A stretch of DNA of 64,000 nt, taken from contig NC_015167.1 in the NCBI RefSeq assembly GCF_000190595.1, positions 2,531,501 through 2,595,500 of the forward strand, read 5' to 3'. The position numbers and the translations under genes were made by a program. The notes beneath the pieces were generated by a model. It had not been told where the DNA came from and searched no databases. It saw nothing but the letters and a program-made list of their open reading frames with translations. The DNA comes from Cellulophaga lytica DSM 7489. GTDB taxonomy: Bacteria > Bacteroidota > Bacteroidia > Flavobacteriales > Flavobacteriaceae. Positions 1 through 64,000 of this stretch are shown in pieces; position 1 is the first letter of the stretch; the number at the start of each line of letters is the position of its first letter.

Positions 1-143
1 AGGTGTAAAGAGTCTCCTGGTGTTGGTGTAGCACTAGAAATATGTAAAGATCCTATAGTAGTACCAGTGTCTTTTGTTGTATTATCACATGAAAAGCATA
101 ACAAAGCAAATGTAAATGCTAATAAACATTTTATAGTTTTCAT
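1..143 (-). CDS. Lipoprotein, N-terminal fragment (cut by window edge)
   Basis: The minus-strand frame opens with ATG at 141-143 and runs off the left edge after 47 codons. It encodes a short basic N-terminus, a hydrophobic stretch and a lipobox ending in Cys19 (LCFSC), so the product should be a lipid-anchored envelope protein. Acidic and Thr residues follow the Cys (DNTTKD), then a segment containing ATPTPGDS. A similar opening occurs in some Bacteroidota thioredoxin-like lipoproteins, but too little is visible to assign a family. The gene lies downstream of the DUF3857 gene on the same strand, about 105 bases away, so it may belong to the same transcript. Confidence 0.7.
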   Translation of the reverse strand, partial: MKTIKCLLAFTFALLCFSCDNTTKDTGTTIGSLHISSATPTPGDSLH

Positions 144-248
144 CTTTTATCTAATTTTTTAGTTGAAAGATAAAAGTATTAGATTTGTAGGAAAATAACT
201 AGTTAAAATTGAATTATTTATAATTTTTTTTAACTATTTAGCATTAAA

Positions 249-2219
249 TTAAAGTTTTTTTAAAACAATTAAAGAATTGTTCTGAGCATTAATTACTTGT
301 TTAAAAAGTTCTTTTAAAGAAAAGTATTCTTCAGGACTATATTGTTCTTTATTTATTATTAATTTGAAGGACACAGTAATTAATCCAGGTTTAGAGTTAA
401 CCAACATTTGCAATCTACCTCCTTTGTTAGGTAGAGACAAGTTAATACTTTTAGGTATTTCTACAATGGTGTAGCTTGTTGGAATTTTTATTTTGGCTGC
501 ATAAGTGTAAGTACGTTTAAATCCAAAATCTACAGGGTATTTACGATCTTCTGCAGTGAAAGGGTTAGAGGAGCCAAAAGACTTAACTAAAAACGGGTTT
601 ATATACAATGTATTTTGGTCTAGTACAGTGTTGTCAGTATATGAGAAATTTTCAACAGTACGTTTTTCATTGCTTTGCTCTTCAACTAAATTATACTCGT
701 TAATTTCTGCATTAACCCCAATCTCTTTTTCCTTATCGTTTAAATAATCATCTTCTGTGGTGTCGTTTAAAACTTTTTTTCTTTCAATAGCTAAATAACC
801 ACTATTCATTTCATTATAGGAGCCTGTAATTTTATGAGTTTCTGGATCTAATTCTAAGTTAGCTAATACGTAAAGCTGATTGTCTTTTTGTGGCGTAATA
901 GTTTCCCAGTAACTATCGTTTTTAAAGTCCATTACTCTACCTTGGTAGTTTAATGCTCTGTATGGTAACATACCAAATGGCATTAACTTATCAGACGCAT
1001 CTAGTAAATATGTTTTTCCGCCAATTATAGTTTTAGCTATCACATAGTTAAAATCAGACATTACCGGATGAGATTTTTTAGGCAAGCCATTACTTCTGGT
1101 AGATAATAAGACTAAATCTGTTTTTAAACCAGCACTGTTTAATAGGTTTATTAAGGAAATATTTATTTCACCTATGTTTCCTGTTTTATTATCAAAAGCA
1201 TTTTTTACTCTAATATCCCTGTAAATACCATACTTGCCATTCCAAGTAAACCTATCTTTTACAAAATTAAAAATGTTTTTAGCTCTGGTTAAAGAGTCAC
1301 CTTCTGTTAATAGAGACTCTGGTACATTTTTCTCAAAAAAACCTTTTTTAGTTAATTGTCTACCTATGTTTTTATCTTGTTTAAATTCTTTATCTACATC
1401 TTGCCAAGTTTGTGTAAATCTATCTCTACCTCCTTTTAAATCATAATGTACAGATAACTCAAAATCTATTCTAGAAATGTAATTTTTAGGAGAGAGCATA
1501 AAATCTTCATCGTCATTAAATGCAGGTATATCTTTCATGGCATATTTTAATACCTCGCAATCAGCGCTTTCTGGGTAGCCATCTACTTTAAAACATCTTT
1601 TTTCTATCTCAGATGTATTGGTTTCTAACTTTAAAAAACCAATTAGACTCCTATTATAAACATAGTTTCCGGGAATTTTTGCGTTAAACTCACTATATAT
1701 TTTTGGAATATTAGATTGAAATTGCCATCCTTTAAAATTGTATATAAAAGGAGATGTTAAAGTGTATTCAAGTTCTATAATACTACCAACCTTAGCATCA
1801 GGAAAAGCAAATTTTTTGGTAGACCATCTTTCATTTTCACGGACGGTGAATATATTATTTAACGATAATTTTATCTTAGACTGTCCATTATGAGTAACGG
1901 CTTTAATATCCTCAATTTTTTCACTAACCTTGTTATTAGCATAATATGAAATAGCTACATTAGCTTTAGAAAGTCCTTCTTTTTTTAATATTTTTATTTT
2001 AGAATAATACTTTTTTACAACTTGTATCCTATTATCTATTACCTTAAAGTAATTATCGCCTTTTTCATAAAGTACAACGGCATTGGCTGTGCTGTCTTTT
2101 TCATAAATAGTTAAGTTTTTATCAAAATCAGATAATTGTCCAAAAGTGTAACTTTCTTGCGCAACAAGTTGTGTAGTGCTTATTAAAGCAATACAAAATA
2201 ATAAGATGTTTTTAAACAT
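249..2219 (-). CDS. DUF3857 / transglutaminase-like secreted protein
   Basis: This 656-residue protein begins with a signal peptide ending near VAQ-ES (residues 20-22), so it is exported. A DUF3857 domain occupies roughly residues 55-200. A transglutaminase-like core follows around 305-410, and a C-terminal beta-rich part resembles DUF3858. The core motif reads GNIGEIN at 347-353, where an active transglutaminase has Cys after GN; here Ile349 sits there. The usual His position also appears replaced (FNYVIA, Asn391), while an Asp is kept (Asp407). The domain is therefore probably a non-catalytic fold, which is common in this Bacteroidota family. The gene lies 41 bases downstream of kdsA and probably shares its transcript. 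Its function is unknown; an envelope role is inferred. Confidence 0.85.
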   Translation of the reverse strand: MFKNILLFCIALISTTQLVAQESYTFGQLSDFDKNLTIYEKDSTANAVVLYEKGDNYFKVIDNRIQVVKKYYSKIKILKKEGLSKANVAISYYANNKVSEKIEDIKAVTHNGQSKIKLSLNNIFTVRENERWSTKKFAFPDAKVGSIIELEYTLTSPFIYNFKGWQFQSNIPKIYSEFNAKIPGNYVYNRSLIGFLKLETNTSEIEKRCFKVDGYPESADCEVLKYAMKDIPAFNDDEDFMLSPKNYISRIDFELSVHYDLKGGRDRFTQTWQDVDKEFKQDKNIGRQLTKKGFFEKNVPESLLTEGDSLTRAKNIFNFVKDRFTWNGKYGIYRDIRVKNAFDNKTGNIGEINISLINLLNSAGLKTDLVLLSTRSNGLPKKSHPVMSDFNYVIAKTIIGGKTYLLDASDKLMPFGMLPYRALNYQGRVMDFKNDSYWETITPQKDNQLYVLANLELDPETHKITGSYNEMNSGYLAIERKKVLNDTTEDDYLNDKEKEIGVNAEINEYNLVEEQSNEKRTVENFSYTDNTVLDQNTLYINPFLVKSFGSSNPFTAEDRKYPVDFGFKRTYTYAAKIKIPTSYTIVEIPKSINLSLPNKGGRLQMLVNSKPGLITVSFKLIINKEQYSPEEYFSLKELFKQVINAQNNSLIVLKKL

Positions 2220-2260
2220 TGGTATGGTAAGTTTGATTGGTTTTGATTGATGAATTGTGT

Positions 2261-3082
2261 TTACTCTAAACTATTTACTGTTTTCCTAATGGCTACTAGG
2301 TTTGTTAGTACTCGCTCTAAATGATCTAAGTGTAACATATTTGCACCATCACTTTTAGCATTTGCTGGGTCAAAATGTGTTTCCATAAAAATACCATCTG
2401 CACCAGTTACAATACCGGCCCTTGCAATGGTTTCTATCATATCTGGTCTACCACCTGTAACACCAGAAGATTGGTTTGGCTGTTGTAAAGAGTGTGTTAC
2501 GTCTAATACAACAGGTGCATATTGCTTCATAGTTGGTATACCTCTAAAATCTACAATCATATCTTGGTAGCCAAACATAGTACCACGATCTGTAACCATA
2601 ACTTGTTGGTTGTTGCTATCTGTAACCTTAGTAACTGCATGTTGCATACTTTCAGGACTCATAAATTGTCCTTTTTTAAGGTTAACAACTTTACCTGTAT
2701 TTGCAGCCGCAACAACTAAATCTGTTTGCCTAACTAAAAAAGCAGGTATTTGCAATACATCTACATATTCTGCAGCTTTTTCTGCATCAGATACTTCATG
2801 AATATCTGTAACTGTAGGAACTTTAAAAGTTTCTGATACTTTGCGTAATATTTTAAGCGCTTTTTCATCACCAATCCCTGTAAAGGAATCTACTCTACTA
2901 CGGTTTGCTTTTTTAAAACTTCCTTTAAAAACATAAGGAATTTCTAACTTATCTGTAATTGTAATTATTTTTTCAGCAATACGTAAAGCCATATCCTCAC
3001 CTTCTATAGCACAAGGGCCAGATAGTAAGAAAAAATTGTCGCTTTTTGTGTGTTTTATTTGAGGTATAAGATCTAAGTTCAT
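2261..3082 (-). CDS. kdsA: 3-deoxy-8-phosphooctulonate (Kdo-8-phosphate) synthase
   Basis: KdsA condenses phosphoenolpyruvate with arabinose-5-phosphate to make Kdo-8-phosphate, the precursor of the inner-core sugar of lipopolysaccharide, in the cytoplasm. The 273-residue length fits the family. Recognisable family segments are SGPCAIEGE (21-29), IPYVFKGSFKKANRS, DVTHSLQQP and a GGR motif. Cys24 sits where the metal-dependent class carries its Cys ligand (the E. coli metal-free class has Asn), and the later METH and SDG segments carry the other expected ligands. A TATCTTTG promoter element lies 23 bases upstream of the start. The DUF3857 gene follows closely. Confidence 0.95.
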   Translation of the reverse strand: MNLDLIPQIKHTKSDNFFLLSGPCAIEGEDMALRIAEKIITITDKLEIPYVFKGSFKKANRSRVDSFTGIGDEKALKILRKVSETFKVPTVTDIHEVSDAEKAAEYVDVLQIPAFLVRQTDLVVAAANTGKVVNLKKGQFMSPESMQHAVTKVTDSNNQQVMVTDRGTMFGYQDMIVDFRGIPTMKQYAPVVLDVTHSLQQPNQSSGVTGGRPDMIETIARAGIVTGADGIFMETHFDPANAKSDGANMLHLDHLERVLTNLVAIRKTVNSLE

Positions 3083-3104
3083 CTGTGTTCTAAATTTGTA
3101 ATTG

Positions 3105-3112
3105 CAAAGATA
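3105..3112 (-). promoter_or_regulatory. Promoter -7 element of kdsA
   Basis: On the minus strand this reads TATCTTTG, an exact match to the Bacteroidota -7 consensus TAnnTTTG. It is placed to start transcription roughly 15 bases before the kdsA ATG. No clear -33 TTG was found at the right distance. Confidence 0.6.
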
Positions 3113-3181
3113 GTAGTTTTTACCAGTATTTTACATTTTGTAAACAAGCTCTAAATCAGTATAATAAGAAATTGTAATCTT

Positions 3182-3214
3182 TTGCTTTTGAGTAAAAAAA
3201 ATAGAGTATCTTTG
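3182..3214 (+). promoter_or_regulatory. Promoter of typA
   Basis: TTG at 3182-3184 and TATCTTTG at 3207-3214 are separated by 22 bases, within the spacing used by the Bacteroidota housekeeping sigma factor. The typA ATG is 40 bases downstream. It lies back to back with the kdsA promoter. Confidence 0.6.
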
Positions 3215-3254
3215 CGCGCGCATTTAGGAAGGTAAATGCATTTAAAAATCAGTT

Positions 3255-5054
3255 ATGTCAACAACAAAGAACATTGCAATTATTGCCCACGTAGATCACG
3301 GGAAAACGACCTTGGTAGATAAAATCATGTACCACTGTCAGTTATTTAGAGAAAACCAAAATACAGGTGATCTTATATTAGATAACAACGATTTAGAACG
3401 CGAACGCGGAATAACAATCGTATCTAAAAACGTTTCTGTAGTCTATAAAGACACAAAAATTAACATTATAGATACTCCTGGTCACGCCGATTTTGGTGGA
3501 GAGGTAGAGCGAGTATTAAATATGGCAGATGGAGTTTTACTTTTAGTAGATGCTTTTGAAGGACCTATGCCACAAACTCGTTTTGTATTGCAAAAAGCAA
3601 TTGACCTTGGTTTAAAACCTTGTGTTGTTGTTAATAAGGTTGATAAAGAAAACTGTACGCCAGAAGAAGTACACGAAAAAGTTTTTGACTTAATGTTTGA
3701 GTTAGGAGCAGAGGAGTGGCAGTTAGATTTTCCAACAGTATACGGTTCAGCTAAAAATAACTGGATGAGTGACGACTGGAAAAACGAAACAGAAAATATA
3801 GAGCCATTATTAGATATGGTTATTGAGCATATTCCAACTTTTGAACCAAAAGAAGGAAATACTCAAATGCTTATTACTTCGTTAGATTATTCTTCATTTA
3901 CAGGAAGAATTGCTATTGGTAGATTACAACGTGGTGGCTTAAAAGAAGGTCAGCAAATTTCTTTAGTAAAAAGAGATGGTACCATTACAAAATCTAAAAT
4001 AAAAGAACTTTATACTTTTGAAGGTCTTGGTAGATTAAGAGTAGAAGAAGTTAATACAGGAGATATTTGTGCTATTGTAGGTTTAGAAGGATTTGAAATT
4101 GGTGATACTGTTGCTGATATGGAAAACCCTGAAAAATTAGAGAGTATTGCTATTGATGAGCCAACAATGAGTATGTTGTTTACAATTAACGATTCTCCTT
4201 TCTTTGGTAAAGATGGTAAGTTTGTAACTTCTCGTCATATTAAAGATCGTTTAGAGCGTGAGTTAGAGAAAAACTTAGCGTTACGTGTAAACGAAACTGA
4301 TAGTGCTGATAAATTTTTAGTATTTGGACGTGGTGTATTACACTTGTCTGTACTTATTGAAACAATGCGTAGAGAAGGTTATGAACTACAAATTGGACAA
4401 CCACAAGTTATTATTAAGGAGATTGATGGTGTTAAATGTGAGCCTGTAGAAAGTTTAACTATAGATTTACCAGAGGCTGTATCAGGTAAAGCAGTAGAAA
4501 TGGTTTCTATGCGTAAAGGTGAAATGACTAGTATGGAGGCAAAAGGAGAGCGTATGGTATGCGAGTTCTTAATTCCTTCTCGTGGTATTATTGGTCTTAG
4601 AAACCAATTATTAACTGCAACTGCTGGTGAGGCTATTATGGCACACCGTTTCTTAGAGTACCAACCAATGCGTGGAGATATTCCTCAGCGTCAAAATGGT
4701 TCTTTAGTTTCTATGGAAACAGGAAAAGCAATTCCTTATTCTATTGATAAATTACAAGACAGAGGTAAGTTCTTTGTAGATCCAGGCGAAGATATTTACG
4801 AAGGTCAAGTAATTGGAGAAAACTCTAGAGGTGATGATATGACAGTTAACATCACTAAAACTAAAAAGTTATCTAACGTACGTTCTTCAGGGGCAGATGA
4901 TAAAGCTAAAATTGTACCAGCTATTAAATTCTCTTTAGAAGAAGCTTTAGAATACATACAAAAAGATGAGTACGTAGAGGTAACTCCTGCGCACTTAAGA
5001 TTACGTAAAATTTACTTAACAGAAAATGAACGTAAACGTAATAAAATAGCTTAA
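3255..5054 (+). CDS. typA: Ribosome-associated translational GTPase TypA/BipA
   Basis: TypA is an EF-G-like GTPase that binds the 70S ribosome and assists 50S assembly and stress adaptation, notably at low temperature. The 599-residue protein shows the GTPase motifs in order: P-loop AHVDHGKTT (11-19), RGITI (51-55), DTPGH (73-77) and NKVD (127-130). Domain II, EF-G-like domains and the TypA-specific C-terminal domain follow. Length and motif spacing are normal for the family. The gene is monocistronic, with its own promoter and a strong terminator immediately downstream. Confidence 0.97.
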   Translation: MSTTKNIAIIAHVDHGKTTLVDKIMYHCQLFRENQNTGDLILDNNDLERERGITIVSKNVSVVYKDTKINIIDTPGHADFGGEVERVLNMADGVLLLVDAFEGPMPQTRFVLQKAIDLGLKPCVVVNKVDKENCTPEEVHEKVFDLMFELGAEEWQLDFPTVYGSAKNNWMSDDWKNETENIEPLLDMVIEHIPTFEPKEGNTQMLITSLDYSSFTGRIAIGRLQRGGLKEGQQISLVKRDGTITKSKIKELYTFEGLGRLRVEEVNTGDICAIVGLEGFEIGDTVADMENPEKLESIAIDEPTMSMLFTINDSPFFGKDGKFVTSRHIKDRLERELEKNLALRVNETDSADKFLVFGRGVLHLSVLIETMRREGYELQIGQPQVIIKEIDGVKCEPVESLTIDLPEAVSGKAVEMVSMRKGEMTSMEAKGERMVCEFLIPSRGIIGLRNQLLTATAGEAIMAHRFLEYQPMRGDIPQRQNGSLVSMETGKAIPYSIDKLQDRGKFFVDPGEDIYEGQVIGENSRGDDMTVNITKTKKLSNVRSSGADDKAKIVPAIKFSLEEALEYIQKDEYVEVTPAHLRLRKIYLTENERKRNKIA

Positions 5055-5074
5055 TTAATTAAGTTTATACTACT

Positions 5075-5104
5075 AAAATCCCAAGACATAAGTCTTGGGA
5101 TTTT
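5075..5104 (+). terminator. Intrinsic terminator of typA
   Basis: A perfect 13-bp stem (AAAATCCCAAGAC pairing with GTCTTGGGATTTT) with an ATAA loop is followed by a run of T. It begins about 20 bases after the typA stop codon. Confidence 0.9.
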
Positions 5105-5175
5105 TTTTATTTATTTCTGAAATGTTTTGTAAGTTTAAACGACTACTAATTAGTAACACATAAATATAGAAAATA

Positions 5176-6081
5176 ATGAAATTAACAGTGAAACTTGTAA
5201 GTTTATTTGCGGTATTAAGTTTTGTAGCTTGTAAGGAAGCAAGTAAAAAAGAAGCTGCTAAATCTACAGTAACTCAAACAGAAAAATCTGAATATCAAAT
5301 ACCAGATTCTTGGATAGAAAAAAGAGTTACTTCTGCTAGTAATAGATTAAATGCTACAGAGGCTGGTAAAGTTTTATGGGGTGCAATGGAGGCACATGGC
5401 GGACTAAAAAAATGGTATGCTAACGGTTATTTATCTTTTAGATTTAATTACCAACCATTAAATGGTAAAGGTATTAGAGACTCATACCAAACTATAGATA
5501 CTTGGAGCAACAAAGCAAGGCACAATAGTATTACAGATAAAAATGATATTTTTGGTTGGGATGGTAATGAGGCTTGGATAAAAGCAAAAGACAGTACTTC
5601 TTTTGAGTACGATACTAAATTTTGGGCGTTAACTCCAATATACTTTTCTGGCCAGCCATTTGTTTTTGACGGTAAAGGTGTTAACTTAGAGTTATTGCCA
5701 CAAGTAGAATTTAAAGGAGCTTTACAAAATGTAGTTAAAGTAACGTATGACAAAGGTGTGGGTTCTGCTCCAGATGATTACTACATTATGTATATAAATG
5801 CAGAAACTAATTTGGTAGATGCTTTTAAATATATTGTTTCTTACCCAGAATATTTTCCTGAAGGCGGACACGCTCCAGAAAAAATAACAGTAACACAAGA
5901 AACTACAACTGTAAACGGTATTGTATTTGCTAAAGGATTTAAAACATATTGGTCTAAACCAGAGGAAGAAAATGGTCTAGGAGAATACATTACTAAAATA
6001 GATGTTAGTGATATTAGTTTTTCTAATAAAGTACCAGAAAATTACTTTTCTAAACCTAATGGAGCAGAAGTATTAAAATAA
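5176..6081 (+). CDS. DUF6503-like lipoprotein
   Basis: The 301-residue product starts with a lipoprotein signal peptide: hydrophobic residues 6-17, then Cys19 in SFVAC. It should be anchored in the cell envelope. The mature part is rich in aromatic residues and beta-type patterns, including NGYLSFRFNY, DIFGWDGNEAWI and a long YINAETNLVDAF segment. This pattern resembles the Bacteroidota family annotated DUF6503 and, more loosely, LolA-type half-barrels that bind lipid. I infer the family from pattern memory only. The gene stands alone between two terminators, so context gives no hint of function. Confidence 0.75.
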   Translation: MKLTVKLVSLFAVLSFVACKEASKKEAAKSTVTQTEKSEYQIPDSWIEKRVTSASNRLNATEAGKVLWGAMEAHGGLKKWYANGYLSFRFNYQPLNGKGIRDSYQTIDTWSNKARHNSITDKNDIFGWDGNEAWIKAKDSTSFEYDTKFWALTPIYFSGQPFVFDGKGVNLELLPQVEFKGALQNVVKVTYDKGVGSAPDDYYIMYINAETNLVDAFKYIVSYPEYFPEGGHAPEKITVTQETTTVNGIVFAKGFKTYWSKPEEENGLGEYITKIDVSDISFSNKVPENYFSKPNGAEVLK

Positions 6082-6105
6082 TACCAAATCATTTTAATAT
6101 TCATC

Positions 6106-6139
6106 AAAAGCCTTTATAATATGTATTATAAAGGCTTTT
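6106..6139. terminator. Bidirectional terminator between the DUF6503-like gene and ppgK
   Basis: A perfect 15-bp stem (AAAAGCCTTTATAAT with its complement) and a 4-base loop has T runs on both strands. It lies between two convergent genes and includes the ppgK stop codon (6126-6128) within its right arm. Confidence 0.85.
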
Positions 6140-6887
6140 TTTTATGCTTTTTATTTTTTATAGTAGCAGAGGCGGCGCCTATAATTCCCGCGTGATTTTC
6201 TAAAACAGCAGGTATTACGGGGGTATTAATTTTTATGTGTTTGCTAAATTTATCAAACTCCTTAGATATACCACCACCAATAACTATAGTATCTGGTGCT
6301 ACTAACAACTCTACGTATTGTAGAAAAGTGTTTAAACGTTTTCCCCATTTTTTAAAAGAAAGTTCTTCTCTTTGTCTGGCAGAGTCTGCTGCCCATAGTT
6401 CTATTTTTTTATGTTTTTTATATGGTATTTGTCCTAACTCAAAATTAGGAATTAGTTTACCATCTAAGTAAGCACTACTTCCTAAGCCGGTACCTACGGT
6501 AATCATAATTACAAAGCCTTTAAGCTCTTTACCTACACCATAGTTCATTTCAGCATAACAAGCAGCATCAGCATCATTAATAACTGTAAAAGGTAAGCCA
6601 GTAGTTTCAGAAAAAAGTTTAGTCACGTCTGTGTCTACCCATTTTTTATGTAAATTTCCTGGTGTTTTACAAATTCCGTTTTTTATTAACGTAGGAAACC
6701 CACAACCAACTGGTCCGTTGTAATTAAAATGTTTAATAATTTTTTTAACCACCTTAGCCATTTCTTTTGGTTTTTTAGTAGGCGGAGTAGGAATCCTAAA
6801 TCGTTCTGTAATTTTTTCTCCTGTTTTTACGTTTACAAGTGCTCCTTTAATTCCAGAACCACCAATGTCTATACCAAGTACTTCCAT
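6126..6887 (-). CDS. ppgK: Polyphosphate glucokinase (ROK family)
   Basis: PpgK phosphorylates glucose to glucose-6-phosphate using polyphosphate (often also ATP) and feeds glycolysis in the cytoplasm. The 253-residue protein shows the ROK phosphate loop DIGGSGIKG (7-15), the catalytic segment INDADAA (103-109) with the likely base Asp105, and a second phosphate loop TVGTGLGS (130-137). The ELGQIPYK segment (150-157) matches the ELGHIPF-like motif of polyphosphate glucokinases and helps separate them from ordinary ROK kinases. The C-terminus is Lys-rich (KNKKHKKKPL), which may be simple charge bias. Its stop codon lies inside the shared terminator. Confidence 0.88.
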   Translation of the reverse strand: MEVLGIDIGGSGIKGALVNVKTGEKITERFRIPTPPTKKPKEMAKVVKKIIKHFNYNGPVGCGFPTLIKNGICKTPGNLHKKWVDTDVTKLFSETTGLPFTVINDADAACYAEMNYGVGKELKGFVIMITVGTGLGSSAYLDGKLIPNFELGQIPYKKHKKIELWAADSARQREELSFKKWGKRLNTFLQYVELLVAPDTIVIGGGISKEFDKFSKHIKINTPVIPAVLENHAGIIGAASATIKNKKHKKKPL

Positions 6888-7159
6888 TTAGTTACTTTAT
6901 AGTTAGGATTAACAAAGTAACAAAAAAACTTTTAAGAGTGTGTATTAATTAAATCTATGTAATATTTAAAGATTTTATATGTCATCACAATAGTAGCAAT
7001 TATTTGTAACTAATTTGTAATAAGTTATTTGCAGTTTTTTATGTTAATGCTCTTAAATTATTTTAAATTTTACAGGCAATTATTAGATGTAGTTTTTAAG
7101 CTTATTCTAGATCAGCATTAATTCTTTTTTTATTTTTTTGATAAAGAAAAAACTTACAA

Positions 7160-8086
7160 ATGTTAAAAATAAATTTAAAATATTTAATTGTATTGATCAT
7201 TTTTAGTGGTTTATCATGTAGTAGTTCTAGTGATGATAATACCGTTAATACTGCTGTAAACAATGATATTGCTGAAGAAACTCCGTTTTTTATAGATGGT
7301 AACAGTCCTACTCCCTTGGGTAAAAAATGGACCAAGATTGAAAATATATCAGATGAGTTTAATAATAATAGTTTTGATGAAGCTAAATGGGAAAATACTA
7401 GTACACGTTGGATAGGCAGAGCTCCAGGAATTTTTAAAGCGAATACAGTATCAGAAGCTGATGGTAATTTATTGCTAACTTCATATGAGTTAAACGAGCC
7501 AGAAGTAATTAATGGCGACACTTTTACTCACGCAGGTTCTAATATTTACTCTAAAAACGCAGTACAAGTTGGTACTTATGTAGAATGTAGTATGAAAGCA
7601 AATAAAACTTTTATGTCTTCTACATTTTGGTTAATTAATGTTGTTGGTGAGGGTGAGGGTTGTGATAAAAGAGTAACAGAATTGGATATACAAGAGTGTG
7701 TTGGGCAAATTACAGGAACGGCAAATTTTGCTAAAACTTTTGATGAAACAATGCATTCAAATACACATAGTAGAAATACTGCTTGTGATGAAACCCCAGT
7801 TGGGTCTGAAGGAAATAATGTAACTACAGGAGAAAAGGTTTGGGAAGATTACCATATCTACGGTGCTTGGTGGAAGAGTCCAACAGAAATAGAGTTTTAT
7901 CTTGATGGTAAAAAAGTTTATAGCATAACTCCCAAAGCAGAGTTTAATTTGCAAATGTACTTAAGGTTGGTGGTAGAAACTTATGATTGGAATCCAGTTC
8001 CTGAAGATGGAGGAATGACAGGTACTAAATCAGAAAGAACAACTTATTATGACTGGGTTAGATCTTGGGAATTAAAAGATATATAA
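7160..8086 (+). CDS. Glycoside hydrolase family 16 lipoprotein (agarase/porphyranase-like)
   Basis: The 308-residue protein has a lipoprotein signal ending in Cys20, followed by SSSSDDN. Ser then Asp after the Cys resembles the surface-export signal of Flavobacterium lipoproteins, so the enzyme is probably displayed outside. The GH16 catalytic motif ELDIQE (174-179) provides nucleophile Glu174, Asp176 and acid/base Glu179. The surrounding ISDEF-NN-SFDEAKW start, the ARW-type binding loop and HIYGAWWKSPTEIEFYLDG are typical of GH16. ELDIQE-x-VG suggests the agarase/porphyranase/carrageenase side of the family, acting on galactans of red algae. The exact substrate cannot be read from sequence alone. 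No SusC/SusD genes flank it, so this is not a classical polysaccharide utilisation locus. Confidence 0.88.
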   Translation: MLKINLKYLIVLIIFSGLSCSSSSDDNTVNTAVNNDIAEETPFFIDGNSPTPLGKKWTKIENISDEFNNNSFDEAKWENTSTRWIGRAPGIFKANTVSEADGNLLLTSYELNEPEVINGDTFTHAGSNIYSKNAVQVGTYVECSMKANKTFMSSTFWLINVVGEGEGCDKRVTELDIQECVGQITGTANFAKTFDETMHSNTHSRNTACDETPVGSEGNNVTTGEKVWEDYHIYGAWWKSPTEIEFYLDGKKVYSITPKAEFNLQMYLRLVVETYDWNPVPEDGGMTGTKSERTTYYDWVRSWELKDI

Positions 8087-8104
8087 CCTTTAAATAATGC
8101 AATT

Positions 8105-8138
8105 AAAAAAGCCCTTTACTCTTGTAAAGGGCTTTTTT
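8105..8138. terminator. Bidirectional terminator after the GH16 gene
   Basis: A perfect 15-bp stem (AAAAAAGCCCTTTAC with its complement) and TCTT loop, with A/T runs on both sides, separates the convergent GH16 gene and the minus-strand gene that ends at 8142. Confidence 0.9.
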
Positions 8139-8141
8139 AAG

Positions 8142-8633
8142 TTAATTAAACTGTAGTAATTTTTTATTAATTAATGTTTCCCATTTTTTAGCTAATTGCA
8201 GCTCTCCAGTAAGTTGCATTTTTAAATCGGAATCATACACGGTAAAAGATACTTCTGGGTCTTGATTGTAACGTGGAATAAATTTTAAATCCAACCCTTC
8301 AACAATATATTCTTTACGGTTTTTAGCATTAATAGCTTTTGTATGGGTAGCAATTTTACACTTTTTAATGCCAGTTAAATTTACAGACCCTTGGTTTATT
8401 ATGCCTTCTTCATTTTTGTAATAAAAAACTTGATTTTGTTTATGGTCTATTCCAATAATAAAACCAGCATTAATATCATAATCATTAACTGTACAATTAT
8501 CTTTTTTAGCCACTTCTTCTAAAGATGTAAGCATTTTCTTTTCTCTTTTTTTTCTTCCTCTGGCTATAAAAATAAATGGCAATAAGCATATTACCACTAT
8601 TATAATAGCTACTATATCTGTTTCTAAATCCAT
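8142..8633 (-). CDS. Single-pass membrane protein of unknown function
   Basis: The 163-residue product has an N-terminal transmembrane helix (about residues 7-24), then a strongly basic stretch (ARGRKKREKK) that should hold the remainder in the cytoplasm. The soluble part contains alternating hydrophobic residues (GFIIGIDHKQNQVFYY) and a segment ending in KWETLINKKL. It resembles a small beta domain of the PH or YcaP type, but I do not recognise a family. It sits between two unrelated genes and probably has its own promoter. Confidence 0.7.
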   Translation of the reverse strand: MDLETDIVAIIIVVICLLPFIFIARGRKKREKKMLTSLEEVAKKDNCTVNDYDINAGFIIGIDHKQNQVFYYKNEEGIINQGSVNLTGIKKCKIATHTKAINAKNRKEYIVEGLDLKFIPRYNQDPEVSFTVYDSDLKMQLTGELQLAKKWETLINKKLLQFN

Positions 8634-8666
8634 TTTTATTTTTTTAAGTTGATGTATGTAAAGTGT

Positions 8667-8688
8667 GGCTATGTGTGTTTACATAGCC
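8667..8688. repeat. Inverted repeat upstream of the membrane-protein gene
   Basis: GGCTATGT and ACATAGCC form a perfect 8-bp stem with a 6-base loop. It lies between the 126-residue ORF and the membrane protein, both minus strand. The T run after the stem is on the plus strand (TTTGTTTGT), where no gene reads in, so it is a poor terminator for the minus-strand gene. It may be an operator or an mRNA leader hairpin. Confidence 0.4.
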
Positions 8689-8738
8689 TTTGTTTGTAAT
8701 TTGTTTTCACTGTAGTACAGTAAAAAACATCAGCTTAA

Positions 8739-9119
8739 TTACAAGAAATAATGAAAAGGAAATATTAGTTTTAGCTTTTTAAGTTGTGCTAAAAAGTTAA
8801 TATAAGTACTTTGGTAATTAGAGCTTAACGATAGAGTATTATGCGGAGTTGCATAAGTACTAGGTGTTAAAAAACTCTGAAAAAGATTTTTTAAATTAGA
8901 AGGGTAGTTGCTGTTATTACTAGGAATACTAACAACATTTTCTGTTTGTGAAGACTGTAAAAAGAAGTTGTTAGATGCATTGTATGAAAACTGAACTTCT
9001 TTAGCTGTAGAAATATCTTCTGCATTATAAGACGCAAGAGAATTTGTTACAACACCCATTGCCAAGCAATACAGTGTGGTAAGTAAAAATGTGCTTATAA
9101 AATTAACTGTTTTTTTCAC
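8739..9119 (-). CDS. Small exported protein of unknown function
   Basis: The 126-residue product has a hydrophobic N-terminal segment (residues 6-30) that could be a signal peptide or anchor. The middle is Ser/Asn-rich. The C-terminus is distinctive: basic and hydrophobic, ending in KLIFPFHYFL. A similar aromatic tail occurs in small hypothetical proteins of Flavobacteriaceae, as far as I recall, which supports it being a real gene. A TACATTTG -7 element lies only four bases upstream of the ATG, suggesting a transcript with almost no leader. Confidence 0.55.
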   Translation of the reverse strand: MKKTVNFISTFLLTTLYCLAMGVVTNSLASYNAEDISTAKEVQFSYNASNNFFLQSSQTENVVSIPSNNSNYPSNLKNLFQSFLTPSTYATPHNTLSLSSNYQSTYINFLAQLKKLKLIFPFHYFL

Positions 9120-9123
9120 GCCA

Positions 9124-9131
9124 CAAATGTA
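9124..9131 (-). promoter_or_regulatory. Possible -7 element directly before the 126-residue ORF
   Basis: Minus-strand TACATTTG matches TAnnTTTG and ends four bases before the ATG at 9119. Transcription starting 5-8 bases after it would give a leaderless mRNA. No good -33 TTG was found, so the call is tentative. Confidence 0.35.
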
Positions 9132-9171
9132 CTTTAATCTATAAATAAGTAAATGTTAATTTATATTAAAG

Positions 9172-10632
9172 TTACTTATTAAGGCAGCTTTTTACATTGT
9201 CTATAGCTTCTTGCTTGTCTGCAAGTACTACTAATATATCTTTATCTTCAATAACTGTAGACCCGTTTGGTGTAACGTATTTATTATCTCTACGTATCAT
9301 TGCTATAATTGCGTGTTTAGGAAAACCTAAGTCTACAATTTTTTTATTTACAGCGTAGCAATTAGCGGTAACAGGAATTTCTTTTATTAATGCCTTTGGG
9401 TTATCTTCCATAAGAAGGTCTGTAGCACTTAACTTTTTTTCCTCGTTAGGTAAGGCTACATTTAACCATTTTGCCATTACAGATAACGTTGTACCTTGTA
9501 TTATTACAGATGATACTGATATAAAAAACACAATATTAAACATCATATCTGCTTTATCTATACCTGCTAATAGTGGGTATGTAGCAAAAACAATAGGTAC
9601 TGCACCACGTAAACCTACCCATGAGATGTAAAAACGACGTCTAAATTTCATTTTAAAAAATAGTAGACTTAAAAATACACTTACAGGGCGTGCTACTATA
9701 ATTAAGAATAGAGATATTAATATTCCAAGGCCAAAAACCGGAATAATTTTAGAAGGAAAAACAAGTAAGCCAAGTGTTAAGAATAATACAATTTGCATTA
9801 ACCAAGCTAAACCATCATACATTTTTAAAATGGTTTTTTTGTGAATTAGATCTTGGTTACCTAAGTAAACTGCACAAATATAAATAGCCAAAAAGCCATT
9901 ACCACCAACAAAGTCTGTAGCAGAAAATGTAATAAACATTAATGCAATTACAAGTACAGGGTACAAACCTTCAAAATCTAGTTTAATTTTATTTATAATG
10001 TATTTACTTAATTTACCAAACCCAAAACCAGCAATAGCACCCAAAGCCATTTGCTGTATAAACATTGGTATTATAGAAAATATACTTTGATCCTGATTTA
10101 TAACAAGAGTTAAAAAGGCAAGTGTTAGTACATATGCCATAGGATCATTACTACCACTCTCTAACTCTAGAGTTGGTCTTAAATTGTTTTTTAGTGCTAA
10201 GTTTTTAGATCTAAGAATAGAGAATACAGCTGCTGCATCTGTAGAAGATACAATAGAGCCAAGTAACATACTTTCATAAATTGTAAAATCTGTAATGTAA
10301 AATACAAAAGTACCTATAGTAACTGCGGTTAAAAGCACACCAATTGTAGATAGTACTATACCTTCTTTTAATATGGGTTTTACCGTGTTCCAGTTGGTAT
10401 CTAATCCACCAGAAAAAAGAATAAAATTTAATGAGACTACACCTATAAATTGAGCAAGTTTTGGATCATCAAACTTAATACCCACAATACCATCAGACCC
10501 AGCAAGCATACCAATTACCAAGAATAATAATAAAGTTGGCACTCCAAATTTATAAGAAGTTTTGCCTACTATTATGCTTATAAAAAGCAATATAGAGCCA
10601 ACTAATAATATATTTTCTATGGTTAAGTTCAT
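9172..10632 (-). CDS. nhaP2: Potassium/proton antiporter, NhaP2/CvrA-type (CPA1)
   Basis: This inner-membrane antiporter exchanges K+ (or Na+) for H+ and helps control pH and cell volume. The 486-residue sequence has about twelve transmembrane helices. It carries CPA1 landmarks: FVIGMLAGSDG-type helix early, SSTDAAAVFSIL (about 130-141) and ELESGSNDPMAYVL (about 156-169), the latter containing the Asn-Asp pair of the ion site. A C-terminal cytosolic TrkA_C (RCK-C) domain occupies about 400-486 and may sense nucleotides. E. coli CvrA is longer because of an extra C-terminal domain that is absent here. A TATTTTTG promoter element lies about 23 bases upstream. Confidence 0.88.
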   Translation of the reverse strand: MNLTIENILLVGSILLFISIIVGKTSYKFGVPTLLLFLVIGMLAGSDGIVGIKFDDPKLAQFIGVVSLNFILFSGGLDTNWNTVKPILKEGIVLSTIGVLLTAVTIGTFVFYITDFTIYESMLLGSIVSSTDAAAVFSILRSKNLALKNNLRPTLELESGSNDPMAYVLTLAFLTLVINQDQSIFSIIPMFIQQMALGAIAGFGFGKLSKYIINKIKLDFEGLYPVLVIALMFITFSATDFVGGNGFLAIYICAVYLGNQDLIHKKTILKMYDGLAWLMQIVLFLTLGLLVFPSKIIPVFGLGILISLFLIIVARPVSVFLSLLFFKMKFRRRFYISWVGLRGAVPIVFATYPLLAGIDKADMMFNIVFFISVSSVIIQGTTLSVMAKWLNVALPNEEKKLSATDLLMEDNPKALIKEIPVTANCYAVNKKIVDLGFPKHAIIAMIRRDNKYVTPNGSTVIEDKDILVVLADKQEAIDNVKSCLNK

Positions 10633-10654
10633 TCAGTTTATTTTTGCTTAGCAA

Positions 10655-10662
10655 CAAAAATA
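10655..10662 (-). promoter_or_regulatory. Promoter -7 element of the antiporter gene
   Basis: Minus-strand TATTTTTG matches TAnnTTTG and lies 22 bases before the antiporter ATG at 10632. A -33 TTG is not obvious. Confidence 0.45.
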
Positions 10663-10703
10663 GTAGATATAAACTTATAAAATCGTGAAAATTTGTTAAT
10701 CTA

Positions 10704-11183
10704 TTACTTCATTAGTTTCCACCATTTTTTTTTCTTTGTAGATAAGTCTACTCTTGCGTCTAAAAAATCAAAATATTTTTTGTCTTCTTGCATAAAAAGA
10801 GGTTTTCCTTTAATGGTGTAAGCTCTATTTAGTTCACATTCTGCCCTATGTTTATTACCAATTTCTAGTTGGCATTGTCCCAGTCTTAAATGTATAAAAG
10901 GATTACCAATAGCATCTGGACATTGCATAGCGCTAGATAAATTTTTAACACCTGCTTCAAAATCCTTATTTATAAAATTAATGTCTCCAATAGATGCTAA
11001 TAACCAAGTGCTAGTTTCCCATTTTGTTTTAGGTTCGGGAATTAGGTCATATGCAGACCAATATTTTTGTAACGCACTAGTATATTCTTCCTTTTCAGTT
11101 AATAAATCTGCAGCTTTAGATAATTGCAAAATTTGCATGTAAATATGGTCTTCCAATTCTTTCATTTGGACTTTTTGACGCAT
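10704..11183 (-). CDS. TPR-like cytoplasmic protein
   Basis: The 159-residue protein lacks a signal peptide and is mostly helical. It shows tetratricopeptide-like helix pairs: AADLLTEKEEYTSALQKYWSAYDLIPEP, then WLLASIGDINFINKDFEAGVKNLSSAM, then HLRLGQCQLEIGNKHRAECELNRAY. Such proteins usually act as protein-binding scaffolds. The C-terminus is basic with Trp (KKKKWWKLMK). An alternative start at Met7 (11165) is equally plausible. It is followed by the antiporter gene but no functional link is evident. Confidence 0.72.
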   Translation of the reverse strand: MRQKVQMKELEDHIYMQILQLSKAADLLTEKEEYTSALQKYWSAYDLIPEPKTKWETSTWLLASIGDINFINKDFEAGVKNLSSAMQCPDAIGNPFIHLRLGQCQLEIGNKHRAECELNRAYTIKGKPLFMQEDKKYFDFLDARVDLSTKKKKWWKLMK

Positions 11184-11285
11184 AAATTACAGCCTTTTTT
11201 AATGATATAAGTGGTTTATTTTAAAAGCATTGATAACTTAATGTTTAGTTAACTTTTTACAGTTTTAAGGTTAATTCTTTGTAAT

Positions 11286-11762
11286 TTATTTTAAGCTATT
11301 AATTATTTTTTTAAAGTGTGGGTAATAGATGCGCCCCCACATAGGATTTTTTTGAAATTGATACACTTCATTAGTATCTGGATTAAAAATTACGGGTACC
11401 GTAAAACCAGCCCATTTTTTGCCAGATTTTAATTTTGTACAATATTCTTTGGCTTTTTCGTCTATATTATTAGAAATTAAAATAGCTATTACTCCAATAC
11501 CAGATTGTAAACCACGAGGCCAACCCGTATAATTTTCTTTAGTGAAATTAAAAGATGCAGTAATATGTTGGTTAATGAGTTCTGGAGTTATTTTCTCATC
11601 TTTAAAATCTGTAGCAACAATAAATGTATTTAGTTGAGTTGCCATCCAAGCTAATTTAAACTTCTTTTCATAACCAATTACACTGGGTTTATTTACAATG
11701 TTATTATCAGAATGATAAATACCTTGAGCTATTAACTTTTGTTTAATTGTATTTGTTGTCAT
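11286..11762 (-). CDS. Conserved-looking protein of unknown function
   Basis: The 158-residue product is soluble, without signal peptide or membrane helices. It contains several Trp and Gly motifs (ENYTGWPRGLQSGIGVIAIL, GKKWAGFTVPVIFNPD, FQKNPMWGRIYYPHF). Codon use and AT-rich flanks match the neighbours, and the frame is clean, so it is likely expressed. I do not recognise a family. It sits in a run of small minus-strand genes between the SMR exporter and the TPR-like gene. Confidence 0.65.
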   Translation of the reverse strand: MTTNTIKQKLIAQGIYHSDNNIVNKPSVIGYEKKFKLAWMATQLNTFIVATDFKDEKITPELINQHITASFNFTKENYTGWPRGLQSGIGVIAILISNNIDEKAKEYCTKLKSGKKWAGFTVPVIFNPDTNEVYQFQKNPMWGRIYYPHFKKIINSLK

Positions 11763-11860
11763 TGTAATGGGTTTAGTTATTTATATAATCATCAAAAATA
11801 ACAGAATTATACAATTACAAATTAGCTGTTTACCGTGAAATTGCTATTTTTTAGTTTTAA

Positions 11861-12187
11861 CTAATGAGAAACTGCTTTTAAGCCAATAATAGAACCAATA
11901 AGTGTGGTTATAAAGAAAACTCTCCAAAAATTGCTTGGATCTTTAAATACTAAAATGCCAACAAGTACAGTGCCTACCGCACCAACACCTGTCCATACCG
12001 CGTAACCAGTGCCAACTGGTATGGTTTGTATAGCTTTAATTAATAATAAAAAGCTAATAGTTGCGCAAACAAGAAAACCTCCATACCATAAGTATATGTC
12101 TATTCCTGTAGCTTCTTTTGCTTTACCAAGGCAATAGGCAAAAGCAACCTCAAAAAGTCCTGCAATTATTAAAATTATCCAGTTCAT
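11861..12187 (-). CDS. gdx: SMR-family exporter, Gdx/SugE-like (guanidinium exporter)
   Basis: The 108-residue protein has four transmembrane helices and the essential Glu13 in helix 1 (GLFEVAF). The helix 3 motif GTGYAVWTGVGAVGT matches the Gdx (formerly SugE) subtype, which exports guanidinium in exchange for protons, better than the EmrE/Qac drug-export subtype. Such proteins work as antiparallel dimers in the inner membrane. No guanidine riboswitch is visible upstream, so regulation must be different. Substrate assignment is by subtype resemblance only. Confidence 0.85.
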   Translation of the reverse strand: MNWIILIIAGLFEVAFAYCLGKAKEATGIDIYLWYGGFLVCATISFLLLIKAIQTIPVGTGYAVWTGVGAVGTVLVGILVFKDPSNFWRVFFITTLIGSIIGLKAVSH

Positions 12188-12298
12188 TGTTTTATTTCTC
12201 TAAAAATGCTGGTTCTAGTGTATAAACTTTGTTATGTATTGCATCTATCTCCACTTAAAGTGAATGGGTTAGATATAAAAGAAAACAAAATATGATTA

Positions 12299-12703
12299 TT
12301 ACTTTAATATAGTAACCGGCTTTTTGTTCTCATCAATTGCAACAAAAGTAAACTCGCCAGATACAGCTTTTTCTCTGTAGCTAGAGTACATTTCTTCAAT
12401 ATAAATATCTACTCTAACTTTTAAACTGGTGTTACCAACGTGCGTTACGTAGCCCGACAATTCTGCAATTGTACCTGCAGGTATTGGCATTTTAAAATCT
12501 ATTTTATCACTGCTAACAGTAACCATTTGTTGTCTGCTAAATCTTGTTGCGCAAATAAATGCAGTTTCATCCATAAGTTGCATTGCAGTACCTCCAAAAA
12601 GAGTATCGTAATGGTTAGTAGTATTAGGAAAAACGGCTTTAAAAATTGTAGTTACAGATTTTTCAATTCTTTCGTCTAAAGTCATACGTGTAGATTTGTT
12701 CAT
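12299..12703 (-). CDS. Acyl-CoA thioesterase (hotdog fold)
   Basis: The 134-residue protein matches small hotdog-fold acyl-CoA thioesterases of the YciA/ACOT type. Evidence includes HYDTLFGGTAMQLMDETAFI (31-50), which carries the FGG turn and the central hotdog helix, then VTVSSDKIDFKMPIPAGTIAELSGYV and the strand pattern VGNTSLKVRVDIYIEE. These enzymes hydrolyse acyl-CoA to free acid and CoA in the cytoplasm. The chain-length preference cannot be inferred. It is separated from the SMR exporter by 111 bases, and no operon is evident. Confidence 0.88.
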   Translation of the reverse strand: MNKSTRMTLDERIEKSVTTIFKAVFPNTTNHYDTLFGGTAMQLMDETAFICATRFSRQQMVTVSSDKIDFKMPIPAGTIAELSGYVTHVGNTSLKVRVDIYIEEMYSSYREKAVSGEFTFVAIDENKKPVTILK

Positions 12704-12762
12704 AGTTAAATTACATCCTTTTTTGAGGAAAAAAAAGACGTTGTAAAAATACTATATAAAGT

Positions 12763-13383
12763 TTAATCTAAAGTAAAAACTGCAGTTATTAAAAATATAT
12801 CTTCTTGTGGTACTAAGTCCTTTATACGGTTGGCAAAGTATGGGGATACTACGTTTTCTCTATGTAAATTCCAAAGTTCTGTTTTGCTGCCACATTTTGG
12901 TTCTAATTCTCTGTTGTTATTATAACTTATACATAACTCTATTAATAATTTAAAAAATAAATTTATAGTTGGTGTTAGTTGTATAAAGTTGCCTTCTACA
13001 TCTGTAATGTAAGTGGGAGTGTGCTCTTTTGTGTTGTCTGCCCATATTTTTTTTGCAGAAGCGTTAAATGAGTGTGCTATTACAACTTTTCCGTTTTTCC
13101 AAGGATTATGTTTTTTAGTCATAGCAGGTCCTTTTCCAAAAATATGAAGTTTTGGCTGTAAACTAGAAAAAGTATTTACATGTAAGTGTGGTAAAATTAA
13201 AAGTGTAATATAATTACTGTATAAGTAACTAAGTTCTGCAGAAAGTACTTGTTCTTTTACGTGTGTTATTGGTCTAGAGTTTTCTCGGTTTAAAAAGTCA
13301 TTTTTACTCCCAAATTTAGTGGTGCGTAATATGCTCTGAAAATCTTTTAAGGTGCTAGAAAATTCTTCAAGACTATTTTTCAT
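12763..13383 (-). CDS. Protein of unknown function
   Basis: The 206-residue product has no signal peptide or clear membrane segment. It contains conserved-looking patches: LILPHLHVNTFSSLQPKLHIFGKGPAMTKKHNPWKNGKV, with several His residues, and FANRIKDLVPQEDIFLITAVFTLD at the end. His- and Trp-containing loops could bind metal or ligand, but no family is recognised. It is the first gene of a minus-strand series running down to the antiporter. A 364-base non-coding region lies upstream. Confidence 0.65.
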   Translation of the reverse strand: MKNSLEEFSSTLKDFQSILRTTKFGSKNDFLNRENSRPITHVKEQVLSAELSYLYSNYITLLILPHLHVNTFSSLQPKLHIFGKGPAMTKKHNPWKNGKVVIAHSFNASAKKIWADNTKEHTPTYITDVEGNFIQLTPTINLFFKLLIELCISYNNNRELEPKCGSKTELWNLHRENVVSPYFANRIKDLVPQEDIFLITAVFTLD

Positions 13384-13747
13384 ACTTCATTAGTAATATC
13401 ATTACAGCTAATGTAGTTGTTTTTAATGGCTAATTTTTATTGATTTTGTAATCGTTTGCAACCAGTTTATATTTGTTTTTATGTGTAAAACTGACAGAGT
13501 TGCTGCTTTTGTATTTTTAGATTGATATTTTTTTTAATCTTAATTAATTTGCTAGATGCCTACTTACAAAGGGCTATAGTTGTTTTTTTTCTTTTTTTAG
13601 GTTGATAAAAATTGGGTTTATGCCGTTTTGTGTCAGGTTTTTAGTCTTTTGGCTTGGTTTTGGCAGAATTATTAGTCTAAGTTTAAAATAAAATATTGGC
13701 TGTATAAGAATTATGCAAAGAATATTTTAAAAATTGAAAAATACGAT
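13384..13747. other. Non-coding region between divergent genes
   Basis: This 364-base stretch separates the minus-strand unknown gene from the plus-strand SlyD-like gene. It is very T-rich on the plus strand and has no long open frame in either direction. The only signal I can name is a promoter-like TTTG-N19-TATATTTG at 13445-13475. No hairpin with a T run and no tRNA-like fold was seen. A small RNA or long leader is possible but unsupported. Confidence 0.5.
13445..13475 (+). promoter_or_regulatory. Promoter-like site, 270 bases upstream of the SlyD-like gene
   Basis: TTTG at 13445-13448 and TATATTTG at 13468-13475 are separated by 19 bases, an ideal Bacteroidota promoter. The next plus-strand gene starts at 13748, so the transcript would have a leader of about 265 bases, or the site drives a small RNA. 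Confidence 0.4.
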
Positions 13748-14176
13748 ATGAGTATAGTTAAGGAAAACAACACGGTAAAAGTTAATTACACAGGGAAGTT
13801 GGCAGACGGACAAGTTTTTGATACTTCTGAAGGTAGAGAGCCGTTAGAGTTTACTTTAGGACAAGGGCAGTTAATACCTGGTTTTGAAAAAGGTGTTTTA
13901 GATATGAAGCTAAATGAAAAAAAGACCATTACTATTGCTAAAGAAGAAGCATATGGTGAGGTTAATGAGGCTTTAATACAGGAGGTTAAAAAATCTGAGC
14001 TTCCACAAGATATGGAGCCTAAAGTTGGTATGGGATTAGTTTCTAAAGCTCCAGATGGTAGAGAAATGAACCTAATGGTAGTAGAAGTTAAAGACGAGTC
14101 TATTGTTATAGATGGTAACCACCCTTTAGCAGGTAAAGATCTTATTTTTGATTTAGAAGTTTTAGAAATTAAATAA
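13748..14176 (+). CDS. FKBP-type peptidyl-prolyl isomerase, SlyD-like
   Basis: The 142-residue protein has the split FKBP domain of SlyD. The first FKBP part contains VNYTGKLADGQVFDTSEGREPLEFTLGQGQLIPGFEKGVLDMKLNE (segments at about 13-57). An inserted IF-type chaperone domain spans about 66-120, followed by the closing strand HPLAGKDLIFDLEVLEI. It catalyses prolyl cis-trans isomerisation and aids folding in the cytoplasm. The His/Cys-rich metal tail of E. coli SlyD is absent, as is usual for short homologues, so a nickel role is unlikely. It appears monocistronic with its own terminator. Confidence 0.92.
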   Translation: MSIVKENNTVKVNYTGKLADGQVFDTSEGREPLEFTLGQGQLIPGFEKGVLDMKLNEKKTITIAKEEAYGEVNEALIQEVKKSELPQDMEPKVGMGLVSKAPDGREMNLMVVEVKDESIVIDGNHPLAGKDLIFDLEVLEIK

Positions 14177-14197
14177 GCTTGCTTTTTAAAATAATAT

Positions 14198-14230
14198 AAC
14201 CCGGTAAACTTAGTTAAAGTTTATCGGGTT
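14198..14230. terminator. Terminator after the SlyD-like gene
   Basis: AACCCGGTAAACTT pairs with AAGTTTATCGGGTT across 14 bp with one G-T wobble and a 5-base loop, followed by a T run on the plus strand. The minus-strand gene ending at 14255 may share it. Confidence 0.85.
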
Positions 14231-14254
14231 TTTTTGTGCTGAATATATTTTAAT

Positions 14255-14440
14255 TTACTCTTTATAGTCTGTAGAAGTCTTCATTTTTTTATAGCCAGTA
14301 TAGGTAAGTAATACACCGTTAGCAATACAAATAATACCAAGAATTTTTTGTTGTAAAGTAAGTAAAGCAATACCGCCTATTACGCCACAAATACCAAATG
14401 TTGCTAGTTGTTTGCCTTTATGATGCTGTTTGTTATCCAT
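14255..14440 (-). CDS. Small two-helix membrane protein of unknown function
   Basis: The 61-residue product has two predicted membrane helices (about 13-29 and 32-48) between a His/Lys-rich N-terminus (DNKQHHKGKQ) and a Lys-rich C-terminus. It starts 15 bases after the stop codon of the CDF transporter on the same strand, so the two are probably co-transcribed. The His-containing N-terminus next to a metal transporter is suggestive, but a metal role is only inference. I do not recognise the family. Confidence 0.6.
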   Translation of the reverse strand: MDNKQHHKGKQLATFGICGVIGGIALLTLQQKILGIICIANGVLLTYTGYKKMKTSTDYKE

Positions 14441-14455
14441 TTTTATGTTTTTATG

Positions 14456-15331
14456 CTACTCGTAAGTATCTGGCTCTATATGTATTAAAACATATTCTAG
14501 ATTGGGGATTTCTGCCATAAGATAATCTTTTAATTTATGAGATATATCATGGCCTTCTTTTACTGTAATTTTTCCATCTACAATGGCGTGTAAATCTATA
14601 TGAAATTTCATTCCGGCTTTACGAATAAAACATTTTTCGGTATCTAAAACGCCATCAACTTGTACAGATTTTTTTCTAACTTCATCAATTAAATCATCAT
14701 ATAATTGTTCATCCATTACCTCACCAAGTGCAGGTCTTAAAATTAAATAACTGTTGTATAATATAAAACCAGAGGCAAGTAAAGCAGCCCAATCATCTGC
14801 AGTTTCATAGCCTTTGCCGCAAATAACAGCAATAGAAATACCTATAAATGCCATTACAGATGTTATTGCGTCACTCCTATGGTGCCAAGCATCTGCTTTT
14901 AAAGATGTACTGTGTATTTGTTTACTCTTTTTTAAAACTATACGATATAAAATTTCTTTCCAAATTATAATTATGCCTAAAACTATTAGTGTCCAAGATT
15001 TAGGGGTTTTATGTGGTGTTTGTATGTTTTGTATGCTCTCATAAGCAATAATAGTTGCAGATGTTACCAAAAAAGCAACAACTAAAAAGGTTATTAGAGG
15101 TTCTATTTTACCGTGTCCGTATGGGTGGTTTTTGTCTGCAGGGCGTTTTGCATATTTAAATCCAACAAGCACTAACAAAGAAGAAAAAACATCTGTGGTA
15201 GATTCTATTGCATCTGCAATAAGGGCATAAGAATTACCAAAAAAACCAGCAAGTCCTTTAATAATAGCAAGGCAAAGGTTGCCTATTATACTAAAATAGG
15301 TTGTTTTAATGGCGGTGTCTTCAACATTCAT
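14456..15331 (-). CDS. Cation diffusion facilitator (CDF) metal transporter
   Basis: CDF proteins export divalent metals (Zn, Fe, Mn, Cd or Co) from the cytoplasm in exchange for protons. The 291-residue protein has six transmembrane helices and the family HPYGHGK motif (69-75). Helix 2 carries ADAIESTTD (39-47) and helix 5 carries WHHRSDA (149-155), giving candidate site residues Asp40, Glu43, Asp47, His150 and Asp154. A C-terminal cytosolic ferredoxin-like domain (about 205-291) follows, with HIDLHAIVDG and VLIHIEPD segments that usually bind regulatory metal. Glu43 at a position often held by His or Asp leaves the metal specificity open. The gene lies 28 bases downstream of ftsE. Confidence 0.9.
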   Translation of the reverse strand: MNVEDTAIKTTYFSIIGNLCLAIIKGLAGFFGNSYALIADAIESTTDVFSSLLVLVGFKYAKRPADKNHPYGHGKIEPLITFLVVAFLVTSATIIAYESIQNIQTPHKTPKSWTLIVLGIIIIWKEILYRIVLKKSKQIHSTSLKADAWHHRSDAITSVMAFIGISIAVICGKGYETADDWAALLASGFILYNSYLILRPALGEVMDEQLYDDLIDEVRKKSVQVDGVLDTEKCFIRKAGMKFHIDLHAIVDGKITVKEGHDISHKLKDYLMAEIPNLEYVLIHIEPDTYE

Positions 15332-15359
15332 AGTTGTAGGCCTTTGTAGGTTGGTTTTT

Positions 15360-16043
15360 TTAAACGGCGCGTTGTACTACTTCAAACACCTTATTATCAT
15401 CGCACTTTAGGGTTTTAGATGGGTATTTTAATATAAGCGCATAGTCATGGGTAGCCATTAAAATTGTGCGTCCGGCTTTGTTAATGTCTTGTAACACTTT
15501 CATTACCTCTACACTTGTTTGCGGATCTAAATTTCCTGTAGGCTCATCGGCTAAAATTAGTTCAGGGTCATTAAGTAAAGCACGTGCTATGGCAATACGT
15601 TGTTGCTCTCCACCAGAAAGCTCATGAGGAAATTTAAAACCTTTAGTTTTCATACCAACCTTGTCTAAAACCTCTTCAATTTTAGTATCCATTTTGGTGC
15701 GGTCTTTCCAACCAGTTGCTTTTAGCACAAAAAGTAAATTGTTATTTATAGTACGGTCTGGTAATAATTTAAAATCCTGAAAAACAATACCAAGTTTACG
15801 GCGTAAAAAAGGAATGTCTTTTTCTTGCATTGTTTTTAAATTTATATCTACAATATTGCCAGTACCTTCTTTTAAAGCCAAGTCGCCATAAAGTGTTTTC
15901 ATAAAACTACTTTTTCCGCTACCTGTTTTACCTATTAAGTATACAAACTCACCCTTTTTTATCTCTAAAGAGATGTTATTAAGTACAAGGTTGTCTTTTT
16001 GGTAAACAGAAACATCTTTAAGTTCTAAAATAGTGTCTTGCAT
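15360..16043 (-). CDS. ftsE: Cell division ATP-binding protein FtsE
   Basis: FtsE is the ATPase of the FtsEX complex, which activates septal peptidoglycan hydrolases during division. The 227-residue protein contains Walker A GKTGSGKSS (38-46), Q-loop VFQDFKLLPDRT (about 88-98), signature LSGGEQ (142-147), Walker B ILADEP with Glu167, and the His switch MATHDY. The LLPDRTINNN segment is typical of FtsE rather than of the related LolD or MacB ATPases. The FtsX permease gene is not next to it, so the partner must be encoded elsewhere. The CDF transporter gene follows closely on the same strand. Confidence 0.88.
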   Translation of the reverse strand: MQDTILELKDVSVYQKDNLVLNNISLEIKKGEFVYLIGKTGSGKSSFMKTLYGDLALKEGTGNIVDINLKTMQEKDIPFLRRKLGIVFQDFKLLPDRTINNNLLFVLKATGWKDRTKMDTKIEEVLDKVGMKTKGFKFPHELSGGEQQRIAIARALLNDPELILADEPTGNLDPQTSVEVMKVLQDINKAGRTILMATHDYALILKYPSKTLKCDDNKVFEVVQRAV

Positions 16044-16218
16044 AAATTTTTGAGGTAAATAAATTTACTGGTATTATTGTTGATATAAAAGTAATAAGTT
16101 TAAGGGTAAAAGTAATGTGCTTTGGTAAAAAATATTTTTCTTAGTTTTAATATACTTTTAGCCGTTTTAAACGTTATATAATTTAACAAAGGTATATCAC
16201 TATAAGACCTTAGTCTAT

Positions 16219-19200
16219 ATGAAAATGAAAAAAATAGCAATACTCCTATGTTTTATGGGGATGTCTATCTATGGATATTCGCAAAAAACAGAAATTTACA
16301 CGCACAAGAATAAAGATTACGTAAAAGCACTGTCTTTGTATAATGACAAGCAGTACCAAGCATCACAAGCTGTTTTTAAAGAGGTGGCAAAAAGCACAGA
16401 TGATTACGAGACTAAAGCCAATAGCCACTATTACATTGCTACAGCTGCAATACGCCTTAACCAGCTTGGAGCAGATAAGCTTATGGAGCGTTTTGTAGAA
16501 GACTACCCAACGTCTACCAAAAGAAATACAGCTTATTTAGATGTAGCAGATTATTATTTTGAAACAGGTAAATATCCGCACGCTTTAAAATGGTATGCAA
16601 AAGTAGACCAGTCTTCTATGTCTAGAAAAGATAAAGAACGATTTGAGTTTAACAATGGCTACGCTCTTTTTTCATCTAAAAAATATAAAGATGCAGAACG
16701 GTATTTAAATCGTGTAACCAACTCGGCAACCTATGGTTCTCAAGCTAAATACTACTTAGGCTATATTGCTTATGAGCAAGATAATTACCAAGAAGCAAAT
16801 GAGCGTTTTGACCAGATTACAGACCAGGATGAGTTAAAAGAAAAACTATCATATTACCAAGCAGATATGAACTTTAAGCTTGGTAATTTTGAAAAAGCAA
16901 TAGCTCTTGCTAAAGAACAATTGCCAAAGGCAGATAGGAATGAAGTATCAGAACTAAATAAAATTATAGGAGAAAGTTACTTTAACCTTAAACAGTACAA
17001 CAACGCTATACCATACTTAACAGAATATAAGGGTAAACGTGGTAAGTGGAGTAATACAGATTATTATTTGCTTGGCTACAGTTACTATAAGCAAGGAGAT
17101 TACGCAAATGGTATAGACCAGTTTAATAATATTATAGATGGTGATAATAGTGTGTCTCAAAACGCATATTACCATTTAGCAGAGTGTTATTTAAAGTTAG
17201 ATAAAAAACAAGAAGCTTTAAATGCGTTTAAAAATGCATCTCAGATGGATTATTCTGAGGAAATTAAAAAGGATGCTTATTTAAACTATGCTAGACTTAG
17301 TTATGAAATTGGTAATGCATACGAGCCTGTACCATCCGTACTAACTAAATATTTAGAGACCTACCCAGATAGTGAACACGCTAAAGAAATTCAAGAGCTT
17401 TTAGTAGACTCTTACATTACGTCTAAAAACTACAAAGGTGCTTTAGAGTTGTTAGAGAAGAATAAAAACTATGCAAGTAAAGAAACCTACCAAAAGGTTG
17501 CTTTTTATAGAGGAGTAGAATTGTTTTTAGAGCAAGATTATGAGAGTGCTTTAGAAGCTTTTAACTTGTCTTTAGATAATGCAGAGGAGCCAAAGTTTAA
17601 AGCTAGAGCAAATTTCTGGAAAGCAGAGTCGCTTTATTTACTTAATAAGTTTGATGATGCTTTGGTATCGTTTGTGGCTTTTCAGCAGAATCCAATGTCT
17701 GTTTCCACAGATGAAAATAAGGAGTTAGATTACAATTTAGCGTATACTTATTTTAAGCTTAATGATTACGTAAATGCAACATCATACTATAAAAAATATA
17801 CAGATAGCAGACCAGAAGACGAAGCTAAGTTAAACGATGCTTATTTACGTTTGGGAGATTGCTACTTTGTAACTAGTAAGTATTGGCCAGCAATAGAAAC
17901 GTATAACATTGCTTTAAAAAATAGAGGCGGACAAAAGGATTATGCAGCTTACCAAAGAGCCTTAAGTTATGGTTTTGTTGGTAAGAGTGATACTAAAATT
18001 AGTGAATTAAAAAGCTTTGTAACAAAGTATAGCAAATCTACCTTAAAGGATGATGCTTTGTATGAACTTGGTAATACTTACATAAAATTAGGTAATGAAG
18101 ATTTAGGCTTACAAGCGTATAACAAGTTAATTGAAGAGTACAAAGGAAGTAGTTTAGTGCCAAGGGCATTGCTACGTCAAGGATTAGTGCATTACAATGC
18201 TAGTAGAAACCAACAGGCTTTGGCTAAGTTTAAAACAGTTGTACGTGACCATGCAAAAACACAAGAAGCTATACAAGCTGTTGCAACGGCTAAACTAGTA
18301 TATGTAGATTTAGGTAAGGTAGATGAATATGCTAATTGGGTTAAAGATTTAGATTTTGTAGAGGTTACAGATTCAGAATTAGACAATGCAACTTACGAGT
18401 CGGCAGAAAAACAATTTATAGAAAACAAGACAGATGCTGCTATTAGAGGGTATGAAAATTACATTAAAGAATTCCCTAACGGCTCTCATATTCTAGACGC
18501 AAACTTTAAACTAGCGCAATTGTATTTTGGTAAGGGGCAAAAAGCAAGTGCTTTACCATATTACAAGTATGTTGCAGACCAAGGTGGTACAGAATTTACA
18601 GAACAAGCAATTGCACGTGTTTGCGAAATTTACATAGGAGATAACAAATACACTAATGCTTTTCCTTATTTAGAGAAGTTAGAGCAAACAGCAAACATTA
18701 AACAAAATGTAACTTTTGCACAGTCTAACTTAATGAAAGGTTACTATAACCAAAAGAATTATAGTAAAACTATTGCTTATGCAGAAAAAGTGTTAGCTAC
18801 AGAGAGTATAGATAACCGTATTAAAAGTGATGCTCATATTATGATAGCGCGTTCTGCTATTAAAACAAATAATGAAACTAAAGCAAAAGAAGCATATGCT
18901 ATAGTGCAAAAAATAGCTACAGGAGAAAGAGGAGCAGAGGCTTGGTATTACAATGCATATTTTAAGCATAAAGAGCAAGATTATGAAGGTTCTTCTGCAG
19001 CTGTACAAACTTTAGTAAAAGATTTTTCTGGGTATAAAGAATGGGCAGGTAAAGGGTTGTTAATTATGGCTAAAAACTATTATGCCTTAGGAGATGCTTA
19101 CCAAGCAAATTATATTTTAGAAAACATTATTAAAAACTTTGCAAGTTACCCAGATATAGTGGCAGAGGCGCAAACAGAGCAACGACTTATTAAAACCAAG

Positions 19201-19242
19201 GAAGCGCGTAGCAACTCATCTATTAACCCAGACGGCAACTAG
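16219..19242 (+). CDS. Large periplasmic TPR-repeat protein
   Basis: The 1007-residue protein starts with a signal peptide (about residues 1-21, ending GYSQ) and then consists almost entirely of tetratricopeptide-type helix pairs. Typical repeats include KYPHALKWYAKV, NYQEANERFDQI, QYNNAIPYLTEYKGKRGKW and DYESALEAFNLSL. Such solenoids form long protein-binding surfaces. An alternative start three codons in (MKKIAIL) would not change the signal peptide. The gene for a plug-less outer-membrane barrel follows after 29 bases, so the two are almost certainly co-transcribed and may form an envelope complex. The function is not known to me. Confidence 0.85.
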   Translation: MKMKKIAILLCFMGMSIYGYSQKTEIYTHKNKDYVKALSLYNDKQYQASQAVFKEVAKSTDDYETKANSHYYIATAAIRLNQLGADKLMERFVEDYPTSTKRNTAYLDVADYYFETGKYPHALKWYAKVDQSSMSRKDKERFEFNNGYALFSSKKYKDAERYLNRVTNSATYGSQAKYYLGYIAYEQDNYQEANERFDQITDQDELKEKLSYYQADMNFKLGNFEKAIALAKEQLPKADRNEVSELNKIIGESYFNLKQYNNAIPYLTEYKGKRGKWSNTDYYLLGYSYYKQGDYANGIDQFNNIIDGDNSVSQNAYYHLAECYLKLDKKQEALNAFKNASQMDYSEEIKKDAYLNYARLSYEIGNAYEPVPSVLTKYLETYPDSEHAKEIQELLVDSYITSKNYKGALELLEKNKNYASKETYQKVAFYRGVELFLEQDYESALEAFNLSLDNAEEPKFKARANFWKAESLYLLNKFDDALVSFVAFQQNPMSVSTDENKELDYNLAYTYFKLNDYVNATSYYKKYTDSRPEDEAKLNDAYLRLGDCYFVTSKYWPAIETYNIALKNRGGQKDYAAYQRALSYGFVGKSDTKISELKSFVTKYSKSTLKDDALYELGNTYIKLGNEDLGLQAYNKLIEEYKGSSLVPRALLRQGLVHYNASRNQQALAKFKTVVRDHAKTQEAIQAVATAKLVYVDLGKVDEYANWVKDLDFVEVTDSELDNATYESAEKQFIENKTDAAIRGYENYIKEFPNGSHILDANFKLAQLYFGKGQKASALPYYKYVADQGGTEFTEQAIARVCEIYIGDNKYTNAFPYLEKLEQTANIKQNVTFAQSNLMKGYYNQKNYSKTIAYAEKVLATESIDNRIKSDAHIMIARSAIKTNNETKAKEAYAIVQKIATGERGAEAWYYNAYFKHKEQDYEGSSAAVQTLVKDFSGYKEWAGKGLLIMAKNYYALGDAYQANYILENIIKNFASYPDIVAEAQTEQRLIKTKEARSNSSINPDGN

Positions 19243-19271
19243 TAAAAGGTAAATAATATTAAGAACACACT

Positions 19272-21041
19272 ATGCAAAAGTATATCTATACAACTATAAC
19301 TTTATTTTTAGGACTGGCACAAATTGCCTTTGCACAGGATAAAGACAAAGATAAAGAAGAAAAAGATTTAGGAACAGAAACCGTAACAGTTGTAAAAGCA
19401 TACAAGCCAACTATAGCAGATGCTTTTAAACTAAAATCTACACCTGTAATTAATGGAGCTGTAGAGTTAAAGAAAAAACCAATTCAATACAGTATTTTTT
19501 CTGTACCGGTAGCTTCTACATTTACTCCAGCAAAAGGAAAAGCTACTGCAGTAAAAAAGAGAAAGCCAGAGGAGTTGTTTAATTCATATGCTTCTATAGG
19601 TTTAGGGAACTATAGTAATGCATTGGTAGATTTTTACACAAGTAGGCCAATTAACAGAAATGAGACTTTAGATATAGGGTTAAACCACCATTCTTCTCGT
19701 GGAGATATAGAAGAAGCTCCTGTAGATAATGTTTTTTATGATACTAAAGTAAAAGGTATTTATACCAGAAGAGAAAGAGATTTGGAGTGGAATGCTAATG
19801 TAGGATTGCAACACAAGTTATATAGCTGGTATGGAGTAACAGAAGATGCTTTAGGTACAACACCAGAAAGTCTAATAGATGAAAAACAACACTATTTTGA
19901 TGCTGAACTTGGAGGAGAACTTAAAATGGAAGATTACCTAATAAAAGGTGGCGATGTGTTGTTAAGACGTTTTTGGGACGCAACAGAATCTGGCGAAAAT
20001 AGAGCGGTTATTAATGCTGCTGTAGAAGTACCAATTTCTAATGAACTTATAAATTTTAATGTAAAGCTAGATTATTTAGGTGGTAAGTTTAAAAACGCTA
20101 GTTTAAATAATACAGAGAATACAGGAGAAATTAAATTTGGCCAAGTACAGTTTGGAGTAAACCCAAGTTTGGTAATTTTAAGAGATGACCTTACCCTAAA
20201 TTTAGGAGCTAATGTTGTGTATGGTTTAGATACAGAAGCTAGTGATAGTAACTTTTATATTTATCCTGCGGTAACGGCATCGTACAGATTATCAGGAGAA
20301 ACTGCAATTGCATACGGTGGTATAGAGGGAGATTTACACCAAAACTCTTATCATGATTTTGTAGATGAAAATCCATTTGTGTCTCCAACGCTTACAATCT
20401 TACCAACAGATAGTCAGTACAATGCCTATGCTGGTTTAAAAGGACAATTGTTAACTAACTTAGGGTACAATGTAAAGGCGTCTTATAAAGCAGATAATAA
20501 CAGAGCATTATATAAATTAAATCCAGAAAATACTTTTAGAGCAGATGAAGATAAAGATTATCATTTAGGTAATACTTTTGATATTTTTTATGATGATATA
20601 AAAACATTTTCATTCTTTGGAGAGTTAAATGTAGATGTAAACAGAAATTTTGCTTTAGGTATAAATGCAGAGGTTTTTAGCTACACAACAGAAACAGACA
20701 ATCCTGCTTGGAATCTGCCAAAAGTAAAGGGATCTTTATTTATGGATTATCAAATTAATGAAAAATGGTTTATGGGAGCTAACCTGTTTTTTGTAGGAGA
20801 AAGAGAAGATTTAAGCTCTGTAGCTGCTACTGCAACTCAACCGCAAGATTTTGCTTCTACAGTAGTAACTTTAGATAGTTATTTTGATGCTAATGCGCAT
20901 GTTGGTTACCGTTTAGATGAAAAATTATCATTATTTGTAAAAACAGCAAACATAGCAAATAACAATTACCAACGTTGGGCAAATTATCCTGTTCAGGGTT
21001 TTCAGGTGCTTGCAGGAGCAACATATAAGTTTAATTGGTAA
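19272..21041 (+). CDS. Outer-membrane beta-barrel, TonB-receptor-like without plug
   Basis: The 589-residue protein has a signal peptide (about 1-21, ending FAQ), a short acidic/basic segment (DKDKDKEEKD), then TETVTVVKAYKPTIADAFK, which resembles the region before a TonB-dependent receptor barrel. Amphipathic beta strands run from about residue 115 to the C-terminus, which ends in aromatic residues (ATYKFNW), as expected for an outer-membrane barrel. At this length it lacks the plug and carboxypeptidase-like domains of SusC, which is about 1000 residues. It is therefore unlikely to be an ordinary active transporter. It is coupled to the upstream TPR gene and followed by a terminator. Confidence 0.82.
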   Translation: MQKYIYTTITLFLGLAQIAFAQDKDKDKEEKDLGTETVTVVKAYKPTIADAFKLKSTPVINGAVELKKKPIQYSIFSVPVASTFTPAKGKATAVKKRKPEELFNSYASIGLGNYSNALVDFYTSRPINRNETLDIGLNHHSSRGDIEEAPVDNVFYDTKVKGIYTRRERDLEWNANVGLQHKLYSWYGVTEDALGTTPESLIDEKQHYFDAELGGELKMEDYLIKGGDVLLRRFWDATESGENRAVINAAVEVPISNELINFNVKLDYLGGKFKNASLNNTENTGEIKFGQVQFGVNPSLVILRDDLTLNLGANVVYGLDTEASDSNFYIYPAVTASYRLSGETAIAYGGIEGDLHQNSYHDFVDENPFVSPTLTILPTDSQYNAYAGLKGQLLTNLGYNVKASYKADNNRALYKLNPENTFRADEDKDYHLGNTFDIFYDDIKTFSFFGELNVDVNRNFALGINAEVFSYTTETDNPAWNLPKVKGSLFMDYQINEKWFMGANLFFVGEREDLSSVAATATQPQDFASTVVTLDSYFDANAHVGYRLDEKLSLFVKTANIANNNYQRWANYPVQGFQVLAGATYKFNW

Positions 21042-21064
21042 AAAAATAGAAAAACTATTTTTTT

Positions 21065-21110
21065 AAAGGATATGAATGACTCGTTAATAAAGGGGTTATT
21101 TATATCCTTT
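21065..21110 (+). terminator. Terminator of the TPR/barrel operon
   Basis: AAAGGATAT and ATATCCTTT pair, with inner pairing AATGAC/GTTATT (one wobble), followed by a T run. It starts 24 bases after the barrel stop codon. Confidence 0.75.
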
Positions 21111-21147
21111 TTTTATTTTCATTATTTTTGAAGAAAATCAAAGACTA

Positions 21148-22767
21148 ATGAAAAAACTAACACTTGTTTTACTGCTGGCAATTGCAGCGTGTAATCCTAA
21201 AAAAGAACAGGTAGACTATATAGTCACCAATGCAAATGTCTACACTGTAGATTCTACTTTTACAAAAGCACAAGCTTTTGCTGTAAAGGATAATTTGTTT
21301 GTAGCTGTTGGTACAGAACAGCAAATTACAGAAAAATATACATCGGCAAAAACAATAAATGCAGCTGGTAAAACAATTACTCCTGGTTTAATAGATGCAC
21401 ACTGTCACTTTTTTGGTTTAGGGATGAACCAGCAAGTGGTAGATTTGGTAGATACTAAAAGTTTTGATGAGGTAGTAGAGCGTGTTTCTGCTTTCCAGAA
21501 AACAAATACAAAAACGTTTATTAGAGGTAGAGGTTGGGATCAGAACGATTGGGAAGTAAAAGAATTTCCAATAAAAGAGGCTTTAGATTCACTTTTTCCG
21601 TCTATACCTGTTGTTTTGGAGCGTGTAGATGGTCACGCTTACATTGTAAATCAGTATGCATTAGATCTTGCTAATATTACAGTAGATACTAAAATTAGTG
21701 GCGGAGAAATTGTAAAAGTTAATGGTAAGCTTACAGGTGTTTTGGTAGATAATCCTATGGCTATGGTAGATGCTGTTTTGCCTAAACCAAGTGTAGCTAC
21801 ACAGGCACAAGCATTAAAAGATGCAGAAAAAATTTGTGTAGATTATGGGTTAACTACTGTAAATGATGCAGGTTTAAATAAGCAAACTATAGAAATTATA
21901 GATAGCTTACAGCAAAACGGAGAATTAGATATTCGTGTTTATGCTATGATAAGCGCAAACAAAGAAAACTTAGATTACTATTTAAGTAAAGGAATAGTAA
22001 AAACAGATGGTTTAAATGTACGTTCTGTAAAAGTATATGGAGACGGTGCTTTAGGCTCCAGAGGTGCAGCTTTAAAAGAAGAGTACTCAGACAAACACAA
22101 TCATTTTGGAGCAATGGTTACTCCGGTAGAGGAAATAAATAATCTTGCAAAAAGAATAGCAAAAACAGATTACCAGATGAATACACATGCTATTGGAGAT
22201 TCTGCTAATGTAGCAGTATTACGCGTATACAAATCGGCCTTAAAAAATACAAAAGACAGACGTTGGAAAGTAGAGCATGCACAGGTTATAGCTCCACAAG
22301 ATTTTGACTATTTTAAATTAGGTATTATACCATCTGTACAGCCAACGCATGCAACTAGTGATATGTATTGGGCAAAAGATAGGTTAGGAGATGAGCGCGT
22401 AAAAGGAGCTTATGCATTTAAAAAATTATTAGATATTGCAGGTGTTGTTGCATTGGGGACAGATTTTCCTGTAGAACGTGTTAGTCCGTTTTTAACTTTT
22501 TATGCTGCTGTTGCCAGAAAAGACACTAAAAATTACCCTGAAGGTGGTTTTCAGATGGAAAACGCTTTGTCTAGAGAAGAAACATTAAAAGGAATGACAA
22601 TTTGGGCAGCTTATTCTAATTTTGAAGAAAATGAAAAAGGAAGTATAGAGCCAGGTAAAAAAGCTGATTTTGTTATCTTAAGTGATAATATTATGGAAGT
22701 TGAAGCTTCTAAAATTCCGACAATAAAAGCAGAACAAGTTTTTATAGGAGGTAAGCAAGTAAAGTAA
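21148..22767 (+). CDS. Amidohydrolase, YtcJ/Amidohydro_3-type lipoprotein
   Basis: The 539-residue protein has a lipoprotein signal ending at Cys15 (AIAAC), so it is a periplasmic or outer-membrane-anchored enzyme. The metal-binding start of the amidohydrolase barrel is DAHCHFFG (about 78-85). Later metal-ligand segments include MNTHAIGDSAN, KVEHAQVI and GTDFPVER, in the order typical of the YtcJ/Amidohydro_3 group. These hydrolases cleave amide or ester bonds in varied substrates, and the substrate here cannot be inferred. The gene is preceded and followed by terminators, so it is transcribed alone. Confidence 0.88.
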   Translation: MKKLTLVLLLAIAACNPKKEQVDYIVTNANVYTVDSTFTKAQAFAVKDNLFVAVGTEQQITEKYTSAKTINAAGKTITPGLIDAHCHFFGLGMNQQVVDLVDTKSFDEVVERVSAFQKTNTKTFIRGRGWDQNDWEVKEFPIKEALDSLFPSIPVVLERVDGHAYIVNQYALDLANITVDTKISGGEIVKVNGKLTGVLVDNPMAMVDAVLPKPSVATQAQALKDAEKICVDYGLTTVNDAGLNKQTIEIIDSLQQNGELDIRVYAMISANKENLDYYLSKGIVKTDGLNVRSVKVYGDGALGSRGAALKEEYSDKHNHFGAMVTPVEEINNLAKRIAKTDYQMNTHAIGDSANVAVLRVYKSALKNTKDRRWKVEHAQVIAPQDFDYFKLGIIPSVQPTHATSDMYWAKDRLGDERVKGAYAFKKLLDIAGVVALGTDFPVERVSPFLTFYAAVARKDTKNYPEGGFQMENALSREETLKGMTIWAAYSNFEENEKGSIEPGKKADFVILSDNIMEVEASKIPTIKAEQVFIGGKQVK

Positions 22768-22793
22768 AATTACGTTCTATTTAGGTAAAAAAT

Positions 22794-22823
22794 AAACCCG
22801 AAACTAAAAGTAGTTTCGGGTTT
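22794..22823. terminator. Bidirectional terminator after the amidohydrolase
   Basis: AAACCCGAAACTA pairs perfectly with TAGTTTCGGGTTT over 13 bp with an AAAG loop. It lies between the convergent amidohydrolase and DUF2911 genes. Confidence 0.88.
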
Positions 22824-22846
22824 TATATTTTTAGTAAGTGCTTAAA

Positions 22847-23380
22847 TTACATAGAAACTGCGTAAGGAACAGAAACTAAAGTAGTTCCCCAGCCCATTAC
22901 CATATCAGTATCTGTAAAAGTAATAGAAAAAGCTTCTAAAGATTCCTTGTTTTTAGATACTTTTCCAGTTACTCTAACCACATCTGCATCTTCCTCATAA
23001 GAGTAAGCTCCCCATTGGTTTAAATTTTTATTTAAAATTACAGTCCATTGCTTATCTCCTGGTATAGAGAATAAAGAGTATGTGCCTGCTGTTACTTTTT
23101 TACCACCAAAGTTTGTGTCTGCGTAAAAAGTAATTTCTGCAGCTTCATTAGCACCAGTTCTCCATACTTTTCCTGCAGGAGCTAAATCTTTTACTAATCT
23201 TCCCTTTAATTGTGGTCTGCTGTAAACTACACGAATGTTCTTTTTAGAAATTTTGTAGCTAGATGGTTGTGAAGCAATATCTGCTGGACTTTTATCTAAT
23301 CCAGGAAATTTTTGAGCTGTAGCATTAGTAGTAAATACCATAGTTAATACAAGTGCTGATAAAGCAAATAATCTTTTCAT
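22847..23380 (-). CDS. DUF2911 secreted protein
   Basis: The 177-residue product starts with a signal peptide (MKRLFALSALVLTMVF...TAQ) and carries the DUF2911 pattern: SPADIASQ, IRVVYSRPQLKGR, KVWRTGANEAAEITF, GTYSLFSIPGDKQWTVILN and NQWGAYSY. A longer frame begins at 23434, but the start at 23380 is chosen for two reasons. It gives a clean signal peptide, and a promoter -7 element sits at 23404-23411, downstream of the longer start. The biochemical function of DUF2911 is unknown; the fold is probably beta-rich and periplasmic. Confidence 0.88.
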   Translation of the reverse strand: MKRLFALSALVLTMVFTTNATAQKFPGLDKSPADIASQPSSYKISKKNIRVVYSRPQLKGRLVKDLAPAGKVWRTGANEAAEITFYADTNFGGKKVTAGTYSLFSIPGDKQWTVILNKNLNQWGAYSYEEDADVVRVTGKVSKNKESLEAFSITFTDTDMVMGWGTTLVSVPYAVSM

Positions 23381-23403
23381 AAATGTTTGTTTTTTGTGTT
23401 TTT

Positions 23404-23411
23404 CAAATTTA
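23404..23411 (-). promoter_or_regulatory. Promoter -7 element of the DUF2911 gene
   Basis: Minus-strand TAAATTTG matches TAnnTTTG, 23 bases before the chosen ATG at 23380. It makes the upstream ATG at 23434 untranscribed from this promoter and so decides the start. Confidence 0.55.
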
Positions 23412-23533
23412 GCGACATTTTCGCAGTAATTCATTATATGGTCGCTAAAATTATGCCAACTTACAAAATGACCGTTTTTTTTATAAAAATAGTTTATCTA
23501 AATTCTAAATAGAATGTAATTGGCTTAATAAAG

Positions 23534-23580
23534 TTTTAAATTGAAACCATTTTAAGTATTTATGTTTTTAAATTGAAACC
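23534..23580 (+). repeat. 15-bp direct repeat upstream of asnB
   Basis: TTTTAAATTGAAACC occurs exactly at 23534-23548 and again at 23566-23580, 32 bases apart, close to three helical turns. The pair lies 44-90 bases before the asnB ATG, at the promoter. Two same-face copies are what a dimeric or tandem regulator would need. The second copy includes a TTG that could be a -33 element. Confidence 0.6.
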
Positions 23581-23623
23581 TTTAATTCATCTTTGTAATC
23601 AAATTGATATAAATATTAATAAT

Positions 23624-25288
23624 ATGTGTGGAATAGTTTGTGCATTTGATGTAAAGGAAAGCACTGAGGCATTAAGACCTCAGTTGTTAGAGATGTCTAA
23701 AAAAATTAGACACAGAGGCCCTGACTGGAGTGGTATATATGCAGACGATAAAGCTATTTTAGCACACGAGCGTTTGGCAATTGTAGACCCAGCTTCTGGT
23801 AAGCAACCATTATTGAGTCCTAATGGTAAATTAATATTGGCTGCCAATGGAGAAATATATAATCATAGAGAATTGCGTAAGCAATTTGAAGGTAAATATG
23901 ACTTTCAAACAGAATCTGACTGTGAGGTTATACTAGCTTTGTACCAAGAAAAAGGAGTAGATTTTATAGATGAATTAAATGGTATTTTTGGTTTTACTAT
24001 ATATGATGCCGAAAAAGACGAATATTTTGTAGCTAGAGACCATATGGGAATTATTCCTTTATATATGGGATGGGATAAAAATGGAACTTTTTATGTTGCT
24101 TCAGAATTAAAAGCATTAGAAGGTACTTGTACAAAAATAGAATTATTTCCTCCAGGACATTATTTACATAGTAAAGACGGAGAGTTAAAAAAATGGTACT
24201 CTCGTGATTGGATGGAGTATGATGCTGTTAAAGAAAATGAAACTAGCATACAAGAAGTAAAAGAAGCTTTAGAAGCAGCTGTACACAGACAATTAATGTC
24301 TGATGTACCTTACGGTGTATTGTTATCAGGTGGTTTAGACTCTTCTGTGACTTCTGCGGTTGCAAAAAAATATGCACAAAAACGTATAGAAAGTGGTGAT
24401 ACTGCAGATGCTTGGTACCCACAATTACACTCATTCTCTGTTGGTTTAGAGGGGTCGCCAGATTTGGCTGCTGCAAAAAAAGTAGCAGATCATATAGGTA
24501 CCGTACACCACGAAATTAAGTTTACAATACAGGAAGGTTTAGATGCTATTAAAGATGTTATTTATAATATAGAAACGTATGATATTACTACCATTCGTTC
24601 TTCTACACCAATGTATTTAATGGCGAGAGTTATTAAGTCTATGGGTATAAAAATGGTATTGTCTGGTGAAGGTGCAGATGAGCTATTTGGAGGTTATTTA
24701 TATTTTCATAAAGCGCCAAGTGCACAAGAGTTTCATGAAGAGACGGTACGTAAATTAGATAAGTTGCATATGTATGATTGTTTAAGAGCTAACAAGAGTT
24801 TAGCTGCTTGGGGAATTGAAGGACGTGTACCATTTTTAGATAAAGAATTTATGGATGTTGCTATGCGTATTAACCCTAAAGATAAAATGATAAACGGTGA
24901 GCGTATGGAAAAGTGGGTAGTTCGTAAGGCATTTGAAGATATGATACCAGAAAGTGTAGCGTGGAGACAAAAAGAACAGTTTAGTGATGGCGTTGGTTAC
25001 AGTTGGATTGATACCTTAAAAGAATTGGTTGAGAAAGAAATAACAGATGAGCAAATTAAAAATGCGGCATTCCGTTTTCCTATCAACACCCCATTAAACA
25101 AGGAAGAGTATTACTATAGAACTATTTTTGAAGGACATTTTCCTAGTGATGCTGCAGCATTAAGTGTACCGCAAGAAGCAAGTGTTGCTTGTAGTACAGC
25201 AACAGCCTTAGAATGGGATGAAGCATTTAAAAATATGAACGACCCTTCTGGTAGAGCAATAGCTAACGTACATGATGAAGCATATTAA
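23624..25288 (+). CDS. asnB: Asparagine synthetase B (glutamine-hydrolysing)
   Basis: AsnB makes asparagine from aspartate, ATP and glutamine. The start is set at MCGIV (23624) because the class II amidotransferase needs Cys2 as its free N-terminal nucleophile after Met removal; an open frame extends 17 codons further upstream only through a TTG. The 554-residue product then equals the E. coli enzyme in length. It has the RHRGPDWSG glutamine-site segment, ANGEIYNH, the PPi loop SGGLDSS (235-241) and the synthetase motif GEGADELFGGY. It is preceded by a striking 15-bp direct repeat and followed by a strong terminator. Confidence 0.95.
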   Translation: MCGIVCAFDVKESTEALRPQLLEMSKKIRHRGPDWSGIYADDKAILAHERLAIVDPASGKQPLLSPNGKLILAANGEIYNHRELRKQFEGKYDFQTESDCEVILALYQEKGVDFIDELNGIFGFTIYDAEKDEYFVARDHMGIIPLYMGWDKNGTFYVASELKALEGTCTKIELFPPGHYLHSKDGELKKWYSRDWMEYDAVKENETSIQEVKEALEAAVHRQLMSDVPYGVLLSGGLDSSVTSAVAKKYAQKRIESGDTADAWYPQLHSFSVGLEGSPDLAAAKKVADHIGTVHHEIKFTIQEGLDAIKDVIYNIETYDITTIRSSTPMYLMARVIKSMGIKMVLSGEGADELFGGYLYFHKAPSAQEFHEETVRKLDKLHMYDCLRANKSLAAWGIEGRVPFLDKEFMDVAMRINPKDKMINGERMEKWVVRKAFEDMIPESVAWRQKEQFSDGVGYSWIDTLKELVEKEITDEQIKNAAFRFPINTPLNKEEYYYRTIFEGHFPSDAAALSVPQEASVACSTATALEWDEAFKNMNDPSGRAIANVHDEAY

Positions 25289-25348
25289 ACAGTAAAATAT
25301 AACTTGAATTATCGCCTGTTCTAAGGTTTTAATTATAATTAGTCTTTC

Positions 25349-25374
25349 AGGAGCATCAATTTATTGATGCTCCT
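25349..25374 (+). terminator. Intrinsic terminator of asnB
   Basis: AGGAGCATCAAT pairs perfectly with ATTGATGCTCCT over 12 bp with a two-base centre, followed by TTTTTGTTT. It lies about 60 bases after the asnB stop codon. Confidence 0.9.
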
Positions 25375-25519
25375 TTTTGTTTACAGCCTTTTTAAGCGCA
25401 TTTTGTTAGATTACGTAGTTTTTAAAAAAGCTAATTTTAATCTAATCGTAGTTAAAAGCTAATTTAAGCGCTTTTAAGAAGCTTTCTCTATTGTAAAGAA
25501 AATGTTGATAACTATTTTA

Positions 25520-25539
25520 AAACAGTCTTAAAACTGTTT
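25520..25539. repeat. Inverted repeat in the gyrB promoter region
   Basis: AAACAGT and ACTGTTT form perfect 7-bp arms with a 6-base spacer, and pairing extends outward with one mismatch. It ends about 21 bases before the -7 element of gyrB, overlapping the expected -33 region, so it could be an operator. Confidence 0.4.
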
Positions 25540-25560
25540 AAAATTAAGAAATCAATAATT

Positions 25561-25568
25561 TATATTTG
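25561..25568 (+). promoter_or_regulatory. Promoter -7 element of gyrB
   Basis: TATATTTG matches TAnnTTTG exactly and lies 46 bases before the gyrB ATG. The -33 region is poor (GTTT within the inverted repeat), which would suit a regulated promoter. Confidence 0.5.
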
Positions 25569-25572
25569 TTAG

Positions 25573-27555
<1,983 letters not shown>

Positions 27556-27575
27556 TAAAGTACATTTACACAACA

Positions 27576-27602
27576 AAAACTCGCACCTAAAGTGCGAGTT
27601 TT
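27576..27602 (+). terminator. Intrinsic terminator of gyrB
   Basis: AAAACTCGCAC pairs perfectly with GTGCGAGTTTT over 11 bp with a CTAAA loop, followed by T residues, 20 bases after the gyrB stop codon. Confidence 0.9.
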
Positions 27603-27629
27603 TTAGTTTTATAAAAAAAATGTAATTCT

Positions 27630-28631
27630 ATGAGAAAGTTTAGTTTAGTTATTTTCTTGGCATTAAGTGCATATGCTTCTGCCCAGTCTAGCGCAAATGA
27701 AGTTTTTGCGGCAGGTGTTAATGATGCAAATAAATTTATTAACGACTATATGTCTCCAGTTTCTGAAGGAATGCTATATAGTATTTCTGGAGGTTGGTAC
27801 AATACAGCAGATGCCAAACCATTAGGTGGTTTTGAAATTTCTATAATAGGAAATATGGCACAGTCTCCAGATGATAAAAAATCATTTATTTTAAATACTG
27901 AAGATTATGAAAACCTGCAATTTGTAGATGGTAGTATCTCTAAAGAAGTGTCTACAGGTTTAGGAGATATAGAAGGTATTAATGTTTTTGTAGAAGATGA
28001 AAACGGATTATTTAGGGAAGAATTTGAATTACCAACAGGTTTAGCATCAGAAAATATAAACTTTGTACCCTCTGCATTTGTACAAGTAAGTGTAGGCTTA
28101 ATAAAAGGGACAGAAATAAAGGCTCGCTTTCTGCCAAAAATAGAAACAGATGATGTAGAAGTTGGTATGTATGGTGTTGGGTTGCAGCACGACTTTACAA
28201 AGCTTCTTCCTGCAGATAAAATTTTACCAGTGGCAATTTCTGGTGTTATTGGTTATACGCACTTAACAGGTGTTTATGATTTTACAGACCAAGATGTAAT
28301 TGCAGGAGAAAACCAACGATTAGATATGAAAATGAATACGTGGGTTTTTCAGGCAGTAGTATCTACAAAAATGCCAGTTATTAATTTTTATGGAGGACTG
28401 GGTTACTTAACAGGTAATTCTACTGTAGATGTTTTAGGAACGTATAGGGTGCAATCCGGACCATTTATTGGAGATACATATACAGATCCTTTTTCTGTAA
28501 AAACAGATGCTAGCGGTGTTACCGGTAATATAGGTGCTAAACTTAAACTAGGATTTTTTAGATTACACGCAGATTATTCTATGGCTAAATACAATAACCT
28601 TTCTGTAGGTATTAATTTTGGTTTTAGATAA
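27630..28631 (+). CDS. DUF6588-like outer-membrane protein
   Basis: The 333-residue protein has a signal peptide (about 1-18, ending ASAQ) and alternating hydrophobic strands ending in a C-terminal GINFGFR, as expected for a small outer-membrane barrel. Segments such as SEGMLYSISGGWYNTADAKPLGGFEISI, GTEIKARFLPKI and VGMYGVGLQHDFTKLLP resemble the Bacteroidota family labelled DUF6588, from memory. No function is established. It lies between the gyrB terminator and its own terminator, so it is transcribed alone, perhaps from a weak promoter in the short gap. Confidence 0.78.
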   Translation: MRKFSLVIFLALSAYASAQSSANEVFAAGVNDANKFINDYMSPVSEGMLYSISGGWYNTADAKPLGGFEISIIGNMAQSPDDKKSFILNTEDYENLQFVDGSISKEVSTGLGDIEGINVFVEDENGLFREEFELPTGLASENINFVPSAFVQVSVGLIKGTEIKARFLPKIETDDVEVGMYGVGLQHDFTKLLPADKILPVAISGVIGYTHLTGVYDFTDQDVIAGENQRLDMKMNTWVFQAVVSTKMPVINFYGGLGYLTGNSTVDVLGTYRVQSGPFIGDTYTDPFSVKTDASGVTGNIGAKLKLGFFRLHADYSMAKYNNLSVGINFGFR

Positions 28632-28659
28632 TAGTATCAATTATTAAGATATATAATAA

Positions 28660-28693
28660 AAAAGCCCTAGTAATAATAATTGCTAGGGCTTTT
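28660..28693. terminator. Bidirectional terminator after the DUF6588-like gene
   Basis: AAAAGCCCTAG and CTAGGGCTTTT pair perfectly over 11 bp around a 12-base AT loop. It lies between convergent genes. Confidence 0.85.
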
Positions 28694-28717
28694 GTTGTGG
28701 TGTTACTTTCTTTACTA

Positions 28718-29119
28718 TTATTCTCTAATAGCTAAAGTTTCACCATTTGTTTCTTCTAGTATAACAGTAGCAGAGGCATTTTCAGAAGCTTTTTCAGTAC
28801 TATTATTTATTTGTGTTGTTTTAATTTTTACTTGATCACTTGGCATATCTGTCTCGGGATATGTAATAGTATAGGTGTCACCCTCTATAGTCCATCTAAA
28901 ATCTGTTAAAAAAGCCACGTTGTCATTAGTATAACTATGATATCGTCCTTTGTAGGCATCGTTGAAAATCCATTCTTGCTTAGAATCTACGCCAGATTCT
29001 GATGTTGTGGTTTTTGCCCATATCCCAAGAATAGGGTCGTTGTTTTCTGGAATTTCAGAGCAACAATAAATTGTAAAGCATACAACGGTTGCTATGAAAA
29101 AAAGTAGGGGTTTTTTCAT
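28718..29119 (-). CDS. Small lipocalin-like lipoprotein
   Basis: The 133-residue product has a lipoprotein signal with a Cys-Cys pair (IYCCSE, residues 19-20), one of which should be lipidated. The mature part starts with DPILGIWAKTTT, then KQEWIFND-x-YKGRYHSY and FRWTIEGDTYTITYP. This succession is typical of the lipocalin-like domains common in Bacteroidota lipoproteins, where GxW opens the barrel. The ligand and role are unknown. It stands alone between a shared terminator and the divergent mdh gene. Confidence 0.75.
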   Translation of the reverse strand: MKKPLLFFIATVVCFTIYCCSEIPENNDPILGIWAKTTTSESGVDSKQEWIFNDAYKGRYHSYTNDNVAFLTDFRWTIEGDTYTITYPETDMPSDQVKIKTTQINNSTEKASENASATVILEETNGETLAIRE

Positions 29120-29375
29120 AAGTAGGTATTTTAATTAATTCGGGTTATTGTATACAACGCTCAATTTTGTTGTGTATTTCATTATAATCGATGTATAACA
29201 CGTTTTTTTGTGGTTTTTCGTTTAAATACATCTTTCTTTAACATTAAGTTGTGTTTAAACCTCTTTTTAGTAGATTCAATAAATATTAAAGTTGGTATAT
29301 GCACTATTTTTTTGTTTAAATTCTTTATTTTTACAGTCAATAAACAAATCATTAAAAAATTAAATATATATACTT

Positions 29376-30302
29376 ATGAAAGTAACGGTAGTAGGTGCAG
29401 GTGCAGTAGGCGCTAGTTGTGCAGAATACATTGCAATTAAAAATTTTGCATCGGAAGTTGTTGTGTTAGATATTAAAGAAGGTTTTGCAGAAGGTAAGGC
29501 AATGGATTTAATGCAAACAGCATCTTTAAACGGTTTTGACACTAAAATTGTTGGTTCTACTAATGATTACTCTAAGACTGCAGGTTCTGATATTGCTGTT
29601 ATTACTTCAGGTATTCCTCGTAAACCAGGAATGACAAGAGAAGAATTAATTGGTATTAATGCAGGTATTGTTAAAACTGTATCAGAAAACTTAATTAAAC
29701 ATTCTCCTAATGTAATTTTAATAGTTGTAAGTAACCCAATGGATACTATGACCTATTTAGTACATAAAACTACTGGCTTACCAAAAAACAGAATTATTGG
29801 TATGGGTGGTGCTTTAGATAGCGCACGTTTTAAATATAGATTAGCAGAGGCTTTAGAGGCTCCTATTTCTGATGTAGACGGTATGGTTATAGGTGGACAT
29901 AGTGATACTGGTATGGTGCCATTAACAGCACACGCAACTAGAAATAGCGTTAAAGTATCTGAGTTTTTATCTGAAGAAAGATTGGAGCAAGTTGCTGCAG
30001 ATACTAAAGTAGGTGGTGCTACATTAACTAAGTTGTTAGGAACTAGTGCTTGGTATGCTCCTGGTGCTGCAGTTTCTGGATTAGTACAAGCCATTGCTTG
30101 TGACCAAAAGAAAATGTTCCCTTGCTCTACTTTATTAGAAGGTGAGTATGGTTTAAATGATCTTTGTATTGGTGTACCTGTTATTTTAGGTAAAGATGGT
30201 ATAGAGAAAATAGTAGAAATTGAACTTAGCGACGCTGAAAAGGCAAAAATGCAAGAAAGTGCTGCAGGTGTTTCTAAAACAAACGGACTTTTAGAATTAT
30301 AA
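29376..30302 (+). CDS. mdh: Malate dehydrogenase (LDH-like)
   Basis: Mdh interconverts malate and oxaloacetate with NAD in the citric acid cycle. The 308-residue protein has the NAD-binding GAGAVG (7-12) with Asp32 at the end of the second strand, which favours NAD over NADP. Substrate residues are Arg82 and Arg88 (IPRKPGMTREE) and Arg151, and the catalytic His175 lies in GGHSDTGMVP. The two Arg residues and Met86 in the active-site loop mark malate rather than lactate specificity. It is transcribed alone and followed by a hairpin terminator. Confidence 0.96.
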   Translation: MKVTVVGAGAVGASCAEYIAIKNFASEVVVLDIKEGFAEGKAMDLMQTASLNGFDTKIVGSTNDYSKTAGSDIAVITSGIPRKPGMTREELIGINAGIVKTVSENLIKHSPNVILIVVSNPMDTMTYLVHKTTGLPKNRIIGMGGALDSARFKYRLAEALEAPISDVDGMVIGGHSDTGMVPLTAHATRNSVKVSEFLSEERLEQVAADTKVGGATLTKLLGTSAWYAPGAAVSGLVQAIACDQKKMFPCSTLLEGEYGLNDLCIGVPVILGKDGIEKIVEIELSDAEKAKMQESAAGVSKTNGLLEL

Positions 30303-30323
30303 TATTTATAAGAAAAAGGGCTT

Positions 30324-30358
30324 AATAAGGGTGACAAATTTATTTGTTCACCCTTATT
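30324..30358 (+). terminator. Intrinsic terminator of mdh
   Basis: AATAAGGGTGA pairs with TCACCCTTATT over 11 bp, with inner CAAA/TTTG pairing and a one-base bulge, followed by a short T-rich tract. Confidence 0.75.
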
Positions 30359-30379
30359 TTATATAATATTATAAATATA

Positions 30380-30410
30380 TTGGCATTTCATATCTTAAAT
30401 GATATATTTG
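30380..30410 (+). promoter_or_regulatory. Promoter of secDF
   Basis: TTG at 30380-30382 and TATATTTG at 30403-30410 are separated by 20 bases, a near-ideal Bacteroidota promoter. The secDF ATG is 37 bases downstream. Confidence 0.65.
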
Positions 30411-30447
30411 CACGCTATATAAAATTACCAATAATAAACAAAAACTA

Positions 30448-33447
30448 ATGTATAATAAAGGACTTATAAAGCTGTTTGCTTTTTTATTTGGGATCGTAAG
30501 TATCTATCAATTATCCTATACTTTTATAAGTAGTAAGATTGAAAATGAAGCAGCAACTTATGCAGCGAGCAAAATTTCTGAATCTGATAAAGATTTTGCA
30601 AGCAAAAGAGAGGCATTGGAAATTAAATACTTAGACTCAATTGGGAGCGAATCTGTTTTTGGATTTACATCTTACAATGAGGCTAAGAAGAAAGAATTAA
30701 ACAAGGGTCTTGACCTTAAAGGTGGTATTAATGTAACGCTTCAAATTAAGATAAAAGATATCTTATCTGGTTTGGCAAATAACACTAAAAACCCTGTTTT
30801 TCTTAAATCTTTAGAAGATGCAGATGAGGCGTCTAAAAGCAGTGATAAAACATATGTAGACTTGTTTTTTGAAGCTTTTGATGCAAATAAAGGTGATACT
30901 AAGTTAGCTTCTCCAGATATTTTCTTCACAAAATCATTAAGTGAAGAAATAAAAACTATGGATGCTTCTGATGAAGAGGTAAAATCTATAATCCGTAAAA
31001 AGATTGATGAGTCTGTAGAATCTGCTTTTGAGGTATTAAGAGAACGTATTGATGGTTTTGGTGTAACACAACCAAACATACAAAGAGAAGGTACTTCTGG
31101 GCGTATTTTGGTAGAGTTACCAGGAGCTAAAGATAAGGCAAGAGCGCAAGAGTTACTTTCTAGTACAGCTCAATTAGAGTTTTGGGAAACGTATCCTAAA
31201 AACGATCCTAACGTTATGCAGTTTATAAACGCTGCTAATGAAAAATTAAGATCTTTGGTAGATACAAAAACTGCTACTGCAGAAGATACTGAGTCTAAAC
31301 CAGAATCTGAAATTGATTCTTTATTATCTGATGTTACTCAGGATTCTTTAGATGTAGCTAGTCAAATAAACCCTTTAGGAGATTTAATAAAAGGTATTCC
31401 TAATAGTTTTGCTGTTGCGGAATTTGCAATTAAAGATACGGCTAAGGTTAATGAGTACCTTAATATGCCAGAAATTAAAAGATTAATTCCAAATGCAATA
31501 CAACATGTTAAATTTGCTTGGGAGCGTCCTTCTAAGGGTTCTGAAGTTGTTGGTCTTTTTGCATTAAAAGGTAATAGAGATAATACTCCTAAAATGAGTG
31601 GGGATGTAGTTAGTGCTGCACGTGCTCAGTTCGATCAGTTTAACAGACCAGCTGTTGGTATGGATATGAACGTTAAAGGAGCTAAGCAATGGCAAAAGTT
31701 TACAAGTGAGGTTAACTTAAACCAAACTGGTATTGCTGTAGTTTTAGATAATAGAGTATACACTGCTCCAGGTTGTTCTGTAGTTGGTGGTATATCTGGT
31801 GGTAGTACAGAAATCTCTGGAGATTTTACTATTACAGAAACTAAGGATATTGCAAATGTTCTTAGAGCTGGTAAGTTACCTGCAAGAGCAGACATCATTC
31901 AGTCAGAAGTAGTTGGACCATCATTAGGTCATGAATCTATAAACAGTGGTTTAATGTCTTTCTTAATTGCAATGGCATTAGTACTTGTTTGGATGATTTT
32001 TTATTATGGTAAAGCTGGTGTAGCTGCAGATATTGCATTGTTATTAAACATATTGTTAATATTTGGAGTTCTAGTAAGTTTAGATGCTGTGTTAACATTG
32101 CCAGGTATTGCTGGTATTGTTTTAACAATTGGTATGTCTGTAGATGCAAACGTTCTTATTTTTGAACGTATAAAAGAAGAACTAGCAAAAGGAAAAGGAC
32201 AGTCATTAGCAATTTCTGATGGTTTTGGTAATGCACTATCTTCTATTTTAGATGCAAACATTACAACTGGTTTAACTGCAATTATCTTGTTTATATTTGG
32301 TTCTGGACCAATTAAAGGTTTTGCTACTACTTTATTAATTGGTATTGCTACGTCTTTATTTACTGCAATATTTGTTACTAGATTATTTATTGAGGGTTAT
32401 ACTGGAGCTAAAGGAAAAGTATTGGAGTTTTGTACAGGTTTAACTAGAAACCTTTTCAAAAATTTAAGTATTAACTTTTTAAAGAAAAGAAAAATTGCAT
32501 ACATTTTTTCTGGAGCTTTAATAGTTATTGCATTATTTTCTTTACTTACTACTGGTTTACAACAAGGTGTAGATTTTGTTGGAGGTAGAACATATCAAGT
32601 TCGTTTTGATCAAAGTGTAAATACTTCAGAAATTTCATCAAACTTAACTGAGATTTTTGGTAGCGGTACTAACGTAAAAACTTTTGGTGAGGATAATCAA
32701 ATAATGATTACTACATCATACAAAGTAGATGCAGAAGATATTGCTGTTGATGAAGAAATTCAAGAAAAATTATTTACGTCATTACAAAACTTATTGCCTA
32801 GTGGTTTAACATTAGAGGAATTTAATAATGGAGGTACAGAAGATGTATCTATAGGTATATTAAAATCTAAAAAAGTAGGACCAACTATTGCAGATGATAT
32901 CAAAAAGAATGCTGTTTGGGCAATTTTAGGTTCGTTATTTGTAGTGTTCTTATATATCTTATTCCGTTTCCGTAAATGGCAATTCTCTTTAGGGGCTGTT
33001 GTAGCGGTATTCCATGATGTATTAGTTGTACTAGGTGTTTTCTCTTTATTAGGTAAGGTTATGCCTTTTAATATGGAAATAGATCAAGCATTTATTGCGG
33101 CAATATTAACAGTTATTGGTTACTCATTAAATGATACCGTTGTTGTTTTTGACCGTATTAGAGAAATAGTAAAAGAAAGAGGATGGAGTTCTGGTGATAA
33201 TGTAGGTTTAGCATTAAACAGTACATTAAGTAGAACATTAAATACTTCTTTAACTACGTTAGTAGTATTACTAGCTATCTTTATTTTTGGTGGTGAATCT
33301 TTAAGAGGATTTATGTTTGCTATGATAATTGGTGTTATTGTAGGTACATATTCATCTTTATTTATTGCAACACCTGTTATGTTTGATACATTAAAGAAAA
33401 GAATACAATCAGGTAAAGAAGATGTTGTTGTAAAAGACAAAGAGTAA
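30448..33447 (+). CDS. secDF: Fused protein translocase subunit SecDF
   Basis: SecDF uses the proton gradient to pull preproteins through the SecYEG channel. SecD and SecF are joined in one 999-residue chain here, as is usual in Bacteroidota. The SecD half has an N-terminal helix, the LNKGLDLKGGINV motif (about 85-97), a large periplasmic domain and six helices including IAGIVLTIGMSVDANVLIFERIKEE. The SecF half starts near residue 670 and repeats the pattern with GVDFVGGRTY (707-716) and a second VIGYSLNDTVVVFDRIRE motif. A Ser/Glu/Thr-rich insertion lies around residues 270-310 in the periplasmic part. It has its own promoter and terminator. Confidence 0.96.
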   Translation: MYNKGLIKLFAFLFGIVSIYQLSYTFISSKIENEAATYAASKISESDKDFASKREALEIKYLDSIGSESVFGFTSYNEAKKKELNKGLDLKGGINVTLQIKIKDILSGLANNTKNPVFLKSLEDADEASKSSDKTYVDLFFEAFDANKGDTKLASPDIFFTKSLSEEIKTMDASDEEVKSIIRKKIDESVESAFEVLRERIDGFGVTQPNIQREGTSGRILVELPGAKDKARAQELLSSTAQLEFWETYPKNDPNVMQFINAANEKLRSLVDTKTATAEDTESKPESEIDSLLSDVTQDSLDVASQINPLGDLIKGIPNSFAVAEFAIKDTAKVNEYLNMPEIKRLIPNAIQHVKFAWERPSKGSEVVGLFALKGNRDNTPKMSGDVVSAARAQFDQFNRPAVGMDMNVKGAKQWQKFTSEVNLNQTGIAVVLDNRVYTAPGCSVVGGISGGSTEISGDFTITETKDIANVLRAGKLPARADIIQSEVVGPSLGHESINSGLMSFLIAMALVLVWMIFYYGKAGVAADIALLLNILLIFGVLVSLDAVLTLPGIAGIVLTIGMSVDANVLIFERIKEELAKGKGQSLAISDGFGNALSSILDANITTGLTAIILFIFGSGPIKGFATTLLIGIATSLFTAIFVTRLFIEGYTGAKGKVLEFCTGLTRNLFKNLSINFLKKRKIAYIFSGALIVIALFSLLTTGLQQGVDFVGGRTYQVRFDQSVNTSEISSNLTEIFGSGTNVKTFGEDNQIMITTSYKVDAEDIAVDEEIQEKLFTSLQNLLPSGLTLEEFNNGGTEDVSIGILKSKKVGPTIADDIKKNAVWAILGSLFVVFLYILFRFRKWQFSLGAVVAVFHDVLVVLGVFSLLGKVMPFNMEIDQAFIAAILTVIGYSLNDTVVVFDRIREIVKERGWSSGDNVGLALNSTLSRTLNTSLTTLVVLLAIFIFGGESLRGFMFAMIIGVIVGTYSSLFIATPVMFDTLKKRIQSGKEDVVVKDKE

Positions 33448-33470
33448 TTCTTTAATCTGTAAAATATATA

Positions 33471-33501
33471 AAAAGCTGCTTACAATATGTAAGCAGCTTT
33501 T
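33471..33501. terminator. Bidirectional terminator after secDF
   Basis: AAAAGCTGCTTAC pairs perfectly with GTAAGCAGCTTTT over 13 bp with an AATAT loop. It directly abuts the stop codon of the convergent ModF-like gene at 33502. Confidence 0.9.
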
Positions 33502-34740
33502 TTATTTTAGTCTTTTGGCGTTAGATCCGTTTGGGGTAATTTGTAACTCTAAAATAGATCTAGGCTCTAAATTTGGTTCTTTTCGGTGTGATACAAAAAC
33601 AATTGCTGTTTGCTTATTGCTAGCTATTTGGTTAACTAAGCTTATAAATAATGTGGCACTCTCATCATCTAAACCAGCGGTTGGCTCATCTAAAATTAAA
33701 AGTAAAGGTTGCTTTACTATTGCTCTTAATAACATAGCTAACCTTTGTTGGCCAACAGTAGCCTCATTAAATAATTTATTTTTTAAAGTAGATAGCTGTG
33801 CAATTTTTAACCATTTTTCTGCTTCGCTTTTTTGTGTTTCTGTAGGTTTAGTATAAAGGCCAATAGCATCTGTAAAACCACCAATAACCATATGTAGTAA
33901 GCTGTGGTTTCCTTTAAAACTATCTACTAATGACGGTGTAAAGTAACCAATCTTCTTTTTTATATCCCAAATACTTTCTCCTGTTCCTTTTTTGTTGCCA
34001 AACAAGTATAGTTCTTGTCCGTAGCCTTTACTGTTTTCTCCGGTAATCATAGATAATAATGTAGTTTTACCACTGCCATTTTTACCTATAAGTTGCCAAA
34101 AATCACCTTTACAAATACTCCAACTAATATTGTTTAGTATTTGTTTGTTGTTATAAGCTACTGATACATTTTTAAACCTAATAAGTTCATTGTCTTTATA
34201 ATTAACTACGTTATTATTTTTAGGTATTGTAAGCGTTTTTAATGGCGTATTTTTTTGTCTTGAAGCTTTGTATGCTTGTAAAGAAGAGTAGGCAGTAAGC
34301 CTGTTTTTATGTAGTTTGTATATGTTACTTTTTACAGGTAAAACATCTTCTTGTCTGCTAATAATTAAAATAAGGTTTACATTTTTAGAAATGTCAATTA
34401 GTAGTTTTTTTAGTATTGTTTGGTAGGCAATGTCTAAATTATCATAAGGGTTATCTAAAACAATGTATTCTGGTTTTTGGGTAAGTATATAATTAAGTAA
34501 CGCTTTTTTTTGTTCGCCACTAGACATAGATTTTAGGCTTTGTTTAGTGTGTTTGGTAATTGTTTTTATATCGTGTATTTCTTCTTCTTTAATAAACTTA
34601 TGTATTTCAGCTATAGAAAAGAACAGTACTTTTTTGTTGCTAAGGAAATTAAAATCAGCATTATTTTTTTTAGATAAGCTATCAATAAACAATTTAGTGT
34701 TAGATTGGTTGCTTGTAAATATGGTAATGTGATGTTGCAT
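33502..34740 (-). CDS. ModF/PhrA-like ABC ATPase with degenerate first half
   Basis: The 412-residue protein has two ABC ATPase halves and no membrane segments. The C-terminal half has Walker A GKNGSGKTT (about 220), the unusual signature VGQQRLAML, and Walker B LLLILDEPTAGLD. The GQQRLA-x-LLRAIVKQP run closely resembles E. coli ModF (PhrA). The N-terminal half keeps a signature (MSSGEQKKAL) and a Walker-B-like YIVLDNPYDNLD, but Asn replaces the catalytic Glu, and no Walker A is left (TSNQSNTK lies in its place). E. coli ModF is about 490 residues, so this one is shortened at the front. The cellular role of ModF is poorly known. It ends a seven-gene minus-strand run. Confidence 0.82.
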   Translation of the reverse strand: MQHHITIFTSNQSNTKLFIDSLSKKNNADFNFLSNKKVLFFSIAEIHKFIKEEEIHDIKTITKHTKQSLKSMSSGEQKKALLNYILTQKPEYIVLDNPYDNLDIAYQTILKKLLIDISKNVNLILIISRQEDVLPVKSNIYKLHKNRLTAYSSLQAYKASRQKNTPLKTLTIPKNNNVVNYKDNELIRFKNVSVAYNNKQILNNISWSICKGDFWQLIGKNGSGKTTLLSMITGENSKGYGQELYLFGNKKGTGESIWDIKKKIGYFTPSLVDSFKGNHSLLHMVIGGFTDAIGLYTKPTETQKSEAEKWLKIAQLSTLKNKLFNEATVGQQRLAMLLRAIVKQPLLLILDEPTAGLDDESATLFISLVNQIASNKQTAIVFVSHRKEPNLEPRSILELQITPNGSNAKRLK

Positions 34741-34750
34741 TTTACTGCTT

Positions 34751-35269
34751 TTATTTAAAAACTCTATAAATATGAACTGGGTTATTGCAATAACTTGTTG
34801 TTTTGCTTAAGTGCATACCGTTAGCAATAGCAACTTTTTGTGACGGTATATTATCTGTATGAATAATAGAGATTAATGAATCTGTAAAATTATGCTTAAA
34901 AGCATATTCTTTACATTTTACAGCAGCTTCTGTAGCATAACCTTTTCTCCAGTATTTTGGCAAAATAGAATATCCTATCTCTAACTCATCAATATCATCT
35001 ACAGTTTGTACTAATAAACCGCACAAACCAATAAGTTTGTTAGTTTTTTTTGAAATAAGCGCATTCATACCACCAAGATTATATTGGTAGCGTTCAAAAG
35101 CTCTGTTAAATTGCTGCTTGCACGCAACAATGGGGTCTGTAGGTAAGCCGTCCCAAAACTCAGATGATCTAGGGTCTTTATGAAAAGGAAGCCAATCATT
35201 AAAATGGTTTTGCTCTAATTTTCTAAATAATAACCTTTCAGAAGATTCGCCATTTAGAAGATATTTCAT
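34751..35269 (-). CDS. GNAT-family N-acetyltransferase (RimJ/RimL type)
   Basis: The 172-residue protein matches the Acetyltransf_3 type of GNAT enzymes, which transfer acetyl from acetyl-CoA to amino groups of proteins or small molecules. Visible landmarks are ERLLFRKLEQNHFNDW at the start, ELEIGYSILPKYWRKGYATEAA (the acetyl-CoA loop RKGYAT at about 108-113), and HTDNIPSQKVAIANGM near the end, the usual N-x-x-S segment. The substrate cannot be inferred. The gene sits 10 bases before the ModF-like gene and 5 bases after the DUF192 gene, so it is in the same operon. Confidence 0.88.
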   Translation of the reverse strand: MKYLLNGESSERLLFRKLEQNHFNDWLPFHKDPRSSEFWDGLPTDPIVACKQQFNRAFERYQYNLGGMNALISKKTNKLIGLCGLLVQTVDDIDELEIGYSILPKYWRKGYATEAAVKCKEYAFKHNFTDSLISIIHTDNIPSQKVAIANGMHLSKTTSYCNNPVHIYRVFK

Positions 35270-35274
35270 AATGC

Positions 35275-35766
35275 TTATAGTCTTGTAAAATCTATTTTGT
35301 CACCTACCTCTAACATGTATTTTTCAGATAAGCCTGCATTAATTTCTAAGACATACATAACAGGAACTTTGCTAGATAAGCCAGTTTCATCTAGTGGTTT
35401 TGCATTTTCTTGAAAACTGGCAATACGCAGGTTTTCATCTATATAAATAATGTCTAAAGCTATTTTAGTATTTTTCATATAAAAAGAATGCATTCTAGAG
35501 TCAGGAAAAATAAATAACATTCCTTGGTTTTCCTTCATGCTAGTTCTTTCCATTAAACCAGTTTGTGTTTCATAATCAGTTTCAGCAATTTCTATGTCTA
35601 GTGTAAGTGCTTTACTGTTGTTGGTACTTTTTGTAATAGTTAATGTTCCCTCTTTTGTAAAAGTTGGTTCTGGAGTTTTTATAACCTCGGTTTTTCCATC
35701 TTTACAACTTGTAATTAAGCCGCAGCATATTAGAACTAAAAAAGTATAGTATTTTAAGGTTTTCAT
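35275..35766 (-). CDS. DUF192 lipoprotein
   Basis: The 163-residue product starts at MKTLKYY (35766), which gives a lipoprotein signal ending at Cys21 (ITSC). The longer frame to 35793 would overlap the end of lgt and spoil the signal peptide. The mature part is a DUF192 domain: LTLDIEIAETDYETQTGLMERTSMKENQGMLFIFPD and MHSFYMKNTKIALDIIYID. The function of DUF192 is unknown, though the domain is widespread among exported proteins. Only one base separates it from the lgt stop codon, so translation is probably coupled. Confidence 0.9.
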   Translation of the reverse strand: MKTLKYYTFLVLICCGLITSCKDGKTEVIKTPEPTFTKEGTLTITKSTNNSKALTLDIEIAETDYETQTGLMERTSMKENQGMLFIFPDSRMHSFYMKNTKIALDIIYIDENLRIASFQENAKPLDETGLSSKVPVMYVLEINAGLSEKYMLEVGDKIDFTRL

Positions 35767-35767
35767 A

Positions 35768-36724
35768 TTAAGCTTTTTTAGGTCTAAATACAAAATAAGC
35801 GCCTATTAGTATAAAAGGAATACTTAGCCATTGCCCTGTAGATAATGTGCCTAAAGACTCTTCAAAACCACCTTGACTTTTCTTTACAAACTCTACAAAG
35901 AAACGTATAGTCCACAATAGCATTAAAAATAAACCAAATAAAAAGCCTGATTTGTCTTTTTTATCTGTTTTCCAGTAAAAGTATGATAAAATAATAAATA
36001 CAAAAATATAGCAAACACCTTCATACAATTGTGCAGGGTGTCTAAATGGTATACTTTCTAAAATTGAAGCAAATTTTGGGTTGTTTTCAATGGCGTTGTA
36101 TGCAGCATTAACTGTTCTTTCTTTAGTTAGTGCTAATGCTCTTGAGGCAGGCATATCATCAGAATCTCGTATAAATTTTGTAGCAAAAACAAATGTTTTT
36201 TCTGTGATTTTACCATTAATCTCAGAATTAAAAAAGTTTCCTAGTCTTACAAAAAATGCGCCAATTGAAACAGGTACAACTAACCTATCTAAAAGCCATA
36301 AAATTTTATAGTCTGGGTACTTTCTGCTGTATAAATACATGCCAATAATAACACCTAATGCAGCACCGTGACTAGCAAGACCAGCAAAGCCTGTAAACTC
36401 ATAGCCAGTTATTATTCCAAATAGTCTTCCGCTAGGGTTTTCTCTAATTGGAAGTAAAATCTCTATTAGGTGATTTTGGTAGTATGCCCAGTCATAAAAG
36501 AATACATGACCTAAACGAGCCCCCAGCATAGTAGCAATAACTGTGTATAAAAATAGAGAGTCTAATTGCTCTATTGGTTTTTTCTCGTTAGTAAAAATCT
36601 TTTTTATAATTACCCATCCTAAGGCAAAAGAGGTAATCCATAATAGGTTATAGTATTTTATTTGTATTTCCCCAATGTTGAATAAAGTTTCGTTAGGGTT
36701 CCATAATATACTTAAAAAATGCAT
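35768..36724 (-). CDS. lgt: Prolipoprotein diacylglyceryl transferase
   Basis: Lgt moves a diacylglyceryl group from phosphatidylglycerol to the lipobox Cys, the first step of lipoprotein maturation in the inner membrane. The 318-residue protein has about seven helices, the GARLGHV segment (68-74), the conserved His119 in LASHGAALG, and the signature RLGNFFNSE (160-168). HPAQLYEG marks a later conserved loop, preceded by a longer periplasmic insertion (about 172-230), as in other Bacteroidota. Its substrates include the many lipoproteins encoded in this window. The DUF192 lipoprotein gene follows directly. Confidence 0.96.
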   Translation of the reverse strand: MHFLSILWNPNETLFNIGEIQIKYYNLLWITSFALGWVIIKKIFTNEKKPIEQLDSLFLYTVIATMLGARLGHVFFYDWAYYQNHLIEILLPIRENPSGRLFGIITGYEFTGFAGLASHGAALGVIIGMYLYSRKYPDYKILWLLDRLVVPVSIGAFFVRLGNFFNSEINGKITEKTFVFATKFIRDSDDMPASRALALTKERTVNAAYNAIENNPKFASILESIPFRHPAQLYEGVCYIFVFIILSYFYWKTDKKDKSGFLFGLFLMLLWTIRFFVEFVKKSQGGFEESLGTLSTGQWLSIPFILIGAYFVFRPKKA

Positions 36725-36825
36725 CTATTTTTCTTTTTGTGAATGGCTAAGATACGTATTTTGAATAAGGGGTTAAAAAAGAAAATGTGATTATAAGTTA
36801 ATTTTATCTTATTCTTTTTTACGAA

Positions 36826-37050
36826 CTAAGGAACGGGGTCATATCCGCTACCGCCCCAAGGATGACAGCTAAAAATACGTTTAGTTGCTAGCCAACCTCC
36901 TTTAAATAATCCGTGCTTTTTTAAGGCTTCTACAGTGTATTGTGAGCACGTTGGTGAATACCTGCAACTAGCAGGAGTTAAAGGTGATATAACAGTTTGA
37001 TATATTTTTACTAATAGAAGAAAAGGTGCTATCAGTATTTTTTTTATCAT
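36826..37050 (-). CDS. yidD: Membrane protein insertion efficiency factor YidD
   Basis: YidD is a small peripheral membrane protein that helps YidC insert inner-membrane proteins. The 74-residue sequence has the amphipathic N-terminus ([13 protein letters not shown]) and the diagnostic core [19 protein letters not shown] with its three-Cys pattern, then [15 protein letters not shown]. Length and motifs are typical. It lies 11 bases after cysS on the same strand, outside the rpmH-rnpA-yidC cluster where it occurs in many bacteria. Confidence 0.95.
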
Positions 37051-37061
37051 TTTAGTTTGTT

Positions 37062-38546
37062 TTATGATGCACTAAACGTAGTACCATCTTTACCATCTTT
37101 TAATTGTATACCTATAGCTAATAATTGGTCACGTATTTGGTCTGATAAAGCAAAATCTTTATTGCTACGTGCATCATTACGTAATTGTATTAGCAAGTTT
37201 ACTACTTCTTCTAGTTTTTCTGAGTTGCCATTAGCGTCTTCATTAACGCCAGTAAGTCCTAAAATATCAAAAGCAAAAGTGTTTAGTGTATTTTCTAATA
37301 ACTCTTTGTCTTCTTTGGTGATAGTTTCTTTACCGTCTTTTATAAGGTTAATGTGTTTTACTGCTTCAAATAAATGTGCAATTAAAATTGGCGAGTTAAA
37401 ATCGTCATTCATTGCATCATAACATTTCTGTTGCCAAGCAGCTACATCAAATTCAGTTTTACTGCCAGTCTCTATTGCTTTTAAAGATGTAATAGCCTCC
37501 ATTAGTTTTAGGTATCCTTTTTCAGATGCCAACAAGGCATCATTGCTAAGGTCTAAAATGCTAGTGTAATGTGCTTGCATCATAAAAAAGCGAACCGCAG
37601 ATGGAGAAAAAGCTTTGCTTAAAATATTATTGTCTCCACTAAATATCTCGTTCGGATAAATGTTATTGTCTGTAGATTTAGACATTTTTTTACCGTTAAG
37701 CGTAAGCATATTTGCGTGTAACCAATAGTTTACTGGAGCAGATCCGTTACTAGCTTGTGCTTGTGCAATTTCGCACTCATGATGCGGAAATTTTAAATCC
37801 ATACCACCACCATGTATATCAAAAGTTTCACCTAAATATTTTGTGCTCATTGCTGTACACTCTAAATGCCAACCCGGAAAACCATCTCCCCAAGGAGAAG
37901 GCCAGCGCATAATATGTTCTGGTTCTGCTTTTTTCCAAAGGGCAAAATCTTGTGGATTTTTCTTATCACTTTGCGCTGCCAATTCTCTTGTATTGGCAAT
38001 CATATCTTCTAGTTTTCTACCGCTTAAAATTCCGTAGTCGTTTGTTTTATTAAATTCAACAACATCAAAATATACAGAGCCATTAACCTCATAAGCAAAT
38101 CCTTTTTCAATAATTTCTTTAATAATTTCTATTTGCTCTATAATGTGTCCGGTTGCAGTAGGTTCTATACTAGGAGGTAAAAAATTAAATTTTTGTAATG
38201 TATTGTGAAAATCTACGGTGTAGCGTTGTACTACCTCCATAGGCTCTATTTGCTCTAAACGTGCTTTTTTTGCAATTTTATCTTCTCCTTCGTCTGCATC
38301 ATCAACTAAATGCCCAGCATCTGTTATATTACGTACATAGCGTACTTTATACCCTAAATGCTTAAAGTATCTAAAAATCATATCAAAAGACATAAACGTA
38401 CGGCAATTACCTAAGTGTACATTGCTGTAAACTGTTGGCCCACACACGTACATACCAATGTGCCCATCGTTTATAGGTTTAAACTCTTCTTTTTTTCCAG
38501 AAAGGGAATTGTAAACTTTTATTGTCTGATTTTTATATAGTTGCAT
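37062..38546 (-). CDS. cysS: Cysteinyl-tRNA synthetase
   Basis: CysS charges tRNA-Cys with cysteine. The 494-residue class I synthetase shows [15 protein letters not shown] with the HIGH-like motif HLGN (44-47) and KMSKS (287-291). The zinc ligands that give cysteine selectivity fit Cys35, Cys230, His255 and Glu259. A DALR-type helical domain follows, containing [17 protein letters not shown], and a short C-terminal part completes it. It follows folE by 15 bases and precedes yidD by 11, so the three are probably one transcript. Confidence 0.97.
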
Positions 38547-38561
38547 TATGGCTAAAAGGAA

Positions 38562-39242
38562 TTAAAAGTTGGTGTCTAGCTTTATATAATCTAAAAATTC
38601 TTTACGGGTAGCTTGTTCTTTAAATTTACCGCCATACTCTGCAGTAACAGTGCTACTTTGTATATCTCTAATACCTCTAGAGTTTACGCAAAGGTGTTTT
38701 GCATCTATAACGCAAGCTACATCTTCAGTTCCTAAAACCTCTTGTAATTCTCTAACAATTTGTATGTTTAGTCTTTCTTGTACTTGTGGCCTTTTTGCAT
38801 AATAATCTACAATACGGTTCATTTTAGATAAACCAACAACAGTACCATTAGAGATGTAGGCAACGTGTGCAATACCTACTATTGGTAACAGGTGATGTTC
38901 ACAAGTAGAGTAAAGAGTTATGTTTTTTTCTACCAACATTTCTCCGTACTTGTATTTATTATCAAACGAAGAAGATTTTGGTTTTCTTTCAGGGTTTAAT
39001 CCACCAAAAATATCTTTAACAAACATTTTAGCAACACGTTTAGGAGTGTCATTTAAACTGTCGTCTGTTAAGTCCATTCCTAAAGTCGTTAATATATCTC
39101 TAACGCTGGCTTGTATTTTTTCTATCTTTTGGTCGTCATTAAGATCAAAAGCGTCTTCTCTTAAAGGGGTGTCTTCAGCTGCAGATAAATGGTCGTTATC
39201 CATTTCTTCATCAAACCCTTCTATGGTGCTTTCTATTTTCAT
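38562..39242 (-). CDS. folE: GTP cyclohydrolase I
   Basis: FolE converts GTP to dihydroneopterin triphosphate, the first step of folate synthesis. The start is placed at MKIESTIEG (39242), giving 226 residues, because a promoter -7 element lies between it and the longer frame's ATG at 39320. Zinc ligands appear as Cys114 and the His pair in STCEHHLLP, and Cys185 in HLCVNSRGI. The core also shows DTPKRVAKMF and GLSKMNRIVDYYAKRPQVQERL. An acidic N-terminal extension of about 40 residues precedes the core. It heads the minus-strand run with cysS. Confidence 0.95.
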   Translation of the reverse strand: MKIESTIEGFDEEMDNDHLSAAEDTPLREDAFDLNDDQKIEKIQASVRDILTTLGMDLTDDSLNDTPKRVAKMFVKDIFGGLNPERKPKSSSFDNKYKYGEMLVEKNITLYSTCEHHLLPIVGIAHVAYISNGTVVGLSKMNRIVDYYAKRPQVQERLNIQIVRELQEVLGTEDVACVIDAKHLCVNSRGIRDIQSSTVTAEYGGKFKEQATRKEFLDYIKLDTNF

Positions 39243-39265
39243 CAGCCTAAAATTTTTTAGAAATG

Positions 39266-39273
39266 CAAAGATA
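39266..39273 (-). promoter_or_regulatory. Promoter -7 element of folE
   Basis: Minus-strand TATCTTTG matches TAnnTTTG, 23 bases before the chosen folE start. Its position argues against translation from the upstream ATG at 39320. Confidence 0.55.
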
Positions 39274-39379
39274 TACATATTATGGCATTTAATGTTATAG
39301 TTTAAGGTGTTTGACAACATTAATTAGTGCTAAAGTTTGTTAAGGTTTAGTTTTACATATCTCAAACTTTTATCAATTT

Positions 39380-41179
39380 ATGAAAAGGTTTTATGCAATA
39401 GCGTTTTTTTTCTTTACGTTAGGGTTGCTTTCTGCTGGTGCGCAAGTGTCTGCAGATTGTAGCAATGCTATACCTATTTGTAATAATACACCAACCAATG
39501 GAGGTACAGACGGTTATGGCGTAGATGATTTTGGTGGAGCTGCAGAAACTGGTTGTTTAGAGCGTACTTTGTCTGGAGCTATAGAGTCTAACTCTGCTTG
39601 GTATAGATTTAAAACTGGTGAAGCTGGGCAGTTGGGTTTTAATATTAGTTTTGATAGTGCAGAAGATTGGGATTATGCATTGTACAAAGCAAGTGATTGT
39701 GCTAATTTGGGAGACCCTGTACGATGTAATTTTTTTGATAATGGAGATGGAAATTCATTTACCGGAGTGGGAGAAGACCCAACAGGAGCAACAAATGTAC
39801 AGTATGAAGATTGGTTAACAGTTGAAGCTGGTGAAGAATACTACTTATTAATTAATAATTTTAGCAATGTAAATTCAGGTTTTTCAATTCAGTTTTCTGG
39901 GCAAATATTTATAGATTACCCAAATACCGCATTAGATTGTTCTATTATTAACAACTTATTGGGGCCGCCAATTGCGGCATGTGATGGGGATACTGTTAGG
40001 TTAGATGCTGCAACACCAAACACAGCATCATACACTTGGTATAGAGATATTGGTTTAGGGTTTACAGAAATTTTAGGAGAAACAAATGCGTTTTTAGATG
40101 TAACCACAGATGCATTGTATAGAGTAGAAGTAGTTTTAAATACTGCAGATGTTATTATTAGTGATGTACAAGTGGCTTTTTCTACAGCGCCAACCACAAG
40201 CCCAATTACGGATGTTACTTTGTGCCAGGAGGATTTACCCTTTAATTTAACTACTAAAAGCAGTGAAGCATTGGGTGGTCAGTCGGCATCAGATTTTATT
40301 ATTAGCTACCACGCAACCCCTGCAGATGCTATTAATAATTCTTTGAGTTTACCAATGCAATACAGTACTGCTGTTGGTGCAACTACTGTTTATGTTAGAA
40401 CTACATCTGTAAAAAATCCTAAATGTTTTGATGTTTCAGAGGAATTTGAGTTTACAGTGGTAGAAACACCTATTAGTACAATAAATACAGAAGTTTTTTT
40501 GTGTGAAGGTGCAACTTCAGAAACTATAGGAGAAACAAATCCAAATGTAAATTACAGTTACAATTGGCAAAGCGGAGAAACAACACCTACTATACAAGTG
40601 TTTTCTGCAGGAACTTATGTTTTAGATATTAGTAGTGTAGCTTTTGGTGTAACTTGTGTAAATACAATAGTTGTTGAAGTTGTTGTTGGGCAAACACCAT
40701 CTATATCTAATGTGCTAATTGAAGATTTTAATGCTAATAATACCGTAACTGTAGAAACTGATATTGATGGAAATTTTGAATATCAAATTGATACTTTACC
40801 AGTGCAGGATAGTAATGTTTTTACAAATGTTTCTGCTGGTGCTCATACGGTTACCATTATAGATAAAAATGGCTGCGGCTACGCTACAGAAGATATTGTA
40901 GTTGTTGGTTTTGATAATTATTTTACGCCTAACGGAGATGGTATAAACGATACTTGGAAAATAACCGGAATGGAATCTTTACAGCAGCCAGTTGTACATA
41001 TTTTTGATAGATATGGGAAGTTATTAAAAGAATTAAAAGGTCGTGACACTTGGAATGGTACTTACGGAGGAAGATTACTACCAGAGTCTGACTATTGGTT
41101 TAAGCTTAACTACATAAACACAGTAGGGGATAGGGTTACTGCAAAACATATTAGTAGTCATTTTACCTTAAAACGTTAA
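39380..41179 (+). CDS. T9SS type B sorting-domain surface protein (first paralogue)
   Basis: The 599-residue protein has a signal peptide (about 1-21, ending AGAQ) and a C-terminal gliding-motility/CHU_C type B sorting domain starting at FTPNGDGINDTW (515-526), with IFDRYGKLLKEL and the end SHFTLKR. It should be secreted through the type IX system and kept on the surface. Its N-terminal domain (about 25-180) is shared with the next gene: DCxxxIPxC, ETGCLE, SAWYRF, DWDYALYKASDC, and EEYYLLINN. The domain has regularly spaced Cys and probably a beta-sandwich fold. PKD- or Ig-like middle domains follow. The ligand is unknown. Confidence 0.88.
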   Translation: MKRFYAIAFFFFTLGLLSAGAQVSADCSNAIPICNNTPTNGGTDGYGVDDFGGAAETGCLERTLSGAIESNSAWYRFKTGEAGQLGFNISFDSAEDWDYALYKASDCANLGDPVRCNFFDNGDGNSFTGVGEDPTGATNVQYEDWLTVEAGEEYYLLINNFSNVNSGFSIQFSGQIFIDYPNTALDCSIINNLLGPPIAACDGDTVRLDAATPNTASYTWYRDIGLGFTEILGETNAFLDVTTDALYRVEVVLNTADVIISDVQVAFSTAPTTSPITDVTLCQEDLPFNLTTKSSEALGGQSASDFIISYHATPADAINNSLSLPMQYSTAVGATTVYVRTTSVKNPKCFDVSEEFEFTVVETPISTINTEVFLCEGATSETIGETNPNVNYSYNWQSGETTPTIQVFSAGTYVLDISSVAFGVTCVNTIVVEVVVGQTPSISNVLIEDFNANNTVTVETDIDGNFEYQIDTLPVQDSNVFTNVSAGAHTVTIIDKNGCGYATEDIVVVGFDNYFTPNGDGINDTWKITGMESLQQPVVHIFDRYGKLLKELKGRDTWNGTYGGRLLPESDYWFKLNYINTVGDRVTAKHISSHFTLKR

Positions 41180-41207
41180 ATTTTAACTTGAAGTAAAAAT
41201 GGTATTT

Positions 41208-41235
41208 CGTCGATTATGCAAAAAAATATTCGACG
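41208..41235. repeat. Inverted repeat between the two T9SS genes
   Basis: CGTCGA at 41208-41213 and TCGACG at 41230-41235 are exact inverted copies with 16 bases between. GC-rich hexamers stand out in this AT-rich gap and could be an operator half-site pair. No T run follows, so it is not a terminator. Confidence 0.35.
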
Positions 41236-41307
41236 TAATGCAATAAATTTTATTATTTGCCGCTTATAATATGGTTATGTAACATCCCAACCAATGCAAT
41301 ATTTTTT

Positions 41308-42690
41308 ATGCGAGCACAATACAAACTAGTAGTAGGATTTCTTTTTTTTACACTAATTAGCAATGCGCAATTTACCCCAGATTGTAGGTCATCTATACCA
41401 GTGTGCGGTGATGCACCAATTAGCGGTATAGCAGATGGCCGTGGAGATATAGATGATTTTGATCCAGATGTTATACGCCAAACTGGTTGTTTAGAAAAGG
41501 GTAGTAATAGTTCTGCAAATATAGAAAACAACACATCTTGGTATGTTTTTAGAGCTTTAAAAGATGGCACTATTGGGTTTGATATTTCTGCGGATACAGA
41601 TACAGCAGAATGGGATTTTGCCGTATATGGCCCAGATACAGATTGTGCTAGTATAAGTAACGGTACTGCGCAACCAGTACGTTGCAATTATGAAGCTAAC
41701 AATACAGCTTTTACAGGTTTAGGTACCAACCCAGAATCTGGTCAAGAAGGTTTTTCTTTTGTTAAAGGAAGTAAAAATACATACGATGAATTGTTAGATA
41801 TAGCAGAAGGTGAAATTTATTATATTTTAATAAATAACTACAATACTAATTTTGATGGAGATCCAGAACCTTTTACCTTAACTTTTACAGAAGATGTAGA
41901 TGCGTTAGATTGTACGTTTAGAGATGAGTTTTTAGGGTTAGATGTAAATGCCTGTGAGGGAGATCCAGATGTGGTTTTAAATGCTTTTAGGTCTCCGGTA
42001 GGGCCAGATGTTGCAAGTGTTAGGTGGTCTGTAGATTATGATGATGATGGTACTATTGATGATCCAAATTTAGCAACAGGAACAGAATATACGGTTACTA
42101 GCCCAAATACAGGTAGGTATTTTGTAGAGATTACTACAGCTTCTGGAGCTCCGCCTACAGTTACAGATGATATTTTAATAAATTTTCACGCACCTCCAAA
42201 TCCTGCTGATATAGAAATTACAGTTATAGATTATTTAGTAGATAGAAACAAAATAGAAGTTCTTGTTAATGGTACTAGTGAGTATGAATATGCTATTAAT
42301 GGTGGAGAGTTTCAAGATGAAACACTTTTTCATGATGTGCCACCCGGACAAAATACTTTAATTGTAAATGATAAATATGGATGTGGTCAATCTGAAGAAA
42401 TTCCGTTTTTAGTAATTGGCTATCCAAAGTTTTTTACTCCAAATGGAGATGGAGTACATGATGGTTGGAATGTTTTAGGTATTGAAGAGTTAGTAGACGC
42501 CAAAGTTTATATTTACGATAGGTATGGTAAACTTTTAAAACAATTAGGGCCTGGAGTAACTTGGAATGGTATGTTTAATGGTAAAAAAATGCCAGAATCT
42601 GATTATTGGTTTCGTATGGAATATGCAGAGCCAGAGGAAGGTGTAATTGTAGCTAAAACTCTGCAAAACCATTTTACTTTAAAAAGGTGA
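41308..42690 (+). CDS. T9SS type B sorting-domain surface protein (second paralogue)
   Basis: The start at MRAQYKLVV (41308) gives a clean signal peptide ending SNAQ; the longer frame from 41257 does not. The 460-residue product shares the N-terminal Cys-rich domain of its upstream neighbour (DCRSSIPVC, QTGCLEKG, TSWYVFRA, EWDFAVYGPDTDC, EIYYILINNYN). It also has the C-terminal type B sorting domain (FTPNGDGVHDGWNV at about 376, IYDRYGKLLKQL, NHFTLKR at the end). The middle part is shorter, with a DYDDDGTIDDPN segment that could bind calcium. A tandem duplication is the simplest explanation. It ends at a long bidirectional terminator. Confidence 0.88.
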   Translation: MRAQYKLVVGFLFFTLISNAQFTPDCRSSIPVCGDAPISGIADGRGDIDDFDPDVIRQTGCLEKGSNSSANIENNTSWYVFRALKDGTIGFDISADTDTAEWDFAVYGPDTDCASISNGTAQPVRCNYEANNTAFTGLGTNPESGQEGFSFVKGSKNTYDELLDIAEGEIYYILINNYNTNFDGDPEPFTLTFTEDVDALDCTFRDEFLGLDVNACEGDPDVVLNAFRSPVGPDVASVRWSVDYDDDGTIDDPNLATGTEYTVTSPNTGRYFVEITTASGAPPTVTDDILINFHAPPNPADIEITVIDYLVDRNKIEVLVNGTSEYEYAINGGEFQDETLFHDVPPGQNTLIVNDKYGCGQSEEIPFLVIGYPKFFTPNGDGVHDGWNVLGIEELVDAKVYIYDRYGKLLKQLGPGVTWNGMFNGKKMPESDYWFRMEYAEPEEGVIVAKTLQNHFTLKR

Positions 42691-42708
42691 TAAAAAATAA
42701 ATAAATTA

Positions 42709-42751
42709 TATAACTAAAAAAGCAGCCAAATAGGCTGCTTTTTTAGTTATA
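42709..42751. terminator. Long bidirectional terminator after the T9SS pair
   Basis: A perfect 19-bp stem around GCAGCC and GGCTGC with A/T-rich outer arms and an AAATA loop. Runs of A and T make it work in both directions between the convergent T9SS and OmpP1/FadL genes. It is the longest perfect stem I found in the window. Confidence 0.9.
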
Positions 42752-42766
42752 TAATTGTGGTAAACT

Positions 42767-44269
42767 TTAAAAGTTTACAGTGTAACCTATAGTTACATTT
42801 GTGTTTGCTGCATTTACTAAGGCTGGTGTTGTTAAGCCTGCATTAAATAGTTGTTTGTTTACATCTTGCTCTGTTCTATTATAAGCAATATCTAGCCTGT
42901 TAGGGCCAAAAGAGTAGCCAAAACCTAAAGAAAATCCGTTTAAATCACCAATAGTATATTCATCTTCATACGGACTTTGTTCATACCTGTAACCAGCTCT
43001 TAAACTAATATCTTTAATTCTGTACTCACCACCAAGTCTAACTGTAGAAACAGTTCCTAACTCATTAGATATCTCATTATTAGCAGCGGCAAAACCAGGA
43101 TCGTTAGTAGGTTTAATTTCAGCCTGACTCATATCTTGAAAGCCGTAGTCTAAACTCAATAAACCATCTTTTCCAAATACCACAGCTAAACTACCAGTAA
43201 CTTTACTAGGTGTTTTTATAGTGTATCTTTCATATACATTTATAATGTCAAAATTTATATAGTTTATGTCATCATCAGCCAAATCAGAAGAAATTCTTTG
43301 TGATGTATCATCTGTTAATCTGTACCAAGTAGGAGACTCATAACTGGCACCAACTCTTACCATATCGTTTAACTTAGCAATAGCGCCCAATGCAAATGAA
43401 AATCCATTACCTTCTGTATGTAAATAATTGTCAAAAGTAGTTCTGGTTATGTCTGTACCTACAGTGTAACCAGTTTCTGTAAACTCTGTGTACTTGTCAT
43501 AGTTTATGCTATGAAAATTTAAAGATGCACCTAAATATAAATTGTCTTGGTATTGGGTGGCAAAATCTAAAATAAATTTACTGTTATATCCTGTAGTATT
43601 TTCAAAATAGTCTTGATTAACAGTATTGTAAGTTGCATTGCTTACATAGTCTATGTTATTGTCGTTAGCCTCATCTACAGGGTCTATAATGCCTCCGTAG
43701 TAACCTAAAAATGCTTGCTGATCTACAAAACCTAAGTTTCTTCCAATATCTAAATAAGCTTCTTCTAGGTATTCTCCGTCTCTTTTAAGTAAAGGTCCAA
43801 AGGGCACACCATTAGCGTAGCTTAAAAAATACTGATCTATACCTTGGTTGCTAACACCAGATATAGAAAAATTATTATCAAAATTCTGAACCAAATCATA
43901 ATTTGCAGCAATGGCAATTTTTTTCCAATCAGAGTTGTTAGACTTAAAAACTAATACACCACCAATTTGATTAATTTCTAGGTCGTTTCTTGTAGCCTCT
44001 CTGTTGGTTCTAAAATAATTTGCATCATTACTTTTATTGTAATTAGATAGCGTTGCAGAAAATAAATGATTGTTAAAAACTGCGGCACCAGCAGGATTTG
44101 TGTTTAGAGCAGATAAATCTCCACCTAAAGCTCCAAAAGCACCACTCATACCTTGGTAGCGTGCTGTACCAATAAGGTTTTGTTGGTTGTACTGTAGTAC
44201 ATCGTTTATATTTTGTGCACTAGCAATAGTACATACCAAGCCAAACGCTAAGGCGATATAATTTTTCAT
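42767..44269 (-). CDS. OmpP1/FadL/TodX-family outer-membrane protein
   Basis: The 500-residue protein has a signal peptide (about 1-18, ending ASAQ) and the family's N-terminal hatch sequence: GTARYQGMSGAFGALGGDLSALNTNPAGAAVF (within 36-66), where the NPAG motif is characteristic. Amphipathic strands then continue to a C-terminal NVTIGYTVNF. FadL-type proteins pass hydrophobic compounds such as fatty acids or aromatics across the outer membrane by diffusion; the substrate here is unknown. It lies 43 bases downstream of the interrupted lipoprotein gene on the same strand and may share its transcript. Confidence 0.88.
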   Translation of the reverse strand: MKNYIALAFGLVCTIASAQNINDVLQYNQQNLIGTARYQGMSGAFGALGGDLSALNTNPAGAAVFNNHLFSATLSNYNKSNDANYFRTNREATRNDLEINQIGGVLVFKSNNSDWKKIAIAANYDLVQNFDNNFSISGVSNQGIDQYFLSYANGVPFGPLLKRDGEYLEEAYLDIGRNLGFVDQQAFLGYYGGIIDPVDEANDNNIDYVSNATYNTVNQDYFENTTGYNSKFILDFATQYQDNLYLGASLNFHSINYDKYTEFTETGYTVGTDITRTTFDNYLHTEGNGFSFALGAIAKLNDMVRVGASYESPTWYRLTDDTSQRISSDLADDDINYINFDIINVYERYTIKTPSKVTGSLAVVFGKDGLLSLDYGFQDMSQAEIKPTNDPGFAAANNEISNELGTVSTVRLGGEYRIKDISLRAGYRYEQSPYEDEYTIGDLNGFSLGFGYSFGPNRLDIAYNRTEQDVNKQLFNAGLTTPALVNAANTNVTIGYTVNF

Positions 44270-44312
44270 CCTTTGAGTTTTATAATTAGTTTTTGTTTAA
44301 AAATGTATGTGA

Positions 44313-45500
44313 TTATCTACCTCTACCTGAAGATCTACTGCTAGATGATCTACCACCACCTGAAGAGGACCTTCCGCTAGATGAAGACCTACTGCTAGAA
44401 GAGCTTCTTGCAGAAGATGATCTAGAAGAACTACTACTTCTTGTGGTTGTTCCGGAGCTTCTAGAGCTGCTTCCAGAGCTTCTGTATGTTCCAGAACTTC
44501 TTGATGAAGAAGATGGTCTTGTGTATGTAGAGCTAGATTTAGAAGACCTTGTGGTTCTAGTAGTTGTAGGTCTGCTAGAACTACTATTGCTGCTTCTACT
44601 GTATGTATTACCTCTATTATATGTATTGCTTCTAGATGTGCTGTACCTAGGTTGTGTTCTTGTGGTACGACTTGTTCTGTATGTTCTATTACGGTTTACT
44701 CCATCTACATTAACACTATTAGACCTGTAGCTGTTGTTGCTTCTGTATGATGTTGCAGATTTCCCAGATCTGTAATTTAAATTAGATCTAGATACACCTG
44801 TGTTTAGATTAGACCTGCTAGAACGTGAATATGCATTTCTATTGTTGGCATATATAACATTGTCATAACGTCCTCTTCTGCTGTTATTGTAAGCATAAGA
44901 GTTTCTTCCGTAATTATTATAGTATCTGTTGTAGTAAGGATTGTTAAATCTTCTGTTATAGTAAGGATTTCCCCATCCGTAGCCATAACCAAATCCACCC
45001 CAGCCCCATCCAAAGCTGTTGTAACCTCTATATCTCCAATTGTTCCATCCCCAATATGGACTTCCCCAGCTGTTATAAAAGCCAAATCCGCCATATCCGT
45101 ATCCCCAAGGATCATAAAAACCTCCGTAGTTTGCCCATCCGTTGTCATGAATATTAATGCTAACCTGTGTTGCATTGTCTCCCCAACCTGGGTTTCCGTT
45201 GTAGTTATTTGCTATTTCATCATCTTGCACATCACTGTAATACTCATCTACATCAGTAAAAACCTCTCCGTCTAAAATAGCGCTATACTCATTGGCTTGT
45301 TGTCCAAAAAAGTCTTGGTATTCACTATTGTTATTGTCAGGAGCTTGCTCTACCGTTTATGTTGTGTTAGAGGAGTATATGCCGTCATTGTCATAATAAG
45401 AAGCTTCTTGGTAAGAACCACAAGAAACAATTAATGAGCCAACTACGATGCCAAAAGCAACTTTTTTTATTTTCTGGATGGATTGGGAATGTATCATCAT
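44313..45500 (-). pseudogene. Gly/Tyr/Trp- then Arg/Ser-rich lipoprotein, interrupted by an in-frame TAA
   Basis: One continuous minus-strand frame runs from ATG at 45498-45500 to the stop at 44313, 395 codons, broken only by a TAA at 45357-45359 (codon 48). Before the stop there is a normal lipoprotein signal (GSLIVSC-GSYQEA). After it the frame continues as TVEQAPDNNNSEYQDFFGQQ, an acidic stretch, then about 90 residues rich in Gly, Tyr, Trp and Asn (GFGYGYGWGNPYYNRR), then about 180 residues dominated by Arg, Ser and Thr. The first ATG after the stop (45230) has no signal peptide, so separate translation there would not restore export. A single base change, read-through or a sequencing error could each explain the stop. 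Confidence 0.75.
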
Positions 45501-45598
45501 ATTAAATTTAATTGTTGTACAATGTAAAAATAGTTAGTTTTGTCGAACTATAATTTATTTATTGATAAAAACACAATATTTGTGCCAAACTACTAATA

Positions 45599-47077
45599 AT
45601 GAGCAAGAAGTTAACTAAAAGAGCCGAAGATTATTCCAAATGGTATAATGAACTAGTTGTAAAAGCAGATCTTGCTGAAAATTCTGCAGTTCGTGGATGT
45701 ATGGTTATTAAACCATACGGATATGCTATATGGGAAAAAATGCAAGCAGAGCTAGATAGAATGTTTAAAGAAACAGGTCATGAAAATGCATACTTTCCTT
45801 TATTTGTTCCTAAGAGTTTGTTTGAAGCCGAAGAAAAAAATGCAGAAGGTTTTGCTAAAGAATGCGCTGTTGTTACACACTACAGATTGCAAAATGATCC
45901 TGATAAACCAGGTAAATTAAGAGTAGACCCTAATGCTAAGTTAGAGGAGGAGTTAGTAGTGCGCCCAACTAGTGAAGCTATTATTTGGAATACTTATAAA
46001 GGTTGGATACAGTCTTACAGAGATTTACCATTATTAATAAACCAATGGGCCAATGTTGTACGTTGGGAAATGAGAACAAGATTATTTTTACGTACTGCAG
46101 AATTTTTATGGCAAGAGGGCCATACGGCACACGCTACAGAAAATGAAGCTATAGCAGAAGCAGAACAAATGATGGATGTGTATGCAGATTTTGCAGAAGA
46201 CTTTATGGCAGTACCTGTTGTAAAAGGATTAAAAACACCAAGTGAGCGTTTTGCAGGAGCAGTAGAAACTTATTGTATAGAGGCTTTAATGCAAGATGGT
46301 AAAGCATTACAAGCAGGTACATCTCACTTTTTAGGTCAGAACTTTGCTAAAGCTTTTGATGTTAAATTTGCTTCTAAAGAAGGAAAGCAAGAACACGTTT
46401 GGGCAACTTCTTGGGGAGTGTCTACACGCTTAATGGGAGCATTAATTATGACTCATAGTGATGATAACGGATTGGTTTTGCCTCCTAAATTAGCGCCAAT
46501 ACAGGTTGTAATTGTTCCTATATATAAAGGAGATGAGCAATTAGATGCTATTTCTGAAAAAGTAAACCCGTTAGTTAAAGAGCTAAGAGCTAAAGGTATT
46601 TCTGTTAAATTTGATAATAGAGATACACATAAGCCAGGATTTAAATTTAACGAGTACGAGCTTAAAGGGGTTCCTGTGCGTATTGCAATAGGTAAAAGAG
46701 ATTTGGAAAATGGCACCTATGAGGTAGCACGTAGAGATACTTTAGAAAAAGAAATTGTAAATGCAGATGATGTTATTGGTAAAATTGAGTTTTTATTGGA
46801 TGATATTCAGAAAAACATTTACAAAAAAGCTGCAGACTACAGAGCCAATCATATTACAGAAGTAAACTCTTATGATGAGTTTAAAGATGTTTTAGAAAAT
46901 AAAGGCGGATTTATATCTGCACATTGGGACGGTACTGAAGAAACCGAAGAAAAGATTAAGAATGAAACAAAAGCAACTATTAGATGTATTCCTATGGATG
47001 CTAAAGAAGAAAATGGTAGTTGTATTATAACAGGTAAACCCTCTAAAAACAGGGTGTTATTTGCAAAAGCATATTAA
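45599..47077 (+). CDS. proS: Prolyl-tRNA synthetase (archaeal/eukaryotic-type)
   Basis: ProS charges tRNA-Pro with proline. The 492-residue class IIa synthetase is of the short archaeal/eukaryotic type, without the editing insertion of the long bacterial enzyme. It shows [23 protein letters not shown] at the front, motif 2 around [31 protein letters not shown], and motif 3 with [25 protein letters not shown]. An anticodon-binding domain ([11 protein letters not shown] onwards) and the type-specific C-terminal domain follow; that tail retains isolated Cys residues, ending in FAKAY. It is followed by the tRNA-Glu genes. Confidence 0.96.
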
Positions 47078-47103
47078 TTTTTAAAAAAAAATTGACTTAG
47101 GTG

Positions 47104-47133
47104 TTGCAATAATTAAAAATAGTTGTATTTTTG
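47104..47133 (+). promoter_or_regulatory. Promoter of the first tRNA-Glu gene
   Basis: TTG at 47104-47106 and TATTTTTG at 47126-47133 are separated by 19 bases, an ideal Bacteroidota promoter 25 bases before the tRNA. Confidence 0.65.
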
Positions 47134-47158
47134 CATCCGCAATACGCAAAAAGTTAAT

Positions 47159-47230
47159 GGTCCGTTCGTCTAGGGGTTAGGACGCCAGGTTTTCATCCTG
47201 GTAACAGGGGTTCGATTCCCCTACGGACTA
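47159..47230 (+). tRNA. tRNA-Glu (TTC)
   Basis: The 72-base sequence folds as a standard cloverleaf. Acceptor GGTCCGT pairs with ACGGACT (first pair G-T), the anticodon stem CCAGG/CCTGG encloses loop TTTTCAT with anticodon TTC, and the T arm is AGGGG-TTCGATT-CCCCT. The CCA end is not encoded. An identical copy lies 80 bases downstream. Confidence 0.97.
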
Positions 47231-47254
47231 CAAGTTCTTTAATGAAGTATAGTT

Positions 47255-47284
47255 TTGAAATTAAATAAAGTTTTCTTTATTTTG
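47255..47284 (+). promoter_or_regulatory. Possible promoter of the second tRNA-Glu gene
   Basis: TTG at 47255-47257, then 20 bases, then TATTTTG (47278-47284), one base short of TAnnTTTG. It lies between the two tRNAs, 26 bases before the second, mirroring the first copy's promoter position. Confidence 0.4.
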
Positions 47285-47310
47285 CACACCACTATACAAA
47301 TAGTAATAAT

Positions 47311-47382
47311 GGTCCGTTCGTCTAGGGGTTAGGACGCCAGGTTTTCATCCTGGTAACAGGGGTTCGATTCCCCTACGGACTA
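47311..47382 (+). tRNA. tRNA-Glu (TTC), second copy
   Basis: This copy is identical over all 72 bases to the one at 47159-47230, with the same TTC anticodon and no encoded CCA. The spacer sequences differ, so the repeat is confined to the gene itself. rpsT begins 46 bases later and may be co-transcribed. Confidence 0.97.
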
Positions 47383-47428
47383 CAATTTTTGGGTGGAAGC
47401 CCGTTAAAAACATAATAACAAAAATAAA

Positions 47429-47680
47429 ATGGCAAATCACAAGTCAGCATTAAAAAGAATAAGAAGAAACGAAGCAGCGCGTGTACGTAACAAGTACCAA
47501 CATAAAACAATGCGTAATGCATTGAGAAAGTTACGTGCTGAGGAGGATAAGAAATCTGCCGAAACTATGTTGCCTACAGTCATTAGTATGTTAGACAAGT
47601 TAGCTAAGCGTAACATTATACACGCTAACAAGGCATCTAACCTTAAAAGCAAATTAACTAAGCAGGTAGCAGCTTTATAA
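47429..47680 (+). CDS. rpsT: 30S ribosomal protein S20
   Basis: S20 binds 16S rRNA and helps assemble the small ribosomal subunit. The 83-residue highly basic protein has the family start [22 protein letters not shown] and the end segment [23 protein letters not shown]. The length is normal. It lies directly after the second tRNA-Glu gene and ends at its own terminator, so transcription may come from the tRNA promoters. Confidence 0.97.
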
Positions 47681-47705
47681 GTTATACCTTATTAGTAATA
47701 ATATT

Positions 47706-47734
47706 AAAAGCGCTCTTTTTTAAAGAGCGCTTTT
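47706..47734 (+). terminator. Intrinsic terminator of rpsT
   Basis: AAAAGCGCTCTTT pairs with AAAGAGCGCTTTT, closed by a short T/A loop and followed by a T run, 26 bases after the rpsT stop codon. Confidence 0.9.
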
Positions 47735-47798
47735 TTAGTTTATCTAAAGATTTAAAAGTATGTTGAGTAAAATAACATATAGTATTTGTTGTTATACT

Positions 47799-48494
47799 TT
47801 ATTCTTTTATTAATTTACGCCTCATTTTAATAAAGCCAATAATAAAGCAACAATACATTAATGGTATTAAAAATAAATGCAATCTTCTAATCCAAATATA
47901 GCTTTCTTGGTTTTGTATTATTCTAAAATAATAAGATAGTCTTATAGGAAGAAACCCTGCGTGGAACAAAAGTAACCCCCAGCTTAACCAAAATAAGAAA
48001 TTTTTTGTTGGGTCTTTTTTATTTTGATGCCAATCTATTTGATTTAGGTAGACTAAGGTAATTAATATTAGAAAAAAACATCCAAATGAATGGGTGAGTA
48101 CATGGCTTTCTAGTTGTATATCTTGATAAAAAATATTTAAAAGACTAATACAGCAGAAGAGAATAATAACTGTTGTGGTTACTATTTTTAAAATCTTTTT
48201 TTTTAAGTATAGTTTGTAGATGTATAGAAAATAAAGAAAATAAATTATGTCGTAAATATTGTAAAGTAAAATATTGTTTTTAGTATAGAATTTATTGATT
48301 GATATATTAAATAAATCTGGATAGGAGCTAATTAAAAATCCTAAAACCTCGTTTAAAAGAGTGTAGGCAATTAGTATTGGAAAATATTTTAAATATGTAT
48401 TATAGTAATTTGGATAGCGCCACAATGCAATAACTAGTGTTATTGCATAAAATGGCTCTGCTATATTTTCTAGTAAACTATCTATTAATGTCAT
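47799..48494 (-). CDS. Multi-pass membrane protein of unknown function
   Basis: The 231-residue protein is very rich in Ile, Leu, Phe and Tyr and has about six or seven predicted membrane helices. It ends in basic residues (MRRKLIKE), consistent with a cytoplasmic C-terminus. Recognisable but unassigned patches are NEVLGFLISSYPD, LLYNIYDIIYFLYFLYIYKLYLKKK and a His/Arg stretch RRLHLFLIPLMY. No catalytic motif is visible. It lies 28 bases downstream of a lipoprotein gene on the same strand, so the two are probably expressed together. Confidence 0.72.
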   Translation of the reverse strand: MTLIDSLLENIAEPFYAITLVIALWRYPNYYNTYLKYFPILIAYTLLNEVLGFLISSYPDLFNISINKFYTKNNILLYNIYDIIYFLYFLYIYKLYLKKKILKIVTTTVIILFCCISLLNIFYQDIQLESHVLTHSFGCFFLILITLVYLNQIDWHQNKKDPTKNFLFWLSWGLLLFHAGFLPIRLSYYFRIIQNQESYIWIRRLHLFLIPLMYCCFIIGFIKMRRKLIKE

Positions 48495-48522
48495 TTTTTT
48501 GTTGGAAGCTAAAGTATGCTTG

Positions 48523-49164
48523 CTAATCCTCGTACGGAGGAGGAACCATATTAGAATGATTAAGAATTAAACTTTGTTCTTCATCGTCATTAAAAAATGA
48601 AATCTTTGGAAAAATAGATGCTTCTTCAGTTGTTGATTGTTTAGATGGCTGTAATAAAAAATTATCTTTTAAAATTTTAGGCTTGTATGTTTTACCATCT
48701 GTAATTACAGAAAATGGATAATCTTTACCATCTACGGTAGTAGTAGGTGTTATAAAAAATGTGTTTTGCCTTGGGTGTTTATATTTGCTATCCTTAGGGT
48801 AATTTCCAAAATAAAAACGTACGTTGGTAATTTCTACATTTGCTTTTTTGGCTTCTTGTTCTATAAAAGCAATGTAGTTTTTTAAGGTTTTAAGATCGTA
48901 ATAGCCATATCTGGCAACATCAAAAGAGGAGTTAGGGTCTACTTCATTGTCTTCAAAATCTTTAATGAGAGTAGCTCTTCTTTTAGAGTAGTCATCAAAA
49001 AGAGTTTGAGCCTTTTTGGTGGTAATTATTTGTGTAGGTGGTTTTACTTCTTTAACAGGCTCTGGATGTTCTTTCTTTTGCTCTTTAGGATTATTGCAGC
49101 TGCTAACAATAAATAATGCTAAGGGTAAAATAAAATAAAATGCTTTTTTTTTGTTGGTCATCAT
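48523..49164 (-). CDS. Lipoprotein of unknown function
   Basis: The 213-residue product has a lipoprotein signal ending at Cys23 (IVSSC), then a charged linker (NNPKEQKKEHPEPVKEVKPP) typical of envelope lipoproteins. The mature domain contains FDDYSKRRATLIKDFE, DVARYGYYDLKTLKNYIAFIEQEAKKA, NVRFYFGNYPKD and NTFFITPTTTVDGKDYPF. I recall similar Flavobacteriaceae hypothetical proteins but no named family. The C-terminal part is acidic and ends VPPPYED. The membrane-protein gene follows immediately. Confidence 0.75.
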   Translation of the reverse strand: MMTNKKKAFYFILPLALFIVSSCNNPKEQKKEHPEPVKEVKPPTQIITTKKAQTLFDDYSKRRATLIKDFEDNEVDPNSSFDVARYGYYDLKTLKNYIAFIEQEAKKANVEITNVRFYFGNYPKDSKYKHPRQNTFFITPTTTVDGKDYPFSVITDGKTYKPKILKDNFLLQPSKQSTTEEASIFPKISFFNDDEEQSLILNHSNMVPPPYED

Positions 49165-49230
49165 AACTATTGGATTTTACGGTCGCATAAATATAGTCAC
49201 TTTTTTATAGTATTCTGAAAATCAACTAAT

Positions 49231-49266
49231 AAAAAATCCTACTAAAATTAATTAGTAGGATTTTTT
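49231..49266 (-). terminator. Intrinsic terminator of rho
   Basis: AAAAAATCCTACTAA pairs perfectly with TTAGTAGGATTTTTT over 15 bp around a 6-base loop. Read on the minus strand it lies 22 bases after the rho stop codon and is followed by a T run. Confidence 0.88.
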
Positions 49267-49288
49267 TATTATAGAATAAAGGTTTTTG

Positions 49289-50947
49289 TTATTGATTCAT
49301 TGTCAATAAAAACTCTTCATTGTTTTTAGTTTGTTTAATGCGTTGTTCTATAAACTCCATAGCTTCTACAGGGTTCATATCTGCAAGGTATTTACGTAAA
49401 ATCCACATACGTTGAATTGTGTTTTCATCTAGTAAAAGATCATCTCTACGTGTGCTTGAAGAAGTAAGGTCAATTGCAGGGAATATTCTTCTGTTAGATA
49501 TTTTACGGTCTAACTGAAGCTCCATATTACCAGTTCCTTTAAATTCTTCAAAGATAACTTCGTCCATTTTAGAGCCAGTTTCTGTAAGTGCAGTAGCTAT
49601 AATAGATAAAGAACCTCCGTTTTCTATATTACGAGCAGCTCCAAAGAAACGTTTTGGTTTGTTTAATGCGTTTGCATCTACACCACCACTTAATACTTTA
49701 CCAGACGCTGGTTGTACCGTGTTGTATGCTCTTGCTAAACGTGTAATAGAATCTAATAAAATAACCACATCGTGGCCACATTCTACCAATCTCTTGGCTT
49801 TTTCTAGTACAATATTAGCCACACGTACGTGTTCAGATGGTTCCTTGTCAAAAGTAGAGGCAATTACTTCTCCTTGAACATTACGTTGCATATCTGTAAC
49901 TTCTTCCGGACGTTCATCTATTAGTAATACAATTTGATAAACCTCTGGATGGTTTGCCGCAATACCGTTAGCAATGTCTTTTAAAAGCATTGTTTTACCA
50001 GTTTTTGGCTGGGCAACGATCATACCACGTTGTCCTTTACCAATTGGTGAAAACAAATCTATAATTCTGTTGGAAATATTACTCTGCTTTTCGGCAAGGT
50101 TAAATTTTTCTTGAGGAAATAATGGTGTTAAGTGTTCAAAAGAAACACGGTCACGTACAACCTGTGGATCTATACCATTAATTTTATTTACTTTAATTAG
50201 CGGAAAGTACTTTTCGCCTTCCTTTGGTGGGCGCACATTTCCTAAAACTGTATCTCCTGTTTTTAATCCAAATAATCTAATTTGAGATTGTGAAACATAA
50301 ATATCATCAGGAGAAGAAAGGTAGTTGTAATCAGACGATCTTAAAAAACCATAACCGTCTTGCATAATATCTAAAACACCTTCACTAGCAATAATACTAT
50401 CAAACTCAAACTCTGGCTCTCTGTATCTATTTTTTAAATCCTTGTCAAAATTACTTTTGTCTCTAGAATTTTTTTGGTGCTGTGGTTTTTTGTTTTGATT
50501 TTTATGCTGACCATTATTTTTTTGCTGGCCTTGGTTGTTTCTGTGTACTGGTTTTTTTTCAGTAGCAGCAGAAGGTTTTGTGTTTTTAGCTGCAGGAGTT
50601 TTTTTAGGAGCTGGCGCTTTTTTTGCAACAGGCTCTTTTGTTTCTTCTGTAGTTGTTTCTTCTTTTGCCTTAGGTTTTGGCTTTTCTCTTAAAACACGCT
50701 CTCTTTTTACCGGTCGTGGTTTAGGCTTTTCTGCAGGTTTTGCTTTTGCAGAAGCTGGCGCTTTGGTTGGTTTAGGTTCTTTAACAACAACTTCTTCTAC
50801 CGCTTTAGGGTTTGCTGCTTGTACATCTAGTATTTGGTATACCAAATCTAGTTTTTTTAATGTTTTAAACTTAGGAACATTTAAACCTTTTGCAATATCC
50901 TGTAATTCAGGAAGCTTTTTTGCTTTTAAATCGGAAATCTCAAACAT
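49289..50947 (-). CDS. rho: Transcription termination factor Rho
   Basis: Rho is a hexameric RNA helicase that ends transcription of untranslated RNA. The 552-residue protein has a Rho_N domain (about 1-45: [19 protein letters not shown]), then a long linker (about 55-175) rich in Lys, Pro, Ala, Gln and Asn. The cold-shock RNA-binding domain (about 185-265: [13 protein letters not shown]) and the ATPase domain with Walker A AQPKTGKT (312-319) follow. E. coli Rho has 419 residues; the linker accounts for most of the difference and is common in Bacteroidota. The 5' leader holds a small hairpin (GGACTT/AAGTCC at 51018-51031). Confidence 0.96.
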
Positions 50948-51017
50948 GTAATGTTGAATAAGTTATACTTTGTTGAAAAATATGAAATCTTGAAGTGTGT
51001 AATTTGGGTACTTATTT

Positions 51018-51031
51018 GGACTTGAAAGTCC
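51018..51031. repeat. Hairpin sequence in the rho/DUF4293 intergenic region
   Basis: GGACTT and AAGTCC are perfect 6-bp inverted arms around two bases, about 75 bases upstream of the rho start. It could be an operator or leader hairpin in rho mRNA. Rho is autoregulated in several bacteria, but nothing here proves that. Confidence 0.3.
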
Positions 51032-51093
51032 CTGTCGGTAAGCGATATTACTAATATTCTGTAGCAATATTACAAATTATTTTTAATATTTCA

Positions 51094-51123
51094 TTGATAA
51101 ATCTTAAAAAGACGCTATTTTTG
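51094..51123 (+). promoter_or_regulatory. Promoter of the DUF4293 gene
   Basis: TTG at 51094-51096 and TATTTTTG at 51116-51123 are separated by 19 bases. The ATG follows 19 bases later, leaving a very short leader. Confidence 0.65.
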
Positions 51124-51142
51124 TTTTTTCAAAGAAAGATAA

Positions 51143-51553
51143 ATGATACAAAGAGTACAAACTGTTTTTTTATTAATAGTAGTTGTTTTGGCAGCTGTGC
51201 TTCCTTTTTTTGCTAGTTTATGGACATTAGATAACGGTACTGTTATTTTTGCTAAAGATGAAATGTATATTTCTATAGCCTTTTATGTGTCTGCTATTTT
51301 GGCTTTTATTGCCATTTTGTTATTTAAAAATAGAAAAAATCAATTTGTTGTAAACAGGTTGAATATGATATGTAATCTTTTTATACTAGGATTTTTCGTT
51401 TCCCGATCACTAAACTTATCCGGAGAAACTGTTGTTTCTGAGAAGGGTATTGGGATGTTGATTCCACTATTTTCTATCGTATTTTTAGTGCTAGCCAATA
51501 GGTTCATTAAAAAGGATGAAGATCTTGTAAAATCTGTTGATCGTTTGCGTTAA
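51143..51553 (+). CDS. DUF4293 membrane protein
   Basis: The 136-residue protein has four predicted membrane helices and matches the Bacteroidota family DUF4293: it starts MIQRVQTVFLLIVVVLA, and has a RLNMICNLFILGFFVSRSLN segment and a helix ending VFLVLANRFIKKDEDLVKSVDRLR. No function is known. The family is commonly found next to rho, in divergent orientation as here, which suggests old synteny rather than a shared role. It has its own promoter and terminator. Confidence 0.88.
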   Translation: MIQRVQTVFLLIVVVLAAVLPFFASLWTLDNGTVIFAKDEMYISIAFYVSAILAFIAILLFKNRKNQFVVNRLNMICNLFILGFFVSRSLNLSGETVVSEKGIGMLIPLFSIVFLVLANRFIKKDEDLVKSVDRLR

Positions 51554-51581
51554 ACCTAACATCTTAGTTATATTAGTGCGT

Positions 51582-51607
51582 AAAACCCAGGGTTGTTCCT
51601 GGGTTTT
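51582..51607. terminator. Bidirectional terminator after the DUF4293 gene
   Basis: AAAACCCAGG pairs perfectly with CCTGGGTTTT over 10 bp with a 6-base loop and a T run. It separates the gene from the convergent small ORF at 51630-51824. Confidence 0.88.
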
Positions 51608-51629
51608 TTTATTTTTATAACATAGTTTT

Positions 51630-51824
51630 TTATACTGTTTCGCAATCTGTTAAAAGTACTTTGCCATTTTCAGGATCAAAATAAACGGTTATTTCGGCTT
51701 CTAATTCGTTACTAGAACCTTTTTTATACGTCCATACATTAGTTATGGCTCCTTTAAAAGGAGTTCCTAATAATTTTAAAACTTCAGTTTTGGTTTTGCC
51801 TTTTAGTTCATTTTCATTTATCAT
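51630..51824 (-). CDS. Small BamE/SmpA-like-fold protein without signal peptide
   Basis: The 64-residue product contains ELKGKTKTEVLKLLGTPFKGAITNVWTYKKG followed by LEAEITVYFDPENGKVLLTD. The order helix, GTP/GxP turn, W-x-Y strand and a second strand resembles the SmpA/OmlA (BamE) fold used by many short lipoproteins, where the helix reads T-x-x-E-V-x-x-x-L-G-x-P. Here there is no signal peptide, so it may be cytoplasmic or the fold resemblance may be loose. The frame lies between a terminator and the AraC gene. Confidence 0.65.
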   Translation of the reverse strand: MINENELKGKTKTEVLKLLGTPFKGAITNVWTYKKGSSNELEAEITVYFDPENGKVLLTDCETV

Positions 51825-51910
51825 CTATAAATATATTTAGGTTTGGGATTATAAATATATTTATAGATTCTTTTAGAAAAGTATACAAATCAAACTATAG
51901 TATATCTAAA

Positions 51911-52744
51911 TCAAAGAAAAACACTCCTGTGCTCTAAAGGAGATTTACCTGTATTGCTTTTAAAGAACTTACTAAAATTATTTGGATACTTAAAACCTAA
52001 ACAATAAGCAATTTCTGTAATGTTTAAATCGGTATTATGAAGCATATTTTCTGCCTCTGCAGTAATTTTTTCTTTAATATGTGTAGATGTAGATTTACCT
52101 GTTATAGTTTTAACAGAGTCGTTTAAATGATTTATATGTACAGATAAAAAGTCAGAATAGTCCTTTGGAGTTTTTAAGGTAATACTCTTGTTAGGATCTT
52201 TAATAGGAAATTGTCTGTTTAATTGCTCAAAAAACAAAGAAGTAATTCTAGACGCAGCACATTTTGGTGTTTTGTTAGCTGCATTTGGTTCTATTTTTAA
52301 TGCTTCATGTATTATTAAACTAATGTAATTGCTAACAACAGCATCTTTATTTTTATAATCACTGTCTAGTTCTTCTTTAATTTTTTTATATAATGATGTG
52401 ATATGAGTTTCTTGCTCTTTATTTAAATGAAAAATATTATTTGCTCCAAGCTTAAATAACGGACATTGTTTTTCTAGCTCATTAGTATTTTCTGCTAAAA
52501 ATGATGGATTAAATAAGCAAGAATAGCCTACTTGTTCTCTAGAAATTGGTTCCCAGTTGTAGACTAAAAGCGGATTTGTAAATACCAATACTGTGTTGTT
52601 TATAGTAATAGATTTACTTGGGTAGTGTAGTATACTTTTTGGATGAATAAGACATATTTTATAATATTTTTTGTTGTTATGTAGTTTAGGGTTTGTTTTA
52701 TACGTTTCTAAATCTACAACAGTAATTTTGGGGCTATTACTCAT
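51911..52744 (-). CDS. AraC-family transcriptional regulator
   Basis: The 277-residue protein has an N-terminal sensing part (about 1-170) and a C-terminal AraC DNA-binding domain with two helix-turn-helix units. The second carries the family signature: LNITEIAYCLGFKYPNNFSKFFKSNTGKSPLEHR (in the last 40 residues). It probably activates or represses a target gene in response to a small molecule; neither effector nor target is evident. Such regulators often control a neighbour, but the adjacent genes are unrelated by function. It is monocistronic. Confidence 0.88.
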   Translation of the reverse strand: MSNSPKITVVDLETYKTNPKLHNNKKYYKICLIHPKSILHYPSKSITINNTVLVFTNPLLVYNWEPISREQVGYSCLFNPSFLAENTNELEKQCPLFKLGANNIFHLNKEQETHITSLYKKIKEELDSDYKNKDAVVSNYISLIIHEALKIEPNAANKTPKCAASRITSLFFEQLNRQFPIKDPNKSITLKTPKDYSDFLSVHINHLNDSVKTITGKSTSTHIKEKITAEAENMLHNTDLNITEIAYCLGFKYPNNFSKFFKSNTGKSPLEHRSVFL

Positions 52745-52889
52745 AAATTGGGGAAAATATGTTGCTATTATTTAATTTGGTTTGTGTTTGCAAAACATAA
52801 TGTAATTGTAAATATAAAAAAATGGATACAAAAAATACCTAGTAAAAATTAATAGTAAAGCATAACTAACTAATTTTTAGGGTTGCATA

Positions 52890-53384
52890 TTATTTTTTAC
52901 CAAGTTCTATAACTTCTAAATCTTTAATATCACTACCATTTATAGTAAAACGTAGCATTGTACGTACCTGATGAAAACCGTGTTTACCACAAGCACCAGG
53001 ATTCATATGCAGTAGGTTTAACTTTTTATCAAACATTACTTTTAAAATATGAGAGTGCCCGCTAATAAATATTTTAGGAGAATCTTTTTTTATTTCTTCG
53101 CGTATACGCACATTGTATTTATCTGGGTAACCACCAATATGTGTTATCCAAACAGCAACTTTTTCACACATAAACTTATTGTCTAGCGGAAATTCTAGTC
53201 TAGCCTTGTCATCATCAATATTACCATAAACAGCTCTTAAAGGTTTTAGCTCTTTTATTTTGTCTGTAACCTCTAAATTGCCAATGTCACCAGCGTGCCA
53301 TACTTCATCTGCCTGTTTAACATAATTTAGTATGTTATCATCTATGTAGCTGTGTGTATCAGACAGTAATAAAATTTTTGTCAT
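52890..53384 (-). CDS. Metallophosphoesterase (YfcE/MJ0936-type)
   Basis: The 164-residue protein has the complete dimetal phosphoesterase motif set: D9-x-H11 (LLSDTHSY), GD at 32-33 (HAGDIGN), GN at 54-55 (VYGNIDDD), His82 (WITHIGGYP), and GHSH (109-112). It is of the YfcE/MJ0936 kind, phosphodiesterases active on varied phosphodiesters with Mn or Ni. The natural substrate is unknown. It lies divergently from truA, sharing the intergenic region. Confidence 0.92.
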   Translation of the reverse strand: MTKILLLSDTHSYIDDNILNYVKQADEVWHAGDIGNLEVTDKIKELKPLRAVYGNIDDDKARLEFPLDNKFMCEKVAVWITHIGGYPDKYNVRIREEIKKDSPKIFISGHSHILKVMFDKKLNLLHMNPGACGKHGFHQVRTMLRFTINGSDIKDLEVIELGKK

Positions 53385-53489
53385 TTTAAATAATTGGTTT
53401 TTATAACATTTAAAAGAAGTAGCGGTATAATTTAATCTTAAATTAAAGTAATACGGTTTACTGCCTGCTAAAATCTTACTTATATTAAG

Positions 53490-53497
53490 TATCTTTG
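53490..53497 (+). promoter_or_regulatory. Promoter -7 element of truA
   Basis: TATCTTTG matches TAnnTTTG and ends 25 bases before the TTG start codon of truA. It supports the start at 53523 and transcription of truA together with the exporter. No clear -33 TTG at the right spacing. Confidence 0.5.
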
Positions 53498-53522
53498 TGG
53501 TTTACAAAAATAGGAATTCAAT

Positions 53523-54278
53523 TTGAGATATTTTGTAGCATTTTCATACTTTGGAGCAGCGTATCACGGGTGGCAAATACAGCCAAACGCTATAACTGTA
53601 CAAGAAGAGTTAGAAAAAGCATTTAGTACGCTTTTAAAAGAAAAAATTTCTTTAATGGGCGCTGGCAGAACAGATGCAGGTGTACACGCTAAGCAAATGT
53701 ATGCCCATTTTAATACAACTCCCATATCTAATACAGTAGATTTAATGCGTAGGCTAAATTCTTTTTTGCCAGATGATATTGCTATCCAAAACATTTATGA
53801 AGTTCCAGAAGATGCCCACGCTAGGTTTAATGCAACAGAACGTACATACGAGTATTTAATTACCACACAAAAAGACCCTTTCTCTATAGTAACAACACAT
53901 TATATAAAGCAAAAATTAGATATAGAAAAAATGAATAAGGCAGCGCAATTGCTGTTAGGTAAACAAGATTTTGAGTGTTTTTCTAAATCTAAAACAGATG
54001 TTAAAACCTATTATTGCACTGTTAAAAAAGCTATTTGGGAACAAAAAGAAGATAAATTTGTGTTTACAATTACCGCAGATAGGTTTTTGCGCAATATGGT
54101 TAGAGCCATTGTGGGTACACTTTTAGATGTGGGAACAGGTAAAATTACTATAGACCATATACACACCATAATAGCTAGTAAAAGTAGGGCAGAGGCAGGT
54201 ACTTCTGTGCCAGCAAAAGCATTATATTTAACACAGGTTTTGTACCCAAAAAATATTATCAAAGTAAAAAATGTCTAA
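53523..54278 (+). CDS. truA: tRNA pseudouridine synthase A with TTG start
   Basis: TruA converts uridines 38-40 of the tRNA anticodon stem to pseudouridine. The 251-residue protein starts (M)RYFVAFSYFGAAYHGWQ, the normal family start, and carries the catalytic Asp51 in GAGRTDAGVHA. The start codon is TTG at 53523-53525. An in-frame TAG lies only three codons upstream, and the first in-frame ATG (Met45) would remove the start of the core fold, so TTG must be used. Its last eight bases overlap the start of the ABC exporter, which suggests coupled translation. Confidence 0.92.
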   Translation: MRYFVAFSYFGAAYHGWQIQPNAITVQEELEKAFSTLLKEKISLMGAGRTDAGVHAKQMYAHFNTTPISNTVDLMRRLNSFLPDDIAIQNIYEVPEDAHARFNATERTYEYLITTQKDPFSIVTTHYIKQKLDIEKMNKAAQLLLGKQDFECFSKSKTDVKTYYCTVKKAIWEQKEDKFVFTITADRFLRNMVRAIVGTLLDVGTGKITIDHIHTIIASKSRAEAGTSVPAKALYLTQVLYPKNIIKVKNV

Positions 54279-56046
54279 AACACAAAAAGAAACAGGAAAA
54301 GCGTTTGACTATACATTGTTAAAACGATTGTTACAATTTACCAAACCTTATAAAATTACTTTTTATGGTGTTGTTATAGCTGCAATATCTTTATCAGCAT
54401 TTGCGGTTTTAAGCCCTATTTTGTTAAGAGAAATTGTTAACACAGCTTTAGAAAATAAAGACCAGGAACTATTGTTAAACATTATTGTTTTAATGTTAAT
54501 AGTTTTAGTATTAGAGGTGGTAAGTCAGCTATCTTTTGTGTACTATGCTAATTGGTTAGGAGAATCTGTTATAAAGGATATTAGAATAAAGCTTTTTAAG
54601 CATATGCTTAGCTTTAAAATGAAATATTATGACAATTCATCTGTAGGATTATTGGTAACACGTGCAGTAACAGATATACAGCGTATTGGAGAAATTTTTA
54701 GTCAAGGTTTTTTTATGATAGTATCAGACCTATTAAAAATGGTTGTAGTTGCTGGCGTAATGGTTTTTTATAGTTGGAAATTAGCACTTATTGTTTTTGC
54801 TATTATGCCAATTATAATTTATGCTACTAGAGTTTTTCAAAAAGCAATGAAAGTTGCTTTTATAGACGTTAGAGCGCAAGTATCTAACCTAAATACTTTT
54901 GTACAAGAGCGTTTAACAGGAATGAAAATTGTTCAGTTTTTTAACAGAGAAAAAGTAGAACAAGAAAAGTTTAGAGTTATAAATGAAAAGCATAGAAATG
55001 CTTGGTTAAAAACAGTTTGGTATAACTCTATCTTTTTCCCGATAGCAGAAATTGTTTCTTCTGTAGCTATTGGTTTAATTGTTTGGTATGGTGGTTTGCG
55101 TGTTGTATTAAACAATAATATAGATGAGCTTGGTACCATATTTATGTTTATACAACTGTCACAAATGTTGTTTAGACCATTAAGGCAAATAGCAGATAAG
55201 TTTAATGTACTGCAAATGGGTATGGTAGCAGCCAATAGAGTATTTGCAATTTTAGACAGAAAAGATACTATAACCAATGAGGGCGCTTTTGAAAAAGAAG
55301 AAATAAAAGGTGACATTTCTTTTAAAAATGTACACTTTGGTTATGTAGAAGGTGAAGAGGTTTTACACGGAATTTCTTTTGATGTAAAGGCAGGTGAAAC
55401 AATAGCTATTGTTGGTGCTACCGGAGCAGGAAAATCTACCATTATAAATTTGCTAAACCGTTTTTATGAAATAAATTCTGGTGAAATTTTGGTTGATGGT
55501 GTAGATATTAAAGACTATAAATTAACGTCATTAAGAGATAAAATAGCGGTTGTTTTGCAAGATGTATTTTTATTTGCAGATACTATTGAGAATAACATTT
55601 CTTTAAAAAATGAAGATATAACGTTAGACACTATAACACAGGCTGCACAAGAAATATCTGTGCACGATTTTATTACAAGTCTTCCTAATGATTACCAGTA
55701 TAATGTAAAAGAGCGTGGTTCTATGCTATCTAGTGGGCAACGTCAATTGCTAGCCTTTTTGCGTGCTTATGTAAGTAACCCAAGTATTTTAATTTTAGAT
55801 GAAGCTACATCTTCTGTAGATACATACTCAGAGCAATTAATACAAAAGGCAACCGAGAAAATTACGCAAGGCAGAACGTCTATTGTTATTGCACACCGTT
55901 TGGCAACTATTAAAAAAGCAGACAAAATTATTGTTATGGATGCAGGTAATATTATAGAAAGCGGTTCACATAAAGAGTTACTTAAAAAAGGAGGTTATTA
56001 TTACAACCTTTATCAAGCACAGTTTGTAGCAGATGAAGTAGCTTAA
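54271..56046 (+). CDS. ABC transporter with fused permease and ATPase (exporter, MsbA-like)
   Basis: The 591-residue half-transporter has six membrane helices (about 20-320) and a C-terminal ATPase: Walker A GATGAGKST (382-390), signature LSSGQRQLL, Walker B ILILDEATSSVD and His switch IAHRLATI. It would work as a homodimer exporting lipids or other hydrophobic compounds, as in the MsbA/MDR group; the substrate is not deducible. Its ATG lies within the end of truA (ATGTCTAA overlap). Only one base separates its stop from the convergent DUF3667 gene, so no terminator can fit between. Confidence 0.9.
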   Translation: MSKTQKETGKAFDYTLLKRLLQFTKPYKITFYGVVIAAISLSAFAVLSPILLREIVNTALENKDQELLLNIIVLMLIVLVLEVVSQLSFVYYANWLGESVIKDIRIKLFKHMLSFKMKYYDNSSVGLLVTRAVTDIQRIGEIFSQGFFMIVSDLLKMVVVAGVMVFYSWKLALIVFAIMPIIIYATRVFQKAMKVAFIDVRAQVSNLNTFVQERLTGMKIVQFFNREKVEQEKFRVINEKHRNAWLKTVWYNSIFFPIAEIVSSVAIGLIVWYGGLRVVLNNNIDELGTIFMFIQLSQMLFRPLRQIADKFNVLQMGMVAANRVFAILDRKDTITNEGAFEKEEIKGDISFKNVHFGYVEGEEVLHGISFDVKAGETIAIVGATGAGKSTIINLLNRFYEINSGEILVDGVDIKDYKLTSLRDKIAVVLQDVFLFADTIENNISLKNEDITLDTITQAAQEISVHDFITSLPNDYQYNVKERGSMLSSGQRQLLAFLRAYVSNPSILILDEATSSVDTYSEQLIQKATEKITQGRTSIVIAHRLATIKKADKIIVMDAGNIIESGSHKELLKKGGYYYNLYQAQFVADEVA

Positions 56047-56047
56047 A

Positions 56048-56827
56048 TTATTTTGCAGGAACAAAATCTGCAGGATTAAAATGGCCAGTAATCATAGCAA
56101 CTATCATTATAAAAAATATTAGCCCCACAAATATTGTAAAAAATATACCTGTAAACAATACTGATTTGTAAATTATTTGCCAAGCAGAATATTTATTTAA
56201 TTTTTGCTGAACATAAAGAAAGTATAAAATCATAAATAATAATGCAGTAAGGCTGTAGTTTGTGAATGATTCCGGGAAGTAGGCAATTATAAACATACTT
56301 GTAAAAAAAGACAAAATACTCCATTGTGCTAAGCTATAAATTACACTAATTGTGTATTCTGCTAGTATGTGTTTTCTTTTGTTTAATGTAATGAGGCCTA
56401 CAATTAAAAAAACAGGGATGTAACTTATAAAAGATAAGGAAGAGTAATCATATATTACATCTTTCATTTTTTTAGTAAACTCAGGGTTCATTCCTTGGTC
56501 AAAAGCGTCAAGATCCATTTCAAAATCAAAAACCTTGCGCATAAAAAACATTAAAAACCCTGCTAACATTAAGGCAATACCAAAATAACTAATAGGGTTA
56601 ACGTATTTTCTTCTTGTGCCATTTACGTAACCATTTATGACAACACCTGGTTTTGTAAATAAATGAAAAAAAGTACGTAAAAAAGTGTTATCTAGATTAA
56701 AGTAGCGCTCTGTAATGTCACTAAGTAAATTTTTAATAGTAAGCCTATTTCTAATCACCTTTGCACCACAATCTGGACAAAAAGAATAGTCTGTTTGTAG
56801 ACTATTTGCACAATTTTTACAATTCAT
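56048..56827 (-). CDS. DUF3667 zinc-ribbon membrane protein
   Basis: The 259-residue protein begins with a zinc ribbon (Cys3, Cys6, Cys17, Cys20: NCKNC and CPDCG) and then has about five membrane helices. Segments RNRLTIKNLLSDITERYFNLDNTFLRTFFHLFTKPG and NGTRRKYVNPISYF match the Bacteroidota family DUF3667. The function is unknown. One base separates it from the stop codon of cdaA upstream on the same strand, so it is tightly coupled to diadenylate cyclase. The exporter converges on it with a one-base gap. Confidence 0.85.
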   Translation of the reverse strand: MNCKNCANSLQTDYSFCPDCGAKVIRNRLTIKNLLSDITERYFNLDNTFLRTFFHLFTKPGVVINGYVNGTRRKYVNPISYFGIALMLAGFLMFFMRKVFDFEMDLDAFDQGMNPEFTKKMKDVIYDYSSLSFISYIPVFLIVGLITLNKRKHILAEYTISVIYSLAQWSILSFFTSMFIIAYFPESFTNYSLTALLFMILYFLYVQQKLNKYSAWQIIYKSVLFTGIFFTIFVGLIFFIMIVAMITGHFNPADFVPAK

Positions 56828-56828
56828 T

Positions 56829-57617
56829 TTAAGATATTAAGTCCTCTTTAATAAGACTTGTAAGTTCGTCTAAATCTTTGTAAAGTACAAACTCTCCGTT
56901 TTTTATGTAAGATATGGTGCCAGTTTCTTCACTAACAACAAGTGCTAAACTATCTGTTTTTTCTGTAATACCAACTGCAGCTCTATGTCTTAATCCAAAG
57001 CGTAAAGGTATGGTACGCTCTTGTGAAACTGGTAGTATTACTCTGGTAGCAACAATGGTATTGTTTTCAACAACGGCAGCACCATCATGCAACGGACTAT
57101 TTTTGTAAAAAATACTTTCTAATATAGGTTGGGTAATTTCAATATTCATTTTATCACCTGTACTTTTTACAAAGTCTAAAGAGTTGGTGCGTTCTAAAAC
57201 AAGCAATGCTCCTGTTTTAGATTTCCCCATTTTATCACAAGCGTTAACAATAGCTTCTACATTGGTATCTGTAGTCATTGCTTCTTGTTTTAAAAATTTA
57301 AAGTGTTTTATAAAATTACGTTTTGTGGCAAAATTAGTAGAACCTATCATTAGCAAAAACTTACGCAATTCCTGCTGAAAAACAATAATTAAGGCAATTA
57401 AACCAATGTTCATAAACCCGCCAACCATACTGCTAATCATTTTCATATCTAGCAATTCGGTAAGTTTCCAAAGTGCCCAAACAATTACAATACCAATAAA
57501 AATATTAATAGCTACAGAGCCACGTACTAATTTATAAATATAGTACAGTAGTACAGCCACCAATATAATGTCTATAATATCTGTTATTTTAAAATCAAGA
57601 AAATTTAGAAAATCCAA
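56829..57617 (-). CDS. cdaA: Diadenylate cyclase CdaA
   Basis: CdaA makes the second messenger cyclic di-AMP from two ATP, controlling potassium and osmotic balance in many bacteria. The 262-residue protein has three N-terminal membrane helices (about 10-90) and a cytosolic DisA_N domain. The catalytic motifs are DGA (178-180, in SPLHDGAAVV) and RHR (210-212, in FGLRHRAA). The length is typical. It follows folP by 44 bases, an arrangement I recall as common in Bacteroidota, and precedes DUF3667. No CdaR regulator is adjacent. Confidence 0.93.
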   Translation of the reverse strand: MDFLNFLDFKITDIIDIILVAVLLYYIYKLVRGSVAINIFIGIVIVWALWKLTELLDMKMISSMVGGFMNIGLIALIIVFQQELRKFLLMIGSTNFATKRNFIKHFKFLKQEAMTTDTNVEAIVNACDKMGKSKTGALLVLERTNSLDFVKSTGDKMNIEITQPILESIFYKNSPLHDGAAVVENNTIVATRVILPVSQERTIPLRFGLRHRAAVGITEKTDSLALVVSEETGTISYIKNGEFVLYKDLDELTSLIKEDLIS

Positions 57618-57661
57618 GTAAAAGGGTTTTTGTAAAATTATAAAAAAAATGAAGAATTAAA

Positions 57662-58498
57662 TTACAACTCCTCATTTAACTTTAAAGCAGTAAATAACGT
57701 AATACATTCTAAGGCTTCTTTAACATCATGAACTCGTAAAATATTGGCTCCTTTTGTTAACGCAATGGTATTTAATGCCGTTGTACCATTTAGTGCATTA
57801 CTAGCAGTTGTGTCTAAGGTTTTGTAAATCATAGATTTTCTACTAATGCCCGCAAGTATTGGCACATTCATTGTTTTAAAAAGGTCTAAGTTTTGTAATA
57901 CGTTAAAGTTTTGTTCTGTAGTTTTTGCAAATCCAAAACCAGGATCAATTACTAAATCTACAATGCCTAAGGCTCTTGCTTGGGCAAGTTTTTTAGCAAA
58001 ATACTGTTTTACGTCTAAAGTCACATTTGTATATTCTGTTAGTTGTTGCATTGTTTCCGGAGTACCACGCATATGCATCATAATATAAGGTACTTTGTAT
58101 TCTGCAATTACGTTCATCATTTTATCGTCTAAACTACCAGCAGAAATATCGTTAATTAAGGCAGCACCATTCTCTAAACAAACTTTTGCTACTGCACTCC
58201 TAAAGGTATCAATAGAAAGTAAAATGCCAGGAAACTTTTTTACGAGTAGTTGTACAACTGGTACAATACGATTAATTTCTTCATTAACAGAGATATTAAT
58301 AGCATTTGGCCTAGAGCTATATGCGCCAACATCTATAAAAGTAGCACCATCTACAAGCATTTTTTCAACTTTGGTAACAATGTCGGTTTCATTTTTATAG
58401 CTTCCTCCGTCATAAAAAGAGTCTGGTGTAAGGTTTAATATACCCATTACTTTAGGTGTAGATAGGTTTATTAAATTTCCGTTGCAATTAATTGTCAT
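57662..58498 (-). CDS. folP: Dihydropteroate synthase
   Basis: FolP joins dihydropterin pyrophosphate to para-aminobenzoate in folate synthesis and is the target of sulfonamides. The 278-residue protein shows PKVMGILNLTPDSFYDGGSY near the start, FIDVGAYSSRPN (pABA loop region), ALINDISAGSLDDKM, VIDPGFGFAKTTEQN and LAGISRKSMIYKTL, all family landmarks, and RVHDV near the end. The length is normal. It heads the folP-cdaA-DUF3667 minus-strand group and lies divergent from the DUF1599 gene. Confidence 0.95.
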   Translation of the reverse strand: MTINCNGNLINLSTPKVMGILNLTPDSFYDGGSYKNETDIVTKVEKMLVDGATFIDVGAYSSRPNAINISVNEEINRIVPVVQLLVKKFPGILLSIDTFRSAVAKVCLENGAALINDISAGSLDDKMMNVIAEYKVPYIMMHMRGTPETMQQLTEYTNVTLDVKQYFAKKLAQARALGIVDLVIDPGFGFAKTTEQNFNVLQNLDLFKTMNVPILAGISRKSMIYKTLDTTASNALNGTTALNTIALTKGANILRVHDVKEALECITLFTALKLNEEL

Positions 58499-58614
58499 AC
58501 TGTGTGTTAAAATGATTTTTATTGACTTTTAAAAAATAAATGATTTAAGATAAAACCCTTACTTTTGATTAGTTCAAAATTTTAAGCGAAATTTACACAA
58601 ATTACACAAGATAA

Positions 58615-59151
58615 ATGCAGAATACATCAGAACAATATGATGCGGTTATAAAAGAATGCCGTGAGCTTTTTCAAAAAAAAATGAAAGATTACGGTAGTGC
58701 TTGGCGTATTTTACGTTTGCCGTCTTTAACAGATCAGATTTATATTAAGGCACAACGTATACGTGGTTTACAAGAAAACGATGTTAGAAAGGTAGATGAA
58801 GGTGAAAAATCTGAATTTATTGGCATTATTAATTATGCTATTATGGCATTGGTGCAAATAGAAAAAGGCATTGTAGAACAACCAGATTTAGATGTTGCTG
58901 AGGCTGTAGAACTATACAATAAGCATATTACCATTACTAAAACATTAATGGAAAATAAGAACCATGATTATGGTGAAGCGTGGAGAGAAATGCGTGTTAG
59001 CTCTTTAACAGATCTTATTTTACAAAAGTTGTTACGTGTTAAGCAGATAGAAGATAACAAAGGAAAAACATTGGTTAGTGAAGGTATAGATGCTAACTAT
59101 CAAGATATTATTAATTACTCTGTTTTTGCATTAATTCATTTAAGCGAGTAA
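58615..59151 (+). CDS. DUF1599 protein with internal tandem duplication
   Basis: The 178-residue protein consists of two similar halves. Residues about 20-83 and 114-178 both read KxHDYG-x-AWR...SLTD...Q...R...DIINY...ALI/V. DUF1599 has been linked to nucleotide modification or metabolism (an associated domain in some phages), but no activity is established for the chromosomal version. There is no signal peptide. It leads the plus-strand group toward tpiA and is divergent from folP, an order I recall in other Bacteroidota. Confidence 0.88.
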   Translation: MQNTSEQYDAVIKECRELFQKKMKDYGSAWRILRLPSLTDQIYIKAQRIRGLQENDVRKVDEGEKSEFIGIINYAIMALVQIEKGIVEQPDLDVAEAVELYNKHITITKTLMENKNHDYGEAWREMRVSSLTDLILQKLLRVKQIEDNKGKTLVSEGIDANYQDIINYSVFALIHLSE

Positions 59152-59222
59152 AAATTATAAGCAAAAGTTAAAAGTTGCGTTGGCGTACTTTTAAGTTGTA
59201 TTTTTTCAAATTTAATTATTGT

Positions 59223-60317
59223 ATGAAGTTTTTAGTAGGTGTTAGTAGGGTTTTTGTAGGTATATTATTTATTATAAGCGGATTAATAAAACTTAATGAT
59301 CCGGTTGGTTTTTCATTTAAACTAGAAGAATATTTTAGCGTAGGTGTTTTAAATATGCCTTTTTTTGAGCCACACGCATTATCAATCTCTATAGTAGTAG
59401 TAATTGTAGAAATATTACTTGGTATTATGCTCTTAGTTGGGTACAGACCAAAGCTAACTGTTTACAGCTTACTAGGAATGATTATCTTTTTTACCTTTTT
59501 AACGTTCTATTCTTTCTATTTTAATAAAGTAACAGATTGTGGTTGCTTTGGAGACGCTATAAAACTAACTCCCTTTCAGTCTTTTATTAAAGATGTAATA
59601 CTTCTATTTTATATTCTACTTCTATTTTTTGGGCTTAAGCATATAAAACCTCTTTTTAATTTTAATGTTACAAGAGGTGTAGTTTTACTAGGCTTACTTG
59701 CTTGTGTGTTATTTGCAAATTATGTGCTAAACCATTTACCAGTTAAAGATTTTAGACCTTATAAAATTGGAGCTAATATAACAGAAGGTATGTCTGTACC
59801 AGAAGGTGCGCCAGAGCCAATTTTTGATTATGAGTGGAAGTTTAATGTAAATGGCGAAGAAAAAATATACGTTACCCAAGGAGATTACCCAAGTGTAGAT
59901 GGCGAGTATGTAAGTGTAGAAACTACAGAAGTACAAAAAGGGTATGAGCCACCTATACATGATTTTACAATTGAAAAAGATGGTGAAGATTTTGCATCAT
60001 CACTATTACAAGAAGATAAATTAGTAATGGTAATTGCATATGATTTGGCTAAAAGTAATTATGATGCTTTTACAGCAATAAAAACAGTTACAGACAAAGC
60101 AATTGCAAAGGGATACAAGGTTATAGGAATGTCAGCTTCTAATGGCGACTTTACTAGCCAAATTGTAAAAAAATACAATCTAGATTTTAGTTTTTATTTT
60201 ACTGATGAGACTGCGTTGAAAACTGTAGTTCGTTCTAATCCGGCTGTTTTGGTTTTAGAAAAAGGTACAATCAAACAAAAAGTACACTACAATGATGTAG
60301 ACGATTTAAAGTTTTAA
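59223..60317 (+). CDS. BT_3928-type DoxX/MauE membrane protein with thioredoxin-like C-terminus
   Basis: The start at MKFLVGVSR (59223) is preferred over a TTG at 59175, giving 364 residues. The N-terminal half (about 1-170) has four to five helices of DoxX/MauE type, with ISGLIKLNDPVGF and a Cys pair in TDCGCFGD (Cys106, Cys108). A periplasmic part follows, ending in a thioredoxin-like domain (about 245-364: KLVMVIAYDLAKS, GYKVIGMSAS, SNPAVLVLEKG) that lacks a CxxC pair. A redox role in the envelope is plausible from the CGC motif. The PH-domain gene follows after one base, so they are co-translated. Confidence 0.82.
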   Translation: MKFLVGVSRVFVGILFIISGLIKLNDPVGFSFKLEEYFSVGVLNMPFFEPHALSISIVVVIVEILLGIMLLVGYRPKLTVYSLLGMIIFFTFLTFYSFYFNKVTDCGCFGDAIKLTPFQSFIKDVILLFYILLLFFGLKHIKPLFNFNVTRGVVLLGLLACVLFANYVLNHLPVKDFRPYKIGANITEGMSVPEGAPEPIFDYEWKFNVNGEEKIYVTQGDYPSVDGEYVSVETTEVQKGYEPPIHDFTIEKDGEDFASSLLQEDKLVMVIAYDLAKSNYDAFTAIKTVTDKAIAKGYKVIGMSASNGDFTSQIVKKYNLDFSFYFTDETALKTVVRSNPAVLVLEKGTIKQKVHYNDVDDLKF

Positions 60318-60318
60318 A

Positions 60319-60750
60319 ATGATTTTTAAAAGTAGAAAAGATAACTTGTTTAAAGGTGTGATAATAGTTGTAATACTATTATTATGCTTAATTCTTTTCT
60401 TTAGTATTTTTGATGAAGTTAAAACTATAAACCATATTGTTAGTATAGTAGTTAACGCTTTGGTGCTGTGCTTGTTGTTATGGGTTTTTTATGGTACAAG
60501 TTACAAGCTTACTTCTACTACTTTAAGTTATAAAAGTGGACCATTTAAAGGCGATATTGCTATTACAGATATACACCAAATCGTAAAGGGAAAAACACTT
60601 TGGGTTGGTTTAAAACCAGCAACAGCAAGCAAAGGACTAATTATAAAATACAATAAGTTTGATGAGGTTTACATAAGCCCAAAGACAAACGATAGCTTTA
60701 TTACAGAAATATTAAAGCATAACAGTACTATAAAAATTATTGAAGCATAG
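60319..60750 (+). CDS. PH-domain-like membrane protein
   Basis: The 143-residue protein has two N-terminal membrane helices (about 12-50), then a small beta-rich part: GTSYKLTSTTLSYKSGPFKGDIAITDIHQIVKGKTLW, GLIIKYNKFDEVYISPKTNDSFITEIL. The YKLTSTTLSYKSGPFKG turn is typical of bacterial PH domains found in short membrane proteins. One base separates it from the BT_3928-type gene and two from the GyrI-like gene. The function is unknown. Confidence 0.75.
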   Translation: MIFKSRKDNLFKGVIIVVILLLCLILFFSIFDEVKTINHIVSIVVNALVLCLLLWVFYGTSYKLTSTTLSYKSGPFKGDIAITDIHQIVKGKTLWVGLKPATASKGLIIKYNKFDEVYISPKTNDSFITEILKHNSTIKIIEA

Positions 60751-60752
60751 CT

Positions 60753-61262
60753 ATGGGAAACTTAGTAAGTGTTACACCAGAGATAAAAGAATTAGAACCT
60801 AAAATTTTAGTAGGTATAAAAAAAGAGGTTTCTGTGCTTACTATGGATAATGTTACACACTGGAAAAATTTTGTATCTAGAAAAGATGAAATAGTAAACC
60901 AAATAAAAGGCGAGTATTATTCGGTTCAAGATTATGGTAAAGAATACTCTTTTGTTAACTTTAACCCAGCAGCTACATTTAATAAGTGGGCAGCAATAGC
61001 TGTTACTAATGCAGAACAAGTACCTAATGGTATGCAAGTTTTAGAGCTTAAAGGTGGTTTATATGCAGTTTTTTTATACCAAGGTATGGCTAAAGATTTT
61101 TCTACAGCTTTTCAGTACATATTTACAGAGTGGTTACCAAAGACAGGTTACCAGCTAGACCAAAGACCACATTTTGAGTTTTTAGATGATAGATATTTGG
61201 GCGCAGCAAACCCAGATTCTGTAGAAGAAATTTGGATACCAATAAAAAACAAAAAACATTAA
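60753..61262 (+). CDS. Stand-alone GyrI-like ligand-binding protein
   Basis: The 169-residue protein matches the GyrI-like/AraC effector-binding fold: PKILVGIKKEVS at the start, WAAIAVTNAEQVPNGMQVLELKGGLYAVFLYQGMAKDFSTAFQYIFTEWLPKTGYQLDQRPHFEFLDDRY, and EEIWIPIKNKK at the end. The same fold is the sensing part of BmrR- and Rob-type regulators, but no DNA-binding domain is attached here. It may bind or hydrolyse small cationic compounds; this is not determined. It ends the three-gene group starting with the BT_3928-type gene. Confidence 0.85.
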   Translation: MGNLVSVTPEIKELEPKILVGIKKEVSVLTMDNVTHWKNFVSRKDEIVNQIKGEYYSVQDYGKEYSFVNFNPAATFNKWAAIAVTNAEQVPNGMQVLELKGGLYAVFLYQGMAKDFSTAFQYIFTEWLPKTGYQLDQRPHFEFLDDRYLGAANPDSVEEIWIPIKNKKH

Positions 61263-61351
61263 ATTTTTATCAGCTTATGTCCTTTTTTTTAAGGATTAGG
61301 CAGTTATTTGTTACTAATGCAAAATCATTAAGTGATACAAATATTATATAC

Positions 61352-61359
61352 TATATTTG
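61352..61359 (+). promoter_or_regulatory. Promoter -7 element of tpiA
   Basis: TATATTTG matches TAnnTTTG, 40 bases before the tpiA ATG. A -33 TTG at normal spacing is not visible. Confidence 0.45.
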
Positions 61360-61399
61360 ATACTTAAAATTGATAGTAAACTCATAAAACACATAAAAA

Positions 61400-62149
61400 A
61401 TGAGAGCAAAAATAGTTGCAGGTAACTGGAAAATGAATAAAACCCTAACCGAAACAAATGCATTGTTAGCAGAATTATCTGGTAAATTACCAGACACAGA
61501 TGCAGAGGTTATGGTAGCACCAACGTATGTAAATTTAGCAGCGGCAGTAGAAGACGTAAAATCATCAACAATACAAGTAATTGCACAAAATATGCACTTT
61601 GCAGATAATGGTGCATATACAGGAGAAATTTCTGCAGATATGTTGTTAGATATTGGCATAAACACTGTAATTATTGGTCACTCTGAACGTAGAGCTTATT
61701 TTGGCGAAACTGATGAAATCTTAGCTAAAAAAGTAATTAAAGCGTTAGAAAAGAATTTACGCGTTGTTTTTTGTTTTGGTGAAGAGTTAGAAGACCGTAA
61801 GTCAGACAACCACTTTAATATTGTGGCGTCTCAATTAAAAAATGCTCTTTTTAATTTAAAGCCAGAAGCTTGGTCTAACATTGTTTTAGCCTATGAGCCT
61901 GTATGGGCAATTGGTACAGGTGAAACTGCATCTCCAGAACAAGCACAAGAAATGCACGCATTTATTAGAAAAACAATAGCAGATGAGTATACTACAGAAA
62001 TTGCAGAAGCTGTATCTATTTTATACGGTGGTAGTGTAAAACCTGCAAATGCTAGAGAAATTTTTTCTAAAGCAGATGTAGATGGTGGCTTAATTGGTGG
62101 AGCAGCACTAAAAGCAGACGATTTTATTGCTATTATAGACGCAATATAA
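61400..62149 (+). CDS. tpiA: Triosephosphate isomerase
   Basis: TpiA interconverts dihydroxyacetone phosphate and glyceraldehyde-3-phosphate in glycolysis and gluconeogenesis. The 249-residue protein shows GNWKMNKT with Asn9 and Lys11, the electrophile His94 in IIGHSERR, the base Glu166 in AYEPVWAIGTG, and the phosphate loop ILYGGSVKPAN. The length is typical. It has its own promoter and is followed by prmA, whose promoter overlaps the tpiA stop region. Confidence 0.97.
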   Translation: MRAKIVAGNWKMNKTLTETNALLAELSGKLPDTDAEVMVAPTYVNLAAAVEDVKSSTIQVIAQNMHFADNGAYTGEISADMLLDIGINTVIIGHSERRAYFGETDEILAKKVIKALEKNLRVVFCFGEELEDRKSDNHFNIVASQLKNALFNLKPEAWSNIVLAYEPVWAIGTGETASPEQAQEMHAFIRKTIADEYTTEIAEAVSILYGGSVKPANAREIFSKADVDGGLIGGAALKADDFIAIIDAI

Positions 62150-62159
62150 AGTACCTTTG
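62127..62159 (+). promoter_or_regulatory. Promoter of prmA-clpS
   Basis: TTG at 62127-62129 and TACCTTTG at 62152-62159 are separated by 22 bases. The -33 element lies inside the tpiA coding end, and the prmA ATG is 33 bases downstream of the -7 element. Confidence 0.5.
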
Positions 62160-62192
62160 CACTTCTAAAAAAAGTTTACAAATACGTACATA

Positions 62193-63029
62193 ATGGCAGA
62201 TTTAGTCTATATAGAATACAATTTTACAGTTGCACCATTGCAACCAGCATCAGACATATTAATTGCGCAATTGGGCGAAGTTGGGTTTGATAGTTTTGTA
62301 GAAAATGAAGAAGGAGTACAAGCATATATTTTAAAGGATCTTTGGACAGAGGAGAAGGTGAAAAATGTGCAAATATTATCTAATGAAAATTTTGATATTA
62401 GCTTTAACTTTAAAGAAATAGAACAACAAAACTGGAATGCAGAGTGGGAAAAAAACTTTGAAAAAATTGTAGTAGATGACGTTTGTACTGTACGTGCACC
62501 TTTTCATGAAAAACCAAATACCAAGTTTGATATTGTTATAGAACCAAAAATGAGTTTTGGTACGGGACATCATGAAACTACACATATGATGTTGCAACAT
62601 ATTTTAGAACATGATTTTACAGGAAAATCTGTTTTAGATATGGGCAGCGGAACAGGTGTTTTGGCAATTTTAGCAGCAATGAAAAATGCAGGTTCTGTAG
62701 ATGCTATTGACATAGATAACTGGTGTTATTTAAATGCTTTAGAAAATAAAGAGCGTAATAATTGTAGCCAAATAAATGTTTTTGAGGGAGATGTTAGCTT
62801 GCTTAAAGACCAGAAGTACAATATTATTATAGCTAATATTAATAGAAATATATTATTAGCAGATATACCTGCGTATGCAAAGTGTTTAACTAAAGATGGT
62901 ATTTTATTTTTAAGCGGATTTTATAAAGAAGATATCCCGGTAATTACAGAAAAATGTAATGAAGTAGGTTTAAAGTTTGAAAAAAATCTGGAAAAAAATA
63001 ATTGGGTTGCCGTAAAATATGTATTTTAG
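62193..63029 (+). CDS. prmA: Ribosomal protein L11 methyltransferase
   Basis: PrmA trimethylates ribosomal protein L11 using S-adenosylmethionine. The 278-residue protein has a small N-terminal targeting domain (about 1-100), MSFGTGHHETTHMM, the SAM-binding loop DMGSGTGVLAI (149-159), DIDNWCY and the catalytic-face motif IIIANINRNILL. The family is normal in length and order. clpS follows after 22 bases on the same strand, and the pairing prmA-clpS is frequent in Bacteroidota as I recall. Confidence 0.94.
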   Translation: MADLVYIEYNFTVAPLQPASDILIAQLGEVGFDSFVENEEGVQAYILKDLWTEEKVKNVQILSNENFDISFNFKEIEQQNWNAEWEKNFEKIVVDDVCTVRAPFHEKPNTKFDIVIEPKMSFGTGHHETTHMMLQHILEHDFTGKSVLDMGSGTGVLAILAAMKNAGSVDAIDIDNWCYLNALENKERNNCSQINVFEGDVSLLKDQKYNIIIANINRNILLADIPAYAKCLTKDGILFLSGFYKEDIPVITEKCNEVGLKFEKNLEKNNWVAVKYVF

Positions 63030-63051
63030 TTAGTATAAATGTTAGAAGATT

Positions 63052-63327
63052 ATGAGTAATCAGGAAAAATATTTAGAAGAACTTTTAGTTGAAGAAGAGG
63101 TAGCAAACAATAATGAAATAGTGTTGTTTAATGATGATGTAAATACTTTTGATCATGTGATAGACACACTGGTAGATGCTTGCGACCATACACCAATACA
63201 GGCAGAACAATGTGCTTTTTTGGTGCATTACAAAGGTAAATGTACCGTTAAAACCGGTTCATATAAAGATTTAGAACCAAGATGTAGCAAACTATTACAA
63301 GCAGGTTTAAGTGCAGAAATAGTTTAG
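63052..63327 (+). CDS. clpS: ATP-dependent Clp protease adaptor ClpS
   Basis: ClpS delivers N-degron substrates, proteins with bulky or aromatic N-terminal residues, to the ClpAP or ClpCP protease. The 91-residue protein has the family core: NEIVLFNDDVNTFDHVIDTLVDAC near residue 21-44, with the substrate-pocket residues of the NDD-x-N-T segment, and HTPIQAEQCAFLVHYKGKC. The tail is short. Its last four bases overlap the stop codon of the convergent gene at 63324, and its likely terminator lies inside that gene. Confidence 0.94.
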   Translation: MSNQEKYLEELLVEEEVANNNEIVLFNDDVNTFDHVIDTLVDACDHTPIQAEQCAFLVHYKGKCTVKTGSYKDLEPRCSKLLQAGLSAEIV

Positions 63328-64000
63328 TTTACAAGAATTTCATCAACAAAAACCCAGCTTTTGCCTCCAGGATTTGGATGCCAAGCTGGGTTTTTTGTTA
63401 TATTGACTACTTCAACTTTTACATATTTAGCCACTGTTTTATCAAAAGTTATATCGTAAAAAGAAATGGCATCATCTACATATTTTTGGGGAACAGGGAG
63501 TTTTACTGTTTTTATAAGAGTGTAATCTTTATTGTTAGTACTTGTCCATACTTTGTAACCAATAGGATTAAATATCCAGCTAGTAGGTTTAGTTAAAGAA
63601 CCAACAGAAACTGTACTTATCTCTTTAGGTTCATTAAAAGCAATGGTTGCATTTAAGTTTTCTCCTTGGTATGCTAACCATAAACCATCCTGAAAGTTTA
63701 TAGAACCTCTTTTTAAATCTTTTAAAGAATTTGCCCCATCTCCTTTGTAATTTTCATGAGGTTTTTTATCTAACCAAATAGAATCTAATTTTAAGCCACT
63801 TTTTTTTATGTTAGCAGTTACAACGCTACTTTGTTTCCAATCTTTTTTATGGGCATAAAACTTTATGGTTTTGGAGTCTGTAAGTTTAATAGGAGCAGTA
63901 TACTTAGTAGATGTAGTGTCTGGCTCAGTACCGTCTAAAGTGTAAAATATGTTTGCAGTTTTAAAAACGTGCGTAAGTTCTACATCAATTTCAGTATTAA
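63324..64000 (-). CDS. Chitobiase C-terminal-like plus discoidin-like protein, C-terminal fragment
   Basis: The minus-strand frame enters from the right edge and ends at TAA 63324-63326; 225 residues are visible, the start is outside. The first part reads TANIFYTLDGTEPDTTSTKY and APIKLTDSKTIKFYAHK, the pattern of the chitobiase/beta-hexosaminidase C-terminal domain, often called FN3-associated. A discoidin (F5/8 type C, CBM32-like) domain follows: LDSIWLDKKPHENYKGDG, FQDGLWLAYQGENLNATIAF, STVSVGSLTKP, IFNPIGYKVWTSTN, YVKVEVVN, and W-HPNPGGKSWVFVDEI. These domains accompany many secreted glycosidases and sugar-binding proteins. The catalytic part, if any, is not visible. Confidence 0.8.
   Translation of the reverse strand, partial: NTEIDVELTHVFKTANIFYTLDGTEPDTTSTKYTAPIKLTDSKTIKFYAHKKDWKQSSVVTANIKKSGLKLDSIWLDKKPHENYKGDGANSLKDLKRGSINFQDGLWLAYQGENLNATIAFNEPKEISTVSVGSLTKPTSWIFNPIGYKVWTSTNNKDYTLIKTVKLPVPQKYVDDAISFYDITFDKTVAKYVKVEVVNITKNPAWHPNPGGKSWVFVDEILVN
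63349..63394 (+). terminator. Terminator of prmA-clpS inside the convergent gene
   Basis: AAAACCCAGCTT and AAGCTGGGTTTT are perfect 12-bp inverted arms separated by 22 bases, followed by TTTTTT on the plus strand. The whole hairpin lies within the last 71 bases of the coding region of the minus-strand gene, starting 21 bases after the clpS stop codon. Confidence 0.75.

Follow-up and report, generated by a model that had tools for sequence, protein, structure and literature searches.

The lipoprotein gene that precedes a FadL/TodX-type porin gene in Cellulophaga lytica DSM 7489 carries, in our reading, a nonsense allele of recent origin, null or almost null, which would have arisen when a single C-to-T transition struck this gene, the first of a two-gene unit (probability about 0.85). 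The null allele of this lipoprotein is probably a strain-level one. The gene lies in a window of 64,000 nucleotides (the whole stretch of DNA that was analysed), which comes from a genome deposited as a single contig of 3,765,936 bases, and the coordinates of the features are collected in Table 1.

On the minus strand, the frame running from the ATG at 45500 down to 44313 comprises 395 codons and a final TAA, and its translation contains a single internal stop, codon 48. The preliminary description had reported one TAA at 45359-45357 interrupting an otherwise open frame, with no frame change required, and both the sequence and the translation bear this out. The 347 codons that follow the stop are all open, an outcome to which base composition alone gives a chance probability of about 1e-11, and the post-stop frame was open in none of 20,000 first-order Markov sequences. 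Since homologues span both sides of codon 48, both halves are coding, and they form one gene and not two. It had also been predicted that an annotation built on open reading frames would miss the lipoprotein origin, which is indeed what happens with the mechanical ORF list (at least 80 aa): the sole ORF listed in this frame is the GTG ORF of 305 aa, whose product would be without the lipoprotein signal. No ATG occurs in frame after the codon-48 stop, the first of ATG, GTG or TTG being the GTG at 45230.

Table 1. Coordinates of the features of the lipoprotein-porin-proS locus in the window
Feature	Position	Strand	Basis
Lipoprotein gene, broken	44313..45500	-	395 codons, one internal TAA; homologues open across
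Signal peptide and lipobox cysteine C27	45420..45500	-	Translation; S26, C27 and G28 invariant in 18/18 aligned relatives
In-frame TAA, codon 48	45357..45359	-	In a linker of variable sequence, a short way past the conserved block SYYDNDGIYS
GTG ORF, 305 aa	44313..45230	-	Remnant of the lipoprotein gene; relatives' genes start elsewhere
FadL/TodX-type outer-membrane protein gene, intact	42767..44269	-	PF03349, 45.1 bits against a cut-off of 29.7
proS, proline--tRNA ligase, divergent	45599..47077	+	TIGR00408, 554 bits against a cut-off of 437
Element TTTGGCAC-N5-TTG, conserved, before the start of the lipoprotein gene	45574..45589	-	Promoter-like, lead only

The first 27 residues of the translation form a lipoprotein signal with the lipobox VSCG at its end, C27 being encoded at 45422-45420. 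The ATG at 45500 had been proposed as the start of such a signal, and this is upheld by the lipobox itself, which is invariant in all 18 aligned relatives. In these relatives, picked from the named loci, the block from S34 to Y42 (SYYDNDGIY) is also invariant; more distant relatives keep the lipobox cysteine while the neighbouring residues vary, and G28 can differ. The intact protein is laid out as a lipobox, an acidic and Tyr-rich head, a Gly/Trp/Tyr-rich middle and an Arg/Ser-rich tail, and an outer-membrane location is predicted for it. Lipoproteins exported to the surface in Bacteroidota typically carry an acidic export signal directly after the lipobox cysteine. The residues that follow C27 here are GSYQEAS, with no immediate acidic run as judged by eye from the translation only. 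With the first 181 residues as query, every Pfam model stayed below its threshold, and NCBIfam listed no family up to an E-value of 1. For one relative, residues 1 to 167 were modelled with AlphaFold2 from 18 rows; the mean pLDDT was 48.7, with two helices and no confident fold, and such a low value is in keeping with a low-complexity protein and proves nothing. Genes of this type go under the name 'vitellogenin', and a literature search on that name gave nothing usable. On sequence comparison the protein is an uncharacterised lipoprotein, widely conserved across Flavobacteriaceae.

This conservation was followed at several distances. A search of the 60 nearest genomes, counting the source genome, with residues 1 to 181 of the lipoprotein gave matches in 35 of them at E <= 0.01, and the 34 other matches all span the codon-48 site with no stop inside, the weakest having an E-value of 0.002; they include all 17 other searched genomes of the genus. 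The nearest named relatives of the source genome are Cellulophaga. In the 80 named loci that were kept (the best 80 of 195 found, from genomes partly shared with the 60-nearest set), the frame is uninterrupted over at least 375 codons without exception, and each of the 80 genes is followed, on the same strand, by a FadL-type porin gene and preceded by a divergent proS. The alignment with Flavobacteriaceae orthologues called for in the preliminary description therefore finds the relatives intact across codon 48. Two profiles of the lipoprotein, A1 and A2, matched 351 and 357 of the 397 sampled family genomes, respectively, with 150 matches listed for each. The window locus shares with the other lipoprotein loci of the family that lie beside a FadL/TodX-type porin gene and proS the same lipobox, conserved blocks, neighbours and gene order, but its lipoprotein copy is interrupted.

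The codon alignment shows CAA in the four nearest relatives where the source genome has TAA, one transition away, in agreement with the earlier proposal that the stop lies one base from a sense codon. Seven more distant rows, in which the alignment is less sure, have AAA, CAA, CAG, GTC or CGA in this column. With a third species as outgroup, the change from CAA to TAA is placed on the lineage of the source genome. As expected of a single-stop pseudogene, the orthologues are open at and beyond the site and the ancestral sense codon is one step away. On the nonsense reading, the transition would turn CAA into TAA at codon 48 and translation would end there, giving a precursor of 47 residues and, after processing at C27, a lipidated peptide of about 21 residues. 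The remainder of the frame would yield no mature protein, because it has neither an ATG nor an export signal, and the function of the lipoprotein would be lost.

Concerning the age of the stop, the dN/dS ratio between the gene and that of its nearest relative (Nei-Gojobori) is 0.12 for the part that precedes the stop, while the part behind it gives 0.08 and 0.10; with values of about 0.1 on both sides, this comparison shows no relaxation of selection beyond the stop. Over the whole gene, the four pairs that include the source gene range from 0.09 to 0.14 and the six without it from 0.08 to 0.11. Polarised changes amount to 13.5 non-synonymous for 42.5 synonymous on its own branch and to 23.5 for 52.5 on the sister branch. 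If 20% of the branch had been unconstrained, a count of at most 14 non-synonymous changes would be expected with P = 0.0014, while 5 to 10% is still compatible; these tests are rough, synonymous sites being saturated in places and the polarised count being a lower bound. Since selection is similar on both sides, either the stop arose recently or the protein continues to be produced. Absence of relaxed selection is expected if the stop is young; it dates the break and does not exclude a pseudogene. Other strains of the species, HI1 and CECT 8139, have been published (PMC4223467; PMC5589527), and CECT 8139 is reported to be 99.2% identical to LIM-21 and to HI1 (PMC5589527), with which an origin of the stop within the species therefore fits. 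We infer that the stop arose within the species or in culture.

The porin gene begins 43 bp downstream of the lipoprotein gene, and its copy in the source genome is stop-free. Among NCBIfam models it comes closest to PorV_fam, with a score under the cut-off, and a search of solved structures returned no match to the porin at E up to 1. The two genes are probably co-transcribed as a conserved two-gene unit. Because the neighbourhood is conserved in 80/80 loci, the intact lipoprotein most likely works with the porin, and a polar effect of the nonsense allele on the porin is possible. On the plus strand, two adjacent genes at 39380-41179 and 41257-42690, convergent with the porin gene, code for products that each contain a T9SS type B sorting domain (TIGR04131). 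On the other side, the intergenic region between proS and the lipoprotein gene (45501-45598) is extremely conserved, its aligned part being identical in the source genome and the two nearest species. The TGGCAC-N5-TTG element is present 80-90 nt before the lipoprotein start in 75 of the 80 loci and could serve proS; it resembles the consensus of a sigma-54 -24/-12 site, and the genome has one Sigma54_DBD gene. The same element is also a partial dyad, GCACAA-N3-TTGTG.

A stop was found in the same gene of one further genome. G126, which belongs to another genus and was picked out by its short frame, carries a single TAA in frame, at codon 179, in its lipoprotein gene (L169:1675-2941, G126:C2), after which the frame is open through the Arg/Ser-rich tail. 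The matches listed for A1, A2 and the 60-nearest search come from 248 distinct genomes, and among these listed matches the source genome is the only one with a stop inside the match. Two short frames among the A2 matches, in G271 and G365, end 2 and 8 bases from a contig end and were not counted as broken because they reach nearly to it. As a control, the porin matched in 377 of the 397 genomes, and none of the 150 porin genes listed has a stop, some of these genomes showing two porin matches that are possibly split genes. The difference between 2/248 lipoprotein genes and 0/150 porin genes, among the matches listed, is not significant (P = 0.53), and the source genome itself prompted the search; when it is set aside, 1/247 lipoprotein genes has a stop. 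We read the two stops as rare independent losses of a dispensable gene.

The preliminary description had left four options for the stop: a recent nonsense mutation, phase variation, read-through and an assembly error. The first is well supported by the intact relatives, the single transition and the unrelaxed selection, the second is not supported, the third gained no direct support, and the fourth is unlikely given the published coverage. If the deposited sequence were wrong at this base, through base calling or assembly, and the strain itself intact, that would account for a stop seen in a single genome and at a single base, within a frame otherwise perfectly preserved. Errors of 454 sequencing do not usually take the form of an isolated substitution away from a homopolymer. 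Among comparable ORFs, the surrounding DNA is not full of errors or decay, since over 200 kb only 1 of the 100 ORFs matched to the nearest named relative (G011) is broken in its body, and it is the lipoprotein gene. This comparison started from 173 ORFs of that relative (at least 80 aa, ATG), of which 100 matched at >=60% identity and formed the basis of the count, the other 73 having no such match; three were flagged, namely the lipoprotein gene, one with a stop at residue 808 of 809 and one with 84% coverage. In the reverse direction, 99 of 159 ORFs of the source genome matched, the other 60 had no such match, and four were flagged, with stops in the relative at 276 of 279, 246 of 253, 212 of 213 and codon 3 of 159; stops located at an end and the coverage shortfall were not counted as body breaks. 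The genome paper of strain LIM-21T gives Illumina coverage of 1,605.2x and 454 coverage of 22.9x, combined 1,628x, states that fewer than 1 error per 100,000 was left after polishing with Illumina data, and counts 19 pseudogenes (PMC3111997); LIM-21T is DSM 7489 according to another study (PMC3531331). This coverage makes a false base call unlikely, and we accordingly give an error a small probability. The latter study also reports that the type-strain stocks DSM 7489 and CIP 103822 differ in gliding and iridescence (PMC3531331), and the stocks may therefore differ genetically.

In the case where the stop was read through, suppressed or bypassed, a functional lipoprotein would still be made. 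The similar selection on both sides of codon 48 fits continued production equally well as a recent loss. The stop of G126, a second TAA that interrupts this gene in frame but elsewhere, is the one fact that leaves room for a bolder reading, and may mean that the gene tolerates stops for some other reason. The family would then put up with ochre codons in its frame through re-initiation or read-through at a low level, the lipoprotein being made despite the TAA, which we consider very improbable. A stop conserved among close relatives, the trait of programmed read-through or recoding, was found in 0/4 of the nearest relatives, and the positions of the two stops differ. No ochre or other stop-complementary anticodon was present among the tRNAs found at 38 places (RF00005 search, ARAGORN), where 150 of 325 candidates were scored, so that a divergent tRNA could be missed. 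Taken together, these observations leave read-through with only a slight chance. Surface proteins of bacteria are often variable, from which a phase-variable or switchable off-state could be proposed; here the change is a point substitution, and the site has neither a tract of simple repeats nor a switch. Near the stop only one direct-repeat pair of 8 nt, one of 10 nt and a weak overlapping palindrome were seen, none suitable for switching, and no second or silent lipoprotein copy was detected in the genome at E up to 0.01. With neither a suitable repeat nor a copy to recombine with, phase variation was rejected as extremely unlikely. The remaining alternative, a gene that starts at the GTG 45230 with a non-coding upstream part, is how the mechanical ORF list presents the gene. 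The preliminary description had held that orthologues beginning at the equivalent of 45230 would speak for it, but the 29 relatives that were read and the 18 that were aligned carry the upstream lipoprotein part, the latter with its invariant lipobox, and the upstream 47 codons are those with the dN/dS of 0.12 given above. This start is thus refuted by the homologues, and we give it next to no credit.

The recent nonsense allele resembles the strain-specific nonsense pseudogenes of other bacteria, in that the gene has one in-frame stop, is otherwise intact and is open in relatives. It is of the same kind, but it affects a gene whose conservation within the family is very wide, and the break gives the impression of being very young. 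The literature searched gave no account joining in-frame stop codon, pseudogene, lipoprotein and phase variation in Bacteroidetes. The allele of the reference strain would thus be an ordinary gene loss and not a new kind of genetic trick. An ORF caller would give at this place a signal-less protein of 305 aa, or nothing, and studies of surface, gliding and iridescence in the C. lytica type strain may start without a lipoprotein common to 351 of the 397 sampled family genomes. For the family, the locus points to an uncharacterised and very stable lipoprotein-porin pair beside proS.
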